64,000 nt of DNA from NCBI GenBank assembly GCA_024636155.1, contig JAGXHM010000038.1:1-64000 (forward strand). The letters run 5' to 3'. Every line of letters begins with the position of its first letter. Within the stretch, counting starts at the first letter, position 1. Both the position numbers and the translations under genes were made by a program. The DNA comes from Deltaproteobacteria bacterium (GTDB lineage Bacteria; Desulfobacterota; Desulfuromonadia; Desulfuromonadales; BM103). Positions 1 to 64,000 of the stretch are shown here, one piece after another. The notes under the pieces were generated by a model that saw only the letters and a program-made list of their open reading frames with translations, did not search any database and was not told the DNA's origin.

Positions 1-20
1 ACACCACACACTACAAATAG

Positions 21-58
21 AAAAAGGGCCACCTTCTATTTTCCAGAAGATGACCCTT
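21..58 (-). terminator. Intrinsic terminator after tRNA-Glu
   Basis: On the minus strand a 14-bp stem with some G-T pairs (AAGGGTCATCTTCT / AGAAGGTGGCCCTT, loop GGAAAAT) is followed directly by TTTTT. It lies just downstream of tRNA-Glu and probably ends the transcript that carries the two tRNAs. Confidence 0.8.
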
Positions 59-66
59 TCAAGTTT

Positions 67-144
67 TGGTATCCCGTAGCGGATTTGAACCGCTGTCGCC
101 GCCGTGAAAGGGCGGTGTCCTGGGCCAGGCTAGACGAACGGGAC
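67..144 (-). tRNA. tRNA-Glu (anticodon TTC)
   Basis: On the minus strand the sequence folds as a cloverleaf. The acceptor GTCCCGT pairs with ACGGGAT, the anticodon stem CCGCC/GGCGG encloses CTTTCAC (anticodon TTC), and the T arm carries GGTTCAAATCC. The 3' CCA is encoded. The body closely resembles enterobacterial tRNA-Glu. It lies downstream of tRNA-Lys on the same strand. Confidence 0.95.
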
Positions 145-156
145 TAAAATTAAAAT

Positions 157-183
157 ACCCAGCAGAGGATAATCCTGCTGGGT
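157..183 (-). other. Hairpin between the two tRNA genes
   Basis: A 9-bp perfect stem, ACCCAGCAG / CTGCTGGGT, sits between tRNA-Lys and tRNA-Glu. On the minus strand it is followed by ATTTTAATTTTA. It could be a weak terminator, so that tRNA-Glu is partly uncoupled from tRNA-Lys, or an RNA-processing hairpin. The sequence alone does not decide. Confidence 0.45.
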
Positions 184-198
184 ACCTCATCGTAAAAG

Positions 199-274
199 TG
201 GTGAGCCGGGGGGGGATCGAACCCACGACCATCTGATTAAAAGTCAGATGCTCTACCAACTGAGCTACCGGCCC
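199..274 (-). tRNA. tRNA-Lys (anticodon TTT)
   Basis: Minus-strand cloverleaf: acceptor GGGCCGG pairs with CCGGCTC, the D arm is AGCTCAGTTGGTAGAGC, the anticodon stem TCTGA/TCAGA encloses CTTTTAA (anticodon TTT), and the T arm is GTGGGTTCGATCC. CCA is encoded. It follows cpoB and precedes tRNA-Glu on the same strand. Confidence 0.95.
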
Positions 275-346
275 ACAGAGGGCGTTTTATAAACTGCCCC
301 GTACTACGTTGTCAACCTTTTTCTACAAGCTATTGAGTACTAAGCT

Positions 347-1195
347 TTACTGCCCCTGTAACATTTGTTTGGCTTTTTTAGCTTCGTCGGAGAGCGGGAA
401 GCGTTCAATGACACGTTGCAACAACACGCGTCCTGTTGCTTTGTCGCCGGTAGAATCAAAAGCCATCGCCTGCTTGAGCATGGCCGAGGCAACTTTCGGC
501 TGCTCACCATACTTCTGGATAATCTCTTCAAACTGCAGGATCGCCTTTTCGTAGGCTTTCTCCACATAATAAGTTTCGCCGATCCAGTAAGACGCGTTGA
601 CGGCCAGACCATCGTTCGGATAGCGCTTGAGGAATGTCTCCATCAGTTCGCGACCAGCGACAAAATCCTGCTTTTCACGAATCTTTTTCAGTGCCCGCTC
701 GTAAAGCTCCGGAGCACTTTCACCTGCCGGAGCAGCGACAACCGGAGCGGGGCTGGCAGGTGAAGCAACCACTGGAATCGATGGGTTGCTGGTCGAAGGT
801 TTAATTTCAGTTCCACCTACCTCCAGACGCGCCAACCGCTGTTCATGGTCAGCAACCTGAAGACTCAATTCATCGCGCAACAAAACCAGATCCTGGCGCA
901 GATTATCATTGAATCGCTCCTGATCACCGGTGCGACCCTGCATCGATTGCAGGTCAACACGCACGCCATCGAGCTCAGCCTGAAAATCGGCCTGGTTGCG
1001 CGCCAGAGTCTCGACATGCGCCCTGACGCCACCGGAGGTGTCGTCCTGCAATTCCTTAAGTGAGCGCTCGGCATCACCGAGACGACGCTTCATTTCCAAC
1101 CGATCGCGCTGCGACTGCAGGTCCTGCTCAGTGACCAAACAACCACTCAACACCAGGCCACTAAGCAAAATGCTCAGGAAACGGACTTGTGACAT
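347..1195 (-). CDS. cpoB: Tol-Pal system TPR lipoprotein CpoB/YbgF-like
   Basis: Last gene of the tol-pal cluster, 282 aa. Homologs coordinate outer-membrane constriction with septal peptidoglycan synthesis. A signal peptide ends in a lipobox (VLSGC, Cys19), so this copy should be lipid-anchored. A coiled coil follows (about residues 20-125), then a Ser/Pro/Ala-rich linker and a C-terminal domain of three TPR-like repeats starting near YERALKKIREKQ. The ORF-track start is a TTG. ATG at 1195 is preferred because GGAG lies 6 nt upstream and it gives a clean signal peptide. Identification is strong from domain order and from its position after pal. Confidence 0.9.
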   Translation of the reverse strand: MSQVRFLSILLSGLVLSGCLVTEQDLQSQRDRLEMKRRLGDAERSLKELQDDTSGGVRAHVETLARNQADFQAELDGVRVDLQSMQGRTGDQERFNDNLRQDLVLLRDELSLQVADHEQRLARLEVGGTEIKPSTSNPSIPVVASPASPAPVVAAPAGESAPELYERALKKIREKQDFVAGRELMETFLKRYPNDGLAVNASYWIGETYYVEKAYEKAILQFEEIIQKYGEQPKVASAMLKQAMAFDSTGDKATGRVLLQRVIERFPLSDEAKKAKQMLQGQ

Positions 1196-1238
1196 GAAGA
1201 ACTCCAAAAACAACGCAGCGTGCGCTGCGATAATCTAG

Positions 1239-1763
1239 TTAGTTGACGGATTTAAACTCAGCGCGGCGATTTTGTGCCCAGGCTTCTTCATTAGAGGCGT
1301 CAACCAGGGGTTTCTCTTCACCATAAGAGATAACAGAAAGGCGCTTGGCACTGACACCCAGAGAAACCAGGTAGCTTTTCGCTGCCAGGGCACGGCTTTC
1401 ACCGAGGGCCAGGTTGTATTCATCAGAGCCGCGCTCGTCGCAATGGCCTTCGATAACAACGTTAACATCACCCATGGTATTCAGGTATTTGGCATTGGCG
1501 CTGAGAATCTGGCGGGCTTCGCTGGAAAGAGTGAACTGGTCGAAATCGAAATAGATCCGCTCCATGCCAGCCATCTGGTCATGACTTGGCACAGCCTCGC
1601 CCTGCATCGACTTATCATCAACACCTTTGGCTTCCTGCTGCTGGCTCATATCGGCCTGAGTAACAGGAGCCTGATCTTCAGTGACAGGCTTGGCGCAGCC
1701 AACCAGACCACTAAAAAGAAAGAGAACGATCAGAACCAGCTTGAGAGTTTGAACTGTTTTCAT
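1239..1763 (-). CDS. pal: Peptidoglycan-associated lipoprotein Pal
   Basis: Pal, 174 aa, anchors the outer membrane to peptidoglycan and is recruited by TolB. The signal peptide has a lipobox ending LVGC (Cys23). After a low-complexity Gln/Glu linker comes an OmpA-like domain with IYFDFDQFTL and the peptidoglycan-binding signature IEGHCDERGSDEYNLALG. C-terminal NRRAEF is typical. Length matches the family. A good ribosome-binding site (AAAGGAG) precedes ATG. It sits between tolB and cpoB on the same strand. Confidence 0.97.
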   Translation of the reverse strand: MKTVQTLKLVLIVLFLFSGLVGCAKPVTEDQAPVTQADMSQQQEAKGVDDKSMQGEAVPSHDQMAGMERIYFDFDQFTLSSEARQILSANAKYLNTMGDVNVVIEGHCDERGSDEYNLALGESRALAAKSYLVSLGVSAKRLSVISYGEEKPLVDASNEEAWAQNRRAEFKSVN

Positions 1764-1880
1764 TGTAGACTCCTTTGGTAAGACAGTAGTTCATGGCCTC
1801 TTCTGACAAATCAGAGACGCCGACTAAATTCATTGAAAGCGATCATTATATCTAGCTGACGAGGAAATAACAACTACTTG

Positions 1881-3179
1881 CTACCAGCGAGGCGACCAGG
1901 CCGGATGACGACTGTCACTTTCCAGTGTTGTCAGTCGTCGGGAGCCGGTACCGTCGGCACGCATGACATAGATGACCCGGTTGCCACCCTTGTCTGAAGA
2001 ATAGATGATGAAGCGGCCATCAGGGCTCCAGCGAGGGTGTTCGCTGTTTCCCGGACCGAAAGTCAGACGACGCTCGTCAGTGCCATCGATCTTGATGGTA
2101 TAGACATCGAATCGTCCGCCTTCCTGACGAGTAAAGGCAATCCGCTCACCTTTCGGGCCCCAGGCCGGTGTTGCGTTGTACTTGCCTCTTGTGGTCAGCC
2201 GTTCCGTCTTACCAGAAAAGATGTCGGCAATAAAGACATGCGGGTTGCCCTGGCGGTTGGAGACAAAAGCTAGCCGGCTACCATCCGGGCTCCAACTCGG
2301 ATCACTGTCAATCCCCCAGTTGTCGGTAATTCGCTTACGCACCTGGCCACTGGTGCCGATCAGGTAGATTTCCGGGTTGCCGTCTTTGGACAGGGTCAGG
2401 GCGATCTCGCGCTCGCTGGGAGCCATGCGGCCAGCCACATTGAGACCCTGCTTGTAGGAAACTTTTGCCTCTTTGCCGGAATAGATCTCCTTACGATAGA
2501 GGTCGGGATTGTTGGCCCGGTAAGAGGTAAAGAGGATCTCCTTGCCACGCGGCGAGAAGTCGGGATTGAGTACGATGGAGCGATGATTCGTCAGACGGAC
2601 CGGGCGCTTGCCATCGACATCCATCAACCAGAGCTCCTTGTCGCCGCTCTTGTCGGAGATGTAAGCGATGCGGGCACTGAATGGCCCCTCTTCACCCGTC
2701 AGCTCCTTGAGCACCAGATCGGCAAAGGCGTGCGCCATGCGCCGCACATCTTTAGGCTCACCGACATAACGGCGACCGGTCAGCAGGCGGCGATTGACGA
2801 CATCAAAGAGACGTGCTTCGACGATCAGCTTTTCACCTTGCAGAGAGTAGGTGCCCTTGATCAGGGTTTCGCTGCCAAGCATCCGCCATTGCGGGAAATT
2901 GACCTGGGTGCTGTAAAGGCCGATGAGCTTGGCATCATCGAGGAAGGCGCCGGGATCAACGAAACGAAACAGGCCGGAGAGATCAAGGTCGGCGACAAGT
3001 ACTTCATTAAGCTCGCCGGAGATCTGTGCCGACGGAACGCCCTCGCTCGGCAGAAATTCTGTCAACGCCAACGGGATCGACTGCTCGCCGGGAGATGAAA
3101 TCTCTATTTCGGTAGCGGCCAAAGCTGACCACGGCAAAGCGCAGCAAACGAATAAAACAATGAACCAACGCAACAACAT
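1881..3179 (-). CDS. tolB: Tol-Pal system protein TolB
   Basis: Periplasmic TolB, 432 aa. A signal peptide of about 21 residues ends at WSALA, followed by the N-terminal alpha/beta domain. The C-terminal half is a six-bladed propeller built from repeats such as DPSWSPDGSRLAFVSNR and HPRWSPDGRFIIYSSD. TolB binds Pal and relays TolA action to the outer membrane. The ATG lies 2 bp after the tolA stop. Its Shine-Dalgarno sequence AGGAG sits in the last codons of tolA, which suggests translational coupling. Confidence 0.97.
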   Translation of the reverse strand: MLLRWFIVLFVCCALPWSALAATEIEISSPGEQSIPLALTEFLPSEGVPSAQISGELNEVLVADLDLSGLFRFVDPGAFLDDAKLIGLYSTQVNFPQWRMLGSETLIKGTYSLQGEKLIVEARLFDVVNRRLLTGRRYVGEPKDVRRMAHAFADLVLKELTGEEGPFSARIAYISDKSGDKELWLMDVDGKRPVRLTNHRSIVLNPDFSPRGKEILFTSYRANNPDLYRKEIYSGKEAKVSYKQGLNVAGRMAPSEREIALTLSKDGNPEIYLIGTSGQVRKRITDNWGIDSDPSWSPDGSRLAFVSNRQGNPHVFIADIFSGKTERLTTRGKYNATPAWGPKGERIAFTRQEGGRFDVYTIKIDGTDERRLTFGPGNSEHPRWSPDGRFIIYSSDKGGNRVIYVMRADGTGSRRLTTLESDSRHPAWSPRW

Positions 3180-3181
3180 GC

Positions 3182-4030
3182 TTATCTCCTCGCCGCAGCG
3201 ATATCCTTGAGGTTAAAAGTCACCACCAGTTCGAGATCTTGCGGCAGTGGTTGCGGCAGCTGCTCGGACTTAGTGATGGCGCGTTTCAATGAATCGTCAA
3301 ACTGTTGATTGCCCGACGGTGCATTGATTCGAAAACTCATTAATTTTCCTGCAGCAGAATAGACTAACGTCGCTTTAGCCTCGATATCCGCGATGCGAGC
3401 CTGATCAATCAGGTATGGTGACAGTACCCAGTTCTCCTGAATAACGGTTCGGACAAAATCGACATGTGCGCTGCCTACTTCATCGCCCGAACCATCTAGC
3501 GAACCCACCGGCACATCGGCCGGCACGGTCGCGGCCACACTGGTGGATGCAGCCAATTTGGCGATCTTGTCCTTCATAGCTTCGCGTGCATCTTTACGTG
3601 CCTGACGCTCACGAATCTCGTCAAGGGCGCTTTGCACCTTCTGATCTTTACGCGTATCAGCTTTAACTATGGGCTTAGTCACAGGTTTTGGCTTTGCTAC
3701 TGTCGCTGGCTTGACCTGAGGTTTTACCGCAGGCTTGACCTCTGGTTTGGGCACAGCAGGGGTGACGGTCTGAGCTGTTGGTTTGACCGGCGCGGCCTGC
3801 GGTTTTTTGGCCGGACGCGGATCGGGACGACCGGCCTGGGGGTTGAGGACCGGCTTATGAATCAGGTCGACATAGTAGATCGGTGGCTTGGGGCGGGTAT
3901 TGGTGCCGAACAGGTCAAAGCTGAACGCGACCCAGATCAGGCCGTGGACAATCAGCGAAACCAGTAGCAGGCGACCGAACTTCGGGTCGCTATGAAAGGC
4001 ATTGCTTTGGCGCAAAGGCGCAACTGACAT
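3182..4030 (-). CDS. tolA: TolA/TonB-like energy transducer
   Basis: 282 aa, placed where TolA is expected between tolR and tolB. There is one N-terminal transmembrane segment (LLLVSLIVHGLIWVAF, about 20-40). A long Pro/Lys/Val-rich spacer resembling TonB follows (PKPEVKPAVKPQVKP and similar, about 60-120), then a charged helix and a C-terminal TonB/TolA-type domain (VIQENWVLSPYL...). It should couple the TolQR proton-driven motor to TolB/Pal. The spacer is TonB-like rather than the Ala/Lys helix of enteric TolA. The start is 16 bp from the tolR stop with a weak ribosome-binding site. Confidence 0.85.
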   Translation of the reverse strand: MSVAPLRQSNAFHSDPKFGRLLLVSLIVHGLIWVAFSFDLFGTNTRPKPPIYYVDLIHKPVLNPQAGRPDPRPAKKPQAAPVKPTAQTVTPAVPKPEVKPAVKPQVKPATVAKPKPVTKPIVKADTRKDQKVQSALDEIRERQARKDAREAMKDKIAKLAASTSVAATVPADVPVGSLDGSGDEVGSAHVDFVRTVIQENWVLSPYLIDQARIADIEAKATLVYSAAGKLMSFRINAPSGNQQFDDSLKRAITKSEQLPQPLPQDLELVVTFNLKDIAAARR

Positions 4031-4046
4031 CAGACTGCTCGCTTGC

Positions 4047-4469
4047 TCACTTCACTGGCTCCTGGGCGACCATGCCAAGCTTGACAACACCGGCTCGCTT
4101 GACGGCTGCCATGACCTTGACCACCTGACCATAGGGGACCGCTTTATCTGCCTCGAGATAGACGGTTTTATCTTCTCGCTCACTTAATATCTGCTGCAAA
4201 ACCGGGGTCAATTTATTTGCATCTTCAACCCGGTTGTTGCCGACCATGATCTCTCCCTTGCGGGTCACGGTAATCACCAACGGTTCTTTGACTGCAGAGA
4301 GGTTTGGCGCATTCTCAACTTCAGGCAGGGTGACATCAACACCCTTTTCCATCATCGGTGCGGTAATCATAAAAATGATGAGCAGCACCAACATGACATC
4401 GACAAAAGGTGTGACATTGATCTGCGCCAGCATGGTGCGCCGACGGTTGCTGTTCTGACCGACTTCCAT
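4047..4469 (-). CDS. tolR: ExbD/TolR family stator protein TolR
   Basis: 140 aa with one N-terminal transmembrane helix carrying the conserved proton-pathway Asp (TPFVDVMLVLLIIFMI, about 21-36) and a periplasmic domain. It pairs with TolQ to use the proton gradient. Its ATG begins 1 nt after the tolQ stop codon, so translation is probably coupled. Family and position agree. Confidence 0.95.
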   Translation of the reverse strand: MEVGQNSNRRRTMLAQINVTPFVDVMLVLLIIFMITAPMMEKGVDVTLPEVENAPNLSAVKEPLVITVTRKGEIMVGNNRVEDANKLTPVLQQILSEREDKTVYLEADKAVPYGQVVKVMAAVKRAGVVKLGMVAQEPVK

Positions 4470-4470
4470 C

Positions 4471-5142
4471 TTATTTGCCTCGGCTCATGCGCTGAACAAT
4501 GTTCAGCATCTCCTGGCTGAAATTATCCATCTCACCAAGCAGCACGTTGACCTTGTTAACAAAGTGGTTGTATCCGATAACGGCCGGAATCGCCGCGACC
4601 AGGCCAATCGCAGTAGCGACCAACGCTTCAGAGATGCCCGGTGCAACAACGGCCAGTGAAGCGCTGCCACTGGTACCGATGCCGTGGAAAGCGTCCATGA
4701 TGCCCCAGACGGTGCCGAACAGGCCGATAAAAGGCGCTGCTGAACCAGTGGTGGCGAGGAAGGAAAGATACTTTTCGAGACGGTGGGTCTCCGATGTTGT
4801 GGAACGGCGCAGCACGCGGGCAACCCGTTCCTGCTCACCGAGATCGGCCACAAGGTTGCCCTCCTCCTGACCATCGACCTGGCGTCGATTCTGAGCCAAC
4901 TCGCGATAAACTTCACGAAAGAGAACTGTAAGCGGTGAGTGAAGATAATCATCCAACCCCTGACCGATAGCATCAAAGCGTTTCTTCGACCAGAAAAAAT
5001 CGAGGAAACGTTCCGAATCACGAATCGCGCGATGGATAATCAGCTGCTTGTAGAAAATAATGGCCCACGAGACCACGGAAAAATAGATCAGAATCAACAG
5101 GACCAGCTTGACGACCGGGCCGGCATTGAGTACCAGTTCCAA
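4471..5142 (-). CDS. tolQ: MotA/TolQ/ExbB proton channel protein TolQ
   Basis: The ORF track extends upstream into a dispersed repeat with an implausible Arg-rich N-terminus. A TTG at 5142 preceded by AAGGAG at 7 nt gives a 223-aa protein starting MELVLNAGPVVKLVL, the usual TolQ length and beginning. Three transmembrane segments are visible: near the N-terminus, around LSFLATTGSAAPFIGLFGTV, and around ALVATAIGLVAAIPAVIGY. The last two are conserved in the MotA/TolQ/ExbB family. It is the first gene of the tol-pal cluster. Confidence 0.93.
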   Translation of the reverse strand: MELVLNAGPVVKLVLLILIYFSVVSWAIIFYKQLIIHRAIRDSERFLDFFWSKKRFDAIGQGLDDYLHSPLTVLFREVYRELAQNRRQVDGQEEGNLVADLGEQERVARVLRRSTTSETHRLEKYLSFLATTGSAAPFIGLFGTVWGIMDAFHGIGTSGSASLAVVAPGISEALVATAIGLVAAIPAVIGYNHFVNKVNVLLGEMDNFSQEMLNIVQRMSRGK

Positions 5143-5447
5143 GGGCTTTCTCCTTAAACGACGGGATGTCGGGCCAGTGGCCCGTCTATCTGGTTTCTGT
5201 CCGGAAACCGCCCTTTTCCGTAATCTCAGCGTCAATCTGCGCATTTGATTGTGCGGCGTAAAGTACTACGCCTCCGCTCAAACGCTTGATTTCCTTGATC
5301 TTGCGAAAAATTGCTGGTTTCCAAATCAGAAACTCAAGCTGTAACCATCCAGAGTTTCCGGATGGACACCATATCTATCAGATTTTGATTATCGGGTAGC
5401 GCTGACGGCAAGTCAACCGGACAGCACACTTTTCTCTCTACATGCCC
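5143..5447. repeat. Intergenic block with dispersed repeat copy A
   Basis: This gene-free 305-bp stretch between the DUF2064 gene and tolQ holds one copy (about 5194-5333) of a sequence that recurs in inverted orientation at about 13247-13386, with roughly 85-90% identity by eye. The core GCGTCAATCTGCGCATTTGA is identical in both. Imperfect inverted repeats (GTTTCCGGA...) flank copy A at about 5185-5208 and 5353-5376. No convincing ORF is present. It looks like a non-autonomous repeat element. The tolQ promoter must lie in or near it. Confidence 0.75.
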
Positions 5448-6134
5448 CTAAAGCAGTTCACTCAACTCTGCAACAATATGACGAGCCGTCTGTGACTCGG
5501 GAGAGCGGGCCACCAATTGTCGCAAGTCATCAAGCTCATCAAGATCCTGCCAACCTTTCGTTTCATGACAAGTCAAACCGAGCAACCGACTGCGTTGCCG
5601 GGTCGCCTCCAGCACCCGGGAGGTGCTCCAGGGAATCTCCGCAAAAAGTTCCGTCGTCGGCCCTCGCATGCCGATGATGGCATAACCGCCATCCCGACAG
5701 GGAACGGTGGCAACATCCACTTTCTGCAACTGCTCCACGACCTCTTCAATCAGCGCAATGGGCAAGTCCGGACTATCGGAACCGGCCAACAGAACCGGGC
5801 CAGCACCGGCAGCGAAAAGTGCCTGCACAGCATTCGTCATGCGAACCCCGAGACCGTCGCCACTCTGGGCAAGCAACGGCAGGCCAGGGAAGGCCTCCCT
5901 GAACCAGTCACGCTCTCCGGCATAACAGATGACCAACGGCAAGCCAGCAGAAAGCAACCGTGCGACCGTCTCCTGCAAAGCGGTCTGATAGAGCAGGCAA
6001 GCCTGCTCTGCCGACAACGACGGCGTCAACCGCGTCTTGACCTGACCGGGTACTGGTTGCTTGGCAAACAAACCAATAACGGGCTCAGGATGACTAAAAA
6101 TAAGGCGATTTAAGGAGTTGTCCACCTTATCCAC
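5448..6134 (-). CDS. DUF2064 / TIGR04282-type glycosyltransferase-like protein
   Basis: A roughly 228-aa GT-A-like protein. It has IGLFAKQPVPGQVKTRLTP near the N-terminus and VLLAGSDSPDLP, plus PCRDGGYAIIGMRG, which are hallmarks of the DUF2064/TIGR04282 nucleotidyl/glycosyl transferase-like family. The substrate is unknown. The track's start lies deep inside folE2. GTG at 6134 (or GTG 6125) just after the folE2 stop is more likely, with GGA 7 nt upstream of 6134. It is probably co-transcribed with folE2. The start region contains two DnaA-box-like sequences. Confidence 0.8.
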   Translation of the reverse strand: MDKVDNSLNRLIFSHPEPVIGLFAKQPVPGQVKTRLTPSLSAEQACLLYQTALQETVARLLSAGLPLVICYAGERDWFREAFPGLPLLAQSGDGLGVRMTNAVQALFAAGAGPVLLAGSDSPDLPIALIEEVVEQLQKVDVATVPCRDGGYAIIGMRGPTTELFAEIPWSTSRVLEATRQRSRLLGLTCHETKGWQDLDELDDLRQLVARSPESQTARHIVAELSELL

Positions 6135-6147
6135 AGGCTTATCCACG
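6127..6147 (+). promoter_or_regulatory. Tandem DnaA-box-like sequences
   Basis: TTATCCACA (6127-6135) is an exact match to the consensus DnaA box. It is followed 3 nt later by TTATCCACG (6139-6147), one mismatch. They lie at the folE2 stop and the start of the DUF2064 gene, about 18 kb from dnaA. They could bind DnaA, or merely reflect codons for a repeated VDKPVDKVD peptide. Confidence 0.35.
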
Positions 6148-6987
6148 TTCGGTAGAGTTTTGGCTCTCGACCATGGCATAGGCAGAATGGTTGTGAATTG
6201 ACTCAAAATTTTCACAGGCAACCCGAAACCAGGTCACCTCTGGCACCTTGAGCAGACGCTGAGTCACCGCCCGGACGACATCCTCGACAAACATCGGGTT
6301 ATCGTAGGCCTGTTCAGTCAGTGCTTTCTCGTCTTCGCGCTTGAGCAAAGCAAAGACCGGGGCGCTGCCACACTCCTCCACCCACTCGATCAGATCTTCG
6401 AGCCAGACATGATCGGTGTAACGAATCTCGACTTTCACGGCACTACGTTGGTTATGTGCACCGCGAGCACTGATTTCCTTTGAGCAGGGACAGAGCGAGG
6501 TCATCGGTACAGTGACACCAAGAATAAAATCGTAATCTTCACTGAGACTCCCCTGCATGCGACACTGGTACTCCATCAGACTGCGTGCTCCTGAGACAGG
6601 GGCCTGCTTCTCAATGAAGTAGGGAAACTCCAGTTCCAGATGGGCACTGCTCGCTTCAAGATGCTTCTTCATGTCGCTCAGCATTGTATTCATACGGTCA
6701 ATGCTGATCTGACCGTGATACTGATTGAGAATCTCTATGAAGCGACTCATATGTGTGCCCTTGAAATGATGGGGCAGGTCAACATACATGTTGATGCGCG
6801 CAACCGTCTGCTGTTGATCTTTGCTCTTGTCCATAACCACAATCGGGTAACGGATATCCTTGACACCGACCTTGTCGATAGCGATGTTGCGATTGTCGCG
6901 GGATTTCTGCATGTCGGGCATGCCGGCGGCGGGACGAGGGACGCGCGACGCGGGACGCGAGGAAGCATTATTATTGTTTGTACTCAT
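6139..6987 (-). CDS. folE2: GTP cyclohydrolase FolE2 (type IB)
   Basis: 282 aa. The FolE2 (DUF198) family converts GTP to dihydroneopterin triphosphate for folate and queuosine precursors. Characteristic stretches are visible: DLPHHFKGTHMSRFIEIL, then TVPMTSLCPCSKEIS with the metal-binding Cys, GAHNQRS, and ENFESIHNHSAYA. The first 25 or so residues (Asn run, then SRPASRVPRPAAG) are low-complexity and encoded by a GC-rich degenerate repeat. The conserved domain starts near DNRNIAIDKVGVKDIRYP. The queC gene immediately upstream points to a role in queuosine synthesis. Confidence 0.95.
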   Translation of the reverse strand: MSTNNNNASSRPASRVPRPAAGMPDMQKSRDNRNIAIDKVGVKDIRYPIVVMDKSKDQQQTVARINMYVDLPHHFKGTHMSRFIEILNQYHGQISIDRMNTMLSDMKKHLEASSAHLELEFPYFIEKQAPVSGARSLMEYQCRMQGSLSEDYDFILGVTVPMTSLCPCSKEISARGAHNQRSAVKVEIRYTDHVWLEDLIEWVEECGSAPVFALLKREDEKALTEQAYDNPMFVEDVVRAVTQRLLKVPEVTWFRVACENFESIHNHSAYAMVESQNSTERG

Positions 6988-7019
6988 GAGTGATGTCCTG
7001 AAGTTTTTAAATGTTCACG

Positions 7020-7709
7020 TTACGCGCCACGCGTCACGTATTCGATCGGATCTTCGAGCCCGGCCTCTCTGAATCCCTTCAACCGCAAGTAACAGGAATC
7101 ACAACGGCCACAGGAGATACCTGCTTGAGTCGGATCGTAACAGGAGTGGGTCAGGCTGTAGTCGACACCAAGGTTCAGACCAGTACGAATAATCTCCGCT
7201 TTGCTGAGCTGGATCAACGGCGAGTGGATAGTGTAGGGGTGGTCGCCTTCAACCCCGGCCCTGGTGGCCAGGTTCGCCATATTTTCGAAGGCGCTGATAA
7301 ATTCCGGGCGGCAATCCGGATAGCCGGAATAGTCCAACGCATTGACGCCGACATAGATATCAAAAGCGCCAAGCACCTCAGCCCAGCCAAGGGCGAAACT
7401 TAAAAAAATGGTATTACGGGCCGGAACATAGGTAATGGGGATATCGTCAGTTGAAGTTTGATCTTTCGGTACTTCGATCTCTGCGGTCAGAGCGCTACCA
7501 CCAAACTGGCGCAGATCAATTTGCATCACCTGATGACTTACCGCGCCGATCTTTGGCGCATATTCACGTGCTTTATCCAGCTCTACGGAATGCCGCTGAC
7601 CATAAGCAAAACTCATGGCATAGGGCTCAAAGCCGTCTGCCCGGGCAATCGCCATACAGGTCGTCGAATCAAGACCACCACTATAAAGAACTACCGCTTT
7701 TTTAATCAT
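7020..7709 (-). CDS. queC: 7-cyano-7-deazaguanine synthase QueC
   Basis: 229 aa, makes preQ0 from 7-carboxy-7-deazaguanine in queuosine biosynthesis. The PP-loop ATP pyrophosphatase motif SGGLDSTT is at residues 10-17. A C-terminal zinc site is visible as [32 protein letters not shown] is also characteristic. It lies between pyk and folE2, all minus strand. The last codons (YVTRGA) overlap a degenerate ACGCGT-type repeat, so the extreme C-terminus may be repeat-derived. Confidence 0.96.
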
Positions 7710-7750
7710 GCTTTTCCTCGTCCCTCGTAACGCGTCCCGGTTTTTATCGA

Positions 7751-9205
7751 TCAGCTGCCAAGCTGGTGAACTTTGAGCAGGTTGGTGGTGCCTGGGTCAG
7801 AAAGTGGACTCCCCATGGTAATCACCACGATTTCCCCTTTTTTGAGCACCCCGGCCTCGAGTACCGCAGCGTCCACTGAACGAATCTGCGCTTCCGTATC
7901 ACCCTCGATATCAACCCGGATTGAACGTATTCCGGCATAAAGAGCCATGCGCCGCCGCACGGCCTGAGACGGCGTGACCGCATAGACCGGCATCGGCGGC
8001 CGGTTCTTGGCGACCAGGGCAGCGGTGCTGCCGGTTTGGGTGAAAGCCAGAATGGCTGCAGCACCAACGCTTACGGCAACCTGGCAGGCAGCCTGACCGA
8101 TCGCTTCAGGTAGACTACGGTGGCCTCTCGGTTCAGAAAGGGGATGGAAGAAACTCTCCTTCAGTTGCGGATCACGTTCAACATCGACAGCAACCCGCAC
8201 CATCATCTCCACAGCCTCGCAGGGGTATTTCCCTGAAGCGGTTTCCGCTGACAGCATGACTGCGTCAGTACCATCAAGAATGGCGTTGGCCACATCCGAG
8301 GTCTCGGCACGGGTCGGGCGCGGATTGTACACCATGCTCTCCAACATCTGGGTTGCTGTGATGACTGGCTTGCCAGCCAGATTACACTGCCGGATAATAT
8401 GCTTCTGGATCAACGGTACTTTTTCCGAATTAATTTCCACACCAAGATCGCCACGCGCCACCATGATGCCGTCAGAAACCGCGAGGATTTCCGCAAAAGC
8501 TTCTACCGCTTCAGGTTTTTCGATTTTGGCAATAATCTGGATTGATGATTGACGCTGCGAGAGTAGTCCCTTGAGTTGCACGACGTCAGCAGCTGAGCGG
8601 ACAAAAGAGAGCGCAAGGTAATCAAGGCCCAGTGTCAGGCAGAAGTCCAGATCGATTAAGTCTTTCTCCGTGAGTGCGGGCGCAGAAACCGCCACACCGG
8701 GTAAGTTCATGCCTTTGCGATTTTTAAGTTCGCCACCAACCACAACACGGCAATGCACGTCATTGCCTGCGATCTTTTCAACCCGTAGCTCAAGCAGGCC
8801 GTCATCGAGCAAAATCCTGTCACCACAACTCACGTCCTGCGGCAACGCATGATAGGTGGTTGGAATCAAACCATTCTCTCCGAGCACATCCGCCGTGGTA
8901 ACGACTACTGATTGGCCATCAATCAACGTCATGGCATCCCCACGCATCATGCCGGTACGGATCTTCGGTCCCTGCAGGTCACCGAGAATGGCAACTGCCT
9001 GACGGCGGTGACGGGAAAGTTCACGGATCATGGCGACTATTTCAGTCAATTCCGCATGCTGGCCATGGGAAAAGTTGAGCCGAAAGACATCGGCACCAGC
9101 TCTCATCAAGGCCAACAGCATCTCCCGCGAGGAACTCGCCGGGCCAACGGTAGCGACAATTTTGTTACGACGAAAAGTTGTGACAGGCAAATTAGACTCC
9201 TTCAT
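7751..9205 (-). CDS. pyk: Pyruvate kinase
   Basis: 484 aa, catalyses phosphoenolpyruvate plus ADP to pyruvate plus ATP. The N-terminal barrel begins [15 protein letters not shown] and has VFRLNFSHG. The signature [13 protein letters not shown] is followed by [11 protein letters not shown], and TATQMLESM and AETASGKYP are further conserved stretches. The C-terminal domain ends in the usual allosteric region. The gene is divergent from the PBP1A gene, with 154 bp between them that must hold both promoters. Confidence 0.97.
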
Positions 9206-9359
9206 TCATTACTTGTGACGGTCCAAAAACCTTCACATGATGAACATTATGTTCGTGTAGCACTAAACTATAGCATAGCGCAGACCCTGATTAAACCGGC
9301 AAAACGGTTGCCGCGGAGGGAATAGCTATGATAGAAGTATCTGTTGAATTGAGGTTTTT

Positions 9360-11795
9360 ATGCCGAAGCAGACAGACAAACAAACAAAATCGTTCCTCGC
9401 CATCCTGATCCGCTCCTTTTTTGGTCTGGGTCTACTTGGTTTGTCGCTGGCCGTCATCGTGCCGATCGGCGCCTATCTTTACATGTCCAAGTCACTGCCT
9501 CGCGTCGACACGCTTTCAGATTATCGGCCGCCGATCGTCACCAGGATACTTAGTAATGACGGGGCAATTATAGCTGAGTTTTTTGAAGAACGACGCATTA
9601 TCGTTCCTGTCTCACGCATGCCTAAGCAGTTGATTCAGGCGTTTGTCGCTGCCGAAGATTCAAATTTTTTCAAGCACCAGGGCGTCGACCTCGTCTCGAT
9701 CCTGAGGGCGGCTATAAAAAACATTGAAGCAGGCGGCATTGTCCAGGGCGGCAGCACAATCACCCAACAGGTTGCCAAGAGTCTGCTTTTGACTCCGGAG
9801 CGCAAGTTTAAACGTAAGTTCAAAGAGGCAATTCTCGCCTACCGTATGGAGAAGCGCCTGTCCAAGGAAGAGATCCTCTATCTTTACCTCAACCAGATTT
9901 TTCTCGGCCATGGCGCCTATGGCGTACAGGCCGCCGCCGAGAACTACTTCGACAAGGATGTCGAGAACCTGACCCTCGCCGAATGCAGCATACTCGCCGG
10001 TCTACCGAAAGCCCCCAGCCGCTACTCTCCCTACAGTCACTATGAACGCGCCAAAGATCGACAGGTCTACGTTCTCGGCCGCATGGTCAACGAAGGCTTC
10101 ATCAGTCAGGCAGAAGCCGATCAAGCTAAAACGGAAGAGTTGGAAATTCGACCACGCATCAATCAACACATTGCTGACGCAGCTTATTTCACCGAACAGG
10201 TCCGTCGCTACCTGGAAGACACCTACGGCGAAGAACTGCTTTACCGCGGCGGCCTCGAAGTCCATACCAGCATGAACCTGCAAATGCAGCTGGCTGGCCA
10301 GGCAGCGGTCCAGGCTAATCTGCGTGACCATGACAAGCGCCAGGGCTACCGCTGCCCCCTTACGGTTCTGAGCGTTGACGAAGAGACTGAGTTCCTCAGC
10401 CAACAGGCCAAAGATTTTGCCGAGCAACAACCACAACTTGATGACGTTATCGAAGCCGTAATCAGCGGCGCCGACAAAGAGAATCTTCATCTGCGCATTT
10501 CTGAACAGGAAGGCCGCATCGCGCTGAAAAGTGCCCAGTGGGCCGGCCCCCCACTCCTGGTTAAACGTTCTATCGAAGCGACCGGTAACGCCACCGAAAA
10601 GACCACCCGCCTGCCCCTTGGAGCCAAAGTACAGGCTCGGATTGTTGACATACCCAAAGAGGGGCCGTGGCAGCTGTCCCTTGAGCAAACGCCACAAGCC
10701 CAGGGGGCGTTGCTGGCGATGGATCCGCATAATGGTCAGATCAAGGTGATGGTGGGCGGCTATGATTTCCGCACCAGTCAGTTCAACCGTGTCCTCCAGG
10801 CTCACCGCCTGCCCGGTTCGGCAATGAAGCCACTTATCTACGCTGCCGCCCTCGATAAAGGCTACACCCCGGCCACCATAATTCTCGACACCCCCCTGAT
10901 TTACAAAGAGCGCCTTGAGAGTGGTGAAATAAAAGAGTGGAAACCGAAAAACTACTCCAAGCGCTTCTACGGGCCGGTGCCGTTACGCACCGCGCTAGCT
11001 AAATCGTACAATGTCATTACGATCAAAATTCTCGAAGACATCGGCGTGCGCTATGCCGCCAACTACGCCCACAAACTCGGCATTGAATCGCATCTCGACG
11101 AGGACCTGACGCTCGGCCTCGGCTCGTCCGCGTTAACGCCGATGGAGCTGGCACGCAGCTATTCGGTTCTGGCAAACGGTGGCGTCAAGGTTATGCCGAC
11201 CTATATCAACAGGGTTCTGGATCGTGACGGCAAGATCATCGAGTCGAATGATCCGGCGGATTTCCCCGCAGGACCACAGGCGGGACAGAAGTTGATCGGC
11301 CAATCACGCAGTCGGGTCATCAGTGCAGAGACCGCTTACCTGACTACCAATATCCTGGAAAGCGTGGTCCAAAATGGCACAGGCTGGCGCGCCAGAGCCT
11401 TAAATCGTCCAACTGCGGGCAAGACTGGCACCACCAACGAGCTGAAGGACGCCTGGTTCATCGGCTATGTCCAGCAACTCCTGGCGGTCACCTGGGTCGG
11501 CTATGATCTCGAACGCCCGCTGGGCAGAACGGAAACCGGCTCCCAGGCTGCCGCACCAGCCTGGGTCGCTTTCATGTCGGAGGCTACCAAGGATATGCCG
11601 GTCGAGCACTTTCCGGTGCCTGACAGCATCGAGTTCCGGCCGATCGATCCTCTTACCGGTTTGTTGGCACCCGAGGATAGTCCTGAAATTGTTATCGAGG
11701 CTTTTGCACCCAACACAGCGCCGGTGCGTTATGCGATTGAGGAGAAGACTCCTCAGGCTAGGGATTTTTTCCGGTTGGATATGGATGAACTCTGA
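9360..11795 (+). CDS. mrcA: Penicillin-binding protein 1A (bifunctional class A PBP)
   Basis: 811 aa, builds and cross-links peptidoglycan. There is one N-terminal transmembrane helix (about 13-42). The GT51 glycosyltransferase domain shows AAEDSNFFKHQGVD, GGSTITQQVAKSLLL, KRKFKEAI and LNQIFLGHGAYGVQAAAENYF. An intervening OB-like region precedes the transpeptidase. The transpeptidase motifs are SAMK (Ser487), SYN and KTGTTNE (about 688-694). It is monocistronic, with a clear terminator downstream. The glycosyltransferase-first order and length fit PBP1A. Confidence 0.96.
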   Translation: MPKQTDKQTKSFLAILIRSFFGLGLLGLSLAVIVPIGAYLYMSKSLPRVDTLSDYRPPIVTRILSNDGAIIAEFFEERRIIVPVSRMPKQLIQAFVAAEDSNFFKHQGVDLVSILRAAIKNIEAGGIVQGGSTITQQVAKSLLLTPERKFKRKFKEAILAYRMEKRLSKEEILYLYLNQIFLGHGAYGVQAAAENYFDKDVENLTLAECSILAGLPKAPSRYSPYSHYERAKDRQVYVLGRMVNEGFISQAEADQAKTEELEIRPRINQHIADAAYFTEQVRRYLEDTYGEELLYRGGLEVHTSMNLQMQLAGQAAVQANLRDHDKRQGYRCPLTVLSVDEETEFLSQQAKDFAEQQPQLDDVIEAVISGADKENLHLRISEQEGRIALKSAQWAGPPLLVKRSIEATGNATEKTTRLPLGAKVQARIVDIPKEGPWQLSLEQTPQAQGALLAMDPHNGQIKVMVGGYDFRTSQFNRVLQAHRLPGSAMKPLIYAAALDKGYTPATIILDTPLIYKERLESGEIKEWKPKNYSKRFYGPVPLRTALAKSYNVITIKILEDIGVRYAANYAHKLGIESHLDEDLTLGLGSSALTPMELARSYSVLANGGVKVMPTYINRVLDRDGKIIESNDPADFPAGPQAGQKLIGQSRSRVISAETAYLTTNILESVVQNGTGWRARALNRPTAGKTGTTNELKDAWFIGYVQQLLAVTWVGYDLERPLGRTETGSQAAAPAWVAFMSEATKDMPVEHFPVPDSIEFRPIDPLTGLLAPEDSPEIVIEAFAPNTAPVRYAIEEKTPQARDFFRLDMDEL

Positions 11796-11818
11796 TGCTA
11801 TCTTTTGATGACTGTTTG

Positions 11819-11854
11819 TAAAAAGGGTCCGGCGAAAGCCGGATCCTCTTTTTT
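11819..11854 (+). terminator. Intrinsic terminator of the PBP1A gene
   Basis: GGGTCCGGC-GAAA-GCCGGATCC forms a GC-rich stem with a GAAA tetraloop, followed by TCTTTTTT. It lies 24 bp after the stop codon. Confidence 0.9.
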
Positions 11855-11892
11855 GTTACCCTTTTTGCTTTTGACTTTCCCTATGAACTGCA

Positions 11893-11967
11893 AAACCAGA
11901 ACCGCGGGTCGCGTCCCGCAGACGCCATACTCTTTTGATGGCCCAAAAGAGTATGCAGAAAAGGGCC
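11893..11967 (+). repeat. Hairpin repeat, left copy
   Basis: The segment AACCGCGGGTCGCGTCCCGC...AGACGCCATAC followed by the 12-bp hairpin CATACTCTTTTG / CAAAAGAGTATG recurs in inverted orientation at 12346-12421. In the second copy the hairpin is preserved with different bases. The left copy is followed by GC-rich sequence that may belong to the same element. Confidence 0.7.
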
Positions 11968-12345
11968 TTGCGCTGCGCTAGGCATTTCTTGCGCCGCGGG
12001 TCGGTGCGTTGAACACTTTTGTGCTATGGGATCGGGGGTGCGTCGTTGTTTGCTTCGACTTACTTGCAGTCGTAGTTGGCGTTGCTCTCTGCTGATTTAG
12101 CGTAGTTTACATTTCAGGAGGCCTGAGAACCTAAGCGAGAAACCTGCACATTAATTCAGGAGTTATTGCTTTGTGGTTCAATGACACTTAATGGCAGAAC
12201 TATTAAAGATTAGAACAGTGCTTGTTAGTAACAAGAATGGGTCCTCAAGGGCCCGTTCTCGTAATGGCTCCGAGACTATTATGTCTGTGCGCACATTGTT
12301 AATGACACCGTTTGCACCGCACATGGAGGTGCCCACCGCAAGGTG
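11968..12345. other. Gene-free interior between the hairpin repeats
   Basis: No ORF with a convincing start or family was found. Short hairpins occur: CTTGTT-AGT-AACAAG (12221-12235), then an 11-bp stem AGAATGGGTCC-TCAA-GGGCCCGTTCT (12234-12259). It could be decayed mobile DNA or encode a structured RNA. Function is unknown. Confidence 0.4.
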
Positions 12346-12421
12346 AAGGCATTTTTGCTTACTTTTGTTGCCGGACAAAAGTATGGCGTCTGGCGGGACG
12401 AGCCCCGCCGGTCTTGTTTCT
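12346..12421 (-). repeat. Hairpin repeat, right (inverted) copy
   Basis: Inverted counterpart of 11893-11967. It shares CAGACGCCATAC and the GC-rich block, and has its own stem TACTTTTGT / ACAAAAGTA. Together the two copies bracket about 380 bp without genes. Confidence 0.7.
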
Positions 12422-12478
12422 GATGTTGGTTTGGTTAACAGCCACAGAATACCCCCTCTTTAACAACGGGGACAGTTC

Positions 12479-13132
12479 CTACTTCTGACGCCCAACCCCA
12501 ACCTGTGGACAACGATCAACCACCGGACAAGCCGAACACCAGGCAGTCTGAGCCCGGCAGCATTGCCGACCATGAAAAATAAGAACGTGCGCAGCCTGCG
12601 TCCAACGCTCGGCAGGCAATAACTTACAGAGCTGCTTTTCCACTCCTTCTGCTGTGGATGCTGTCGTCCAACCGAGCCGCCCGGCAATCCGACCAACGTG
12701 GGTATCCACAACCATTCCTGGAACATCAAAAGCATTTCCCAAAACCACATTCGCAGTTTTACGACCAACTCCAGGTAAGGCGACCAGAGATGACATCTGT
12801 CGAGGAACTTCACCACTGTGCAAGGTTACCAGTGCTGTCGCACAGCCGATCAGGTTTTTTGCTTTATTCCGGAAAAATCCTGTTGAACGGATCAGATTTT
12901 CAACTTCTGCCACTTCTGCATTCGACATACTTACAGGATCGGGAAAGCGATTAAAAAGCTCTGCCGTCACCATGTTTACTCGAACATCTGTACATTGTGC
13001 AGAGAGAATTGTTGCAGCCAGAAGCTGCCAAGGGTTCTGATGGGTGAGGGCGCAATGAGCATCCTGATAGGTCGCTTCCAGACAATCGAGTGTCGCGAGT
13101 GCGTGGAGAGGTGTAATTCGGAGCGTTTTCAT
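12479..13132 (-). CDS. nth: Endonuclease III
   Basis: 217 aa bifunctional DNA glycosylase/AP lyase for oxidised pyrimidines. The helix-hairpin-helix LPGVGRKTANVVLGN carries the catalytic Lys, and VVDTHVGRIAGRLGW carries the catalytic Asp. The C-terminal 4Fe-4S site is complete (C-x6-C-x2-C-x5-C in CRAQTAWCSACPVVDRC). The stop codon sits inside AAGTAGGAACTGTCCCC, a short motif I associate with REP-type repeats. It is convergent with the PBP1A gene across the 11.8-12.5 kb repeat block. Confidence 0.95.
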   Translation of the reverse strand: MKTLRITPLHALATLDCLEATYQDAHCALTHQNPWQLLAATILSAQCTDVRVNMVTAELFNRFPDPVSMSNAEVAEVENLIRSTGFFRNKAKNLIGCATALVTLHSGEVPRQMSSLVALPGVGRKTANVVLGNAFDVPGMVVDTHVGRIAGRLGWTTASTAEGVEKQLCKLLPAERWTQAAHVLIFHGRQCCRAQTAWCSACPVVDRCPQVGVGRQK

Positions 13133-13386
13133 CGTTATGGGGTTGCTACCAGCTTCGCTTTAAATATAGTGATCAACCTTGGTCACAGATTTTTCCACAA
13201 CAGGCCAACTGGACTCATTTGTAAACCCTGGAAGGGCGCTATGTCTGTTTCTGATTTGGAATCTAGCACTTTTTGCAAAGTCCAGGAAATCAAGCCTTTG
13301 AGCGGAGGCGTAGTAATTTACGCCGCACAATCAAATGCGCAGATTGACGCCGAGCTTGCGGAAAAGGGCGTTTTCCAAAGAGAAAC
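13133..13386. repeat. Intergenic region with dispersed repeat copy B
   Basis: The 254 bp between nth and the EEP-fold gene contain copy B (about 13247-13386) of the repeat found upstream of tolQ, in opposite orientation. Shared stretches include TTTGAGCGGAGGCGTAGTA and GCGTCAATCTGCGCATTTGA (reverse complement). The repeat ends at the stop codon of the EEP gene. No ORF is supported. The nth promoter should lie in the remaining bases near 13133-13230. Confidence 0.75.
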
Positions 13387-14124
13387 TCAGCCGGGTGCTG
13401 CTTCCATACGACTCGCAGCAAGTGGCCGCAAACGCACTGACCGACGCGTATCCGTAACCTGCACCGTCATCGTCAGCGGCAGATGACTGGACGCCTGGCG
13501 GGCCATGAAGCTGCGATTGATCGAAGCCTCAAGTACGCGCACTTCACCCCTCAAGTAAGCTCGATCACGCCCAAAAACCGGCAGGCGGGAGGGGTAAGTG
13601 CCTCGCCAAAGCGGCCGGCGGGTTCGACGCAGGACTGAAGCTAACTCCAGGTTACCTGCGCCGCAGAAATAGTCGGCAAAATCACCCAGAATCAGCGTCG
13701 GGCAAACCAGAGACGGATGACCAAGCAGTTCCGGGCCAAGCAGCTTCGCAATCTGGAGACTACGAAAACGGGGGAAACTGTCAAGACAGACGTTGAGCAG
13801 ATGCATACGCTTACCACCAAGTTCCACATCGGCGCGCAGACACTGACCACCGAAACCAAGATCGAATTTTTGCACAGCCTTGAGTGGGAAAAAAGAAAGG
13901 TAGGCAAGCGTACCGCCGCCACCCGCATCACGAAACACACTGAGGCCGAGACGTTCTGCCAAATAGGGCAGGATATCGAGATGATGGGCACTACCGAACT
14001 CCTGGATAGCGATGATATCGGGAGCGGTATCTGCGATCACATTCAAGATTCGGTCAGGATTAATCTGACCGTCACTGCCACGGCAATGCTGTATGTTGTA
14101 CGTCATAATGCGAGCGGTGGTCAT
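13387..14124 (-). CDS. Endonuclease/exonuclease/phosphatase-fold protein, probably catalytically altered
   Basis: 245 aa, EEP superfamily. Family motifs are recognisable: TYNIQHCRG near the N-terminus, PDIIAIQEF with the metal-binding Glu, LILGDFAD, RDRAYLRG and SSHLPLTMTV. The usual GDFN is GDFA and the usual SDHxP is SSHLP, so two active-site residues are replaced. The protein may be a weak or inactive nuclease. The ORF-track start is a TTG inside a perfect hairpin. ATG 14124 with GAGG 5 nt upstream is preferred. The stop abuts dispersed repeat copy B, which may have changed the C-terminus. Confidence 0.75.
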   Translation of the reverse strand: MTTARIMTYNIQHCRGSDGQINPDRILNVIADTAPDIIAIQEFGSAHHLDILPYLAERLGLSVFRDAGGGGTLAYLSFFPLKAVQKFDLGFGGQCLRADVELGGKRMHLLNVCLDSFPRFRSLQIAKLLGPELLGHPSLVCPTLILGDFADYFCGAGNLELASVLRRTRRPLWRGTYPSRLPVFGRDRAYLRGEVRVLEASINRSFMARQASSHLPLTMTVQVTDTRRSVRLRPLAASRMEAAPG

Positions 14125-14146
14125 ACCTACCTCGCTACGGTTCGTC

Positions 14147-14180
14147 AAGTCTGGCAGATTTCAGGGAATCTGCCAGACTT
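14147..14180. other. Perfect 14-bp stem-loop between cyclophilin and EEP genes
   Basis: AAGTCTGGCAGATT, a 6-nt loop, then AATCTGCCAGACTT: fully complementary arms. No T-tract follows on either strand, so it is not a textbook intrinsic terminator. It lies just upstream of the EEP-fold gene start and could attenuate or stabilise the minus-strand transcript. Confidence 0.6.
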
Positions 14181-14218
14181 AACATGAATCAACCACCACA
14201 AAAAGTGTGGCGATCAGT

Positions 14219-14788
14219 TTATTGCTGTGTCGCGCGTTTGACACTACGAATAATAACCGGCTCGACAGGGACATCACTAAACCGGCGATAGGTGTGGGTT
14301 GCGGTGGCACCGATCTTGTCAACCACATCCATACCTTTGACGACCTTGCCGAATACGGCATAGCCATAACCTCTGACCGTGGTATCTCTGTGATCGAGAA
14401 AACCATTATCCTTGAGATTGATGAAGAACTGACTGGTCGCACTGTCAACCTCCCCGGTACGCGCCATGGCAATGGTGCCACGCAGGTTGCGCAGACCGTT
14501 GCTGGCCTCATTCTTGATCTTTCCTCTGGTCTCTTTGGGCACCATCTCTGTGCTGAAATTTCCGCCCTGGATCATGAAATCTTTGATGACCCGATGGAAG
14601 ATCGTGTCGTTATAGTGCAGACCGTCAGTATAGGTCAGGAAGTTGGCAACCGACTGCGGGGCCTTTTCGGTGTTCAGTTCCACTGTAATCTCACCATAAT
14701 TGGTCTCAATAACAACCAGCTCTACAGCAAGAACCGGGGTGCTCATAAACATGGCCACGACAAATAGACTCAATAAAATTCTTTTCAT
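14219..14788 (-). CDS. Cyclophilin-type peptidyl-prolyl isomerase, exported
   Basis: 189 aa. A signal peptide (MKRILLSLFVVAMFMSTPVLA) precedes a cyclophilin domain. Visible motifs are VELNTEKAPQSVANFL, HYNDTIFHRVIKDFMIQGG with the catalytic Arg, and SATSQFFINLKDNGFLDH. It probably acts as a periplasmic proline isomerase (PpiA-like). It lies downstream of gpsA, separated by a short gap, same strand. Confidence 0.93.
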   Translation of the reverse strand: MKRILLSLFVVAMFMSTPVLAVELVVIETNYGEITVELNTEKAPQSVANFLTYTDGLHYNDTIFHRVIKDFMIQGGNFSTEMVPKETRGKIKNEASNGLRNLRGTIAMARTGEVDSATSQFFINLKDNGFLDHRDTTVRGYGYAVFGKVVKGMDVVDKIGATATHTYRRFSDVPVEPVIIRSVKRATQQ

Positions 14789-14836
14789 GGTTCTTATCCC
14801 TTTCTTGTCTCTGCAACGACGGGTAAGTAGCAGGCT

Positions 14837-15841
14837 TTATTCCTCCTCAGAGGAAAGTGCCCGATTCATTAAATCGGTGACAGCCTGCTGAGGATCCTTG
14901 TTTTCGTAAAGAATCTGGTACATCTGTTCGGTGATCGGCATGGCGACACCGAGCTTGGTCGCCAACTGATAAGCCGAGAGGGTGGTCTTAACTCCTTCAG
15001 CAACCATACGCATCTGGTTGAGAATTTCATCCAACTTGCGGCCGCGCCCCAGCTCGATACCAACCGAACGGTTTCGGGAAAGGTCTCCGGTGCAGGTCAA
15101 CACCAGGTCGCCCATACCGGCCAAACCGGCAAAAGTCGCTTCCTGAGCCCCCAGCGCTTCACCGAGACGGGCTATTTCAGCCAAGCCGCGCGTAATCAGG
15201 GCGGCGCGTGCATTATGGTTGAAGCCAAGCCCGTCAGCGACACCGGCGGCCAGTGCAATAACGTTCTTCAACGCTCCACCAATTTCAATACCAACAACAT
15301 CCTGGTTGGTGTAAACCCGGAAATACTCCGTACTGAATATCTTCTGCACCTGACAAGCGACAGCTAAGTCATCACTGGCCACAGCGACTGCAGTAGGTTG
15401 CTCTGCGGCGACCTCTCTGGCAAAGGACGGACCGGAGAGAAAAGCACTACGCTGCTTGACGTCTGTGCCAAGCACCTCCTGCAGAACTTCTGACATGGTT
15501 AGCAGCGAATCGTTTTCAATCCCTTTGGCTGCCGAAATCAGCAGACAGTCGTCTGACAAATAAGATTTAAGCCGGTTGAGAACAGGGCGCATGACCTGCG
15601 ACGGTGACACCAACAGCAACGCCTTACGGCCTTGAACAGCATCAGCGAGAACATTGGTATAGGAAAGGTTGGGGGAGAGGGGTATTCCGTCCAGGTAAAG
15701 ATCGTTGATGCGGGTCTCAGTCAGGCGAACGGCCAGATCTTGTTCATAAACCCAGAGAGTAACATCGTAACCTTTTTTTGCTAACAGGTTGGCAAGGGTT
15801 GTTCCCCAACTACCAGCGCCGATGACCCCGATTTTCGTCAT
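14837..15841 (-). CDS. gpsA: Glycerol-3-phosphate dehydrogenase [NAD(P)+]
   Basis: 334 aa, makes sn-glycerol-3-phosphate from dihydroxyacetone phosphate for phospholipid synthesis. The N-terminal NAD(P)-binding motif is GVIGAGSWGTTLANLL. SAAKGIEN and LSGPSFAREVA follow, then the catalytic Lys region GALKNVIALAAGVADGLGFN. The ORF track adds 13 residues. ATG 15841 with AGAGG 7 nt upstream starts exactly at the conserved MTKIGVIG. Confidence 0.96.
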   Translation of the reverse strand: MTKIGVIGAGSWGTTLANLLAKKGYDVTLWVYEQDLAVRLTETRINDLYLDGIPLSPNLSYTNVLADAVQGRKALLLVSPSQVMRPVLNRLKSYLSDDCLLISAAKGIENDSLLTMSEVLQEVLGTDVKQRSAFLSGPSFAREVAAEQPTAVAVASDDLAVACQVQKIFSTEYFRVYTNQDVVGIEIGGALKNVIALAAGVADGLGFNHNARAALITRGLAEIARLGEALGAQEATFAGLAGMGDLVLTCTGDLSRNRSVGIELGRGRKLDEILNQMRMVAEGVKTTLSAYQLATKLGVAMPITEQMYQILYENKDPQQAVTDLMNRALSSEEE

Positions 15842-15895
15842 GATAAAACCTCTGCAGGTTGTAAGCAGTCTGTCGGACAAGCAGTGGACTGGCCG

Positions 15896-16780
15896 TTAGA
15901 TGGCTTTCTTCTTCTTTTCGATTCGCTCGCGCACCTGCGCTGTTTTCCGTTCCAGTATATCCTGATTGGGATAAATTCCTGCCAGACCTTCGAGAATTTC
16001 CAACGCATCAAGCAGCTCTTCCTGCTCTTCCAGAACGGTTGCCAGACCGAAACTAGCTTCGAGGGCGTAAGGACTATCTGCCCACCGTTCTATAACCAAC
16101 CGATAAGCACCGGCAGCCTCGGGAAGCTTACCCTCCAGAGCATAGGTCATAGCAATACGATACTGCACTTCGGCAATCAGGCTACTCTGTGGATAATTCT
16201 TAAACAAACTCTCGAACTCAATCCGGGCCTGATCGAAATTATTTAATCGGAAGTAGCAGTCAGCAACCTCGTACTGCAACAGATCGTTTTCCGGGTCAGG
16301 CTGATCGAGGACTTTCTGGTAAACCGCTATCGCCTGGCTGCAGTCGTTGAGGCGGTACTTGTAAAGGACGGCAACCTGTTTTCTGGCAGGCCCGACCTCT
16401 GTGGCGTCAGGAAAATCCCGTTCCAGAAGAAGATAGGTCAACAAGGCATCGGAATAGCGCCCCAGATACAAATCCTGGATCTCAGCCGTCTGCAAAAGCG
16501 ACTGGGGACTTCGTGAAGAATTAGGATATTCATCGTGCAGTTTCTCGAAAAGATCCACTGCCTCGACATATTTCCCTGCTTGTCTAAGTGCCAAACCTCT
16601 CTGAAACGTCTCTTCGAGCCTCGTCTGCAGGTTGGCGTAATGCCAGAAACTTCCGGCGGTAACCAGTAGTACAAAAATCAGACCGAGAAAAACCCAGAGC
16701 CGTTTTTTAGGCGCCTTCCTCTGGCGCTTCAACTCCTCCATCAGGAGTTGTTTCTTCAATTTCTGGATTTCCTTCGTCAT
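15896..16780 (-). CDS. Membrane-anchored TPR protein
   Basis: About 294 aa. A Lys/Arg-rich N-terminus precedes one transmembrane helix ([19 protein letters not shown]), followed by repeated TPR-like units ([69 protein letters not shown]). No catalytic domain is seen. A scaffold role in the envelope is inferred. The likely ATG (16780) lies inside gyrA, giving a 74-bp out-of-phase overlap. ATG 16741 is an alternative. Neither has a strong ribosome-binding site, so coupling to gyrA translation is plausible. Confidence 0.75.
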
Positions 16781-19211
16781 CTTCCTTCTCTGCCAGTTTG
16801 GCGACCGCGACAATTCGTTCTTCTGCTTCCAACACCATCAGGCGTACGCCCATGGTGTTGCGACCAATAATCGAAAGAGCGCTGACGCGGGTGCGCAGCA
16901 CCTTACCGCGGTCGGTAATAAACATTAGATCAGATTCGTTGTCCACCAGTTTAACATCAACCACCTGGCCGTTACGACCACCGGTCTTTATGGTAATAAT
17001 ACCTTTGCCCCCGCGACTCTGAACACGATACTCGGTGAGACTGGTGCGTTTGCCGTAGCCGGTTTCGGTTACAGACACGAGCGTTGCCGAAGTCGCATCA
17101 GAGACAACTTCCATACCGATGAGTTCATCGCCACCCTCAAGCATCATGCCGCGTACACCCCGAGATGTGCGCCCCATCGGCCTGGCGTCCGATTCGTTAA
17201 AGCGAATCGATTTACCGTTGTGGCTGGCCAACAAGATATCCATAGAGCCATCAGTCAGGCGTGCCGCAATCAGGCTGTCACCCTCATCGATAGTCAGAGC
17301 AATGATACCCCCCTGACGGGGGTGTGAGTAGGCCATCAGATCAGTTTTCTTGACCGTGCCCTTTGCAGTGGCGGTAATAATGAAACGACCCTCACTGAAT
17401 TCCTTGACGGGCAGGATCGTCGTGACACTCTCACCCTCTGCCAGATTCAGCAGGTTGACGACCGCCTTGCCACGCGCCGCACGGCCGCCTTGCGGGATTT
17501 CATGAACCTTAAGCCAATAAACCTTACCTTTACTGGTAAAGATCAGCACATAACTGTGCGTCGACGCAATAAAGAGGTTTTCGACGAAATCTTCCTCTTT
17601 GGGACGCATACCAGTCGCACCTTTACCACCACGTCTTTGCGCACGGTAAAGAGAAACTGCGTTGCGTTTGATGTAACCGGAATGGGAGACGGTGACAACC
17701 ATATCTTCTTCAACAATCATGTCTTCAATGGAGAGATCAGCTGCCACGGCGAGGATCTGGGTGCGGCGCGGGTTGCCGAAACGATCCTTGATATCAACCA
17801 ATTCACCCTTGATGATCTTGAGAATTTCGATCTCACTGGCAAGGATCTCATTGAGTCTTTGGATCAAGTCGAGAAGCTGTTTGTATTCCTCTATAATTTT
17901 GTCACGCTCGAGCCCGGTCAAGCGGTGCAGGCGCATCTCTAGAATCGCCTGAGCCTGTATCTCGCTCAACTCAAAGCGAGCAACCAGTCTTTCCTTCGCT
18001 TCAGCCGGATTGGCGCTGGACTTGATGACCTGGATCACTTCATCAAGGTTGTCCAGAGCGATCTTGAGACCTTCGAGGATGTGGGCCCGGGCCTCGGCTT
18101 TCTTCAGCTCGAACAACGTTCGGCGGGTGACGATCTCTTTACGGTGCTCAATGAAAAGATCAAGCACTTCGCGTAGTGTCAGAATCCGCGGTTGTCCATT
18201 GACAATTGCCAGCATGATGATGCCGAACGAGGAATGCATCGCCGTCATCTTGTAAAGCTGGTTAAGCACCACCTGAGGAATGCTGTCGCGCTTCAGTTCG
18301 ATGACGATCCGCATGCCATCACGGTCCGACTCGTCGCGAAGATCGGAGATTCCTTCTATTTTCTTGTCTCTAACCAGATCAGCGATCTTCTCGATCAGAC
18401 GTGCCTTGTTGACCTGGAAGGGAATCTCGGTGACGATAATACTCTCGCGACCGGTACGGCTGTTCTGCTCAACCATCGCCTTGGCGCGCATAGGAATGAT
18501 GCCGCGACCAGTGCGGTATGCTTGATGAATACTGTCCCGACCCATTATGAAACCAGCGGTTGGAAAGTCTGGACCAGGAATCAGCTCAAGCAAGGCATCG
18601 ACTTCAAGTTTTGGATTGTCGATCACCGCAATCAAGCCATCAATCACCTCGCCCAGGTTGTGCGGCGGGATTTTGGTTGCCATACCAACCGCGATCCCCT
18701 CGGAACCGTTGACCAGCAGATTGGGATACTTACATGGCAACACCAGGGGTTCTTCAAGAGAATCATCGTAGTTTGGGCCGAATTCGACGGTCTCTTTGTC
18801 GAGGTCGTTAAGTAGTTCGTGAGCCAGACGATCCATGCGAATTTCAGTGTAACGCATAGCCGCCGCCGAGTCGCCGTCAACCGAGCCGAAGTTACCTTGA
18901 CCATCGACGAGAGGATGGCGCATGGAGAAATCTTGAGCCATACGAACGATGGTGTCATAAACCTCAGAGTCACCGTGCGGATGGTACTTACCAATCACAT
19001 CACCAACCACGCGAGCCGATTTCTTGTACGGTTTGTTGTAGTCGTTGCTTAGCTCACTCATGGCGAAGAGAACCCGGCGGTGAACTGGCTTGAGACCGTC
19101 TCGCACGTCAGGTAGAGCCCGGCCGACAATTACGCTCATCGCATAATCCATGTAGGATTTGCGCATTTCGTCTTCGATATTGACGCTGACTTTGTTCTGT
19201 TCGGAAAGCAT
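16707..19211 (-). CDS. gyrA: DNA gyrase subunit A
   Basis: 834 aa. The breakage-reunion domain has the quinolone-resistance region ([18 protein letters not shown]) and the catalytic Tyr in [10 protein letters not shown]. The C-terminal DNA-wrapping propeller contains the GyrA box QRRGGKG, which distinguishes gyrase from topoisomerase IV. The acidic tail ends PEEGA and overlaps the next gene. It lies 28 bp downstream of gyrB on the same strand. Confidence 0.98.
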
Positions 19212-19239
19212 CTAGTATTTTCCTCCGGAAAATCTGGAT

Positions 19240-22732
<3,493 letters not shown>

Positions 22733-22744
22733 ACAACTATCAAG

Positions 22745-22777
22745 AAAAAAGCCCTAAATTTTTAAAGGCTTTTTTTT
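22745..22777 (-). terminator. Terminator-like hairpin between dnaN and recF
   Basis: AAAAGCC...GGCTTTT arms around an AT-rich loop have T runs on both strands. On the minus strand it would partly end dnaN transcripts before recF. The stem is short and AT-rich, so attenuation is more likely than full termination. Confidence 0.5.
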
Positions 22778-22787
22778 AAAATTCTGA

Positions 22788-23900
22788 TTAGAGCCGCATC
22801 GGCATAATAACAGCGAGATAGCCATCTTCATCAACTGGTTTAATTAATCCTGGTGATAGATTATCTTTAAGAACCATACAAATATTATCCTGATTTTGTA
22901 CCTGTAATATATCTAGTAAATAACGCGCGTTGAAACCAACCGATAGTTCAGGACCTTGGTATTTAATATCCAACTCTTCTCGGGCATCACCAAGTTCCGG
23001 GTTCGATGATGAAACTTCAAGAAGATTGTTTTTAAAAATCATTTTTACTCCACGTGATTTTTCACTTGATAGAATAATCATACGTCGCAAAGCATGCAGA
23101 AAGGGATAAACGGCAATTGTAGCAACCTGTTCATTTGTTTTCGGTATTACTCGACTATAGTCAGGGAACTCCCCATCAACCAAACGCATAATAATAACTG
23201 TCTTATCCTTGCTGACGACGGCGTTATTATCCATGAATCCTAGTTGCAATTCTCCTTCACCTTCTTCTGCCAGTTTTTTTAATTCAAGAATTCCTTTTCG
23301 AGGAAGAATAACACCTTTAGACAATTCTGAACTTTCAATAGCCTCTATCTGTTTATCTATCATCGAAAGTCTATGACCATCCGTAGCAACGAGCCGCAAC
23401 AAATTTGTTTTTTCCTGCAGCTGACAGAAAATTCCATTCAGATTATATTTACTTTCATCTTGAGAGACGGCAAAAAAGGTTTTTTCTATCATTTCTTTAC
23501 AAAGAGAACTGGCTAAATTTATGTAGTTGCCTTTATCCGGTTTGGGAAATGTAGGGAATTCATCAGCTGACAAGCCAACAATATTAAATTGTGCTTTGCC
23601 ACACTCCACTTCAATCCAACAGTTATCCTTAGCATTAAAACTGATTTCGTTTTCAGGCAACTCCTTTATTATTTCATAAAGCTTTTTAGCCGAGACTGTT
23701 ACTTTGCCTGGCTTCTGTATATTTGCCGGATAGGATGATTGCATGCCAACTTCGAGATCTGTTGCTGTCAAGTGCAGTTCACCATCACGTCCTTCTAAAA
23801 GAACATTGGAAAGAACCGGTATGGTATTTCGTTTTTCAACAATTCCCTGGACCCTGGCCAGACCTTTGAGAAAAACCTCTTTTTCAATGGTGAAATTCAT
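22788..23900 (-). CDS. dnaN: DNA polymerase III beta sliding clamp
   Basis: 370 aa clamp that tethers polymerase III to DNA. Recognisable stretches are NTIPVLSNVLLEG, LRLVATDGHRLSM and PFLHALRRMIILSSEKSRGVK, and the C-terminus YLAVIMPMRL is typical. The ORF track adds five residues. GGAGG 8 nt before ATG 23900 makes MNFTIEK the start. It follows dnaA on the minus strand. Confidence 0.97.
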   Translation of the reverse strand: MNFTIEKEVFLKGLARVQGIVEKRNTIPVLSNVLLEGRDGELHLTATDLEVGMQSSYPANIQKPGKVTVSAKKLYEIIKELPENEISFNAKDNCWIEVECGKAQFNIVGLSADEFPTFPKPDKGNYINLASSLCKEMIEKTFFAVSQDESKYNLNGIFCQLQEKTNLLRLVATDGHRLSMIDKQIEAIESSELSKGVILPRKGILELKKLAEEGEGELQLGFMDNNAVVSKDKTVIIMRLVDGEFPDYSRVIPKTNEQVATIAVYPFLHALRRMIILSSEKSRGVKMIFKNNLLEVSSSNPELGDAREELDIKYQGPELSVGFNARYLLDILQVQNQDNICMVLKDNLSPGLIKPVDEDGYLAVIMPMRL

Positions 23901-24133
23901 AATGTTATCCTCCATCCACAGGCTTTACTTATATTTAATAACTAATAAACTTAAAAACTAGTAGTAGTAATAGGGCCTGTTAATTAGTGTAAAAGCTATT
24001 TTTATCGTTAAATATTAAATAGTTATTAGACTTAAAACTTAAAGTAAAAACTGTTAACGAAATGGGGATAAAGTAAATTTATAAAAAAAACTCTTTTTAC
24101 CCCCAGGTTATCCTTGTCATTATAAACAAGTTA
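23901..24133. promoter_or_regulatory. AT-rich dnaA-dnaN intergenic region
   Basis: This 233-bp, very AT-rich spacer carries DnaA-box-like pieces only with mismatches, for example TGGGGATAA (complement TTATCCCCA) near 24064 and GGTTATCCTTG near 24107. It probably holds a dnaN promoter and may contribute to origin unwinding. No small ORF or RNA was recognised. Confidence 0.45.
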
Positions 24134-25489
24134 TCAGTTGGTTAATTCCTTACGCAATGTTTCAATGGTGGAACGTATTTGAATATCTTCGATCATAAGT
24201 TTTTCTATTTTGCGAATAGCATGAATAATCGTTGAATGATCTTTACCACCAAATAAATCGCCAATTTCTGGATAAGAAGAAGGTGTCAGTTGCCGTGAAA
24301 GATACATAGCAATTTGTCTTGGTAAAACAACAGCCTTGTGTCTTTTTGCTGACTTCATTTCAGATATTTTTATATTAAAATGGCTGCCCACTCTTTTTAT
24401 AATTTCCTCTACCGATAATTCTCGATTACGCTCAACGAGTATATCTTTGAGAACATCACGCGCCATTTCAAGTGAAACAGGAATAGCCGTTAGACTGGCA
24501 TAGGCGCCTATTCTTATTAGGTAACCTTCTAGTTCGCGAACATTATTGCAGATAGAATTAGCCAGAAAAAGAGCAACATCTTCGGGAATATTTATACTGT
24601 TTTGTTCCGCTTTCATCTTTAAAATAGCTAATTTGGTTTCTACGTCTGGTGGTTGTATATCGGCAATTAATCCCCATTCAAATCTGGAGCGTAATCTTTC
24701 TTCGAGGCCCGGGATCTCTTTTGGAAATTTATCGGAAGTAACAATTATTTGTTTATGTGATTCATAAAGAGCATTGAAGGTATGGAAAAACTCCTCCTGA
24801 GTACGTTCCTTACCCGCTATAAATTGTATATCGTCAATCAAAATAACATCCATGGAGCGAAATTTGTTACGAAATTCATCCATGCGATTATAGCGTAATG
24901 AATTAATAAGTTCATTCATGAATTTTTCAGACGTATAGTAGCAAATCCGCATCTGTGGGGATTTTTTTAGTATGGCGTTGCCTATAGCATTTGCTAGGTG
25001 GGTTTTACCTAAACCTACAGCACCGTAGATGAATAGTGGATTGTAGGTTGTTGCAGGGTTGTTGGCGACAGCCATAGCTGCAGCATATGCAAATTGATTT
25101 GATGAACCTGCTACAAATTCGTCAAAGGTATATTTACGATTTAAATTTATATCTGCTGAATAATTATTGGTTATAGGTTTTAGGTCAATCACCGCAGAAT
25201 TTGTTGATGTTTCCGCAATAGTGGTAGTTTTTGGTATGCTGTCTCTGTTTTTGCTGTCAACAGTGAAGTGAAGTTGATAGGTAATTGCAGAGAGCTCGGA
25301 GAGAATTTTTTGGATGAGTTTGCTATAATTATCTTTAACCCAATCGAGAACAAACCGGTTTGGTACTTCAAGATAAACCATATCTTGCTCGATTTTGACG
25401 AGCTTCAACGGTTTTATCCAAGTTGAAAAGTGCTGAGGACTGAGATTCAGTTCCAGATGTGCGAGGGTATCACCCCAGAGTTTATTCAT
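24134..25489 (-). CDS. dnaA: Chromosomal replication initiator DnaA
   Basis: 451 aa. The N-terminal domain starts LWGDTLAHLELNLSPQHFSTWIKPLK, a variable linker follows, then the AAA+ domain with Walker A GAVGLGKTHLANAIG and Walker B VILIDDIQFIAGKERTQEEFFHTFN. The C-terminal DNA-binding helix-turn-helix ends FGGKDHSTIIHAIRKI. It recognises DnaA boxes and opens oriC. The upstream ribosome-binding site is weak. The gene is divergent from rpmH across the putative origin. Confidence 0.98.
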   Translation of the reverse strand: MNKLWGDTLAHLELNLSPQHFSTWIKPLKLVKIEQDMVYLEVPNRFVLDWVKDNYSKLIQKILSELSAITYQLHFTVDSKNRDSIPKTTTIAETSTNSAVIDLKPITNNYSADINLNRKYTFDEFVAGSSNQFAYAAAMAVANNPATTYNPLFIYGAVGLGKTHLANAIGNAILKKSPQMRICYYTSEKFMNELINSLRYNRMDEFRNKFRSMDVILIDDIQFIAGKERTQEEFFHTFNALYESHKQIIVTSDKFPKEIPGLEERLRSRFEWGLIADIQPPDVETKLAILKMKAEQNSINIPEDVALFLANSICNNVRELEGYLIRIGAYASLTAIPVSLEMARDVLKDILVERNRELSVEEIIKRVGSHFNIKISEMKSAKRHKAVVLPRQIAMYLSRQLTPSSYPEIGDLFGGKDHSTIIHAIRKIEKLMIEDIQIRSTIETLRKELTN

Positions 25490-25794
25490 ACCGGTATTAT
25501 TCTTTACTTAAATTTCCAGATGACATAATAAAAGTTGGCTTATCCACAAACTTTTAAACAACCGTGGATAACTTCAAAAACATCGAAACATCAGTAGGTT
25601 AGGGGAAAAAACAGAGTTAATATTGCTGTTGAAGATTAGCAGAGGATTTTTTTTATTGCAAGTGAAAATTCTATTAGGATTTTTGGTTTAAACCTTTGAT
25701 ATTTTTTTAGTTCTTTACTTTTTTTTTCAACTATGCTTAAAAGTGCTGTTCACTAATACTACTAACATCCCGATAAACAGGAGATATATCTGTC
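25490..25794. other. Candidate oriC between dnaA and rpmH
   Basis: This 305-bp gene-free interval separates divergent dnaA and rpmH. It has an exact DnaA box TTATCCACA (25540-25548, plus) and a near-match CGTGGATAA (25563-25571, TTATCCACG on minus). A long A/T-rich tract follows (about 25630-25735, with runs of T), suitable as an unwinding element. The location next to dnaA and two parS sites within 5 kb support an origin. The dnaA and rpmH promoters must also be here. Confidence 0.7.
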
Positions 25795-25944
25795 ATGAAA
25801 CGTACTTATCAACCAAGCAAAGTCAGCCGCAAACGTACCCATGGTTTTCGCAGGCGTATGCGTTCGAATGGCGGTTCAAATATTATAAAACGTAGGCGTG
25901 CCCGGGGCCGTAAGTCTTTGGCTGTGTCTATTCCAATCAAGTAA
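25795..25944 (+). CDS. rpmH: 50S ribosomal protein L34
   Basis: 49 aa, absent from the ORF track because it is short. The translation starts [20 protein letters not shown] and continues with the basic RRARGRKSL stretch near the C-terminus, which is diagnostic of L34. AGGAG lies upstream at a somewhat long spacing. It is followed 14 bp later by rnpA, the standard pairing. Confidence 0.98.
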
Positions 25945-25958
25945 TAACAAGTTAACGG

Positions 25959-26315
25959 GTGAAAGGTGAACAAACCTTTGAGAGGTTTCGCAGAATACGT
26001 CGCTCAAGTGATTACAAACGGACTTGGCAAGAAGGACGACGTTATCACACTACCCATTTTGTTGTGATTGTGAACCCTGGACGGGAGTTTTCTCGTCTGG
26101 GGATAACCGTAAGTCGCAAAGTCGGCAATGCTGTTTGCCGCAATCAACTCAAACGCTGGATTCGCGATTTATTTAGAAATAACTATAAACAGTTTGGTTT
26201 AATCGTGGATCTATCGATTATTGCCAAGCGTCAAGCAGGCCCCCTGAGTCGTTCGCAAGTGGATCGGGAACTTCTGACAGTCTTTGCCCGCCTGGAGACC
26301 GAAGATCATGTTTAA
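25959..26315 (+). CDS. rnpA: Ribonuclease P protein component
   Basis: 118 aa basic protein that assists the RNase P RNA in tRNA 5' maturation. [21 protein letters not shown] and the RNase P signature region [22 protein letters not shown] are clear. The likely start is GTG 25959 with no strong ribosome-binding site. The stop overlaps the yidD start by 8 bp. Confidence 0.95.
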
Positions 26316-26520
26316 ACGGTTAGCCTTAGCGGGTATTCGCTTTTATAGAGTATTTATTTCCCCACTAAAACCACCCACCTGTCGTTTTTACCCTTCTTGC
26401 TCTACGTACACCCTGGATGCTGTTACCAAGTATGGCGCCATGAGTGGTATTTGGTTGGGAATTAAACGTTTAGCCCGTTGTCATCCCTGGCACCCTGGGG
26501 GATTTGATCCGGTTGATTAG
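26308..26520 (+). CDS. yidD: Membrane protein insertion efficiency factor YidD
   Basis: 70 aa. The core [28 protein letters not shown] and the C-terminal [13 protein letters not shown] are diagnostic of YidD (DUF37). It is thought to assist YidC. ATG 26308 begins MFKRLALAG and overlaps rnpA. The track's upstream extension lies in rnpA and is not needed. It sits directly before yidC. Confidence 0.95.
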
Positions 26521-26549
26521 GATCTATAAACAGGAGTTTTTCTCAAATT

Positions 26550-28187
26550 ATGAATACATCTGAAAATAAAAATTTAGTCCTCGCTATGGTTCTCATGCTT
26601 GCAGTCTGGTTGGGCTTTTCCTTCTTTTTTCCACCGACCCCAAAAGAGCAGACGCAACCAGTTGTAAATCAGAAAGAACAGTCGGTCGTAGCGCCAACAA
26701 CCGAGGAGCAACATGTCGCCAATAATGTTGCTGAAGTTACAGCACCGGTTGTTGATCCCGTAGCGGTTCTTATTGCTGAGACTTCCGCACCTGCGCGAGA
26801 TATTGTTGTTGAGACAGATAAATATCAGGCTGTTTTTACCACCCAGGGCGCGCGTCTGGTTTCTTTCAAATTGAAGGATTACCATATAACAGCTGACCAA
26901 GCGTCTCCTCCTGTGCAGATGTTTGAAGAAGGGCCACAGCGCTATTCAACCTTGCGTACAACAGGTTCTGAGGGGTTTCTCTTAAGCGAGGATGCCCGCT
27001 TTGAAACAATAGCGCAGGATCTTGTTGAGGTCGCAGGGAGTGAGCGAGTTACCATCCGCTTTCAGCATGTTGCTGCCAATGGCATGCAATACGTAAAGAC
27101 CTTCGTTGTGAGTGGTAATGAATATCTGATCGACACTGGCTTTGAATTACACAACCCTGGTCCAACACCACTACGCGGCACAGTTGATCTTGCCCTGGTA
27201 CAGCGCTGGGATGAGTCTCTTAATGATGACAGTTACTCCTTCTCTGGCCCAGCAACTCTGGTAGAAGATAAAATCGAAGAGGTGGACGTTGACGACCTGA
27301 AAGAAGGTTCTGTTGCGTACAGTAAAGGCCTTGTCTGGACATCTTTTCAAACCAAGTACTTTCTTTCGGTTGTGGTGCCTGGAGAGAGAACCGTAGAACG
27401 AATTCAGATTTCGCGTAACGGTGATGCCATAGAGAATGTTTTGGAAACCCCTTACTTCACTTTACAGGGCGGAGAGAGTCGTAAGCTTGATTACCTGGTC
27501 TTCATTGGCCCGAAAGAACCTCAACTACTCACTGCTGCTGGTCATCAGTTGGATAAAATTGTTGGTTTTGGCTTTTTTGACCTTCTGGCTCAGCCTCTTT
27601 TTGTGGTTCTGACTTTTCTCTATGGTTATTTTAAAAATTATGGCGTGGCTATTATTCTCTTGACGGTGTTGATCAAGATAGTCTTCTGGCCCTTGACCCA
27701 CAAGAGCTATTCTTCAATGAAGTCGATGCAAAAACTGCAACCAGAGATGCAGAAGATGCGTGACAAGTACAAGAATGACAAAGAACGTCTGAATAAGGAG
27801 ATGATGGCGCTTTATAAGACTAATAGCGTCAATCCCTTAGGTGGTTGTTTGCCCATGTTGGTGCAGATTCCGGTTTTCTTTGCGCTATATCAGGTGCTGC
27901 TTAACTCTATCGCTCTTCGGCACGCCCCTTTTGCTTTTTGGTTGATGGACCTCTCTGCTAAAGACCCTTACTACATTACGCCTCTTCTGATGGGCGCGAG
28001 TATGTTTGTGCAGCAGAAGATGACCCCGACAACGGCAGACCCGATGCAGGCAAAAATCTTTATGATGATGCCGATCGTCTTTACTTTCATGTTCCTCAAC
28101 TTCCCGTCAGGGTTAGTTATTTATTGGTTAGTGAACAATCTTTTAACTATTTTGCAGCAGTATTTCATTCATCGTAAAGCCACCTGA
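26550..28187 (+). CDS. yidC: Membrane protein insertase YidC
   Basis: 545 aa. An N-terminal membrane helix (VLAMVLMLAVWLGFSFFFP) precedes a Gln/Val/Thr-rich linker and the large periplasmic P2 domain (about 80-340). The C-terminal insertase core has five helices, with LIKIVFWPLTHKSYSSMKSMQKLQPEM and NPLGGCLPMLVQIPVFFALY. It inserts and folds inner-membrane proteins with or without Sec. The long form with P2 indicates a Gram-negative. Confidence 0.97.
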   Translation: MNTSENKNLVLAMVLMLAVWLGFSFFFPPTPKEQTQPVVNQKEQSVVAPTTEEQHVANNVAEVTAPVVDPVAVLIAETSAPARDIVVETDKYQAVFTTQGARLVSFKLKDYHITADQASPPVQMFEEGPQRYSTLRTTGSEGFLLSEDARFETIAQDLVEVAGSERVTIRFQHVAANGMQYVKTFVVSGNEYLIDTGFELHNPGPTPLRGTVDLALVQRWDESLNDDSYSFSGPATLVEDKIEEVDVDDLKEGSVAYSKGLVWTSFQTKYFLSVVVPGERTVERIQISRNGDAIENVLETPYFTLQGGESRKLDYLVFIGPKEPQLLTAAGHQLDKIVGFGFFDLLAQPLFVVLTFLYGYFKNYGVAIILLTVLIKIVFWPLTHKSYSSMKSMQKLQPEMQKMRDKYKNDKERLNKEMMALYKTNSVNPLGGCLPMLVQIPVFFALYQVLLNSIALRHAPFAFWLMDLSAKDPYYITPLLMGASMFVQQKMTPTTADPMQAKIFMMMPIVFTFMFLNFPSGLVIYWLVNNLLTILQQYFIHRKAT

Positions 28188-28196
28188 TCGCTTGTT

Positions 28197-28829
28197 ATGA
28201 ATCAACTGTACCTGCATGTTGAAGTTGCAGCAAAGAGCCTGGATGTTGCTGTCGAACAGGCTCTTGTGCAATTGAATTGCACAAGAGCCGAGGCAGACAT
28301 TGACGTTTTGCAGCTCTATTCATCAGGACTTTTTGGTCTCTTTGGTCGGCGCTTGGCGCGGGTTCACGTCACAATACATGATCGCGGTATTCTTGCGCGT
28401 CAGTTTGCTCGTCGCTTGTTGTCTTTAAGTGGTCTGGAAGCCACTGTTGATTTGGTTTCAGCTAGTACCCAGACTGAGCTTCACTTGTCAGCACATGATA
28501 CGAGCCTTGTGATTGGTCGTCATGGCCAGACATTAGAGGCACTGCAAAGCCTGGTTGGCACTATGACGGATCGGTTGACGACTGATCGTACGCCAATTAT
28601 TCTCGATGTGGACGGTTACCGTGGGCGGCGACGTAATTTTCTTAATCGTCTGGCCCAACGTTTGTCTCAAAAGGTACGTCAATCAGGCAAACCAGCCTCT
28701 ACCCCTCCCCTTGTTCTCAGTGAGCGCCGCATTCTACACGAATTATTTAAGCAGGAGTCGGACCTGCAATCTCATTCCAAGAATCACGAAGGTGGTCGCA
28801 AAATAATCATTCTGCAGCCACGGGGTTAA
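28197..28829 (+). CDS. jag: Jag/KhpB family RNA-binding protein
   Basis: 210 aa. Three parts are visible: a Jag-N domain (VEQALVQLNC...GLFGLFGRRLARV), a KH domain (TSLVIGRHGQTLEALQSLV) and a C-terminal R3H domain (LVLSERRILHELFKQE). Homologs bind RNA and affect cell-wall synthesis. It lies 9 bp after yidC and 3 bp before mnmE, so it is probably one operon. Codons near the N-terminus contain a 31-bp palindrome. Confidence 0.92.
   Translation: MNQLYLHVEVAAKSLDVAVEQALVQLNCTRAEADIDVLQLYSSGLFGLFGRRLARVHVTIHDRGILARQFARRLLSLSGLEATVDLVSASTQTELHLSAHDTSLVIGRHGQTLEALQSLVGTMTDRLTTDRTPIILDVDGYRGRRRNFLNRLAQRLSQKVRQSGKPASTPPLVLSERRILHELFKQESDLQSHSKNHEGGRKIIILQPRG
28259..28289. repeat. 31-bp perfect palindrome inside jag
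   Basis: Arms GGCTCTTGTGCAATT and AATTGCACAAGAGCC are separated by a single G and are fully complementary. The sequence encodes part of the Jag-N domain. It could form a stable mRNA hairpin or a cruciform, or bind a dimeric protein. Confidence 0.8.
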
Positions 28830-28832
28830 CGG

Positions 28833-30203
28833 ATGTTGTCGTTTAATACAATTGTTGCTCCAGCTACACCGCCTGGCGAGGGAGGGGTCGGTATTATCCG
28901 CCTTTCCGGCCCTCGTGCTGTTGAATTTCTTGACGTTGTTTTTCAAGGAAAAACCCTCGCCACTGCGATGAAGTCACACCGTCTCTACCACGGTCATTTG
29001 TTCAATCAGCACTCTGTGCGGGTTGATGAGGTCCTTGTTGTGGTTATGCGAGCTCCTCGATCGTATACTGGCGAGGATGTGGTTGAGGTTCACTGCCATG
29101 GCGGCAGTCAGATACTCCGCACTGTTTTGGATCTTTTCTTGGCTTCAGGTGCCAGTATGGCGACCCCTGGAGAGTTTACCCAGCGCGCTTTTTTGAATGG
29201 TCGCATTGATCTGACGCAAGCTGAAGCGGTTGTTGATATGATCAAGGCCCGTTCAGAGCGTGCCAGTCGCGTTGCTATGGACCAACTTGACGGTCACCTC
29301 TCACGGAAAATTTACCATTTTTCGGGGCAACTGAAAGATGCTCTGGCTTTACTTGAGGCCCATATCGATTTCCCGGATGACGAAGTCGGCACTCTGGATC
29401 TTCCTGGTTTACTCGTTCCGGTTCATGAGTTATCCCTTGAGATGGCATCTTTGGCGAGTAGCTTTGATGTTGGTCGTGCTTTGCGGGAGGGGATAAAGGT
29501 TTTGATTCTTGGTCGCCCCAATGTTGGTAAAAGCTCCTTGATGAATGCACTGTTAGGTGAATCAAGGTCGATTGTGACAGAGATAGCTGGTACCACCCGT
29601 GACACGTTGGAAGAGCAGTTGATTCTTGATGGTTTTCCGATCAGGTTGGTTGATGCGGCTGGTGTGAGGGACACTTTTGATCTGATTGAGCAAGAGGGTG
29701 TTCGTCGTGCTCGCGCAAAGGCGCTGACCGCAGACCTTATTTTGATGGTCGTGGATGGATGTTGCCCTTTGATTGATGAAGACTTCCTGGCGCTGGAATT
29801 ATGCCACCCAAGTAAAACCGTGATTGTCGTCAATAAGAGCGATCAAGCTCAAGCTTGCGATTTAGAACTTTTGTCGAGTTTTCCGCAACAGGTTTCAATT
29901 TCAGCTAAATATAATTTAGGTCTTACAGCGCTGCGGGAAGCTATTGTGGGACGACTCTCCAGCGACAAAGCACTCTCAGGTAGTGAGGGGGTCGTAATCA
30001 CGGAGAGGCGACACCGAGACGCTCTCTTGCGAGCGATTGCAAGTTTGGAAGAGTTACAGAGGTCTGTGGACGCTGTTGCTCCACTTGAATGTTTGGCTTT
30101 GGAATTACGTGAAGCCTTGTCAGCCCTTGGTCAAATTACCGGTGAAACCACACCTGATGAAATTCTAGATCACATTTTTAGCCAGTTTTCTATTGGTAAA
30201 TAG
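28833..30203 (+). CDS. mnmE: tRNA modification GTPase MnmE
   Basis: 456 aa. With MnmG it installs (carboxymethyl)aminomethyl groups on U34 of certain tRNAs. The N-terminal tetrahydrofolate-binding domain starts NTIVAPATPPGEGGVGIIRLSG. The G domain has GRPNVGKSSLMNALL, GTTRDT, DAAGVRD and NKSD. The usual C-terminal CIGK is here SIGK (FSIGK, codon TCT), so the conserved Cys is Ser. That Cys is important for modification in E. coli. The GTPase domain looks intact. It is followed by two parS sites. Confidence 0.96.
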   Translation: MLSFNTIVAPATPPGEGGVGIIRLSGPRAVEFLDVVFQGKTLATAMKSHRLYHGHLFNQHSVRVDEVLVVVMRAPRSYTGEDVVEVHCHGGSQILRTVLDLFLASGASMATPGEFTQRAFLNGRIDLTQAEAVVDMIKARSERASRVAMDQLDGHLSRKIYHFSGQLKDALALLEAHIDFPDDEVGTLDLPGLLVPVHELSLEMASLASSFDVGRALREGIKVLILGRPNVGKSSLMNALLGESRSIVTEIAGTTRDTLEEQLILDGFPIRLVDAAGVRDTFDLIEQEGVRRARAKALTADLILMVVDGCCPLIDEDFLALELCHPSKTVIVVNKSDQAQACDLELLSSFPQQVSISAKYNLGLTALREAIVGRLSSDKALSGSEGVVITERRHRDALLRAIASLEELQRSVDAVAPLECLALELREALSALGQITGETTPDEILDHIFSQFSIGK

Positions 30204-30207
30204 TATC

Positions 30208-30223
30208 TGTTCCACGTGAAACT
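30208..30223 (+). promoter_or_regulatory. parS site 1
   Basis: TGTTCCACGTGAAACT matches the bacterial parS consensus TGTTNCACGTGAAACA at all but the last defined position. It lies just after the mnmE stop. ParB encoded at 33.7 kb is the expected ligand. Confidence 0.85.
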
Positions 30224-30243
30224 TTGAGTGTTTTTTGAATAAC

Positions 30244-30259
30244 TGTTCCACGTGAAACA
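30244..30259 (+). promoter_or_regulatory. parS site 2
   Basis: TGTTCCACGTGAAACA is an exact match to the parS consensus, 36 bp from site 1. It lies about 4.7 kb from the oriC candidate, where ParB would nucleate for origin segregation. Confidence 0.92.
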
Positions 30260-30296
30260 TGTTCTCGGTGTTGATTGGCGTAAAAGGAAGGAATCT

Positions 30297-32144
30297 ATGG
30301 CTGAAAACTACGATGTAATCGTGGTTGGTGCTGGTCACGCTGGTTGCGAGGCTGCGCTGGCTGCAGCCCGTATGGGGTGCCGAGCTCTACTTCTGACCCT
30401 TAATCTGGACGCTGTCGCTCAAATGTCGTGCAACCCGGCGATAGGTGGGTTAGCTAAAGGACACCTGGTGCGTGAAATTGATGCGCTTGGTGGCGAGATG
30501 GCACGCAATATTGACGCTACAGGTATTCAGTTTCGTGTTTTGAATACAAAGAAGGGGCCCGCGGTGCAGGCCTCGCGAGCTCAAGCTGACCGTGATCTTT
30601 ACCGGGCTCGTATGAAGCAGGTGATTGAAGGTCAATCATGCCTCGATCTTAAACAGGGTCAAGTTGTTCGGTTGCTTGTTGAGGGAAATGTCGTTAAAGG
30701 AGTTGAAACCCGCGATGGCCTGCTTTTTTCAGCACCAAGCGTTATACTGACAACCGGCACCTTTATGCATGGCCTAATCCATATTGGTTTGGTTAATTAC
30801 CCCGGAGGCCGTGCCGGAGAACCGCCATCTGAAGGACTTTCAAGCCATCTGCGTTCGCTTGGTTTTACTGTCGGGCGCTTGAAAACCGGAACACCACCCC
30901 GCCTCTCTGCGGCAACGATTAACTTCTCCGAACTCGAAGAACAGCCCGGTGACCCCTGCCCCAAGCCGTTTTCTGCCGACACCGCGAAGATTGATCGCCC
31001 GCAAGTTCCCTGTCATATTACCTATACTAACGAACGCACCCACGAGGTGATCCGTGCTGGCCTGGATCGCTCTCCCTTGTATTCAGGCGTCATAGAGGGT
31101 GTTGGTCCGCGTTACTGTCCGTCTATCGAAGACAAGGTTGTGCGCTTCCCTGACAAGAATCAGCACCAGATATTCCTTGAGCCGGAAGGTCTTGCGAGCG
31201 GCGAGATCTACCCGAATGGTGTCTCTACCTCATTGCCTGTTGATGTGCAGTTGGCTTACCTGCGAACGATGAAAGGCCTCGAGAAGGTTGAGATAACGCG
31301 ACCAGGATACGCGATAGAGTATGACTACGTCGATCCTATTCAATTGTATCCAACCTTGGAAACTAAACGCTTGCACGGTCTCTATCATGCTGGTCAGATT
31401 AACGGCACCTCCGGTTATGAGGAAGCGGCTGCCCAAGGGCTTCTGGCGGGTATAAATGCGGCACTGCAGACGAAAGGGTGTGAGCCGGTAGTGATTGGTC
31501 GAGATCAGGGTTATCTTGGTGTGCTGGTGGATGATCTGGTTAATTTGGGCGCCAAAGAACCTTATCGGATGTTTACCTCGCGGGCTGAATATCGTCTTTT
31601 ATTGCGTGAAGATAATGCCGACCAACGCCTCAGCCCCCTCGGACGAGAGATAGGATTATTGACCGATGATCGCTGGGAACGCTTCTCGGATAAGCTTTCT
31701 GGCCTGGGTCGGGGCCACGAGCGTTTACGTCAAGTGCGAATTTCTCCAGGAAATCGTGAGGTTTTGGCTCGACTTGGATTGCTGGATTTAAAAAATGGTG
31801 CTTCCCTTGAAGAGTTACTACGCCGGCCGGAGATCTGTATCGATGACCTTGGTTTCCTCGATGCGGAGTTGGCTGGCCTTTCTCACGAAGTCCGTAGAGA
31901 GCTGGAAACGGAAGTCAAGTATGCCGGCTACATTGGCCGACAGAAAGAACAGGTTGAACGCTTTAAGCGTCTAGAAAATCTTGTTATTCCAGCTGACTTT
32001 GATTATGACGCAATAAATGGCCTGTCCGCTGAGGTTCATGAAAAGCTTAAACTGGTGACACCTCGTACCCTTGGTCAGGCTGGACGAATTCCTGGCGTTA
32101 CCCCGGCAGCGATTGCCATACTGGCGATTCTTTTGCGGCGTTAA
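30297..32144 (+). CDS. mnmG: tRNA uridine-5-carboxymethylaminomethyl enzyme MnmG (GidA)
   Basis: 615 aa FAD protein, partner of MnmE. The FAD-binding motif [19 protein letters not shown] follows the start. [34 protein letters not shown] and [16 protein letters not shown] are diagnostic. ATG 30297 with AGGAAGGA upstream is chosen over the track's GTG 30252, which lies inside parS site 2. The next gene, rsmG, follows by 10 bp. Confidence 0.97.
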
Positions 32145-32154
32145 GGTGGAATGT

Positions 32155-32787
32155 ATGGTGTTGTCGGAACTGCTGGGCAGGCTCGACCTTGATGTCTCTT
32201 TGGAGGTCTTGCCTCCGTTGGAAGGCATAGTTGATGAGCTTTTGCGCTGGAATCCTCGCCGTAACCTAACCGCTATCACTGATCGAGAAGAAGTTTTGGA
32301 GAAGCATTTGGTCGATTCTTTGACTCTGCTCCCCTTTGCCCGCCAATCAACTCACCTGCTTGATATCGGCTCCGGTGCCGGTTTCCCGGCTTTGCCATTG
32401 AAGGTTGTCTGTCCAGAACTCGAAGTTGTTTCTGTTGATGCGGTCGGTAAAAAAATAGATTTCCAGCGCCATATTGTCAGAAAGCTTAGTTTGCAAGGCT
32501 TTGTAGCGCTTCATGCTCGTGTCGAGACGCTGACCGAATATCATGCCGGTTTTGATCTGGTAACCGCCCGGGCGCTGTGCTCTTTGGCGGAATTGGTTGC
32601 CCTGGCGGAGCCTTTTCTGTCTCCAGGCGGCCGTTTGGTGGCGATGAAAGGCTTGGAGGGAAGCCGTGAGCTTAACGAGCAACAAGGAGCTTTGAAGCAG
32701 GCTGGTTGGTTTGTCGTTTTGCATCGGTTAAACCTGCCCCTGTCCGGGGCTGAACGTTGCCTGATAGAGTTGACCCGTTTAGAGTGA
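32155..32787 (+). CDS. rsmG: 16S rRNA (guanine-N7) methyltransferase RsmG (GidB)
   Basis: 210 aa. It methylates G527 of 16S rRNA (E. coli numbering). The motifs WNPRRNLTAITDREEVLEKHLVDSL and LLDIGSGAGFPALPLKVVCP (SAM site) are diagnostic, with VTARALCSL later. ATG 32155 lies just after the mnmG stop with an AAGGTGG-like site. The track's start overlaps mnmG and is not needed. Confidence 0.95.
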   Translation: MVLSELLGRLDLDVSLEVLPPLEGIVDELLRWNPRRNLTAITDREEVLEKHLVDSLTLLPFARQSTHLLDIGSGAGFPALPLKVVCPELEVVSVDAVGKKIDFQRHIVRKLSLQGFVALHARVETLTEYHAGFDLVTARALCSLAELVALAEPFLSPGGRLVAMKGLEGSRELNEQQGALKQAGWFVVLHRLNLPLSGAERCLIELTRLE

Positions 32788-32931
32788 TTTTCCACCAGAT
32801 GTAGTGTTTGTTTCAGGTTCTACCTCAATATCTGGTGGTTTGCAGTTGTCAGGCAAATTTCCTTTGAAGATCCAGGTGCTTATGTTAATCTGAGCGACTT
32901 GAAAAACATCACCCGAAGGAGTTATTAGGGC
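32788..32931. promoter_or_regulatory. rsmG-parA intergenic region with a long-loop hairpin
   Basis: Arms CCACCAGAT and ATCTGGTGG, about 30 nt apart, form a possible terminator for the mnmE-mnmG-rsmG unit, though the following T-tract is poor. AAGGAG precedes parA. A parA promoter is expected here but no strong -35/-10 pair is evident. Confidence 0.4.
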
Positions 32932-33696
32932 ATGGTCCAGGTAATCGCGATCGCCAACCAGAAAGGTGGTGTAGGCAAGACCACGACAGCAGTAAATCTT
33001 GCTGCGTCTCTGGCTGTTGCAGAAAAGCGCACCTTGTTGGTCGATTTAGACCCTCAGGCCAATGCGACCAGCGGTGTTGGTGTCGATCCTAACCGCGTGA
33101 AGCAGACGGTCTACCATGCGTTGCTTGGTTCGGTTCCGGTTAGTGAATTGCGGCAAACAACAAGCATCGAGCCCCTTCATCTGTTGCCCGCGAATCCGGA
33201 TCTGATTGGTGCCGAAGTAGAGTTGATCTCTGCGCTGGCACGCGAGAACAAATTAAAGACAGCCCTGTCTGAGATCACTGACGAATATGACTATATTCTT
33301 ATCGACTGCCCACCTTCTCTTGGACTGTTGACAATTAATGCTCTGACTGCTGCTGACAGTGTACTGATCCCTTTGCAGTGCGAGTATTACGCCATGGAGG
33401 GGATGACACAGTTGATCAACACGGTACGTCTGATCCAACGTGAGTTGAACCCGAGATTAGTTATTCGTGGCATTCTTTTGACAATGTTTGATGCTCGCAA
33501 CAACTTATCCCATCAAGTCAGTGCCGGGATTCGTGAACATTTCACCAAACAAGTTTTTGAAACCATGATTCCACGCAATGTGCGCCTTTCTGAGGCGCCC
33601 AGCCATGGTTTGCCAGCCCTCCTCTACGACATCTCTTCGCGGGGTGCTGTTGCTTATCTGGATTTGGCGCGTGAAATCATCGGTATGGAGTCGTAA
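32932..33696 (+). CDS. parA: Chromosome partition ATPase ParA/Soj
   Basis: 254 aa. The deviant Walker A KGGVGKTTTAVNLAASLA is at residues 11-28, with LVDLDPQANATSG, DYILIDCPPSLGLLTINAL (Walker B) and a C-terminal SEAPSHGLPALLYD. No N-terminal DNA-binding domain is present, so it is the chromosomal Soj type. It moves ParB-parS complexes and may influence DnaA. AAGGAG precedes the ATG; parB follows after 5 bp. Confidence 0.97.
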   Translation: MVQVIAIANQKGGVGKTTTAVNLAASLAVAEKRTLLVDLDPQANATSGVGVDPNRVKQTVYHALLGSVPVSELRQTTSIEPLHLLPANPDLIGAEVELISALARENKLKTALSEITDEYDYILIDCPPSLGLLTINALTAADSVLIPLQCEYYAMEGMTQLINTVRLIQRELNPRLVIRGILLTMFDARNNLSHQVSAGIREHFTKQVFETMIPRNVRLSEAPSHGLPALLYDISSRGAVAYLDLAREIIGMES

Positions 33697-33701
33697 GAAG
33701 A

Positions 33702-34559
33702 ATGGTTAAACGTCCCGCGCTAGGCAAGGGCATTGGTGCCCTTTTGACGTCCGCTTCCCAGGATGGCCGTCACAAGTATTTCGTCTGTCCGGTCGAAGAA
33801 CTCAAGCCTCATCATCAGCAACCCCGTAAAACATTCAATGATGCCAAAATGGCAGAACTGGTTGCGTCGATCCGTGAGAAGGGCGTGATCCAACCACTGG
33901 TTGTTCGCCACACGGGTGATCATTATCAGATTATTGCTGGCGAACGACGCTGGCGGGCCGCCCAAAAGGCGGGTCTCAAGGAAATCCCGGTTGTTATTCA
34001 GGATGTCTCTGAAGACTGGGCCTTGGAGATGGCTCTGATTGAGAATATTCAGCGTGAAGATCTAAATCCGATCGAGGAGGCCGAGGCCTACCGTTACCTG
34101 ATGAGCACTTTTGATCTGTCGCAGGAAGAAGTTGCACGGCGCGTTGGGCGGGAGCGGCCGACGGTCGCCAACACTTTACGTCTTTTGCGCCTGCCTGCGA
34201 CAATTCAGCAGGATGTGGTTACCGGTCTGCTTACCATGGGGCATGCCCGGGCCTTGTTGGCACTGGAAAATGCTGCACGTATCAAAGAGGTTCGCGACCA
34301 GGTTATTAAGAAGCAGTTTTCTGTGCGCCAGACCGAAGCTTTGGTTAAGAAGCTTAAAGGTGGCCAAGATAAAGTCGTGTCGCGCAAAACCCAGCTTGAT
34401 CCAGAGTTGGCGGACCTGGCTGCTCGCTTACAGCGTAGTCTTGGCACCAAGGTGAGTATTCAGCCTCAATCCCGTGGTGGTAAAGGCGGTAAGATTGAAA
34501 TCAGTTATTATTCTCCTGAAGAATTTGAGCGGCTACTGGATATTTTTGAAAGTCGGTAG
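33702..34559 (+). CDS. parB: Chromosome partition protein ParB/Spo0J
   Basis: 285 aa. The N-terminal LGKGIGALL, then the ParB/Srx CTPase fold with VEELKPHHQQPRK and the GERRWRAAQKAGL motif, and ENIQREDLNPIEEAEAYR. The helix-turn-helix region is LSQEEVARRVGRERPTVANTLRLLRLP. A C-terminal dimerisation domain follows. Cognate parS sites lie 3.4 kb upstream. Confidence 0.97.
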   Translation: MVKRPALGKGIGALLTSASQDGRHKYFVCPVEELKPHHQQPRKTFNDAKMAELVASIREKGVIQPLVVRHTGDHYQIIAGERRWRAAQKAGLKEIPVVIQDVSEDWALEMALIENIQREDLNPIEEAEAYRYLMSTFDLSQEEVARRVGRERPTVANTLRLLRLPATIQQDVVTGLLTMGHARALLALENAARIKEVRDQVIKKQFSVRQTEALVKKLKGGQDKVVSRKTQLDPELADLAARLQRSLGTKVSIQPQSRGGKGGKIEISYYSPEEFERLLDIFESR

Positions 34560-34612
34560 ATAAATCTTTGTAATTACAGTGTTTTAACTATTAACATCCA
34601 GGAACCCAAGAC

Positions 34613-35032
34613 ATGTTTAAAAAGAAGGAAAAAGGAACCATGCGAAAAGAAACTCCTATTGAAAAGAGTGAAATCAAGGCTTTTCTCGGCCCCGGCAGTC
34701 AGTTTGAAGGGAAGCTGGTGTTTAACGAAATTGTTCGTCTGGATGGTGCTTTTCGTGGCGAAGTGACCTCCCACGATACCCTGATCGTTGGTGAGAGCGC
34801 TGAGATCCAAGCTGACGTGCAAGTTGGCACCTTGATCTTGAGTGGACGCTTCAAGGGTAACGTCAAGGCCAAGACGCGGGTTGAGTTGCGGGCTCCAGCT
34901 CAGGTTGATGGCACGATAGAGACACCAGCCCTGTCAGTTGAGGATGGCGTCATCCTCAACGGTACAATCACCATGACCCTTGGTGAAAACGCCCCCAGTG
35001 CAAAGCCTGTTGAGGTCAGTATTAAAAAGTAA
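34613..35032 (+). CDS. Bactofilin family cytoskeletal protein
   Basis: 139 aa. A short basic N-terminus (MFKKKEKG) precedes a beta-helical bactofilin (DUF583) domain with repeating hydrophobic turns, e.g. AFLGPGSQFEGKLVFNEIVRLDGAF and GTLILSGRFKGNVKAKTRVEL. The tail is short. Bactofilins polymerise without nucleotide and organise cell shape or chromosome-segregation proteins. Its position right after parB is suggestive, because in Myxococcus bactofilins scaffold ParABS. Confidence 0.92.
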   Translation: MFKKKEKGTMRKETPIEKSEIKAFLGPGSQFEGKLVFNEIVRLDGAFRGEVTSHDTLIVGESAEIQADVQVGTLILSGRFKGNVKAKTRVELRAPAQVDGTIETPALSVEDGVILNGTITMTLGENAPSAKPVEVSIKK

Positions 35033-35227
35033 GCGCTTTGGGGTTTCTGCCTGCAGGCTTCAGCTTGCTTTTTGAGGCAGGTTCTTGTGAAAAGAGCCTT
35101 GACATGGCTGAAATGCTATGGTAGTTCTCTCCTGCTTTTTCCTACAGGTTAAAGCGTTTCGGCCCTTTTTGACTGTATACAGTATACTGCTGTGCGATGG
35201 CAGTAAGAACTCAAATGAGGTTAGACA
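35033..35227. promoter_or_regulatory. Regulatory region of the ATP synthase operon
   Basis: This 195-bp gap holds a short-stem hairpin after the bactofilin gene (CTGCCT...AGGCAG), an exact -35 element TTGACA (35099-35104) with only a weak -10 (TAGTTC, 17-nt spacer), and the palindrome GTATACAGTATAC further downstream. GAGG precedes the GTG start of atpX. Confidence 0.5.
35174..35189. promoter_or_regulatory. Operator-like palindrome upstream of atpX
   Basis: GTATACAGTATAC is a symmetric 13-mer (35175-35187). Its reverse complement shares the 14-mer GTATACTGTATACA, and an AGC just upstream, with the promoter region of the GntR gene at 42573-42587. A common regulator is inferred. Confidence 0.6.
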
Positions 35228-35653
35228 GTGATCAAGCTTGACTGGACACTGCTCCTGCAGTTTGTCAATTTCATGATTCTGATGGCGGTGCTCAATGCCC
35301 TGCTCTTCAAGCCGTTGCGAGCTGCTTTAAAGGCACGCAGGGATACCATTGAAGGTTCCCGGGCGAAGGTGCAGGATATCGACGAGCAGGTGCAGGCACA
35401 AATTGCTCGCTACGAAGCCCAACTTCAAGAGGCTCGTCAACAGGGCGGAGAAGAACGCTCTCTTCTGCGTAAGACGGCTCAGGAAGAAGAGGCTCGTATC
35501 CTTGGAGGTGCAAACCAGAAGTCTGCTGAAAAACTGCAGATGATCAAGGAGCAGATTCAGGAAGAGGCCGAAGTCGCCCGTCAGGCCCTGCGCAGTGAAA
35601 CGAAGGCTCTGGCCAAGGATATTGCTGGCAAAGTTCTTGGGAGGGCGATCTGA
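35228..35653 (+). CDS. atpX: F0F1 ATP synthase subunit b'
   Basis: 141 aa. One N-terminal transmembrane helix (LLLQFVNFMILMAVLNALLF) is followed by a long charged coiled coil to the C-terminus, the b/b' stator architecture. A GTG start with GAGG upstream. The stop TGA overlaps the atpF ATG (TGATG). Paired b' and b subunits are known in several deltaproteobacteria and phototrophs. Confidence 0.9.
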   Translation: MIKLDWTLLLQFVNFMILMAVLNALLFKPLRAALKARRDTIEGSRAKVQDIDEQVQAQIARYEAQLQEARQQGGEERSLLRKTAQEEEARILGGANQKSAEKLQMIKEQIQEEAEVARQALRSETKALAKDIAGKVLGRAI

Positions 35654-36242
35654 TGAAACCATCCAACATTCAATCGACACTCCTCAAGGGTATGTTAATC
35701 GCCTCTCTGGTATTGGTTCCCGCCCTTGCGCTTGCTGCTGGTGGCGGTGGTCATGCTGAGAGCGGTGTTATCCTCAAAGACTTCCTCTATCGTTGCTTAA
35801 GCTTTGTTTTGATGGTTGGTCTGGTTGCTTATTTCGTGACCAAGCCGATTCGCAAAGGGCTCAAAGATCGCACGGTAGAGATTGAGAAGACTCTCGCTGA
35901 TGCTCAAGCTGCTAAAGAAGCGGCAGAGGCTAAACATCGTGAATATAGTGAGAAGCTGGCCAAGGCTACAGAAGAAATTGGCTCCATCACCGCTTCGATT
36001 CGTCGTGAAGGTGAGCTTGAACGTGGAAAAATTCTGACTGCCGCTAAAGATATGGCCGTTAAAATAGAAGAGGAAGCTGAAAACAAGGCTTCCAGTGTGG
36101 TTGCCAAGGCACGCATCGAATTGCGTCAGGAAGCGGCCAACCTGGCTGTAGAGCTTGCAGAAGACATGCTTAGAAAGCAGGTCTCTGCTGACGACCAGAA
36201 ACGTCTGGTCGATGAATATATGCAGAAAGTGGGAGAACTCAA

Positions 36243-36246
<4 letters not shown>
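35653..36246 (+). CDS. atpF: F0F1 ATP synthase subunit b
   Basis: 197 aa. A signal-like hydrophobic N-terminus (LLKGMLIASLVLVPALALA) precedes a second helix (CLSFVLMVGLVAYFVTKPIRKGL) and a long coiled coil ending in the delta-binding region. It forms the peripheral stalk with b'. The end overlaps the atpH start by 4 bp (TTGA). Confidence 0.93.
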
Positions 36247-38319
<2,073 letters not shown>

Positions 38320-38344
38320 CAACACAATGATCGGGTAAGATGAG

Positions 38345-39220
38345 ATGGCAAATCTTAAAGACATTAAAAAACGAATAGGCACGGTCAAGAACACCCAGCA
38401 GATCACCAAGGCCATGAAAATGGTTTCGGCGGCCAAGCTGCGGCGTGCTCAGGATGCAGTTGTTGCGGCCCGTCCCTACGCGGACAAGATGGCTGATGTC
38501 CTTTCCAGCCTTGCTTTACGAGTAGATGCCGATGGCCATGCGTTGCTGGCAGAACGCGGCAAGGGCAAGGCCCTGATCGTACTGATCACTGGTGACCGTG
38601 GTCTCTGTGGCGGCTTTAATGCCAATATCTCAAAGGCCGCTGAACGGTTTATCCGTGATAATAAAGAGGGCTTTGAGAGCTATGAGCTGCTGATCGTTGG
38701 CCGTAAAGGTAACGATTATCTCAAGCGCCGCGCTGGAATGGTCATTGGCAAGGTGCACGAAAATCTGGTCGGTTCCGGCCAGGTGAGCTACCCGATTGGT
38801 GCCTTACTCGGACAAGAAGTCATCGAGCTTTATCGTAACGGTGAATACGACAGCGTCTTCCTGATTTATAACGCTTTCCAGAGCGCTATGACTCAGATCC
38901 AGACAGTGACTCAACTGTTACCAATCGTGCCGAAGGTTGTGGACGAAGGTACGCAGCTTACCGATTATATCTACGAGCCGAATGCCACTCAGGTTTTGGA
39001 TGAAATTCTGCCAAAGCACATCGAAGTGCAGATCTTTCGCTCATTGCTCGAATCCTCTGCTTCAGAACATGGCGCACGGATGACGGCTATGGATAGTGCA
39101 AGTAAGAACGCTTCGGAAATGATTGGCAAACTGACTCTGCTGTACAACCGTGCACGTCAGGCTGCTATCACTAAGGAATTGCTGGAGATCATCTCCGGCG
39201 CAGAGTCAATCAAGTCTTAA
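38345..39220 (+). CDS. atpG: F0F1 ATP synthase subunit gamma
   Basis: 291 aa rotor shaft. The N-terminal [32 protein letters not shown] and the C-terminal [36 protein letters not shown] helices are diagnostic. The gene lies between atpA and atpD. Confidence 0.98.
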
Positions 39221-40696
<1,476 letters not shown>

Positions 40697-40729
40697 TCAG
40701 TAGATTCCGGCTTAAAGGAAGATATAGGC

Positions 40730-41143
40730 ATGGCAGAAAAGCTCAAATTAGAAATGGTCACCCCCTATAAGCGCGTCTTATCGGAAGAAGTTGACGAAGT
40801 AACTGCTCCCGGTGCTGTCGGTGAGTTTGGTGTGCTTCCTGACCATACTTCCCTGCTGACCACCTTAAAGGTCGGCGAACTGACCTACAAGCAGGGCACT
40901 GAGACGTTTCGCGTTGCTGTGAACTGGGGTTATGTGGAAGTAGAAGATAACGTCATGACCGTTTTGGTAGAAACGGCTGAACCAGCTGACCAGATTGACG
41001 TGGAACGTGCCAAAGCTGCCCTTAGTCGCGCTGAAGAAGCTCTTAAGAAGCTCACCAACGAAGACAAGGAATTCAAGATCATGGAAGCTGCGTTAGAGCG
41101 CGCCCTGATCCGCGTTCAGGTGGCAGGAAAAACGCTTCACTGA
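40730..41143 (+). CDS. atpC: F0F1 ATP synthase subunit epsilon
   Basis: 137 aa. The N-terminal beta-sandwich has LEMVTPYKRVLSEEVDEVTAPGAVGEFGVLPDHTSLLT. The C-terminal helical hairpin has AKAALSRAEEALK. It regulates ATPase activity of the rotor. Last gene of the operon, followed by a strong terminator. Confidence 0.97.
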   Translation: MAEKLKLEMVTPYKRVLSEEVDEVTAPGAVGEFGVLPDHTSLLTTLKVGELTYKQGTETFRVAVNWGYVEVEDNVMTVLVETAEPADQIDVERAKAALSRAEEALKKLTNEDKEFKIMEAALERALIRVQVAGKTLH

Positions 41144-41166
41144 TTCGTAGCAGAGTGATAATATCG

Positions 41167-41197
41167 AAAGGGCGGCTCATTTGAGTCGCCCTTTTTT
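41167..41197 (+). terminator. Intrinsic terminator of the atp operon
   Basis: AAGGGCGGCTC-ATTT-GAGTCGCCCTT followed by TTTT: an 11-bp stem with one G-T pair and a clean T-tract. Confidence 0.93.
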
Positions 41198-41235
41198 ACG
41201 TATCGATGCGCCATTTCCTTTTGTTTGCTACCTGA

Positions 41236-42009
41236 TTAACAGAATAAAGCTTTCGTCTGTTGTATGGATCGTTTCAGGTGATCAAGCGTGTGTGCCTCCA
41301 GTGTCATACTGGGCAGTCTTGAGATACGCTGTAGTTTGATTTGTAAAGGTGTAAAGTCAATTGTTCCCTCACCAACCGGCAGGTGCTCGTCAGCTCTACC
41401 GTGGTTATCGTGCAGATGTAGATGAAAAAGTCGTGGACTGATTGCATCCAACCACTCCGCCATAGGCCGTTTACCAAAGAGGTGCCAGTGTCCGGCATCA
41501 AAGCAGTGGCCAAACCACTCTGAATCAATTTCTTCCACCAGCTCCACCAGTAGATCAGGTGTTTCCTCATAAATATTCTCGACCGCCAAGCGACAATCAC
41601 AAGCTGCCGCCTGCTCGATAAGTGGCGGAAAAAAATCCTTAGCCAGGGACTTCCATACCTGGTCAAGGTTCGGGTAGCGCCATTTATCAACGCCTGGGTG
41701 AATTACCATTAAGTGGGCGTTCAGTTGCTCAGCGACAGATAACGATTGCTTGAGGCGGTGGTATGTTACTTGACGGATCAAAGGGTCAAGAGCACCTGGA
41801 TTGAGATCGAAGAAGGGCGCGTGCACTGTTGGCCTGATCGCGGCTGTTGCAAGAATCTGCGCTACATGGTCGAGAAGGGTTGGGTCTAAAGTGTCAAGCT
41901 CTGGTCCCTTAATGGCGATTTCAGGAGCCATGTAGAGATTGAGAACCAGCTTCAGATAAGTATCAACCTGAGCCCATGGAACGTGTGCACCCAAATGGAG
42001 ATTGCTCAC
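41236..42009 (-). CDS. Sugar phosphate isomerase/epimerase-like TIM-barrel protein
   Basis: 257 aa, xylose isomerase-like/AP endonuclease family 2 fold. Likely metal ligands and conserved pieces: VHAPF, VIHPGVDKW, LAVENIYEETP, CFDAGHWHLFG and HLHLHDNHGRADEHLPVGEGTIDF. The substrate cannot be inferred. GTG 42009 with GGAGG 9 nt upstream overlaps the stop of the preceding ion-channel-like gene by 4 bp (GTGA), so the two are translationally coupled. Confidence 0.85.
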   Translation of the reverse strand: MSNLHLGAHVPWAQVDTYLKLVLNLYMAPEIAIKGPELDTLDPTLLDHVAQILATAAIRPTVHAPFFDLNPGALDPLIRQVTYHRLKQSLSVAEQLNAHLMVIHPGVDKWRYPNLDQVWKSLAKDFFPPLIEQAAACDCRLAVENIYEETPDLLVELVEEIDSEWFGHCFDAGHWHLFGKRPMAEWLDAISPRLFHLHLHDNHGRADEHLPVGEGTIDFTPLQIKLQRISRLPSMTLEAHTLDHLKRSIQQTKALFC

Positions 42010-42464
42010 AGTTGCGAACCTCCGGCAATCCTTTCAAGTTGGTGCGGGTTTTTTTCCACGACCACGAAAGGTGTTGGTCTGGATTGGAATTCGCGACAGA
42101 TGCGATGCCCTATACGGCCAAAACCGCAAATGATGTAATGATCTCTGAGTTTGCTGATGCGACTTTCCAATTTCTTTCTCCCAAGAATTGTGCGCAGCTG
42201 ACCTTCAAGCGTGAACTGAAGCAGACAGCTGAGGGTATAGGCAATCATGCCTGTGCCTCCGATGATCAGGACAATGGTGAATAATTTACCTTCTTGATAC
42301 AGGGGTCGTACTTCATTAAAGCCAACGGTGGCCAAGGTAATGACAGTCATATAGAGGGCGTCAAATGATTGCCAGCCCTCAATTGTGCTATAGCCGAGCG
42401 TGCCGAGGGCAATGATGGTAACAAGCGAGGCAAGAGAAATGCGAAGGTGGCGAACGGGATCCAT
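42006..42464 (-). CDS. Short K+ channel-like protein with a truncated TrkA-N domain
   Basis: 152 aa. Two transmembrane helices flank a pore region with a K+-filter-like TVGFNEV (usually TVGYGE/D). After the second helix an RCK/TrkA-N start follows (DHYIICGFGRIGHRICREF), but the protein stops at GGSQL, soon after the first Rossmann strand-helix-strand. Full-length relatives are typically over 300 aa. Either it is a decayed channel or a short form. Its last codons contain the ribosome-binding site for the next gene. Confidence 0.7.
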   Translation of the reverse strand: MDPVRHLRISLASLVTIIALGTLGYSTIEGWQSFDALYMTVITLATVGFNEVRPLYQEGKLFTIVLIIGGTGMIAYTLSCLLQFTLEGQLRTILGRKKLESRISKLRDHYIICGFGRIGHRICREFQSRPTPFVVVEKNPHQLERIAGGSQL

Positions 42465-42561
42465 GAATTACCCTTTAATATAACGTATTCGATGATAATC
42501 ATGGAAAGCTTAAAAGGCAAGCAGTTAAGTGGCTTAGCTCGTTATGCCGACCAGAAAGAGC

Positions 42562-42589
42562 TTGACAATAGCTGTATACTGTATACAAT
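42562..42589 (+). promoter_or_regulatory. Promoter of the GntR gene with embedded operator
   Basis: TTGACA (42562-42567), 16-nt spacer, TACAAT (42584-42589). The perfect 15-bp palindrome TGTATACTGTATACA (42573-42587) lies in the spacer and overlaps the -10. A dimeric regulator bound there would block RNA polymerase. Autorepression by the downstream GntR protein is the simplest reading. Confidence 0.75.
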
Positions 42590-42620
42590 TTGCCGAAGAC
42601 AAATATAACGGAGTTTCCTT

Positions 42621-43322
42621 GTGCGCAGAAAACAAATAGAAAGACACCAAACGTTACGCGAAAAAATCCTGGAAACAATTCGGGATGCTATCCTGAAAGG
42701 AACCATGAAGCCAGGCGAGCGTGTTTCCGAGCCGGATTTGGCAGAACGTTTTGGCATCAGTCGAACACCAATCCGGGAGGCCTTCCGCCAGCTGGAATCG
42801 GAAGGTTATCTGGAAGTAGTGCCACGCAAGGGAGCTGTGGTTGCGTCTCTCTCTGAGCGGGATATTGAAGAGTTTTATGCGATCAAGATAATTCTTGAAG
42901 GTTTTGCCGCCAGGATGGCCGCGGAAAAATTAACCGGGAAAGAGATTGAACGTCTTGAATCGATCAATGAGCGCCTGCACAAAATTGCCAAAGAAGGTGA
43001 TGTGAAGACCTTCTTCCGCGTTCACAATGAGTTCCATGAGGTTTTTATCAAGGCTGCCGGCAACGATAAGCTTTCGGAAATGATCAATCAGTTGGTCATG
43101 AAGTTCAAACGTCTGCGCCTGGCCTCTTTGTCACAGCCGGGTCGCATGGAAGTTTCCATAGAAGATCATAGCGACATGATTCAGGCCTTTAAGGATCATG
43201 ACGGCAATCGTGCCGACAGTCTGATACGCCACGCAGCAACGATTGGAGCCGAGGTGTTGATTCAAAGCATGCCCCAGGCAGAAACGGAAAAAGCAAAGCT
43301 TCTTCCGCGAACTAGTCTTTAG
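42621..43322 (+). CDS. GntR family regulator, FadR/FCD subfamily
   Basis: 233 aa. The N-terminal winged helix is LREKILETIRDAILKGTMKPGERVSEPDLAERFGISRTPIREAFRQLESEGYL. The C-terminal helical FCD domain has the likely metal/effector residues HNEFHEVF and DHSDMIQAFKDHD. FCD regulators usually sense carboxylates or sugar acids. GTG start with GGAG 7 nt upstream. A matching palindrome sits in its own promoter and upstream of the atp operon. Confidence 0.92.
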   Translation: MRRKQIERHQTLREKILETIRDAILKGTMKPGERVSEPDLAERFGISRTPIREAFRQLESEGYLEVVPRKGAVVASLSERDIEEFYAIKIILEGFAARMAAEKLTGKEIERLESINERLHKIAKEGDVKTFFRVHNEFHEVFIKAAGNDKLSEMINQLVMKFKRLRLASLSQPGRMEVSIEDHSDMIQAFKDHDGNRADSLIRHAATIGAEVLIQSMPQAETEKAKLLPRTSL

Positions 43323-43356
43323 CAAATAGCAGGCAATTGATATTTTACATGCAGAA

Positions 43357-43392
43357 GAAGAGCGGCCCGTCCATCAGGACGGGCCGCTCTTC
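43357..43392. terminator. Bidirectional terminator-like hairpin
   Basis: A perfect 16-bp stem GAAGAGCGGCCCGTCC / GGACGGGCCGCTCTTC with loop ATCA lies between the convergent GntR and ABC permease genes. T-richness is modest on both sides (TTCTTC on minus, CTATTG on plus). Confidence 0.75.
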
Positions 43393-43477
43393 CTATTGAT
43401 AAGGAAGTATGAGCGTAGAGAGTGAGAAGTCTTCGAGTCTGGAAGCGAAAGGGTCAAGCCGTTGGGAAGAAGCTGGC

Positions 43478-44266
43478 TTAGTTCCGGAGTCGATGACTAC
43501 GGGAAATAAGGCTGGCGGCCCAAAGGAAAAGGATCACAGCCATGACCGTAACAACGCTAAAGGAGACGGTGAAAGGGAGATCGCCAACCCCGAGTAGAGC
43601 ATAACGGAAGCCATCGATCAGATAGAAGAGAGGGTTGAGGTGCGAAAGCTTGGCCCAGAGCGGCGGCAAGATGGAGATCGGGTAAAAGACGCCACCAAGA
43701 TAAATCAACGGTAAGATGACAAAGTTGGTGTACATTGACAGGGAGTCAAAATTTTCGGCGTAAATAGCGGCAATGATGCCGAACTGGGCGAAGAGAAAGC
43801 TGGCCAGGCAGGCCATAACGAGGGCGGCAAAAGGGTGCGCCCAGGGTAACGAGGCAAACAGGCAGGAGATCAGCCAGACGACAAAACCGACAGCCAGACC
43901 CCGCAACATAGCGGCTAAAGTATAGGCCATGATGAACTGGGTCGGAGTGACCGGTGTGACCAATAGATCGACAATGCTGCCAAGATAGCGTGACATGAAA
44001 AGCGAGGAGGCCACGTTGGCGAAGGAATTATTAATGACCCCCATCAGGATCAGCCCCGGAATAACAAACTGAGCATAGCTGAAGCCGTCAAGCACGCTGA
44101 TCCGTTCGCCGAGGGTGGCTCCAAAAATAAAGAGATAAAGTGACGCAGTAATGACCGGGGTCACCAAGGTCTGTGATGCAACCCGTAAAAAACGACGTAT
44201 TTCCTTCTGCAGAAGAGTGTAGAAGGGCAACCAGGCTATGAAAGGTTGGTCTTGGCGAGGCGTCAT
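43478..44266 (-). CDS. ABC-2 type transporter permease
   Basis: 262 aa with six predicted membrane helices. The ABC-2 pattern is visible: FVIPGLILMGVINNSFANVASSLFMSRYLGSIVDLLVTPVT, then PLIYLGGVFYPISILPPLWAKLSHLNPLFYLIDGFRYALLG. It resembles YadH-like exporters of unknown substrate. The gene starts 3 bp after its ATPase partner. Confidence 0.9.
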   Translation of the reverse strand: MTPRQDQPFIAWLPFYTLLQKEIRRFLRVASQTLVTPVITASLYLFIFGATLGERISVLDGFSYAQFVIPGLILMGVINNSFANVASSLFMSRYLGSIVDLLVTPVTPTQFIMAYTLAAMLRGLAVGFVVWLISCLFASLPWAHPFAALVMACLASFLFAQFGIIAAIYAENFDSLSMYTNFVILPLIYLGGVFYPISILPPLWAKLSHLNPLFYLIDGFRYALLGVGDLPFTVSFSVVTVMAVILFLWAASLISRSHRLRN

Positions 44267-44269
44267 GTC

Positions 44270-45187
44270 TCAGCTCTGTCCGCTAGTCATCTGCAAAAAG
44301 ATCTCTTCAAGGCCAGCTTTTCTGGTTTCAATGTCGGCGATCGGTAGACCAATATCGCAAAGGTTTTTCAGTAGGTCGCCGGTGGACTGGCTGGCTGACA
44401 GTGTTAAGTGCAGTATGGTGCCGGCGCCATTGAGTTCGGCACCCTGACAGCAGAGGTTCTCGGGCAAAGCCTTGACAGGCGTTTGCAGGTGAACCAGAAT
44501 AGTGCGGGTTCCAAGCTCTTTCAGCAACGTCTCAGTAGATTCAAGAGCAATCACTTTGCCATGATTCATGATGGCGATGCGATCGCACATCTGCTCGGCT
44601 TCTTCCAGGTAATGAGTTGTCAGCAGGATGGTCGTCCCATGTTGGTTGATCTCGTGAACAAAGTCCCAGAGAGTGTGCCGTAACTCCACGTCGACACCGG
44701 CCGTTGGCTCATCAAGAATTAAGAGCCGTGGCTTGTGAATCAACGCTTTGGCAATCATGAATCGGCGTTTCATGCCACCAGATAATTTGATCATGACTTT
44801 GTGCAGGTGAGGCTTGAGTCCAAGACGGTCAATCAAGCGCTGACGCCATGCCGGGTCATCGCGAACGCCATAGTAACCCGCATGAAAACGTAGAGCCTGA
44901 TCAATAGTGAAGAAGTTGTCAATAACAATTTCCTGGTGCATAACGCCAACCATGCGTCGGGTGGTAAGAGAGTCCCTTTGATTATCAAAGCCGAAGATTT
45001 CGATTGAACCGCTGCCGATGCGAGAGACGCCACCGATCATATTGATCGCTGTACTCTTGCCAGCACCATTCGGTCCAAGCAGACCGAAAATTTCTCCCGG
45101 CTCAATCGTAAAAGAGATATCGTCGACGGCCAATGTGCCATCGTATTCCTTTAATAGATTTTTTATAGCAAGCGCTGGAATTGACAT
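44270..45187 (-). CDS. ABC transporter ATP-binding protein
   Basis: 305 aa. Walker A is GLLGPNGAGKSTAINMIGG, the Q-loop is MHQE, the signature LSGGMKRRFMIAKALIHKP, Walker B RLLILDEPTAGVD and the H-loop LLTTHYLEEAE. A C-terminal DrrA-like extension follows. It powers the adjacent ABC-2 permease, forming a YadGH-type exporter. Substrate unknown. Confidence 0.93.
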   Translation of the reverse strand: MSIPALAIKNLLKEYDGTLAVDDISFTIEPGEIFGLLGPNGAGKSTAINMIGGVSRIGSGSIEIFGFDNQRDSLTTRRMVGVMHQEIVIDNFFTIDQALRFHAGYYGVRDDPAWRQRLIDRLGLKPHLHKVMIKLSGGMKRRFMIAKALIHKPRLLILDEPTAGVDVELRHTLWDFVHEINQHGTTILLTTHYLEEAEQMCDRIAIMNHGKVIALESTETLLKELGTRTILVHLQTPVKALPENLCCQGAELNGAGTILHLTLSASQSTGDLLKNLCDIGLPIADIETRKAGLEEIFLQMTSGQS

Positions 45188-45244
45188 GATGATTCAAGTT
45201 ATGCCGCTGCCCGGAGTGAATGTCAAGGGTTGTACGGGTCAAGA

Positions 45245-45273
45245 TTGACATGGCAGAGGCTAGCAGGTAATTA
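45245..45273 (+). promoter_or_regulatory. Promoter of the DsbA-like gene
   Basis: TTGACA, 17-nt spacer, TAATTA; lies about 80 bp upstream of the start codon at 45356. Confidence 0.7.
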
Positions 45274-45355
45274 TGTCTAAGAGTGAAACTTTTTAAGATT
45301 GTACCGCAGCATGGAGCGGTGTCTTTCAAAACCTAAAAATGGGAGGACGAGTATA

Positions 45356-46201
45356 ATGACAGGAGTTCGACGTATTATGGTTTTTCTGCTTGGACTGGTT
45401 TTAACCACCAGCCTGGTTTATGCGGAGGTGGAAAAGAATCTGGTCAAAAGTCAGCCATTGGGCAGAGCGCCTCTGGATATCGCGCAGAGTGTAAGTGATG
45501 GTCGTCTGTTTGTACTGCTTGACGATGGAGTTGTCCAAATTTTTTCTGCTGATGGCCAAAAACAGGAACGAATCCAGATCGACAAGAATGTAACCACTAT
45601 GACGGTCTCCCCGGACGGGCAAAGACTTTATCTTGGTAATGCAAAGAGTAATGAGCTGCAGTTTTATGACCTCTCATACGTACAACAACTGCCGGTGAAC
45701 AATTCGGCGGTCAAGGGTGCGAAAAACGCTCCCGTCACGATTACCCTTTTCGATGATTTCCAGTGTCCTTACTGTGCTCGACTGGTGCCAACTCTGGACC
45801 AGATCTTGGCTACTTACCCGACGCAGGTTCGGGTGGTGTATAAGCATTTCCCCTTAAGCATGCACACGTTTGCCAGACAAGCGGCTATTGCCAGTATCGC
45901 CGCACGCAACCAGGGCAAATTCTGGCCGTTGCACGATCAGCTCTTCGCCAATTACAATAAGCTTGACGATGCAAAAATTCGAGAACTGGCCGAGAGTGTT
46001 GGCCTTGATATGGCGCGCTTTGATCAAGATATAGTAAATCCCGCATTGCAACAGGAAGTAGACGCTGATTTGCAGCTTGGCGCCAAGGCTGGAGTTCGTG
46101 GAACACCCGCAGCTTACATCAACGGCTTGTCGCTTCAGGATCGAAGTATCAATGGTTTTAAGAAAATTATTGATGCGGAGTTGAAGAAGGCTGCCAAGTA
46201 A
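45356..46201 (+). CDS. Exported DsbA/thioredoxin-fold protein with N-terminal propeller-like segment
   Basis: 281 aa. A signal peptide (VFLLGLVLTTSLVYA) precedes about 90 residues of propeller-like repeats (TTMTVSPDGQRLYLGNAKSNELQFYDL) and a DsbA-type domain with CPYC at 137-140, VVYKHFPLSMHTFARQAA and GVRGTPAAYING (cis-Pro). It probably catalyses or senses periplasmic thiol-disulfide exchange. ATG 45356 with GGAGG 9 nt upstream is preferred to the track start. Confidence 0.88.
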   Translation: MTGVRRIMVFLLGLVLTTSLVYAEVEKNLVKSQPLGRAPLDIAQSVSDGRLFVLLDDGVVQIFSADGQKQERIQIDKNVTTMTVSPDGQRLYLGNAKSNELQFYDLSYVQQLPVNNSAVKGAKNAPVTITLFDDFQCPYCARLVPTLDQILATYPTQVRVVYKHFPLSMHTFARQAAIASIAARNQGKFWPLHDQLFANYNKLDDAKIRELAESVGLDMARFDQDIVNPALQQEVDADLQLGAKAGVRGTPAAYINGLSLQDRSINGFKKIIDAELKKAAK

Positions 46202-46228
46202 AAATCAAGCAACTGTTGATCAGATAAG

Positions 46229-46263
46229 GCGGGCCTGGATTTCCATTCAGGCCCGCTTTCTTC
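46229..46263 (+). terminator. Intrinsic terminator of the DsbA-like gene
   Basis: GCGGGCCTG / CAGGCCCGC stem with a 10-nt loop, followed by TTTCTT. Confidence 0.85.
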
Positions 46264-46293
46264 TCGAAAGGAAGAGAGTGAGATGGTTTTTTC

Positions 46294-47055
46294 TTACAGC
46301 GAGCCTTTGTCTCCTTCTTCATCAGCAGAATCGCGTGTTTTGCCAAAGAATCTGGCAACGATAATACCGACTTCATAAAGGATGACAAACGGAACGGCGA
46401 GCGCGGTTTGTGAGAAGACATCTGGAGGGGTCAGCATGGCGCCGATCACGAAGGCGGTCAGAAGTGCAAACTTGCGGTTGCGCGCCAACATCTTGTGGTC
46501 GACAATGCCGAGACGTGCCAGGAAGAAAATCACTATTGGCAGTTCGAAGACCAGACCGAAAGCAAGGAGTAGCTTACTGGAGAGAGAGAGGTATGAACCC
46601 ATGGAGAGCATGGCACTCAACTGGCCATCACCTGTGCCGAACTCGATGAGCACCTTGAAAACCATGGGGAATACAAAGCGAAAGCCAAAAAAAGCACCCG
46701 TCGCAAAACAGAGGGTGCTGGCTAGTACAAAAGGAAAGACGTAACGCTTTTCGTTCTTGTAGAGTCCTGGTGCGATAAAGGACCAGATTTGCCAGAAGAT
46801 CACCGGCATAGAGACCAACAGGGCAGCCAGAGCACCGATTTTCAAATAAGTGAAGAATGGCTCCGTCGCGGTTATAAAGACCAGTGAAGAGCCTTCTGGC
46901 AAAGCCTGGCGGACCGGATCGGCAATGAGATTAAAGAGCTGTTCAGCATAAGTGTAGCAAGCCAGAAAGGCGACCAGCCATGAAATACCGGCAATGATCA
47001 ACTTGCGGCGCAGTTCTTCCAGGTGAGTGGTCAACGGCATCTGTTCGTTACTCAT
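46294..47055 (-). CDS. tatC: Sec-independent translocase subunit TatC
   Basis: 253 aa, six membrane helices. It is the signal-peptide receptor of twin-arginine export. The N-terminal [15 protein letters not shown], the [12 protein letters not shown] motif and [20 protein letters not shown] are diagnostic. ATG 47055 overlaps the tatB stop by 8 bp. The track's 64 extra residues are out-of-frame tatB sequence. Confidence 0.96.
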
Positions 47056-47401
47056 CCGGAGTGCCCTCAGCTTTGATCTTCTGCTCTGGAGTGATCTGCT
47101 CCTCATGACTGGCAGAGACGCTGTCGGAAACGGGTTCTGCTTCGACAGGATTGGCTTTCGGTGGATATGGATCGAATATGGCACCGGGCGGCGTAAGTTT
47201 GCCAGGCTCTCCTGGCGGTCGTTTGAGGTCGTTACTGCGGATTTCATCGGAGAAGGTCTGCTTAAGTTCGTCGGACGCCCGTTTAAATTCCGAGAGGCCG
47301 CGACCGAGGGCCCGTGCCAGATCGGGTAGGCGCTTCGGGCCGAGGACGATCAGGGCGAGAGCCATTATCATGAGCAGTTCAGGAAAGCCAATACCAAACA
47401 T
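47048..47401 (-). CDS. tatB: Twin-arginine translocase subunit TatB
   Basis: 117 aa. One N-terminal helix [33 protein letters not shown] is followed by an amphipathic helix and a Pro/Glu-rich tail of about 70 residues. The FGIGFPELL start and tail length favour TatB over TatA. It is co-translated with tatC. Confidence 0.9.
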
Positions 47402-47498
47402 GTGTGGTCACCTTGATCAGGGTTTAAAGTCCGTGAAGTGTGCTGAGAATACCGGCAAAAAGAGGTCCTGTCAAGAACCGAGAGAGGGGTATAAGCAT

Positions 47499-47527
47499 TT
47501 GACATATCAAGGTTTTTACTCTACTAT
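47499..47527 (+). promoter_or_regulatory. nadA promoter
   Basis: TTGACA (47499-47504), 17-nt spacer, TACTAT (47522-47527), about 34 bp upstream of the nadA ATG. A close match to the sigma-70 consensus. Confidence 0.8.
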
Positions 47528-47560
47528 ACGGCAATCTTCAGGTAAGGAAACGGTTGTATC

Positions 47561-48475
47561 ATGAACGAGAACGAAATCATTAGTGAAATCCTGCGATTGG
47601 CAGACGAACGCGATGCCTTGATTCTGGCACATAATTATCAGCGTGATGAAATTCAGGAGTTAGCACACGTTACCGGCGATTCTCTCGCTCTGTCGATAGA
47701 GGCCGCACGCACCGACAAGCCGGTGATTGTCTTCTGCGGTGTCCACTTTATGGCAGAAAGCGCCGCTATCCTGGCTCCTGAAAAGATCGTTCTGCTCCCT
47801 CGCCTGGATGCAGGCTGTCCAATGGCGGATATGATTACTGCGGAAGGGTTGCGCGAGTTTAAAAGCCAACATCCCGGAGTGCCGGTGGTGACTTATGTCA
47901 ATTCAAGCGCTGCCGTCAAAGCCGAGAGCGATATCTGTTGCACGAGTTCTAACGCCGTCAATGTTGTTGCCTCGCTTGCGGAGCAGGAAGTGATTCTTGC
48001 CCCAGATCGTAACCTGGCTCGCTACATTGCTGCCCAGGTTGATAAAACCTGTTATTTCTGGGATGGTTACTGTCCGACCCACGAACGCTTTACCGTTGCA
48101 GATGCCAAGACGGCCATGGCTGACTATCCCGACGCCCTCTTTATGGCTCATCCGGAATGCCCCCCTGAGGTTCTGGCGCTGGCGGACCATGTCTGCTCTA
48201 CCAGCGGCATGTACACTTTTGCTCAGGAAAATCCGGCACAACAATTCATTGTCGGCACCGAAGCAGGTATTCTCTATCGTCTGCGCAAGGAGAATCCTGA
48301 CAAGGAGTTTATCCTGCCGACGACGAGACTGATCTGTCCCAATATGAAACTGACCTCCCTTGAGGACATTCTCCTGGCGTTGCAGACCATGAGCCCGCGA
48401 GTGACGGTTCCCGAAGAGATCAGGCTTCCGGCCAAGGTGACTCTGGATCGTATGCTGGCCGTCCCACGTGATTGA
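47561..48475 (+). CDS. nadA: Quinolinate synthase A
   Basis: 304 aa. It condenses iminoaspartate with dihydroxyacetone phosphate in NAD synthesis. Three cluster Cys appear in the conserved contexts [16 protein letters not shown] and [33 protein letters not shown] and [23 protein letters not shown] are family hallmarks. The 4Fe-4S enzyme is oxygen-sensitive, in line with an anaerobe. Confidence 0.97.
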
Positions 48476-48525
48476 TTTCCCCACGATAAAAAACAGCAAG
48501 ACGTTTCCCTACGTCGAGTACCGGC

Positions 48526-51500
48526 ATGTCCGAAACGATTGAACCCCGCGTTCTAAATTTTACCTTATCCGGTCTCCTTGAACCATTTACCTCCGGGATC
48601 TTCGGCCGTACGGAGATCCTCGGCCTGAATGGCAGCAGTGATGCCTGGTTCGCTGCCGGGTTATTGGCTCGCAATGCACGCGCTGAATGTCTGCTGATCG
48701 TCGCCCCCAGTCAAGCTGAGGCACAACGCTTCCATCGAGCCTTGAGCTTTTTCCATGGCCGTCAGGCTGACATCCTTTTCTTTCCGCACTGGGAAACCGA
48801 ACCCTACGCTCCGCTCAGCCCTCATTCTGAAATAGAAGCGACTCGGTTGGCTACCCTGGCAGCTCTCGCCAAAGGGCGTGGCAAAGCCATCGTCACCACC
48901 GTCAAGGCGTTGCAACAGAAGATTCTTCCACGCAAGGTACTCGACGCTTTACGGCTGCAACTCGAAGTCGGCAGCGAGATCTCACGTGATCTGTTGTTGC
49001 AGGGGGTGTCCTCGCTCGGTTATCAGCGCGTTACTCTGGTCGAAGATCGCGGCAGTTTTGCCGTGCGCGGTGATCTGGTGGACCTCTTCCCACCGATGCT
49101 GGAGCAGCCGGTGCGTCTGGCCTTTTTCGGTGACGAACTGGAAGAGATCCGTTGTTTTGATCCAGCTAGCCAACGTTCCTCTGATCATCACCTGACACGG
49201 CTTGAGCTTGCTCCAGCTCGGGAAATGATTCTGGCCGGAAGTCATCTGGAGACCTTTACCCGTCGGTTCAAGGAGCGCTGCGACGACCTGGAAATCCCGC
49301 GTGCCCAGCGTGAGGCGATACTCGACGAAGTTCGTGAGGGTCTGCTTGGCCCCGGTCGGGAAAACCTTCTGCCGCTCAATTATGATGTGCTTGATAGCCT
49401 CTTCGATTACCTGGATCGCTTCTGTTGGTTGATGCTGGATCCTACAGCGATCACAACTGCCGCTGATGAGTTTGCCGAAGCGATAGAGTGCGGGCAAGAA
49501 CGGGCGACGCGTAGCGGCGAGCCGTTTGTCCCCGCTGCCGATTTTTATCTTGACAACCAGGAGCTGGAAACACGTCTGAGTCAGGGACCGCGCATCGATT
49601 TGGTCTCCTTGCAGCTTTACCAGCTTGAAGAAGATCATCCCGTCTACCGTGTGCCAGTAACGAACAATGCAGATTTACGCCCCGATAACGTGGAACATGA
49701 TGGCAGCCTTGCCCCCTTGGTCGAGCGTTTACGGGGGTGGCTGAGCGACGGCTGGAAGATCCTCGTGGTTTGCCACCAGCGTGGTCAGGCAGAGCGCTTG
49801 CTTGACCTGCTGGCGCCGCATGAACTGCCGGTCTCCTGGGTGCCGGAGTTGGTGCCAGGCCGGGAGTTCCCGATCGGCTTGACCGTGACTATCGGTTCTC
49901 TGGATAGTGGTTTCAGGCATACCGAGGGGAAAAGAGTCATTATCTGTGATGACGAAATCTTTGGGCCGCGCACTCACCGCAAAGTCCGCCAGCGGCAAAG
50001 GGTCTTCGAATCCTCTCTGGCCGACCTGAAAGCCGATGATCTGGTGGTGCATGCTGATTACGGTATCGGTCGTTACCTTGGTCTGGTCCATTTGCAGACC
50101 GGTGATGTCGAAGGTGATTTCATACACCTTGAGTATGCGGGTAACGATCGTCTCTACCTGCCGGTTGAGCGTATTGAAAAAGTTCAGAAATACGTGGCTG
50201 ATGGCTCTACGCCGCGGCTTGACAAGATGGGTAGTGGCGCCTGGGAAAAGGCCAAGTTACGTGCGCGCGCAGCGATTGAGGAGCTATCTCGCGACCTCTT
50301 ACAGGTTCAGGCGCGGCGGCAGATGGCAAAAGGCTTCAGCTATACGCCGCCGGATCGGCTGTTCCGTGAGTTCGAGGCGGCCTTTCCTTATGAGGAAACA
50401 CCAGACCAGCTTGAAGCGATAGAGGCAGTGCTTGATGATATGACCTCAGAACGGCCAGTGGATCGTCTGATCTGTGGCGATGTTGGTTATGGCAAGACCG
50501 AAGTCGCCATTCGTGCGGCGTTCAAGGCGGTGCTCGACAGTCGCCAGGTCGCAGTTTTGGTGCCGACTACGGTGTTGGCCCGTCAGCATCTGGAGACGTT
50601 CCGACAGAGATTTGCCGACTATCCGGTTAATGTGGAGATGTTGTCACGTTTTCGTACGCCTGCGGAGCAGAAGCGGATCCTTGGGCGCACGGCGGCCGGA
50701 CAGGTTGATATCCTGATCGGTACGCATCGCCTGTTACAGCGGGACATGCGCTTTAAGAACCTTGGCTTGATCGTTGTTGATGAAGAACAACGCTTTGGGG
50801 TGACGCACAAGGAACGCTTGAAAAAGATGCGCGCCGAAGTCGATGTCTTGACTCTGACCGCGACGCCGATCCCGCGTACTTTGCATTTGAGCTTGGCCGG
50901 TCTGCGCGAACTGTCGATTATTGATACCCCGCCGGTAGACCGTCAAGCGATCCGCACCTATGTTACCCGTTTTGATGATGATCTGATCCGCGATGCAATT
51001 TTGCGTGAACTGCGTCGTGGTGGCCAGGTCTATTTTATTCATAACCGGGTGCAGTCGATCGATGCCATGGCGGAGTTCCTGCAGCGCCTGGTTCCGCAAG
51101 CCAAGGTTGGTGTCGGCCATGGTCAGATGCCGGGGAAAACGCTGGAAAAGGTCATGCTCGATTTTATCGAAGGGCGCACCAATCTGCTGGTCTGTACGAC
51201 GATCATTGAAAACGGCATCGATATTCCTACGGCCAACACCATGATAGTCAATCGGGCTGACTGCTTCGGCTTGTCGCAGCTTTATCAGCTGCGCGGTCGG
51301 GTCGGCCGCTCTCATCAGCGCGCTTATGCTTATCTGATGATTCCTGGCGAGGGACTGCTGACGAGAGATGCTCGCGAGAGACTGAAGGTTCTGCAGGAGC
51401 AATCGGAGCTGGGGGCCGGTTTTCGCATAGCGCGCCACGACCTCGAATTGCGCGGCGCAGGGGACCTGCTTGGTGCCCGGCAAGCTGGACAGGTGGCTGC

Positions 51501-52014
51501 CATCGGCTTTGAAATGTATACTGAGCTTCTCGAAGAAACGATTCAGGAGTTGCAGGGGCAGAGTCGTGAAGAACGCATTGACCCGGAGATACGCCTTGGC
51601 CTTTCTGCCTTCCTGCCGGAGAATTATGTCGCTGATCCCAACCAGCGTCTGGTGCTTTATCGCAAACTGGCGTCAGCCCGTGAAGATGTGGAAATTTACC
51701 AGGCTGGCGATGAGTTGCGTGATCGTTACGGTGAGTTGCCGGTCGCAGCGGAGTTGCTGCTTGAGGTCATGAAGCTACGGGTGCTCATGAAGCAGCTGCA
51801 TGTCGAGCTGGCTGAGTTTGACGGTCATAACCTGGTGTTTGCATTTCCGGCTAACACCAAGGTGGCTCCTGAGCAAATAATGGCTTTGTTGGAAGATGGC
51901 AAAAAGTACAGCTTCAGCCCGGATTACCGCCTAAGCATTCGTCTCGGTCGATTATCCCGGGAAGAGGTTTTGGCTATTGCTAAAAAGGAATTGCAAGCAT
52001 TTTGTCGGCTATGA
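48526..52014 (+). CDS. mfd: Transcription-repair coupling factor Mfd
   Basis: 1162 aa. The N-terminal UvrB-like region ends near residue 350. The CarD-like RNA polymerase-interacting domain has LKADDLVVHADYGIGRYLGL. The motor has Walker A GDVGYGKTEVAIRAAF, the DEEQRFGV box and LTATPIPRTLHLSLAGLR, then helicase motif VI QLRGRVGRSHQRAYAY. The C-terminal TRCF domain follows. It removes stalled RNA polymerase and recruits UvrA, whose gene lies 4 kb downstream. Confidence 0.98.
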   Translation: MSETIEPRVLNFTLSGLLEPFTSGIFGRTEILGLNGSSDAWFAAGLLARNARAECLLIVAPSQAEAQRFHRALSFFHGRQADILFFPHWETEPYAPLSPHSEIEATRLATLAALAKGRGKAIVTTVKALQQKILPRKVLDALRLQLEVGSEISRDLLLQGVSSLGYQRVTLVEDRGSFAVRGDLVDLFPPMLEQPVRLAFFGDELEEIRCFDPASQRSSDHHLTRLELAPAREMILAGSHLETFTRRFKERCDDLEIPRAQREAILDEVREGLLGPGRENLLPLNYDVLDSLFDYLDRFCWLMLDPTAITTAADEFAEAIECGQERATRSGEPFVPAADFYLDNQELETRLSQGPRIDLVSLQLYQLEEDHPVYRVPVTNNADLRPDNVEHDGSLAPLVERLRGWLSDGWKILVVCHQRGQAERLLDLLAPHELPVSWVPELVPGREFPIGLTVTIGSLDSGFRHTEGKRVIICDDEIFGPRTHRKVRQRQRVFESSLADLKADDLVVHADYGIGRYLGLVHLQTGDVEGDFIHLEYAGNDRLYLPVERIEKVQKYVADGSTPRLDKMGSGAWEKAKLRARAAIEELSRDLLQVQARRQMAKGFSYTPPDRLFREFEAAFPYEETPDQLEAIEAVLDDMTSERPVDRLICGDVGYGKTEVAIRAAFKAVLDSRQVAVLVPTTVLARQHLETFRQRFADYPVNVEMLSRFRTPAEQKRILGRTAAGQVDILIGTHRLLQRDMRFKNLGLIVVDEEQRFGVTHKERLKKMRAEVDVLTLTATPIPRTLHLSLAGLRELSIIDTPPVDRQAIRTYVTRFDDDLIRDAILRELRRGGQVYFIHNRVQSIDAMAEFLQRLVPQAKVGVGHGQMPGKTLEKVMLDFIEGRTNLLVCTTIIENGIDIPTANTMIVNRADCFGLSQLYQLRGRVGRSHQRAYAYLMIPGEGLLTRDARERLKVLQEQSELGAGFRIARHDLELRGAGDLLGARQAGQVAAIGFEMYTELLEETIQELQGQSREERIDPEIRLGLSAFLPENYVADPNQRLVLYRKLASAREDVEIYQAGDELRDRYGELPVAAELLLEVMKLRVLMKQLHVELAEFDGHNLVFAFPANTKVAPEQIMALLEDGKKYSFSPDYRLSIRLGRLSREEVLAIAKKELQAFCRL

Positions 52015-52072
52015 TAGTTTGATGACGCCACCCATGTGCCCTTACTCTCTCAAAGTCGACCTGCTCAACATC

Positions 52073-53032
52073 ATGCGTATATATCATTTACGAATTCTGC
52101 TTGTTCTTCTCCTTTGTCTCTTTGGCTTCGTCGCCGGTTGCGATTCTGAGCCAGTGGTTGAAAAGGTCTTGCCACTGATCCAAATTAATGATCAGGAAAT
52201 AAGTAAGACAGAATTCCTTGCTGAGTTTGAAAAAAATCTGCAAAAGGATCAGACGCTGAGCGGAATTGAGCGTGAGGAGCTGCAGAGATTATTCCTGGTA
52301 CAGCTGATTGATCGTGAATTGATTCATGCTGAGGCCACGCGCCTCGGCATTACTCTCACAGACGCTGATGTTGAAACCGCACTGCAAAGTTATCGTCAGG
52401 ACTATCCTGATGCCAGCTTTGAGTCTATGCTTCAAGAGCGTGGCTTAACCGTGCAGTTCTGGCGAGAGGAGCTCAAGGAAAGCCTGATCATTGAGAAGCT
52501 TCTAGAAGAGGCCGTCTACTCCATGGTTGTGGTTACCGATACGGAGGTGGCAGCCTATTTCGAAGCTAACCGCGACCAATTTGATCGCCCCGCTCAAGTT
52601 CGGGCCCGACAGATTGTCGTGGCTGATGAGGCAAAAGGATTGGAAATTTTAGGCCTACTGCGCCAGGGGCAGTCCTTTGCGGAGGTTGCTATCGAATATT
52701 CCCTGTCGCCGGATGCTCAGCAGGGTGGCGATCTCGGCTTTTTCGGTCGAGGCGAAATGCCACCGGTTTTTGACGAAATCGTTTTCGATTTGCCGGTTAA
52801 TCGTGTGAGCGATCTGGTCAAAAGCGAGTACGGATATCATGTTTTCCTGGTTGAAGAAAAACGCAATGCGACCCGCCTCAGCAAAAATGAAGCGACAGAA
52901 GAGATCAGGTCGATTCTGGAGGGACGTAAAAAGGAGGAAGTCTACCTTGGGTGGCTGCAGGAGATGAGGGCCCGTGCCGTGATTTCCGTCGACTGGGCTC
53001 AGCTTGAAAAGAACGATAGAAAACATAAATAA
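52073..53032 (+). CDS. PpiC/SurA-type peptidyl-prolyl isomerase lipoprotein
   Basis: 319 aa. A signal peptide ends with a lipobox (FVAGC, Cys23). A SurA-N-like helical domain and a parvulin domain follow (ARQIVVADEAKGLEIL...GDLGFFGRGEMPPVFDEIVFDL...YGYHVFLVEEKR). Probably an outer-membrane-protein or periplasmic folding helper (PrsA/SurA-like). The track start adds 32 poorly hydrophobic residues. ATG 52073 gives a clean lipoprotein signal but has a weak ribosome-binding site. The surA-like gene follows by 14 bp. Confidence 0.88.
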   Translation: MRIYHLRILLVLLLCLFGFVAGCDSEPVVEKVLPLIQINDQEISKTEFLAEFEKNLQKDQTLSGIEREELQRLFLVQLIDRELIHAEATRLGITLTDADVETALQSYRQDYPDASFESMLQERGLTVQFWREELKESLIIEKLLEEAVYSMVVVTDTEVAAYFEANRDQFDRPAQVRARQIVVADEAKGLEILGLLRQGQSFAEVAIEYSLSPDAQQGGDLGFFGRGEMPPVFDEIVFDLPVNRVSDLVKSEYGYHVFLVEEKRNATRLSKNEATEEIRSILEGRKKEEVYLGWLQEMRARAVISVDWAQLEKNDRKHK

Positions 53033-53046
53033 AGGAAGAGAAGACC

Positions 53047-53994
53047 ATGAGACTTTTGGGAATGACTTTGTTATTGTTCTGTAGCATTGGTTTGAGCTCG
53101 GCGACTGCGCAAGTTGTCAGTCGTATTGCGGCTGTAGTCAATAAAGACATCATCACGACGTATCAACTTGACCAGAAGTTGCAAGAGCAGCTGGCCAAAA
53201 AAGAACGGCAGCCATCTCCCGCGCAACTGGGAGCCCTGCGCCAGGAGCTGCTTTCCCGTATGATCGAGGAAACTCTGGTTCAGCAGCGGATAAGAGCCCT
53301 CAACCTTAGCGTGTCCGAGGAGGAGATTGAAACGGCTCTGCTCGATGTGCAGCAAAAAAACCAGATGACCCGTGAGGCACTGGAGGATGCAGTCCAGACT
53401 CAAGGGCTGGAGTTTGATGCCTACCGTGAGAACCTGAGTAAGCAGATTCTGCGCTATAAATTGATTAGTGAAGAAGTGCGGAGCCAGGTCGATGTCTCCG
53501 AAGGTGAAGTCGTGGAATATTACCGTGCCCATCTGGATGATTACCGATTGGCCCCTGAAGTTCAGCTTAGTGCCATCACCTTCCCGATATCTGAAAAAGC
53601 CTCTGCTCAGGAACGTCAACAGATTCTAAACGTTGCTAATGATGCCTTGGCTCTTTTGCGACAAGATGAAGAGCTGGAACAAGTGGCCAGCAAATACAAT
53701 GAGACTTACGGTGCCACAGGTGGAGAATTGGGGCTCTTTGTCTATGAAGAGCTGGTTCCGGAATTTGTCGATGCAATCAATGGGGTTGCTGACGGGGCCT
53801 TCAGTGAGCCAGTGCAAACAGCCTCTGGCATCCATCTGTTGCGGGTTGATAAACGGTTGCCTGGTGGACTGCGGCAGTTTGATTCTGTCAACCATGAAAT
53901 TTATCAGATGATTCTGGACCAGAAGACTGATGCTCGTATCAAGGAATGGACCCGGGCGCTTAAGACAAAGTCATTTATTGATATCCGGTTATAA
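53047..53994 (+). CDS. surA: SurA-like periplasmic chaperone/PPIase
   Basis: 315 aa. A signal peptide (GMTLLLFCSIGLSSATA) is followed by the SurA N-terminal domain (VVSRIAAVVNKDIITTYQLDQKL) and one parvulin domain (LGLFVYEELVPEFVDAINGVADGAFSEPVQTASGIHLLRVDKR). E. coli SurA has two parvulin domains; this has one, as in many deltaproteobacteria. It probably escorts outer-membrane beta-barrel proteins. Confidence 0.85.
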   Translation: MRLLGMTLLLFCSIGLSSATAQVVSRIAAVVNKDIITTYQLDQKLQEQLAKKERQPSPAQLGALRQELLSRMIEETLVQQRIRALNLSVSEEEIETALLDVQQKNQMTREALEDAVQTQGLEFDAYRENLSKQILRYKLISEEVRSQVDVSEGEVVEYYRAHLDDYRLAPEVQLSAITFPISEKASAQERQQILNVANDALALLRQDEELEQVASKYNETYGATGGELGLFVYEELVPEFVDAINGVADGAFSEPVQTASGIHLLRVDKRLPGGLRQFDSVNHEIYQMILDQKTDARIKEWTRALKTKSFIDIRL

Positions 53995-54060
53995 GGTTTC
54001 AGGAGTCTATCGTTGGAAAAGGAGCAGCCCCCGCAAGGGGACTACTCACTTAAGGGTAAA

Positions 54061-54095
54061 AAAAGCCCACCTGTTGTTGCAGGTGGGCTTTCCTT
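54061..54095 (+). terminator. Intrinsic terminator after surA
   Basis: AAAGCCCACCTG-TTGTTG-CAGGTGGGCTTT followed by CCTTTT; nearly symmetric, so it may also stop the convergent pilZ transcript. Confidence 0.9.
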
Positions 54096-54115
54096 TTCGG
54101 ATGTGTATGTTACGC

Positions 54116-54475
54116 CTACTGTTCGAGCGCATCTTTCAAGGCTTCGAAATGCTTTTGGTAGGTGCGGCGTTCTGCCTCGTCAAATTCAATAAACATGACG
54201 CCGCTGGTGCAAAGATCATCGGTCTCCGGTTGAGAATTGACCACCTGACCATTGACCTGAATGAGGTCATTGTCGAGACCAAGCGTGATGCGCAGTTGTT
54301 GCCCCGGTTCAAAGAACTGGCCGGTTTCCAGGCGTAGGCCGGTTTCGCTGACGTTAAGCGTGCGGGCCAAACTGCGGCCGAGAACCTCACCAGTTGCAGA
54401 GAGGACTTCGTAGTCAAGAAAGTTCAGGGCATAACGGCGCTCCGCTTCGCGGCGCTCAAACAGGTCATCATTCAT
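54116..54475 (-). CDS. PilZ domain protein
   Basis: 119 aa. Both halves of the cyclic di-GMP site are visible: the Arg cluster ERREAERRYA near the N-terminus and the NVSETGLRLE (N/DxSxxG) motif about 30 residues later. No other domain is present, so it is a single-domain effector. ATG 54475 with GGAGA 7 nt upstream is preferred over the track start. Partner unknown. Confidence 0.9.
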   Translation of the reverse strand: MNDDLFERREAERRYALNFLDYEVLSATGEVLGRSLARTLNVSETGLRLETGQFFEPGQQLRITLGLDNDLIQVNGQVVNSQPETDDLCTSGVMFIEFDEAERRTYQKHFEALKDALEQ

Positions 54476-54655
54476 CACATACTCTCCAATTCCGCATAAC
54501 ACGATGAAATTAGGCAAAGTATAACTGCTTATGGCCGGTTTGAAAACCGCTTTCCTTTTTTGTCGTTCTTAAACAGAATTTGCAAATCAGGTTGAGGAGA
54601 CTTTTGCACTTGGGTTACACTGTAATTTAGTGCTGAATTTAAAGTAGAGGGAGTT

Positions 54656-55705
54656 ATGCAAAAACCACTTATCGTAACTATGGGAGACCCAACGGGTGTT
54701 GGCCCGGAAATCATTGTCCAGGCCCTCTGCTCTGGAGCCTTCAGTGCCTTTACCCGGCCCCTGGTTGTCGCAGGCGACATTGCGGTGCTGCAGCGAGCCG
54801 CGGCAGTATGCGGAGTTGGTGCTCGTCTGCAATCAGGTTCACAGGTAGAGTTGGCCTCCGCTGAAATGCTCATCGGTAATTATGTCCTACCGGTTCGTGC
54901 GCTTTCGCAGCTTGATCTGGTGCAACAGAAATATGGCCAGCCGCAGCCCTCTTCCGGGCGTGCCATGGCTGACTATATCACTTGGGCCTGTGATACCTGC
55001 ATCAGTGGTGACGCGGCCGGTATGGTGACAGCGCCAATCAATAAACAGGCACTGCAGGCTGCCGGAGTGGATTTTCCCGGGCATACCGAAATGTTGGCGG
55101 CTCGCTGTCAGGCCGACGAAGTTGTCATGATGTTGGCCGGTGTGCGTCTGCGGGTTTGCATGGTAACGACTCACTGTGCTTTGCGTGAAGTCCCACAGCG
55201 ACTAACCGCCGAGCGGATCCTGACGACCATGCGTATTACATCTGACTCTCTGCAGAGACAGTTTGACCTGGTGCAGCCACGCCTGGCGGTTCTGGCTCTT
55301 AACCCTCATGCTGGAGAAGGTGGCCTGTTCGGCGATGAAGAGGCCCGTCTCATCGTTCCGGCTATCGTAGCGGCTTGTGACGAGGGTATTGTTGCCAGCG
55401 GGCCGCATAGTGCGGACACCCTTTTCTGGTTTGCGACGCAGGGACAATATGACGCGGTGATCTGCATGTATCACGATCAGGGCCTTATTCCACTCAAGCT
55501 GCTGCACTTTGACGATGCGGTTAATGTCACCCTCGGCCTGCCGATCGTGCGTACATCTGTGGATCATGGTACTGCTTATGATCTGGCCGGGACCGGTCAG
55601 GCGAGTCCAGCCAGTCTGATTGCCGCAGTTAAGATGGCCGACAAGATGGCTGAGAAGCAGGAACGCGGCACGAGGTACGAAGAAAACCCCACTCTTAAAG
55701 CGTAG
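54656..55705 (+). CDS. pdxA: 4-hydroxythreonine-4-phosphate dehydrogenase PdxA
   Basis: 349 aa, pyridoxal phosphate synthesis. MGDPTGVGPEIIVQAL opens the protein. TAPINKQALQAAGVDFPGHTEMLA, the metal-binding HAGEGGLFGDEE and CMYHDQGLIPLKLLHFDDAVNVTLGLPIVRTSVDHGTAYDLAG are diagnostic. The last residues (QERGTRYEENPTLKA) extend into a GC-rich inverted repeat, so the C-terminal tail is probably repeat-derived. Confidence 0.96.
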   Translation: MQKPLIVTMGDPTGVGPEIIVQALCSGAFSAFTRPLVVAGDIAVLQRAAAVCGVGARLQSGSQVELASAEMLIGNYVLPVRALSQLDLVQQKYGQPQPSSGRAMADYITWACDTCISGDAAGMVTAPINKQALQAAGVDFPGHTEMLAARCQADEVVMMLAGVRLRVCMVTTHCALREVPQRLTAERILTTMRITSDSLQRQFDLVQPRLAVLALNPHAGEGGLFGDEEARLIVPAIVAACDEGIVASGPHSADTLFWFATQGQYDAVICMYHDQGLIPLKLLHFDDAVNVTLGLPIVRTSVDHGTAYDLAGTGQASPASLIAAVKMADKMAEKQERGTRYEENPTLKA

Positions 55706-55742
55706 GCTTTTGACTTTCGCGTGCCTCGTACCGCGTTCCGAA
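55664..55742. repeat. Inverted repeat across the pdxA end
   Basis: GAACGCGGCACGAGGTACG in the end of pdxA and its inverted partner CGTGCCTCGTACCGCGTTC about 40 bp later match at 17 of 19 positions. The same kind of ACGCG/CGAGG sequence recurs at queC and folE2. Confidence 0.65.
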
Positions 55743-55780
55743 AGTCTCGCCTTACGCAAGAAAAGTTAAAGATAAAAACC

Positions 55781-58594
55781 ATGGTTAATAAAATCATCAT
55801 CAAAGGTGCTTGCGAGCACAATCTGAAAAATATCGACATTGAAATCCCGCGCGATCAGCTGGTTGTCATCACCGGGGTTTCTGGGTCAGGCAAGAGCACG
55901 CTGGCTTTCGATACCATCTACGCTGAAGGTCAACGACGTTACGTCGAAAGTCTCTCGGCCTACGCCCGTCAGTTCCTCGAACAGATGGACAAGCCGGATG
56001 TCGAAAGTATTGAAGGGCTGAGCCCGGCTATCTCCATCGAACAAAAATCCACCTCGAAAAACCCACGTTCAACGGTGGGTACCGTCACCGAAATCTACGA
56101 TTACCTGCGTCTGCTCTTTGCCAGGATTGGTCGGGTGCACTGCCCGTCCTGCGGTAAGGAGATCGCTTCACAGACGGCTGAGCAGATGGTGGAACGCGTG
56201 CTGGCTCTGCCGGAAAAGAGCAAGTTGTTGCTGCTTGCACCAATGGTTAGAGGGCGTAAGGGAGAATATCGTAAGGAGTTGCGCCAACTTCAGGCTGATG
56301 GCTTTGTACGCGTACGCATCGATGGCGAAATGCAGGAGCTGGGTGAAGAGATTGCCCTCGACAAGAACAAGAAACACACCATCGAAGTCGTCGTCGACCG
56401 GCTCGTGGTTAAGGATGGCATTACCAGCCGCCTGGCCGATTCACTGGAGACAGCCTTGCGACTTGGTGAAGGTCTGGTTCGGGTCGAAGTGATCGGTGGC
56501 GAGAGTCACCTCTTTTCAGAATGGCATGCTTGTGTGAAATGTGGCATTTCCCTGCCTGAGATGACCCCGCGCATGTTCTCCTTCAACAACCCGTACGGTG
56601 CGTGCCCGGATTGTTCCGGTCTGGGAACTCGCATGTATTTTGATCCCGACCAGGTTGTTCCCAATCGCCAGCTGTCGCTGCGGGAGGGCGCAATCCTGCC
56701 TTGGTCGACCCGGACCGGCTATTATTATCTGCAGGTGATGGAAGCGCTGGCGAATTTTTACAAGTTTGATATCCGCACCCCTTTTGCTGAGCTACCAGAG
56801 CGTCTGCAAAATGTGCTTCTGCACGGTTCGGGCAAAGAGGAAGTAAAGTTTTTCTACGATCAGGGTAATCATCGACATTTCTATCACAAGCCTTTCGAAG
56901 GGGTCTTGCCGAACCTTGAGCGGCGACTGCGCGAGACTGATTCTGATGCGACCCGCGAGAAGCTTGAACAGTTTATGAACATCATGTCCTGTCCGAGCTG
57001 CAAGGGCGCGCGACTCAAGCCGGAGATTCTCTGTGTGCGAATCGCTGGTCGCAATATTCAGGAAATTTGCTCACTGAGTGTCACCGATGCGGAAGCCTTC
57101 TTTGGCCAGCTTGAACTGCCATCCAAGGAAGCGGAAATTGGCCGGCGCGTCCTCAAGGAGGTTCGCGAACGACTCTCTTTCCTGGTCAATGTCGGCCTTG
57201 ATTATCTGACTCTTGATCGGACTTCCGGCACACTCTCTGGTGGTGAGAGCCAGCGCATTCGACTGGCAACCCAGATCGGCTCGTCTCTGGTTGGGGTTCT
57301 CTATATCCTCGACGAACCTTCTATCGGGCTGCATCAGCGTGATAACCGACGGTTACTGGAAACCTTGAAACGCCTGCGCGATCTGGGCAATACCGTGCTG
57401 GTGGTTGAGCATGATGAAGAAACCATCCTTGAGGCAGACCACGTTATCGATATGGGGCCACGCGCCGGTCGCCACGGTGGCGAGGTGGTTGCCCAGGGGA
57501 CACCCTACGAAATCCTGAATCATCCCGACTCTTTAACCGGCGATTATCTCTCTGGTCGTCGGTCGATTCCGTTGCCAGATGTGCGGCGCAAGGCAACAGG
57601 AAAGTTGAGCATCAAGGGGGCAGTAGCCAACAATCTCAAAAGTATTGATGTCGATATTCCGTTGGGGGTTATGACCTGTGTCACCGGTGTCTCCGGTTCA
57701 GGTAAATCATCCCTGGTGCTCGACACCTTGCACAAGGCTCTGGCTCAACGGCTCTATCATTCCCGGGAACGGGCAGGTTCGGTGCGCGCCATTGAGGGTC
57801 TTGATCTGCTGGATAAGGTCATTGATATTGACCAGTCGCCGATCGGTCGTACGCCGCGCTCCAATCCCGCCACTTACTCTGGGCTTTTTACCGATATCCG
57901 CGACCTGTTTGCCCGACTGCCTGAAGCGAAAGTTCGTGGTTACAAGCCGGGACGCTTCTCTTTTAATGTCAAAGGGGGACGTTGCGAGGCCTGCCAGGGC
58001 GACGGTATCCTGCGCATTGAGATGCATTTTTTGCCCGATGTCTATATCCAGTGTGAGGCGTGCCTTGGGGCTCGCTATAACCGCGAGACGTTGCAGGTCA
58101 AATACAAGGGCAAGACCATCGCAGATGTGCTCGATATGACCGCTAATCAGTCGGCGGAATTTCTTGCCAATATCCCACGCATCAAGCGCAAACTGGAAAC
58201 CTTGCGTGACGTCGGTCTTGGTTATATCAAGTTGGGACAGAGCGCCACCACGCTCTCCGGAGGTGAGGCGCAGCGCGTCAAACTGGCCAAGGAGCTGAGC
58301 AAGCGCTCAACCGGTCGGACTATCTACATTCTCGATGAGCCGACCACGGGGCTGCATTTCCATGATATCGGCCGCCTGCTCACGGTCTTGCAGCGCTTGG
58401 TCGAATCAGGCAACAGCGTGGTAATCATCGAACACAACCTGGACGTCATTAAGACGGCTGATTACGTTATCGATCTTGGCCCGGAGGGGGGCAGTCGGGG
58501 AGGAGAGATTGTCGCCTGCGGGACACCAGAAGAGGTGGCCCGCTGTGCAAAATCTTACACAGGGCGCTATCTACGCTCTTATTTGAATCTTTAA
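55781..58594 (+). CDS. uvrA: UvrABC excinuclease subunit UvrA
   Basis: 937 aa damage-recognition ATPase. Two ABC modules are present. The first Walker A is [19 protein letters not shown] with signature [17 protein letters not shown]; the second is [15 protein letters not shown] with [17 protein letters not shown]. Zinc-binding modules appear as [11 protein letters not shown]...CPDCSG and [10 protein letters not shown]...[12 protein letters not shown] 55781 starts [18 protein letters not shown]; the track's 20 extra residues come from the upstream repeat. The ribosome-binding site is weak. Confidence 0.97.
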
Positions 58595-58661
58595 ACGAAA
58601 AAGCCAGTAGGGAGCTCCCTGCCAGCTTTGGCTTGTCAAGCTTGTCAATAAGGCTTAAACC

Positions 58662-59120
58662 TCAGCGGCGCGGATTGACGTCGCGAATTTGTGCTACGTT
58701 GACCAGGTAGAAAGCTTCCTGATTCTGTAACAGAAAAAACCCTTTCGTCGCGTTGAGAAAGTCAAAAAGCCGGTTGCGCCCCTCCGGCATCTCAATAGTG
58801 AGTGTGCCTGAAAGTTGCTCACCGCCGACAAACTTGATGTTTGCATCGACGCGATCTCCCAGCGAGTTATACGCAGCGGTTTCCGTTGGTGGGTCGAAGC
58901 GGATATGTGTGATGGTCGCCTTGTTGGCAACACAGAAAGCCCCCGCTTCACTGCGGAACGGAAAGAAGTTCCCCGGTTCCTTCATCAGGTCGAGCAGGGT
59001 CTGTCTTCCCACATGGCTGTAGGCGCTGGCGCTCAAGAAAACAACGCCCTTCATGACAGAGCCGTCAGCCTGAAATATAACAACGGGTAGCTCAGTTTTT
59101 TCGACACGGTAGACGGACAT
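58662..59120 (-). CDS. Conserved-looking protein of unknown function
   Basis: 152 aa, family not recognised. It reads as a soluble protein with no signal peptide or membrane helix. Two similar halves can be seen: LLDLMKEPGNFFPFRSEAGAFCVANKATITHI and LFDFLNATKGFFLLQNQEAFYLVNVAQI, suggesting an internal duplication of about 75 residues. ATG 59120 with AGGAG 7 nt upstream replaces the track's longer start. It is divergent from rubrerythrin and convergent with uvrA. Confidence 0.75.
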   Translation of the reverse strand: MSVYRVEKTELPVVIFQADGSVMKGVVFLSASAYSHVGRQTLLDLMKEPGNFFPFRSEAGAFCVANKATITHIRFDPPTETAAYNSLGDRVDANIKFVGGEQLSGTLTIEMPEGRNRLFDFLNATKGFFLLQNQEAFYLVNVAQIRDVNPRR

Positions 59121-59161
59121 CGGCTTGCTCCTGATAAAATCCGGAAAGGGTTCGAATGCGG

Positions 59162-59189
59162 TTGACAAGATCACCGTGACCGATAATAT
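59162..59189 (+). promoter_or_regulatory. Rubrerythrin promoter
   Basis: TTGACA (59162-59167), 16-nt spacer, TAATAT (59184-59189). Strong sigma-70-like elements about 50 bp before the start codon. Confidence 0.8.
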
Positions 59190-59237
59190 TGATCTGCTTT
59201 TGTGTTTGTCAAACAATTTCATTAAGAGGAGAGCATT

Positions 59238-59747
59238 ATGGCTGACTTGAAGGGTAGTAAAACGGAAAACAATCTATTTGAGGCGTTTGCTGGAGAGTCT
59301 CAGGCTAATCGCAAGTATCTGGCTTTTGCCGACAAAGCTGATGCTGAGGGACAAAAGCAGGTTGCTAAACTGTTTCGGGCTGCCGCTGCTGCAGAGACGG
59401 TACATGCTCACGCACACTTGCGAGTCGTCGGAGGAATTAAGAGCACGGAGGAAAACCTTCAGGAAGCGATCGCTGGTGAGACCCACGAGTTTACCACCAT
59501 GTACCCGCAGATGATTGAAGAGGCCACAGCTGAAGGTCAGGATGCGGCTCTGCGCAGCTTCTCTTTTGCTAACACGGTTGAGAAGGTTCATGCCGAGCTC
59601 TACCAGAAGGCATTCGATAACCTCGGCAGCAATCAGGACGTTGACTACTACGTCTGCAAGGTTTGTGGTAACACCCTCGAAGGAGAGCCACATGGTCCCT
59701 GTCCGGTCTGCCAGGCCGGGCCTGCGGCATTCTTCAAGGTCGTTTAA
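59238..59747 (+). CDS. rbr: Rubrerythrin
   Basis: 169 aa peroxide-reducing enzyme of anaerobes. The N-terminal ferritin-like diiron domain has NLFEAFAGESQANRKYLAFAD, AETVHAHAHLRVV and EEATAEGQDAALRSFSFANTVEKVHAELY with the Glu/His ligands. The C-terminal rubredoxin domain has CKVCGNTLEG...CPVCQAG. It has its own promoter, GAGGAGA ribosome-binding site and terminator, typical of a highly expressed stress gene. Confidence 0.97.
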   Translation: MADLKGSKTENNLFEAFAGESQANRKYLAFADKADAEGQKQVAKLFRAAAAAETVHAHAHLRVVGGIKSTEENLQEAIAGETHEFTTMYPQMIEEATAEGQDAALRSFSFANTVEKVHAELYQKAFDNLGSNQDVDYYVCKVCGNTLEGEPHGPCPVCQAGPAAFFKVV

Positions 59748-59767
59748 TCTCCATCCCGCACTTATCG

Positions 59768-59803
59768 CAAAAAGCCGGGCCCTGGAGGCCCGGCTTTTTG
59801 TCT
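59768..59803 (+). terminator. Intrinsic terminator of rubrerythrin
   Basis: CAAAAAGCCGGGCC-CTGGA-GGCCCGGCTTTTTG followed by TCTTT; long stem with T-tract. Confidence 0.93.
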
Positions 59804-59948
59804 TTCAGAATTCTCAATGCTGCTCTCTTAACGTTTTTGAGTGTGACTCACCGACAACAGACTGGACAACTTTACCGGGAAATGATTATCTTGCTGGGAG
59901 AGAGGGCTCTCACTTGCTGGCTGAAATGGAATTTATTGAGGAGTTATG

Positions 59949-60278
59949 ATGGAAAAGTGCCCGGTTTGTAAAGAGATGACTCGCGGCAAGAACTGGTGTG
60001 ACTCATGTCATACGGTTTTTGTTTGCCCTGCGCCACGTTGCGAGGCTCCTAACCATCGCCGCGATGCCAAGGTTTGTGCAAAGTGCAGCCTGATTTTCGA
60101 AGACTATATCACCAACCGCAAGATGTACCGTGAGTGTCCCAAGTGCAAAAAGAAGCAGGGGCTTTCCGATCCCCAATGCAAGTATTGTCGCTATTGGTTT
60201 AATTGTCCGAGTTGTGGACACAAAGTGCCTTCGACCAGCATGTTTACTTGCCCACGATGTGCTACGAGTTTGCGCTAG
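59949..60278 (+). CDS. Small protein with eight paired-Cys zinc-ribbon motifs
   Basis: 109 aa. Paired Cys knuckles run the whole length: CPVC, CDSC, CPAPRC, CAKC, CPKC, CKYC, CPSC, CPRC. Spacing suggests four zinc ribbons. No catalytic domain is seen. It might bind nucleic acid or protein, or store or sense metal. The second of two tandem ATGs is 5 nt from GGAG and is preferred. It follows rubrerythrin on the same strand but after its terminator. Confidence 0.8.
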   Translation: MEKCPVCKEMTRGKNWCDSCHTVFVCPAPRCEAPNHRRDAKVCAKCSLIFEDYITNRKMYRECPKCKKKQGLSDPQCKYCRYWFNCPSCGHKVPSTSMFTCPRCATSLR

Positions 60279-60312
60279 CAGCCAGTTCATTGATGGTCCG
60301 ACAGGCTGCTAG
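60275..60312 (+). other. Hairpin at the zinc-ribbon gene end
   Basis: CTAGCAGCC and GGCTGCTAG, 20-nt loop, overlapping the stop codon. It lacks a T-tract. Confidence 0.45.
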
Positions 60313-60372
60313 TAAGCGGTTGGATTCTCCATGAGCCACCTGTATCGTCAAACAGTCTCTCTCAGTGTGTAG

Positions 60373-60414
60373 ACACAACAACGCCTCGACTTACTGGTCG
60401 AGGCGTTGTTGTGT
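60373..60414. terminator. Bidirectional terminator between zinc-ribbon and selenoprotein genes
   Basis: An 18-bp perfect stem, ACACAACAACGCCTCGAC / GTCGAGGCGTTGTTGTGT, with loop TTACTG. TTTT follows on the plus strand. It lies 19 bp beyond the stop codon of the minus-strand candidate selenoprotein gene. Confidence 0.85.
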
Positions 60415-60432
60415 TTTAGTCGTAACCGTGGT

Positions 60433-60597
60433 TCAGGTCTCTTCCGTTTTTGCCACTTCTTTGGTTTCTTCATCCTCCCGCACGGGGAGTTCACAGGCTC
60501 CGGAGAGTCAAGTCTGAATTCCGAAGCGTGGTAAAATCCAGCGGTTGAGAATGTACCAGGCAGCAAAAATGCCGACAAGGATCAGTAAACTTTTCAT
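60433..60597 (-). CDS. Candidate small membrane selenoprotein (TGA read as Sec)
   Basis: 54 codons, absent from the ORF track because of an in-frame TGA at codon 30 (60508-60510). GGAG lies 5 nt before the ATG. Residues 1-29 are a membrane helix (LLILVGIFAAWYILNRWIL) ending PRFGIQT. Reading TGA as selenocysteine gives U-L-S-G-A-C and an acidic tail ending KTEET, then a second TGA. A hairpin CTCCC-CGTGC-GGGAG starts 18 nt after the TGA, with G in the first two loop positions, as the bacterial SECIS model requires. If Sec is not inserted, the product is a 29-residue membrane peptide. The family is not known to me. Confidence 0.7.
60475..60489 (-). promoter_or_regulatory. Putative bacterial SECIS hairpin
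   Basis: Minus-strand CTCCC-CGTGC-GGGAG: 5-bp GC-rich stem, 5-nt loop with G second, apical loop 23 nt downstream of the UGA. These values fall within the published bSECIS ranges as I recall them (loop 16-37 nt from UGA, G in the first two loop positions). Confidence 0.6.
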
Positions 60598-60856
60598 AAT
60601 GTCTCCTCATGTTTATCTGAGTGTAACTCTTCAGCTCTTCTGTGAAGGCATGCGCTCAGCGTCCAACGTTGTCATTTAACTTCCCGCTGGTAACAGTAAC
60701 AGCCCACAAGCTGTGCAGAGAGAGCAGAGTGCTGAATAGTTACATCTTGGTTTCAATATATAGAAACTCTACGGGGCTTTCAATGTTTATAATGTTATGC
60801 AAGGCCAACTTCCGGTCGCCTCTGACAAAGACTCCGCCCAGCTCTCTTGTGATTAC

Positions 60857-61174
60857 CTATCCGGCAGAAATGCTGGCAAAGATTAATCCTGCACTGCCAG
60901 TGTTCTCAACGCCGTGGGAAATACCGGCAGGAGCGGAAAGAATAATCCCTGGGCTGATTGACAGTTCTTTTTGTCCCTCACTTAAGAAAAGCCCCTCACC
61001 TTCCAGCACGATCCAGACATGGTCACCGGCGTGCACGTGAGGATGGATATGCTGGCCAGGTTTAAGGCACCAGAGTGTGGTGCGAGCATGGATACCTTCG
61101 GCAAGAACCACTTTGCAGGCTTTTTCGTCACTGTAGTTGATCTTGTCGCGATAATCGCAGAATTCTGTATTCAT
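60857..61174 (-). CDS. Cupin domain protein
   Basis: 105 aa single-domain cupin. Motif 1 is GQHIHPHVHAGDHVWIVLEGEG with metal-binding His, and motif 2 is ISPGIILSAPAGISHGVENTG. Metal and ligand cannot be told. ATG 61174 with GGAG 6 nt upstream replaces the TTG start of the track. It is upstream of the candidate selenoprotein on the same strand, separated by about 260 bp with no recognised feature. Confidence 0.85.
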   Translation of the reverse strand: MNTEFCDYRDKINYSDEKACKVVLAEGIHARTTLWCLKPGQHIHPHVHAGDHVWIVLEGEGLFLSEGQKELSISPGIILSAPAGISHGVENTGSAGLIFASISAG

Positions 61175-61394
61175 TTTATTCTCCAAAGTGTTTAGTTGAG
61201 AAGGGTCACTATATGGACATTCCCCGATTCCATTATGAGAGATTTAACTTAACGCAAAGTCGCAAAAAGTAGATAATAAAAAAGACAGATGTAAATATCG
61301 AGAGGTTAAGAGGGGAACAGCGTGATATTCGTTTTGCTAAGTGGCCACTTTTTTTACAATGGGCAAATGTTTTGGAAAAGCTAGGGGTTATTAT

Positions 61395-62102
61395 ATGAAC
61401 ATTCGTTTTTGCGTTTTATCTCTGTTGGTTTTAGCTCTCAGTGCTGGCTGCGTGGCACAAAAGGTCACATTGAAAAAGCCAGAGATGTTTGCCTCTCTTG
61501 AAGATTACAAGTCAGGCCCCAAGGGTGGTACTGATCTGGTCTGGTCAACAAAAAGAATCCGTGATGCTGAAACGTTAAAGACGACTTTGCAGAAATATGA
61601 CAGCCTGATCCTTGATCAGACCTGGCTGGTGGTCGACAAGGAATCAGCCAGCAAGCTTGATGACAAACAAATTCTGGCAACATCCCGGCACATGCTCAAC
61701 GAGCTAAAAGCCAGGCTTGGTCAAGGGGTTAAGCTTGTTGATACGCCCACCGAAACCACTCTTCGCCTGAGTGTCGCGCTGACGAATATTGAAACATCTC
61801 TGCCGATTCTTGCCGTGACAAGCCATTTGTTGTACGTTGGATCGACTGCCTCGAGCGTATCAAGGATCGTTATGGGTGAACAGGTCAATACCGATCTTAT
61901 CACTGTCGAGTTGCTGGTCAGTGATGCCAGGAGTAGAGAATCTCTGGTTGCAGTAATCGACAAGCAGTTCGATCATCAGGATCTCGGCACGATGATAGAG
62001 TCACAGGATGGTGCGAAAGAGGCCATATCTTTGTGGGCTGATCGTCTCTGGATAACTCTGAGAGACTGGAATTGGATAAATAGTCGTACTGCCTACCCTT
62101 GA
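61395..62102 (+). CDS. DUF3313-like lipoprotein
   Basis: 235 aa. A lipobox LSAGC (Cys19) ends the signal peptide. The mature part resembles DUF3313 proteins: LVWSTKRIRDAETLKTTLQKYDSLILDQTWLVV, LARLGQGVKLVDTPTETTLRLSVALTNIE and a late VIDKQFD. Probably outer-membrane-attached; function unknown. ATG 61395 with AGGGG 7 nt upstream gives a clean signal peptide. Followed by a terminator. Confidence 0.75.
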   Translation: MNIRFCVLSLLVLALSAGCVAQKVTLKKPEMFASLEDYKSGPKGGTDLVWSTKRIRDAETLKTTLQKYDSLILDQTWLVVDKESASKLDDKQILATSRHMLNELKARLGQGVKLVDTPTETTLRLSVALTNIETSLPILAVTSHLLYVGSTASSVSRIVMGEQVNTDLITVELLVSDARSRESLVAVIDKQFDHQDLGTMIESQDGAKEAISLWADRLWITLRDWNWINSRTAYP

Positions 62103-62144
62103 CAACAAAGGACCTCCCGATAAACGAGAGGCCCTTTGTTGTTT
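62102..62144 (+). terminator. Intrinsic terminator after the DUF3313 gene
   Basis: ACAACAAAGGACCTC, 9-nt loop, GAGAGGCCCTTTGTTGT followed by TTTT. The stem has one or two mismatches. It sits between convergent genes. Confidence 0.85.
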
Positions 62145-62196
62145 TACCAATTGCTGTGATGACTCCAGTAGAGACAGGGTCACTGTCTGGTGTTGT

Positions 62197-64000
62197 TCAA
62201 GCCTTGGTCGCTGTAACTGTAACGCAGTTGCTGCCACTCGGGAAAATTTGCTGAATATTCATGTCGGCGAAGTTATCAGCTGCTGTGAGAAGGCCAACCG
62301 GAACCATGGCATGAATCATTACCTTGCCGCTTGCTGAACCAGCCGGACCTGTCACTTTCAGCTGACCACCATCGGCAACACCTAACTTGGCGGCGTCTTC
62401 AGGATTGATAATGATCAGCCCAGCTGGTGCCAACTCATGGTTGGCGGCAGAGTAAGTGGTTGTTGTGCCGAACTGGAAAGGGCATTTCCCGACCAGTAGT
62501 TGCAGATCAGCAGCTTCTGGCGTCGTTAGTTCTGGTGTCGCGGCGAACAGGCTCTTCTCTGCAGGAGCATAGCCCTGTTTTGGGGTGCTAAGCCCCGCCA
62601 TCTCCTGCTGGATGGCGCTTTCGCTTGGTTCGGATTTGCCAGTCAGGCGAGCAAAAAGATCGCTTAAAATGGCAAGGTCAGGACGCGCTTCGCCGGGAGG
62701 TGCTACGGCAATCCTCAGCTTGTTGACGCGCCGATCAAGGGAGGTCATACTGCCACGTTTCTCGGCAGTAGCGGCTCCGGGGAGGACAACTGTTGCCATC
62801 TCTGTCAGCTCACTGGCCAGAATATCTTGAACCACTAAGATGTCGAGTTTTGCAAGCGCTTTACGCCAGCGACTGTTCTCCGGGAAGTTGACCAACGGGT
62901 TGGTTCCGGCGAGGAAAAGGGCACGAATGGTACCTTTTTCAATTCCGTCCAGAATCCCGGTTGCATCGGCGCCACCTTCCGGTAGCGTGGTTTGCCATAA
63001 GGCCGCGAACTTTTCTTTTCCAGCGGCATAATCTATCAGGCCGGGCAGGAATTCAGGAGCAGTACCAACCTCAATCAGACCTTGTGTGTTGCCTTTGGCG
63101 GCGATCGGGAAAAGCCCGCCGCAGTCACCTTGCAGAGCACCACTGACCAGGGCCAGGTTGACCAAGGCTGCAACACTTGCTTCCGCTTGGGTCGAGCCCA
63201 TGACATCACGACCAAAAATGATTGCTACAGAAGCAGCCTGACCGAGATGATCGGCAGCCTCTTCCAGTTGTTCACGGTTGACGCCGGTTGCAGCACAGGC
63301 TGCGTTGAGATCAAGCCCGTTCAAATATGCTTCGAGTTCAGCACGATTGGTGACGAAGCTGTTGAGAAAATCATTATCTGCCTGCCCCTTCTCGACCAGC
63401 AGTTTGGCCAGGGCACCGGCGAGATAGGCTTCACTGCCGGCACGGTACTGCAGAAAGCTTTCGGCCTGCTTGACTAATTTGGTCTGGCGTTGATTGGCGA
63501 CGATCAGACGGGTATCGTTTTTGCGGGCGGCCAACTGGACCTGCCAGTTGAGCGCCTGAGACTCGGAACGCAGATCAGCGCCAAAGACCAACACCGCCTC
63601 TGCCTGACCGATACGATCGATGTGGTTGCTGGCACCACTCAGTTTGAGCTGTTTATGTAGTACCTTGGCGGCACGCAGGCTGCTGAAGCGGGCTTCTGAG
63701 TCAATATTGTTGCTGCCGAGAGCGACGCGGAAGAGCTTTTGAAAAAGATAGTTCTCTTCGTTGGTCAGGTGTGGAGAAGCCAGACCGGCAATGGCCTGTC
63801 CGCCTTTATCGTCACGCAGGCTGGAGAGTTCGGTCACAACTTTATCGAGAGCGGTTTCCCATGAAGTCTCCTGTTGAGCAACCAGAGGCGCTGTCAGGCG
63901 CTGATCGCTGTTCAGATAGTCGTGGCCGAAGAAGCCACCGACACAGAGGTTGCCGTCATTAACTGTCGTGCCGTCTTCGGCAGTCACGCGCATGACTTTG
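62197..64000 (-). CDS. nuoG: NADH-quinone oxidoreductase subunit G-like molybdopterin-fold protein (partial)
   Basis: At least 601 residues are visible; the N-terminus lies beyond the right edge. The fragment starts near VTAEDGTTVNDGNLCVGGFFGHDYLNSDQRLTAPLV, where NuoG joins its iron-sulfur region to the molybdopterin-oxidoreductase-like domain. FLAGTNPLVNFPE, VVLPGAATAEKRGSMTSLDRRVN and a C-terminal dinucleotide-binding-like domain follow. NuoG is the electron-wire subunit of complex I. A formate dehydrogenase-like paralog cannot be excluded without the N-terminus. Confidence 0.75.
   Translation of the reverse strand, partial: KVMRVTAEDGTTVNDGNLCVGGFFGHDYLNSDQRLTAPLVAQQETSWETALDKVVTELSSLRDDKGGQAIAGLASPHLTNEENYLFQKLFRVALGSNNIDSEARFSSLRAAKVLHKQLKLSGASNHIDRIGQAEAVLVFGADLRSESQALNWQVQLAARKNDTRLIVANQRQTKLVKQAESFLQYRAGSEAYLAGALAKLLVEKGQADNDFLNSFVTNRAELEAYLNGLDLNAACAATGVNREQLEEAADHLGQAASVAIIFGRDVMGSTQAEASVAALVNLALVSGALQGDCGGLFPIAAKGNTQGLIEVGTAPEFLPGLIDYAAGKEKFAALWQTTLPEGGADATGILDGIEKGTIRALFLAGTNPLVNFPENSRWRKALAKLDILVVQDILASELTEMATVVLPGAATAEKRGSMTSLDRRVNKLRIAVAPPGEARPDLAILSDLFARLTGKSEPSESAIQQEMAGLSTPKQGYAPAEKSLFAATPELTTPEAADLQLLVGKCPFQFGTTTTYSAANHELAPAGLIIINPEDAAKLGVADGGQLKVTGPAGSASGKVMIHAMVPVGLLTAADNFADMNIQQIFPSGSNCVTVTATKA

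Follow-up and report, generated by a model that had tools for sequence, protein, structure and literature searches.

What keeps two facing, hairpin-bearing segments in place between two convergent genes in a block that appears to encode nothing? We addressed this question for a locus in the window, by which we mean the whole 64,000-nucleotide stretch of DNA analysed here, taken from a contig of a 2.9-Mb MAG (the source MAG, G000) of the Desulfuromonadales, an order of iron- and sulfur-reducing bacteria.

Two unlike multi-hairpin units face outward from a gene-free block

A sequence-only reading of the window had described two inverted copies of a segment of about 75 bases facing each other across this block. 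Both copies are real, with an inverted match between the arms of 44.6 bits (76% over 70 bases) against a best of 25.6 bits among the 195 other 900-base stretches of the window, but the repeated unit is about 95 bases long. The one hairpin reported per copy is also present, T/A-rich and at the same position in both but built from different bases (ATACTCTTTTG..CAAAAGAGTAT versus ACTTTTGT..ACAAAAGT), whereas a GC-rich second hairpin, a small third hairpin and two hairpins in the middle of the block had been overlooked. The block is gene-free as described, with no ORF of at least 80 aa lying wholly between the ORFs of the mrcA end and nth. The locus is composed of the following features:

9360..11795, plus strand: mrcA (penicillin-binding protein 1A), upstream convergent neighbour, named from the annotation of relatives
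11824..11857, plus strand: mrcA terminator, an intrinsic-terminator-like hairpin that reads into the element
11893..12421, no strand: whole element copy, non-coding, outermost hairpin to outermost hairpin, about 530 bases between convergent mrcA and nth
11893..11987, minus strand: type I end unit with hairpins C, B and A in outward order (covariance model R1, 99.4 bits)
11902..11921, minus strand: type I hairpin A, GC-rich and outermost, followed outward by TTCTGGTTTT
11927..11954, minus strand: type I hairpin B, T/A-rich, ATACTCTTTTG..CAAAAGAGTAT
about 11965..11983, minus strand: type I hairpin C, small and less certain, GCGCTGCGC, placed partly by sequence inspection
12113..12129, no strand: core hairpin M1, TTCAGGAGGCCTGAGAA, from sequence, with a conserved counterpart in other genomes
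12235..12260, no strand: core hairpin M2, GAATGGGTCCTCAAGGGCCCGTTCTC, from sequence, with a conserved counterpart in other genomes
12326..12421, plus strand: type II end unit with hairpins C, B and A in outward order (covariance model R1, 89.8 bits)
about 12331..12350, plus strand: type II hairpin C, small, GCCCACC-GCAA-GGTGAAGGC
12358..12385, plus strand: type II hairpin B, T/A-rich, CTTACTTTTGTTGCCGGACAAAAGTATG, with arms ACTTTTGT..ACAAAAGT at 12361-12382
12390..12411, plus strand: type II hairpin A, GC-rich, CTGGCGGGACGAGCCCCGCCGG, followed outward by TCTTGTTTCT
12479..13132, minus strand: nth (endonuclease III, function assigned from sequence), downstream convergent neighbour

Read outward, each unit runs from hairpin C through a first linker (TTTTTGC or TTTTCTGC), hairpin B and a second linker (GGCGTC) to hairpin A, beyond which stands CGGTTTTG or a similar sequence. 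Hairpin C reads GCGCAGCGC in the type I unit and CACC-GCAA-GGTG in its type II counterpart. Between the two window ends the linkers are mutually complementary, so that a single strand can also fold into one long structure, and the predicted DNA fold of the element has an energy of -100 kcal/mol compared with -76 for shuffles (z -5.4).

Base pairing is conserved in the units

The sequence-only reading had argued from the differing bases of the two hairpins that selection acts on base pairing, and strong covariation across the family bears this out. In an alignment of 26 units (A1), 95.5% of cells are standard pairs and double changes occur in 12 of 17 pairs, and in an alignment of 145 distinct units (A2) the corresponding values are 97.1% and 15 of 17. 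Controls on A2 in which partners were slid pair in 48-63% of cells, and the covariation score observed exceeds that of every shuffle. Alignment to the model biases A2 toward the structure, but A1, for which sequence alone was used, gives the same result. Structure, not sequence, is conserved in the units.

Such conservation could mean that the hairpins act in transcripts, as a structured non-coding RNA or as paired RNA ends with a 3'-end, stability or regulatory role to which copy number is secondary. Pairing is conserved across the order, the core hairpins are kept, and hairpin A, whose outer side is T-rich, resembles a terminator when either end is read outward. Furthermore, when units are read outward, G-U cells outnumber A-C cells by 84 to 5 over all pairs, a bias common to both unit types, as would be expected if the outward strand were single-stranded. 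Inside stems G-U accounts for only 1.1%, yet is still commoner there than A-C (20 versus 3). As most G-U cells lie at helix ends and are common by descent, the bias is only suggestive, pointing to use of the outward-reading strand in single-stranded form at both ends. Because the strands favoured at the two ends are opposite, a single transcript through the element does not fit, and neither a match above the gathering score in Rfam 15 nor a common neighbouring gene beside the elements was seen. Together with a copy number that ranges from 0 to 54 among relatives, these observations lead us to regard a primary function in RNA as unlikely.

The element belongs to a family dispersed through the Desulfuromonadales

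A BLAST search of the block against its own genome returned 40 matches, and the window element shares 83% identity over 523 bases with a copy on contig C102. Covariance model R1, built from 26 units, finds 28 units in the source MAG, so that many further copies exist and covary, as expected of the REP/BIME-like dispersed family that had been proposed from the window. Units are present in 36 of 40 sampled genomes of the Desulfuromonadales (the source MAG counted), with up to 54 in a genome (55 at a looser cut-off). Across 297 genomes of the phylum, in a less sensitive search that scored few candidates per genome, four of the five order members match, and two of the 292 others have one weak match each. 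Among genomes from other loci, six of seven that are Desulfuromonadales-like match, versus none of 12 from other phyla. The carriers include Geothermobacter hydrogeniphilus, Desulfuromusa kysingii, Pelovirga terrestris and Malonomonas rubra. An origin from plasmids or phages was considered and rejected, with no match in either reaching threshold.

The family is dispersed, structured and lineage-amplified, with a fixed geometry and tandem arrays. In most complete elements a type I unit is paired with a type II unit, and element length across the order is roughly 400-700 bases. In six genomes, counting units at most 1.5 kb apart, we identified 57 outward-facing pairs with gaps of 126-495 bases that are near-constant within a genome: 225-227 in G001, 285-303 for nearly all pairs in G016, 339-356 in the source MAG, 350-364 in G033 and 396-495 in G012. 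The 29 inward-facing junctions in the six genomes, most of them 32-37 bases long, are parts of tandem arrays; several genomes have head-to-tail arrays, with periods of about 505 (G016), about 617 (G033) and 308 (G015) bases. Protein coding was rejected, as there is no conserved ORF and the ORFs within arrays are spurious read-through.

An additional palindrome, CAACAGAT-N-ATCTGTTG, borders the units in the window's genus and in a sister genus; it stands immediately beyond them on either side, with its loops inverted. In the source MAG each of the five exact matches adjoins a unit, so that this palindrome is the element's outermost component in these lineages; the window copy is without it. In G012 (L169-L173), degenerate word repeats (CGCGTGGCGGGT / ACCCGCCACGCG) occur immediately outside the element, on both sides and inverted. 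The core hairpins of the window copy look inverted relative to the ends when compared with copies in G001 (L176), and this apparent inversion seems to be what recombination between inverted ends would produce.

Copies occupy unrelated sites, mostly 3' of genes

Copies within one genome are up to 97% identical, while their flanks are unrelated beyond at most about 70 bases. From copy number and flanks we infer that the element moves. The mrcA-nth gap is without an element in six related MAGs (L009-L012, L015 and L016), and in a further locus (L014) the gap holds an element in the opposite orientation to the window copy, which is consistent with an independent insertion. The element-free orthologous gaps are between-species and too diverged to align, and did not yield a base-exact empty site.

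Elements mostly lie 3' of genes, beside terminators. The strand of flanking genes was called by a codon-usage score, a simple longest-ORF test having been uninformative. By best-scoring coding strand, 13 loci are convergent, 8 unidirectional and 1, a weak call, divergent; only 8 loci pass a strict strand call on both sides, with none divergent. Of 84 flanks, 43 have a terminator-like hairpin directed toward the element no more than 130 bases away, versus 12 of 78 in the control zone.

The inverted ends, the lack of an ORF, the length of 400-700 bases and the dispersal would also suit a classical MITE of a DDE transposon with terminal inverted repeats, and a different MITE, Chunjie, is described from Geobacter uraniireducens in PMC10969869. 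Against this reading, the ends conserve structure over sequence, and no target-site duplication was seen at four clean single copies in G033, a small sample of old copies. Nor is any of the 57 outward pairs wide enough to hold a transposase gene, and no longer, autonomous version of the element was found among them. We therefore consider a classical MITE improbable.

Candidate mobilisers

The sequence-only reading had pointed to a RAYT or IS200-like transposase, and the block could accordingly be a REPIN mobilised by the RAYT/Y1 transposases of the source genome. Y1 transposases are found in 16 of 21 relatives, and REPINs are likewise inverted palindrome pairs that form tandem arrays (PMC3116915). 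We found no support for this link. A unit lies near only one of 20 Y1 loci, at a distance of 1.9 kb, which is about the chance expectation, and the two Y1 genes checked in the source MAG (L116 and L118, on contigs C115 and C40) are flanked not by units but by a different palindrome, GGGGACAC..GTGTCCCC. G010, which is 82% complete, has 16 units and no Y1 match. Finally, no GTAG tag, as found on REPs with a RAYT, is conserved beside hairpin A or B in A1. The element has neither of the two features that define RAYT-linked REPs, a RAYT alongside and a GTAG tag, and mobilisation by these transposases is highly improbable. The GGGGACAC..GTGTCCCC palindromes fit the TIRYT motif GGGGWSAS described in PMC3733652 and form a separate TIR-type repeat family; similar palindromes are found beside some elements (L168, L171).

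Structure-conserved palindromes in tandem arrays also recall integrons, in which case the copies would be cassettes and the unit junctions attC-type folded recombination sites. A near-complete integron integrase (TIGR02249, 482 bits) is encoded on contig C102 of the source MAG (43263-44201; L089/L202), where its 3' end faces a tandem two-element array. However, an integrase above the family cut-off is absent from the unit-rich genomes G016, G012, G001, G002 and G025, which contradicts this reading, and the integrases of G015 and G033 lie far from arrays. The would-be cassettes are without ORFs, and no attC core sites were evident by eye. We give the integron reading next to no chance. No mobiliser was found among the Y1 transposase and integron integrase candidates examined.

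Relation to known palindromic repeats

The REPINs, or REP doublets, of Pseudomonas fluorescens share with the element an inverted palindrome pair around a spacer, an extragenic position, many copies, tandem arrays in some genomes and the ability to fold into one long hairpin (PMC3116915). However, the REPIN unit is one hairpin of about 20-40 bases and its gap about 71-110 bases, compared with a gap of 225-495 and a unit of about 95 bases comprising two or three hairpins in the element, which further differs in its structured core, its two unlike end types and the lack of a RAYT alongside. BIMEs, like the element, combine two unlike palindromic units, set in opposite orientations, and lie downstream of genes. 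The element differs from the BIMEs of enterobacteria in sequence, in size and in having no linked transposase.

Heterodimers are described for GTAG-3 REPs in PMC3733652, and are common among the CGTC-tagged REPs, which, like the element, have no dedicated transposase. The latter have a stem of 8-9 bp starting with A-T pairs, a loop of 4-5 and a CCA tail (PMC3733652). GGCGTC directly precedes hairpin A in most units, but the stem and tail are unlike those of a CGTC-tagged REP: the GC-rich stem of the element is longer, lacks the A-T start and is accompanied by hairpins B and C. Clusters, rare for CGTC-tagged REPs, are common for the element. No Geobacter or Desulfo- species is named in PMC3733652.

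Chunjie resembles the element in being non-coding and dispersed, in having inverted ends and in coming from the same broad group of bacteria. As described in PMC10969869, the description on which this distinction rests, it is 178-235 bp long with direct repeats, whereas the element is 400-700 bases long and direct repeats were not found in it. Palindromic intergenic 'multicopy nucleotide sequences', some of which occur as opposite-strand pairs at variable distances, have been listed in G. metallireducens, G. bemidjiensis and P. carbinolicus (PMC2700814, PMC2996986, PMC3543383), and a resemblance to multicopy sequences of many genomes is reported for class 4 of PMC2700814. The main texts of these three papers give no structural family, covariation or mechanism. 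Likened by those main-text descriptions, the 'multicopy nucleotide sequences' of Geobacter and Pelobacter possibly include the element family, unnamed.

A probable non-autonomous repeated element

We think it likely that the block represents a single copy of a repeated, non-coding and non-autonomous element of REPIN/BIME/MITE type. It is REPIN/BIME-like in appearance and probably also in behaviour. Each copy presents unlike multi-hairpin ends, type I and type II, outward from a conserved core with further hairpins, to which some lineages add an outermost palindrome. Spread would depend on a trans-acting enzyme that recognises hairpins, plausibly a single-strand or HUH-like one given that no target duplication was seen, and arrays may grow through recombination between neighbouring copies. 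Copies would persist where they are harmless, 3' of genes, where their hairpin ends could act as transcript ends.

The conserved core exceeds the needs of a minimal REPIN, and counts against this explanation. The element departs from known small mobile palindromic elements in its larger and mismatched multi-hairpin ends and in the absence of a known transposase. It is conceivable, though doubtful, that it stands apart from REPINs and MITEs as a separate class of mobile or structured element, namely a single-stranded structure of about 0.5 kb whose two multi-hairpin ends must differ and whose folded core is conserved, with an enzyme family new to such elements driving its spread and with a role in shaping gene 3' ends across the order.

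If the repeated-element reading is correct, a structured repeat without a known mobiliser is present in most Desulfuromonadales genomes, those of cultured electron- and sulfur-reducers among them, and REPIN-like elements can be far larger than recognised, with unlike ends and a conserved core, and can spread without an adjacent RAYT. The element would then be a candidate source of variation in 3' ends and terminators, a named copy of which is open to testing in cultured species, and a covariance model is available for its annotation.

Two smaller observations concern location. Short palindromic motifs of the GGGGACAGT(C/T)CC type occur at 12464-12478 of the window and at other loci (L093, L103, L009); they recur in element-bearing 3' intergenic regions, and several repeat families thus appear to share insertion zones. 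Arrays cluster in a few chromosomal zones (347-402 kb of contig C1 in G015; 135-138 and 189-195 kb of contig C7 in G016), which suggests that these zones are hot spots.
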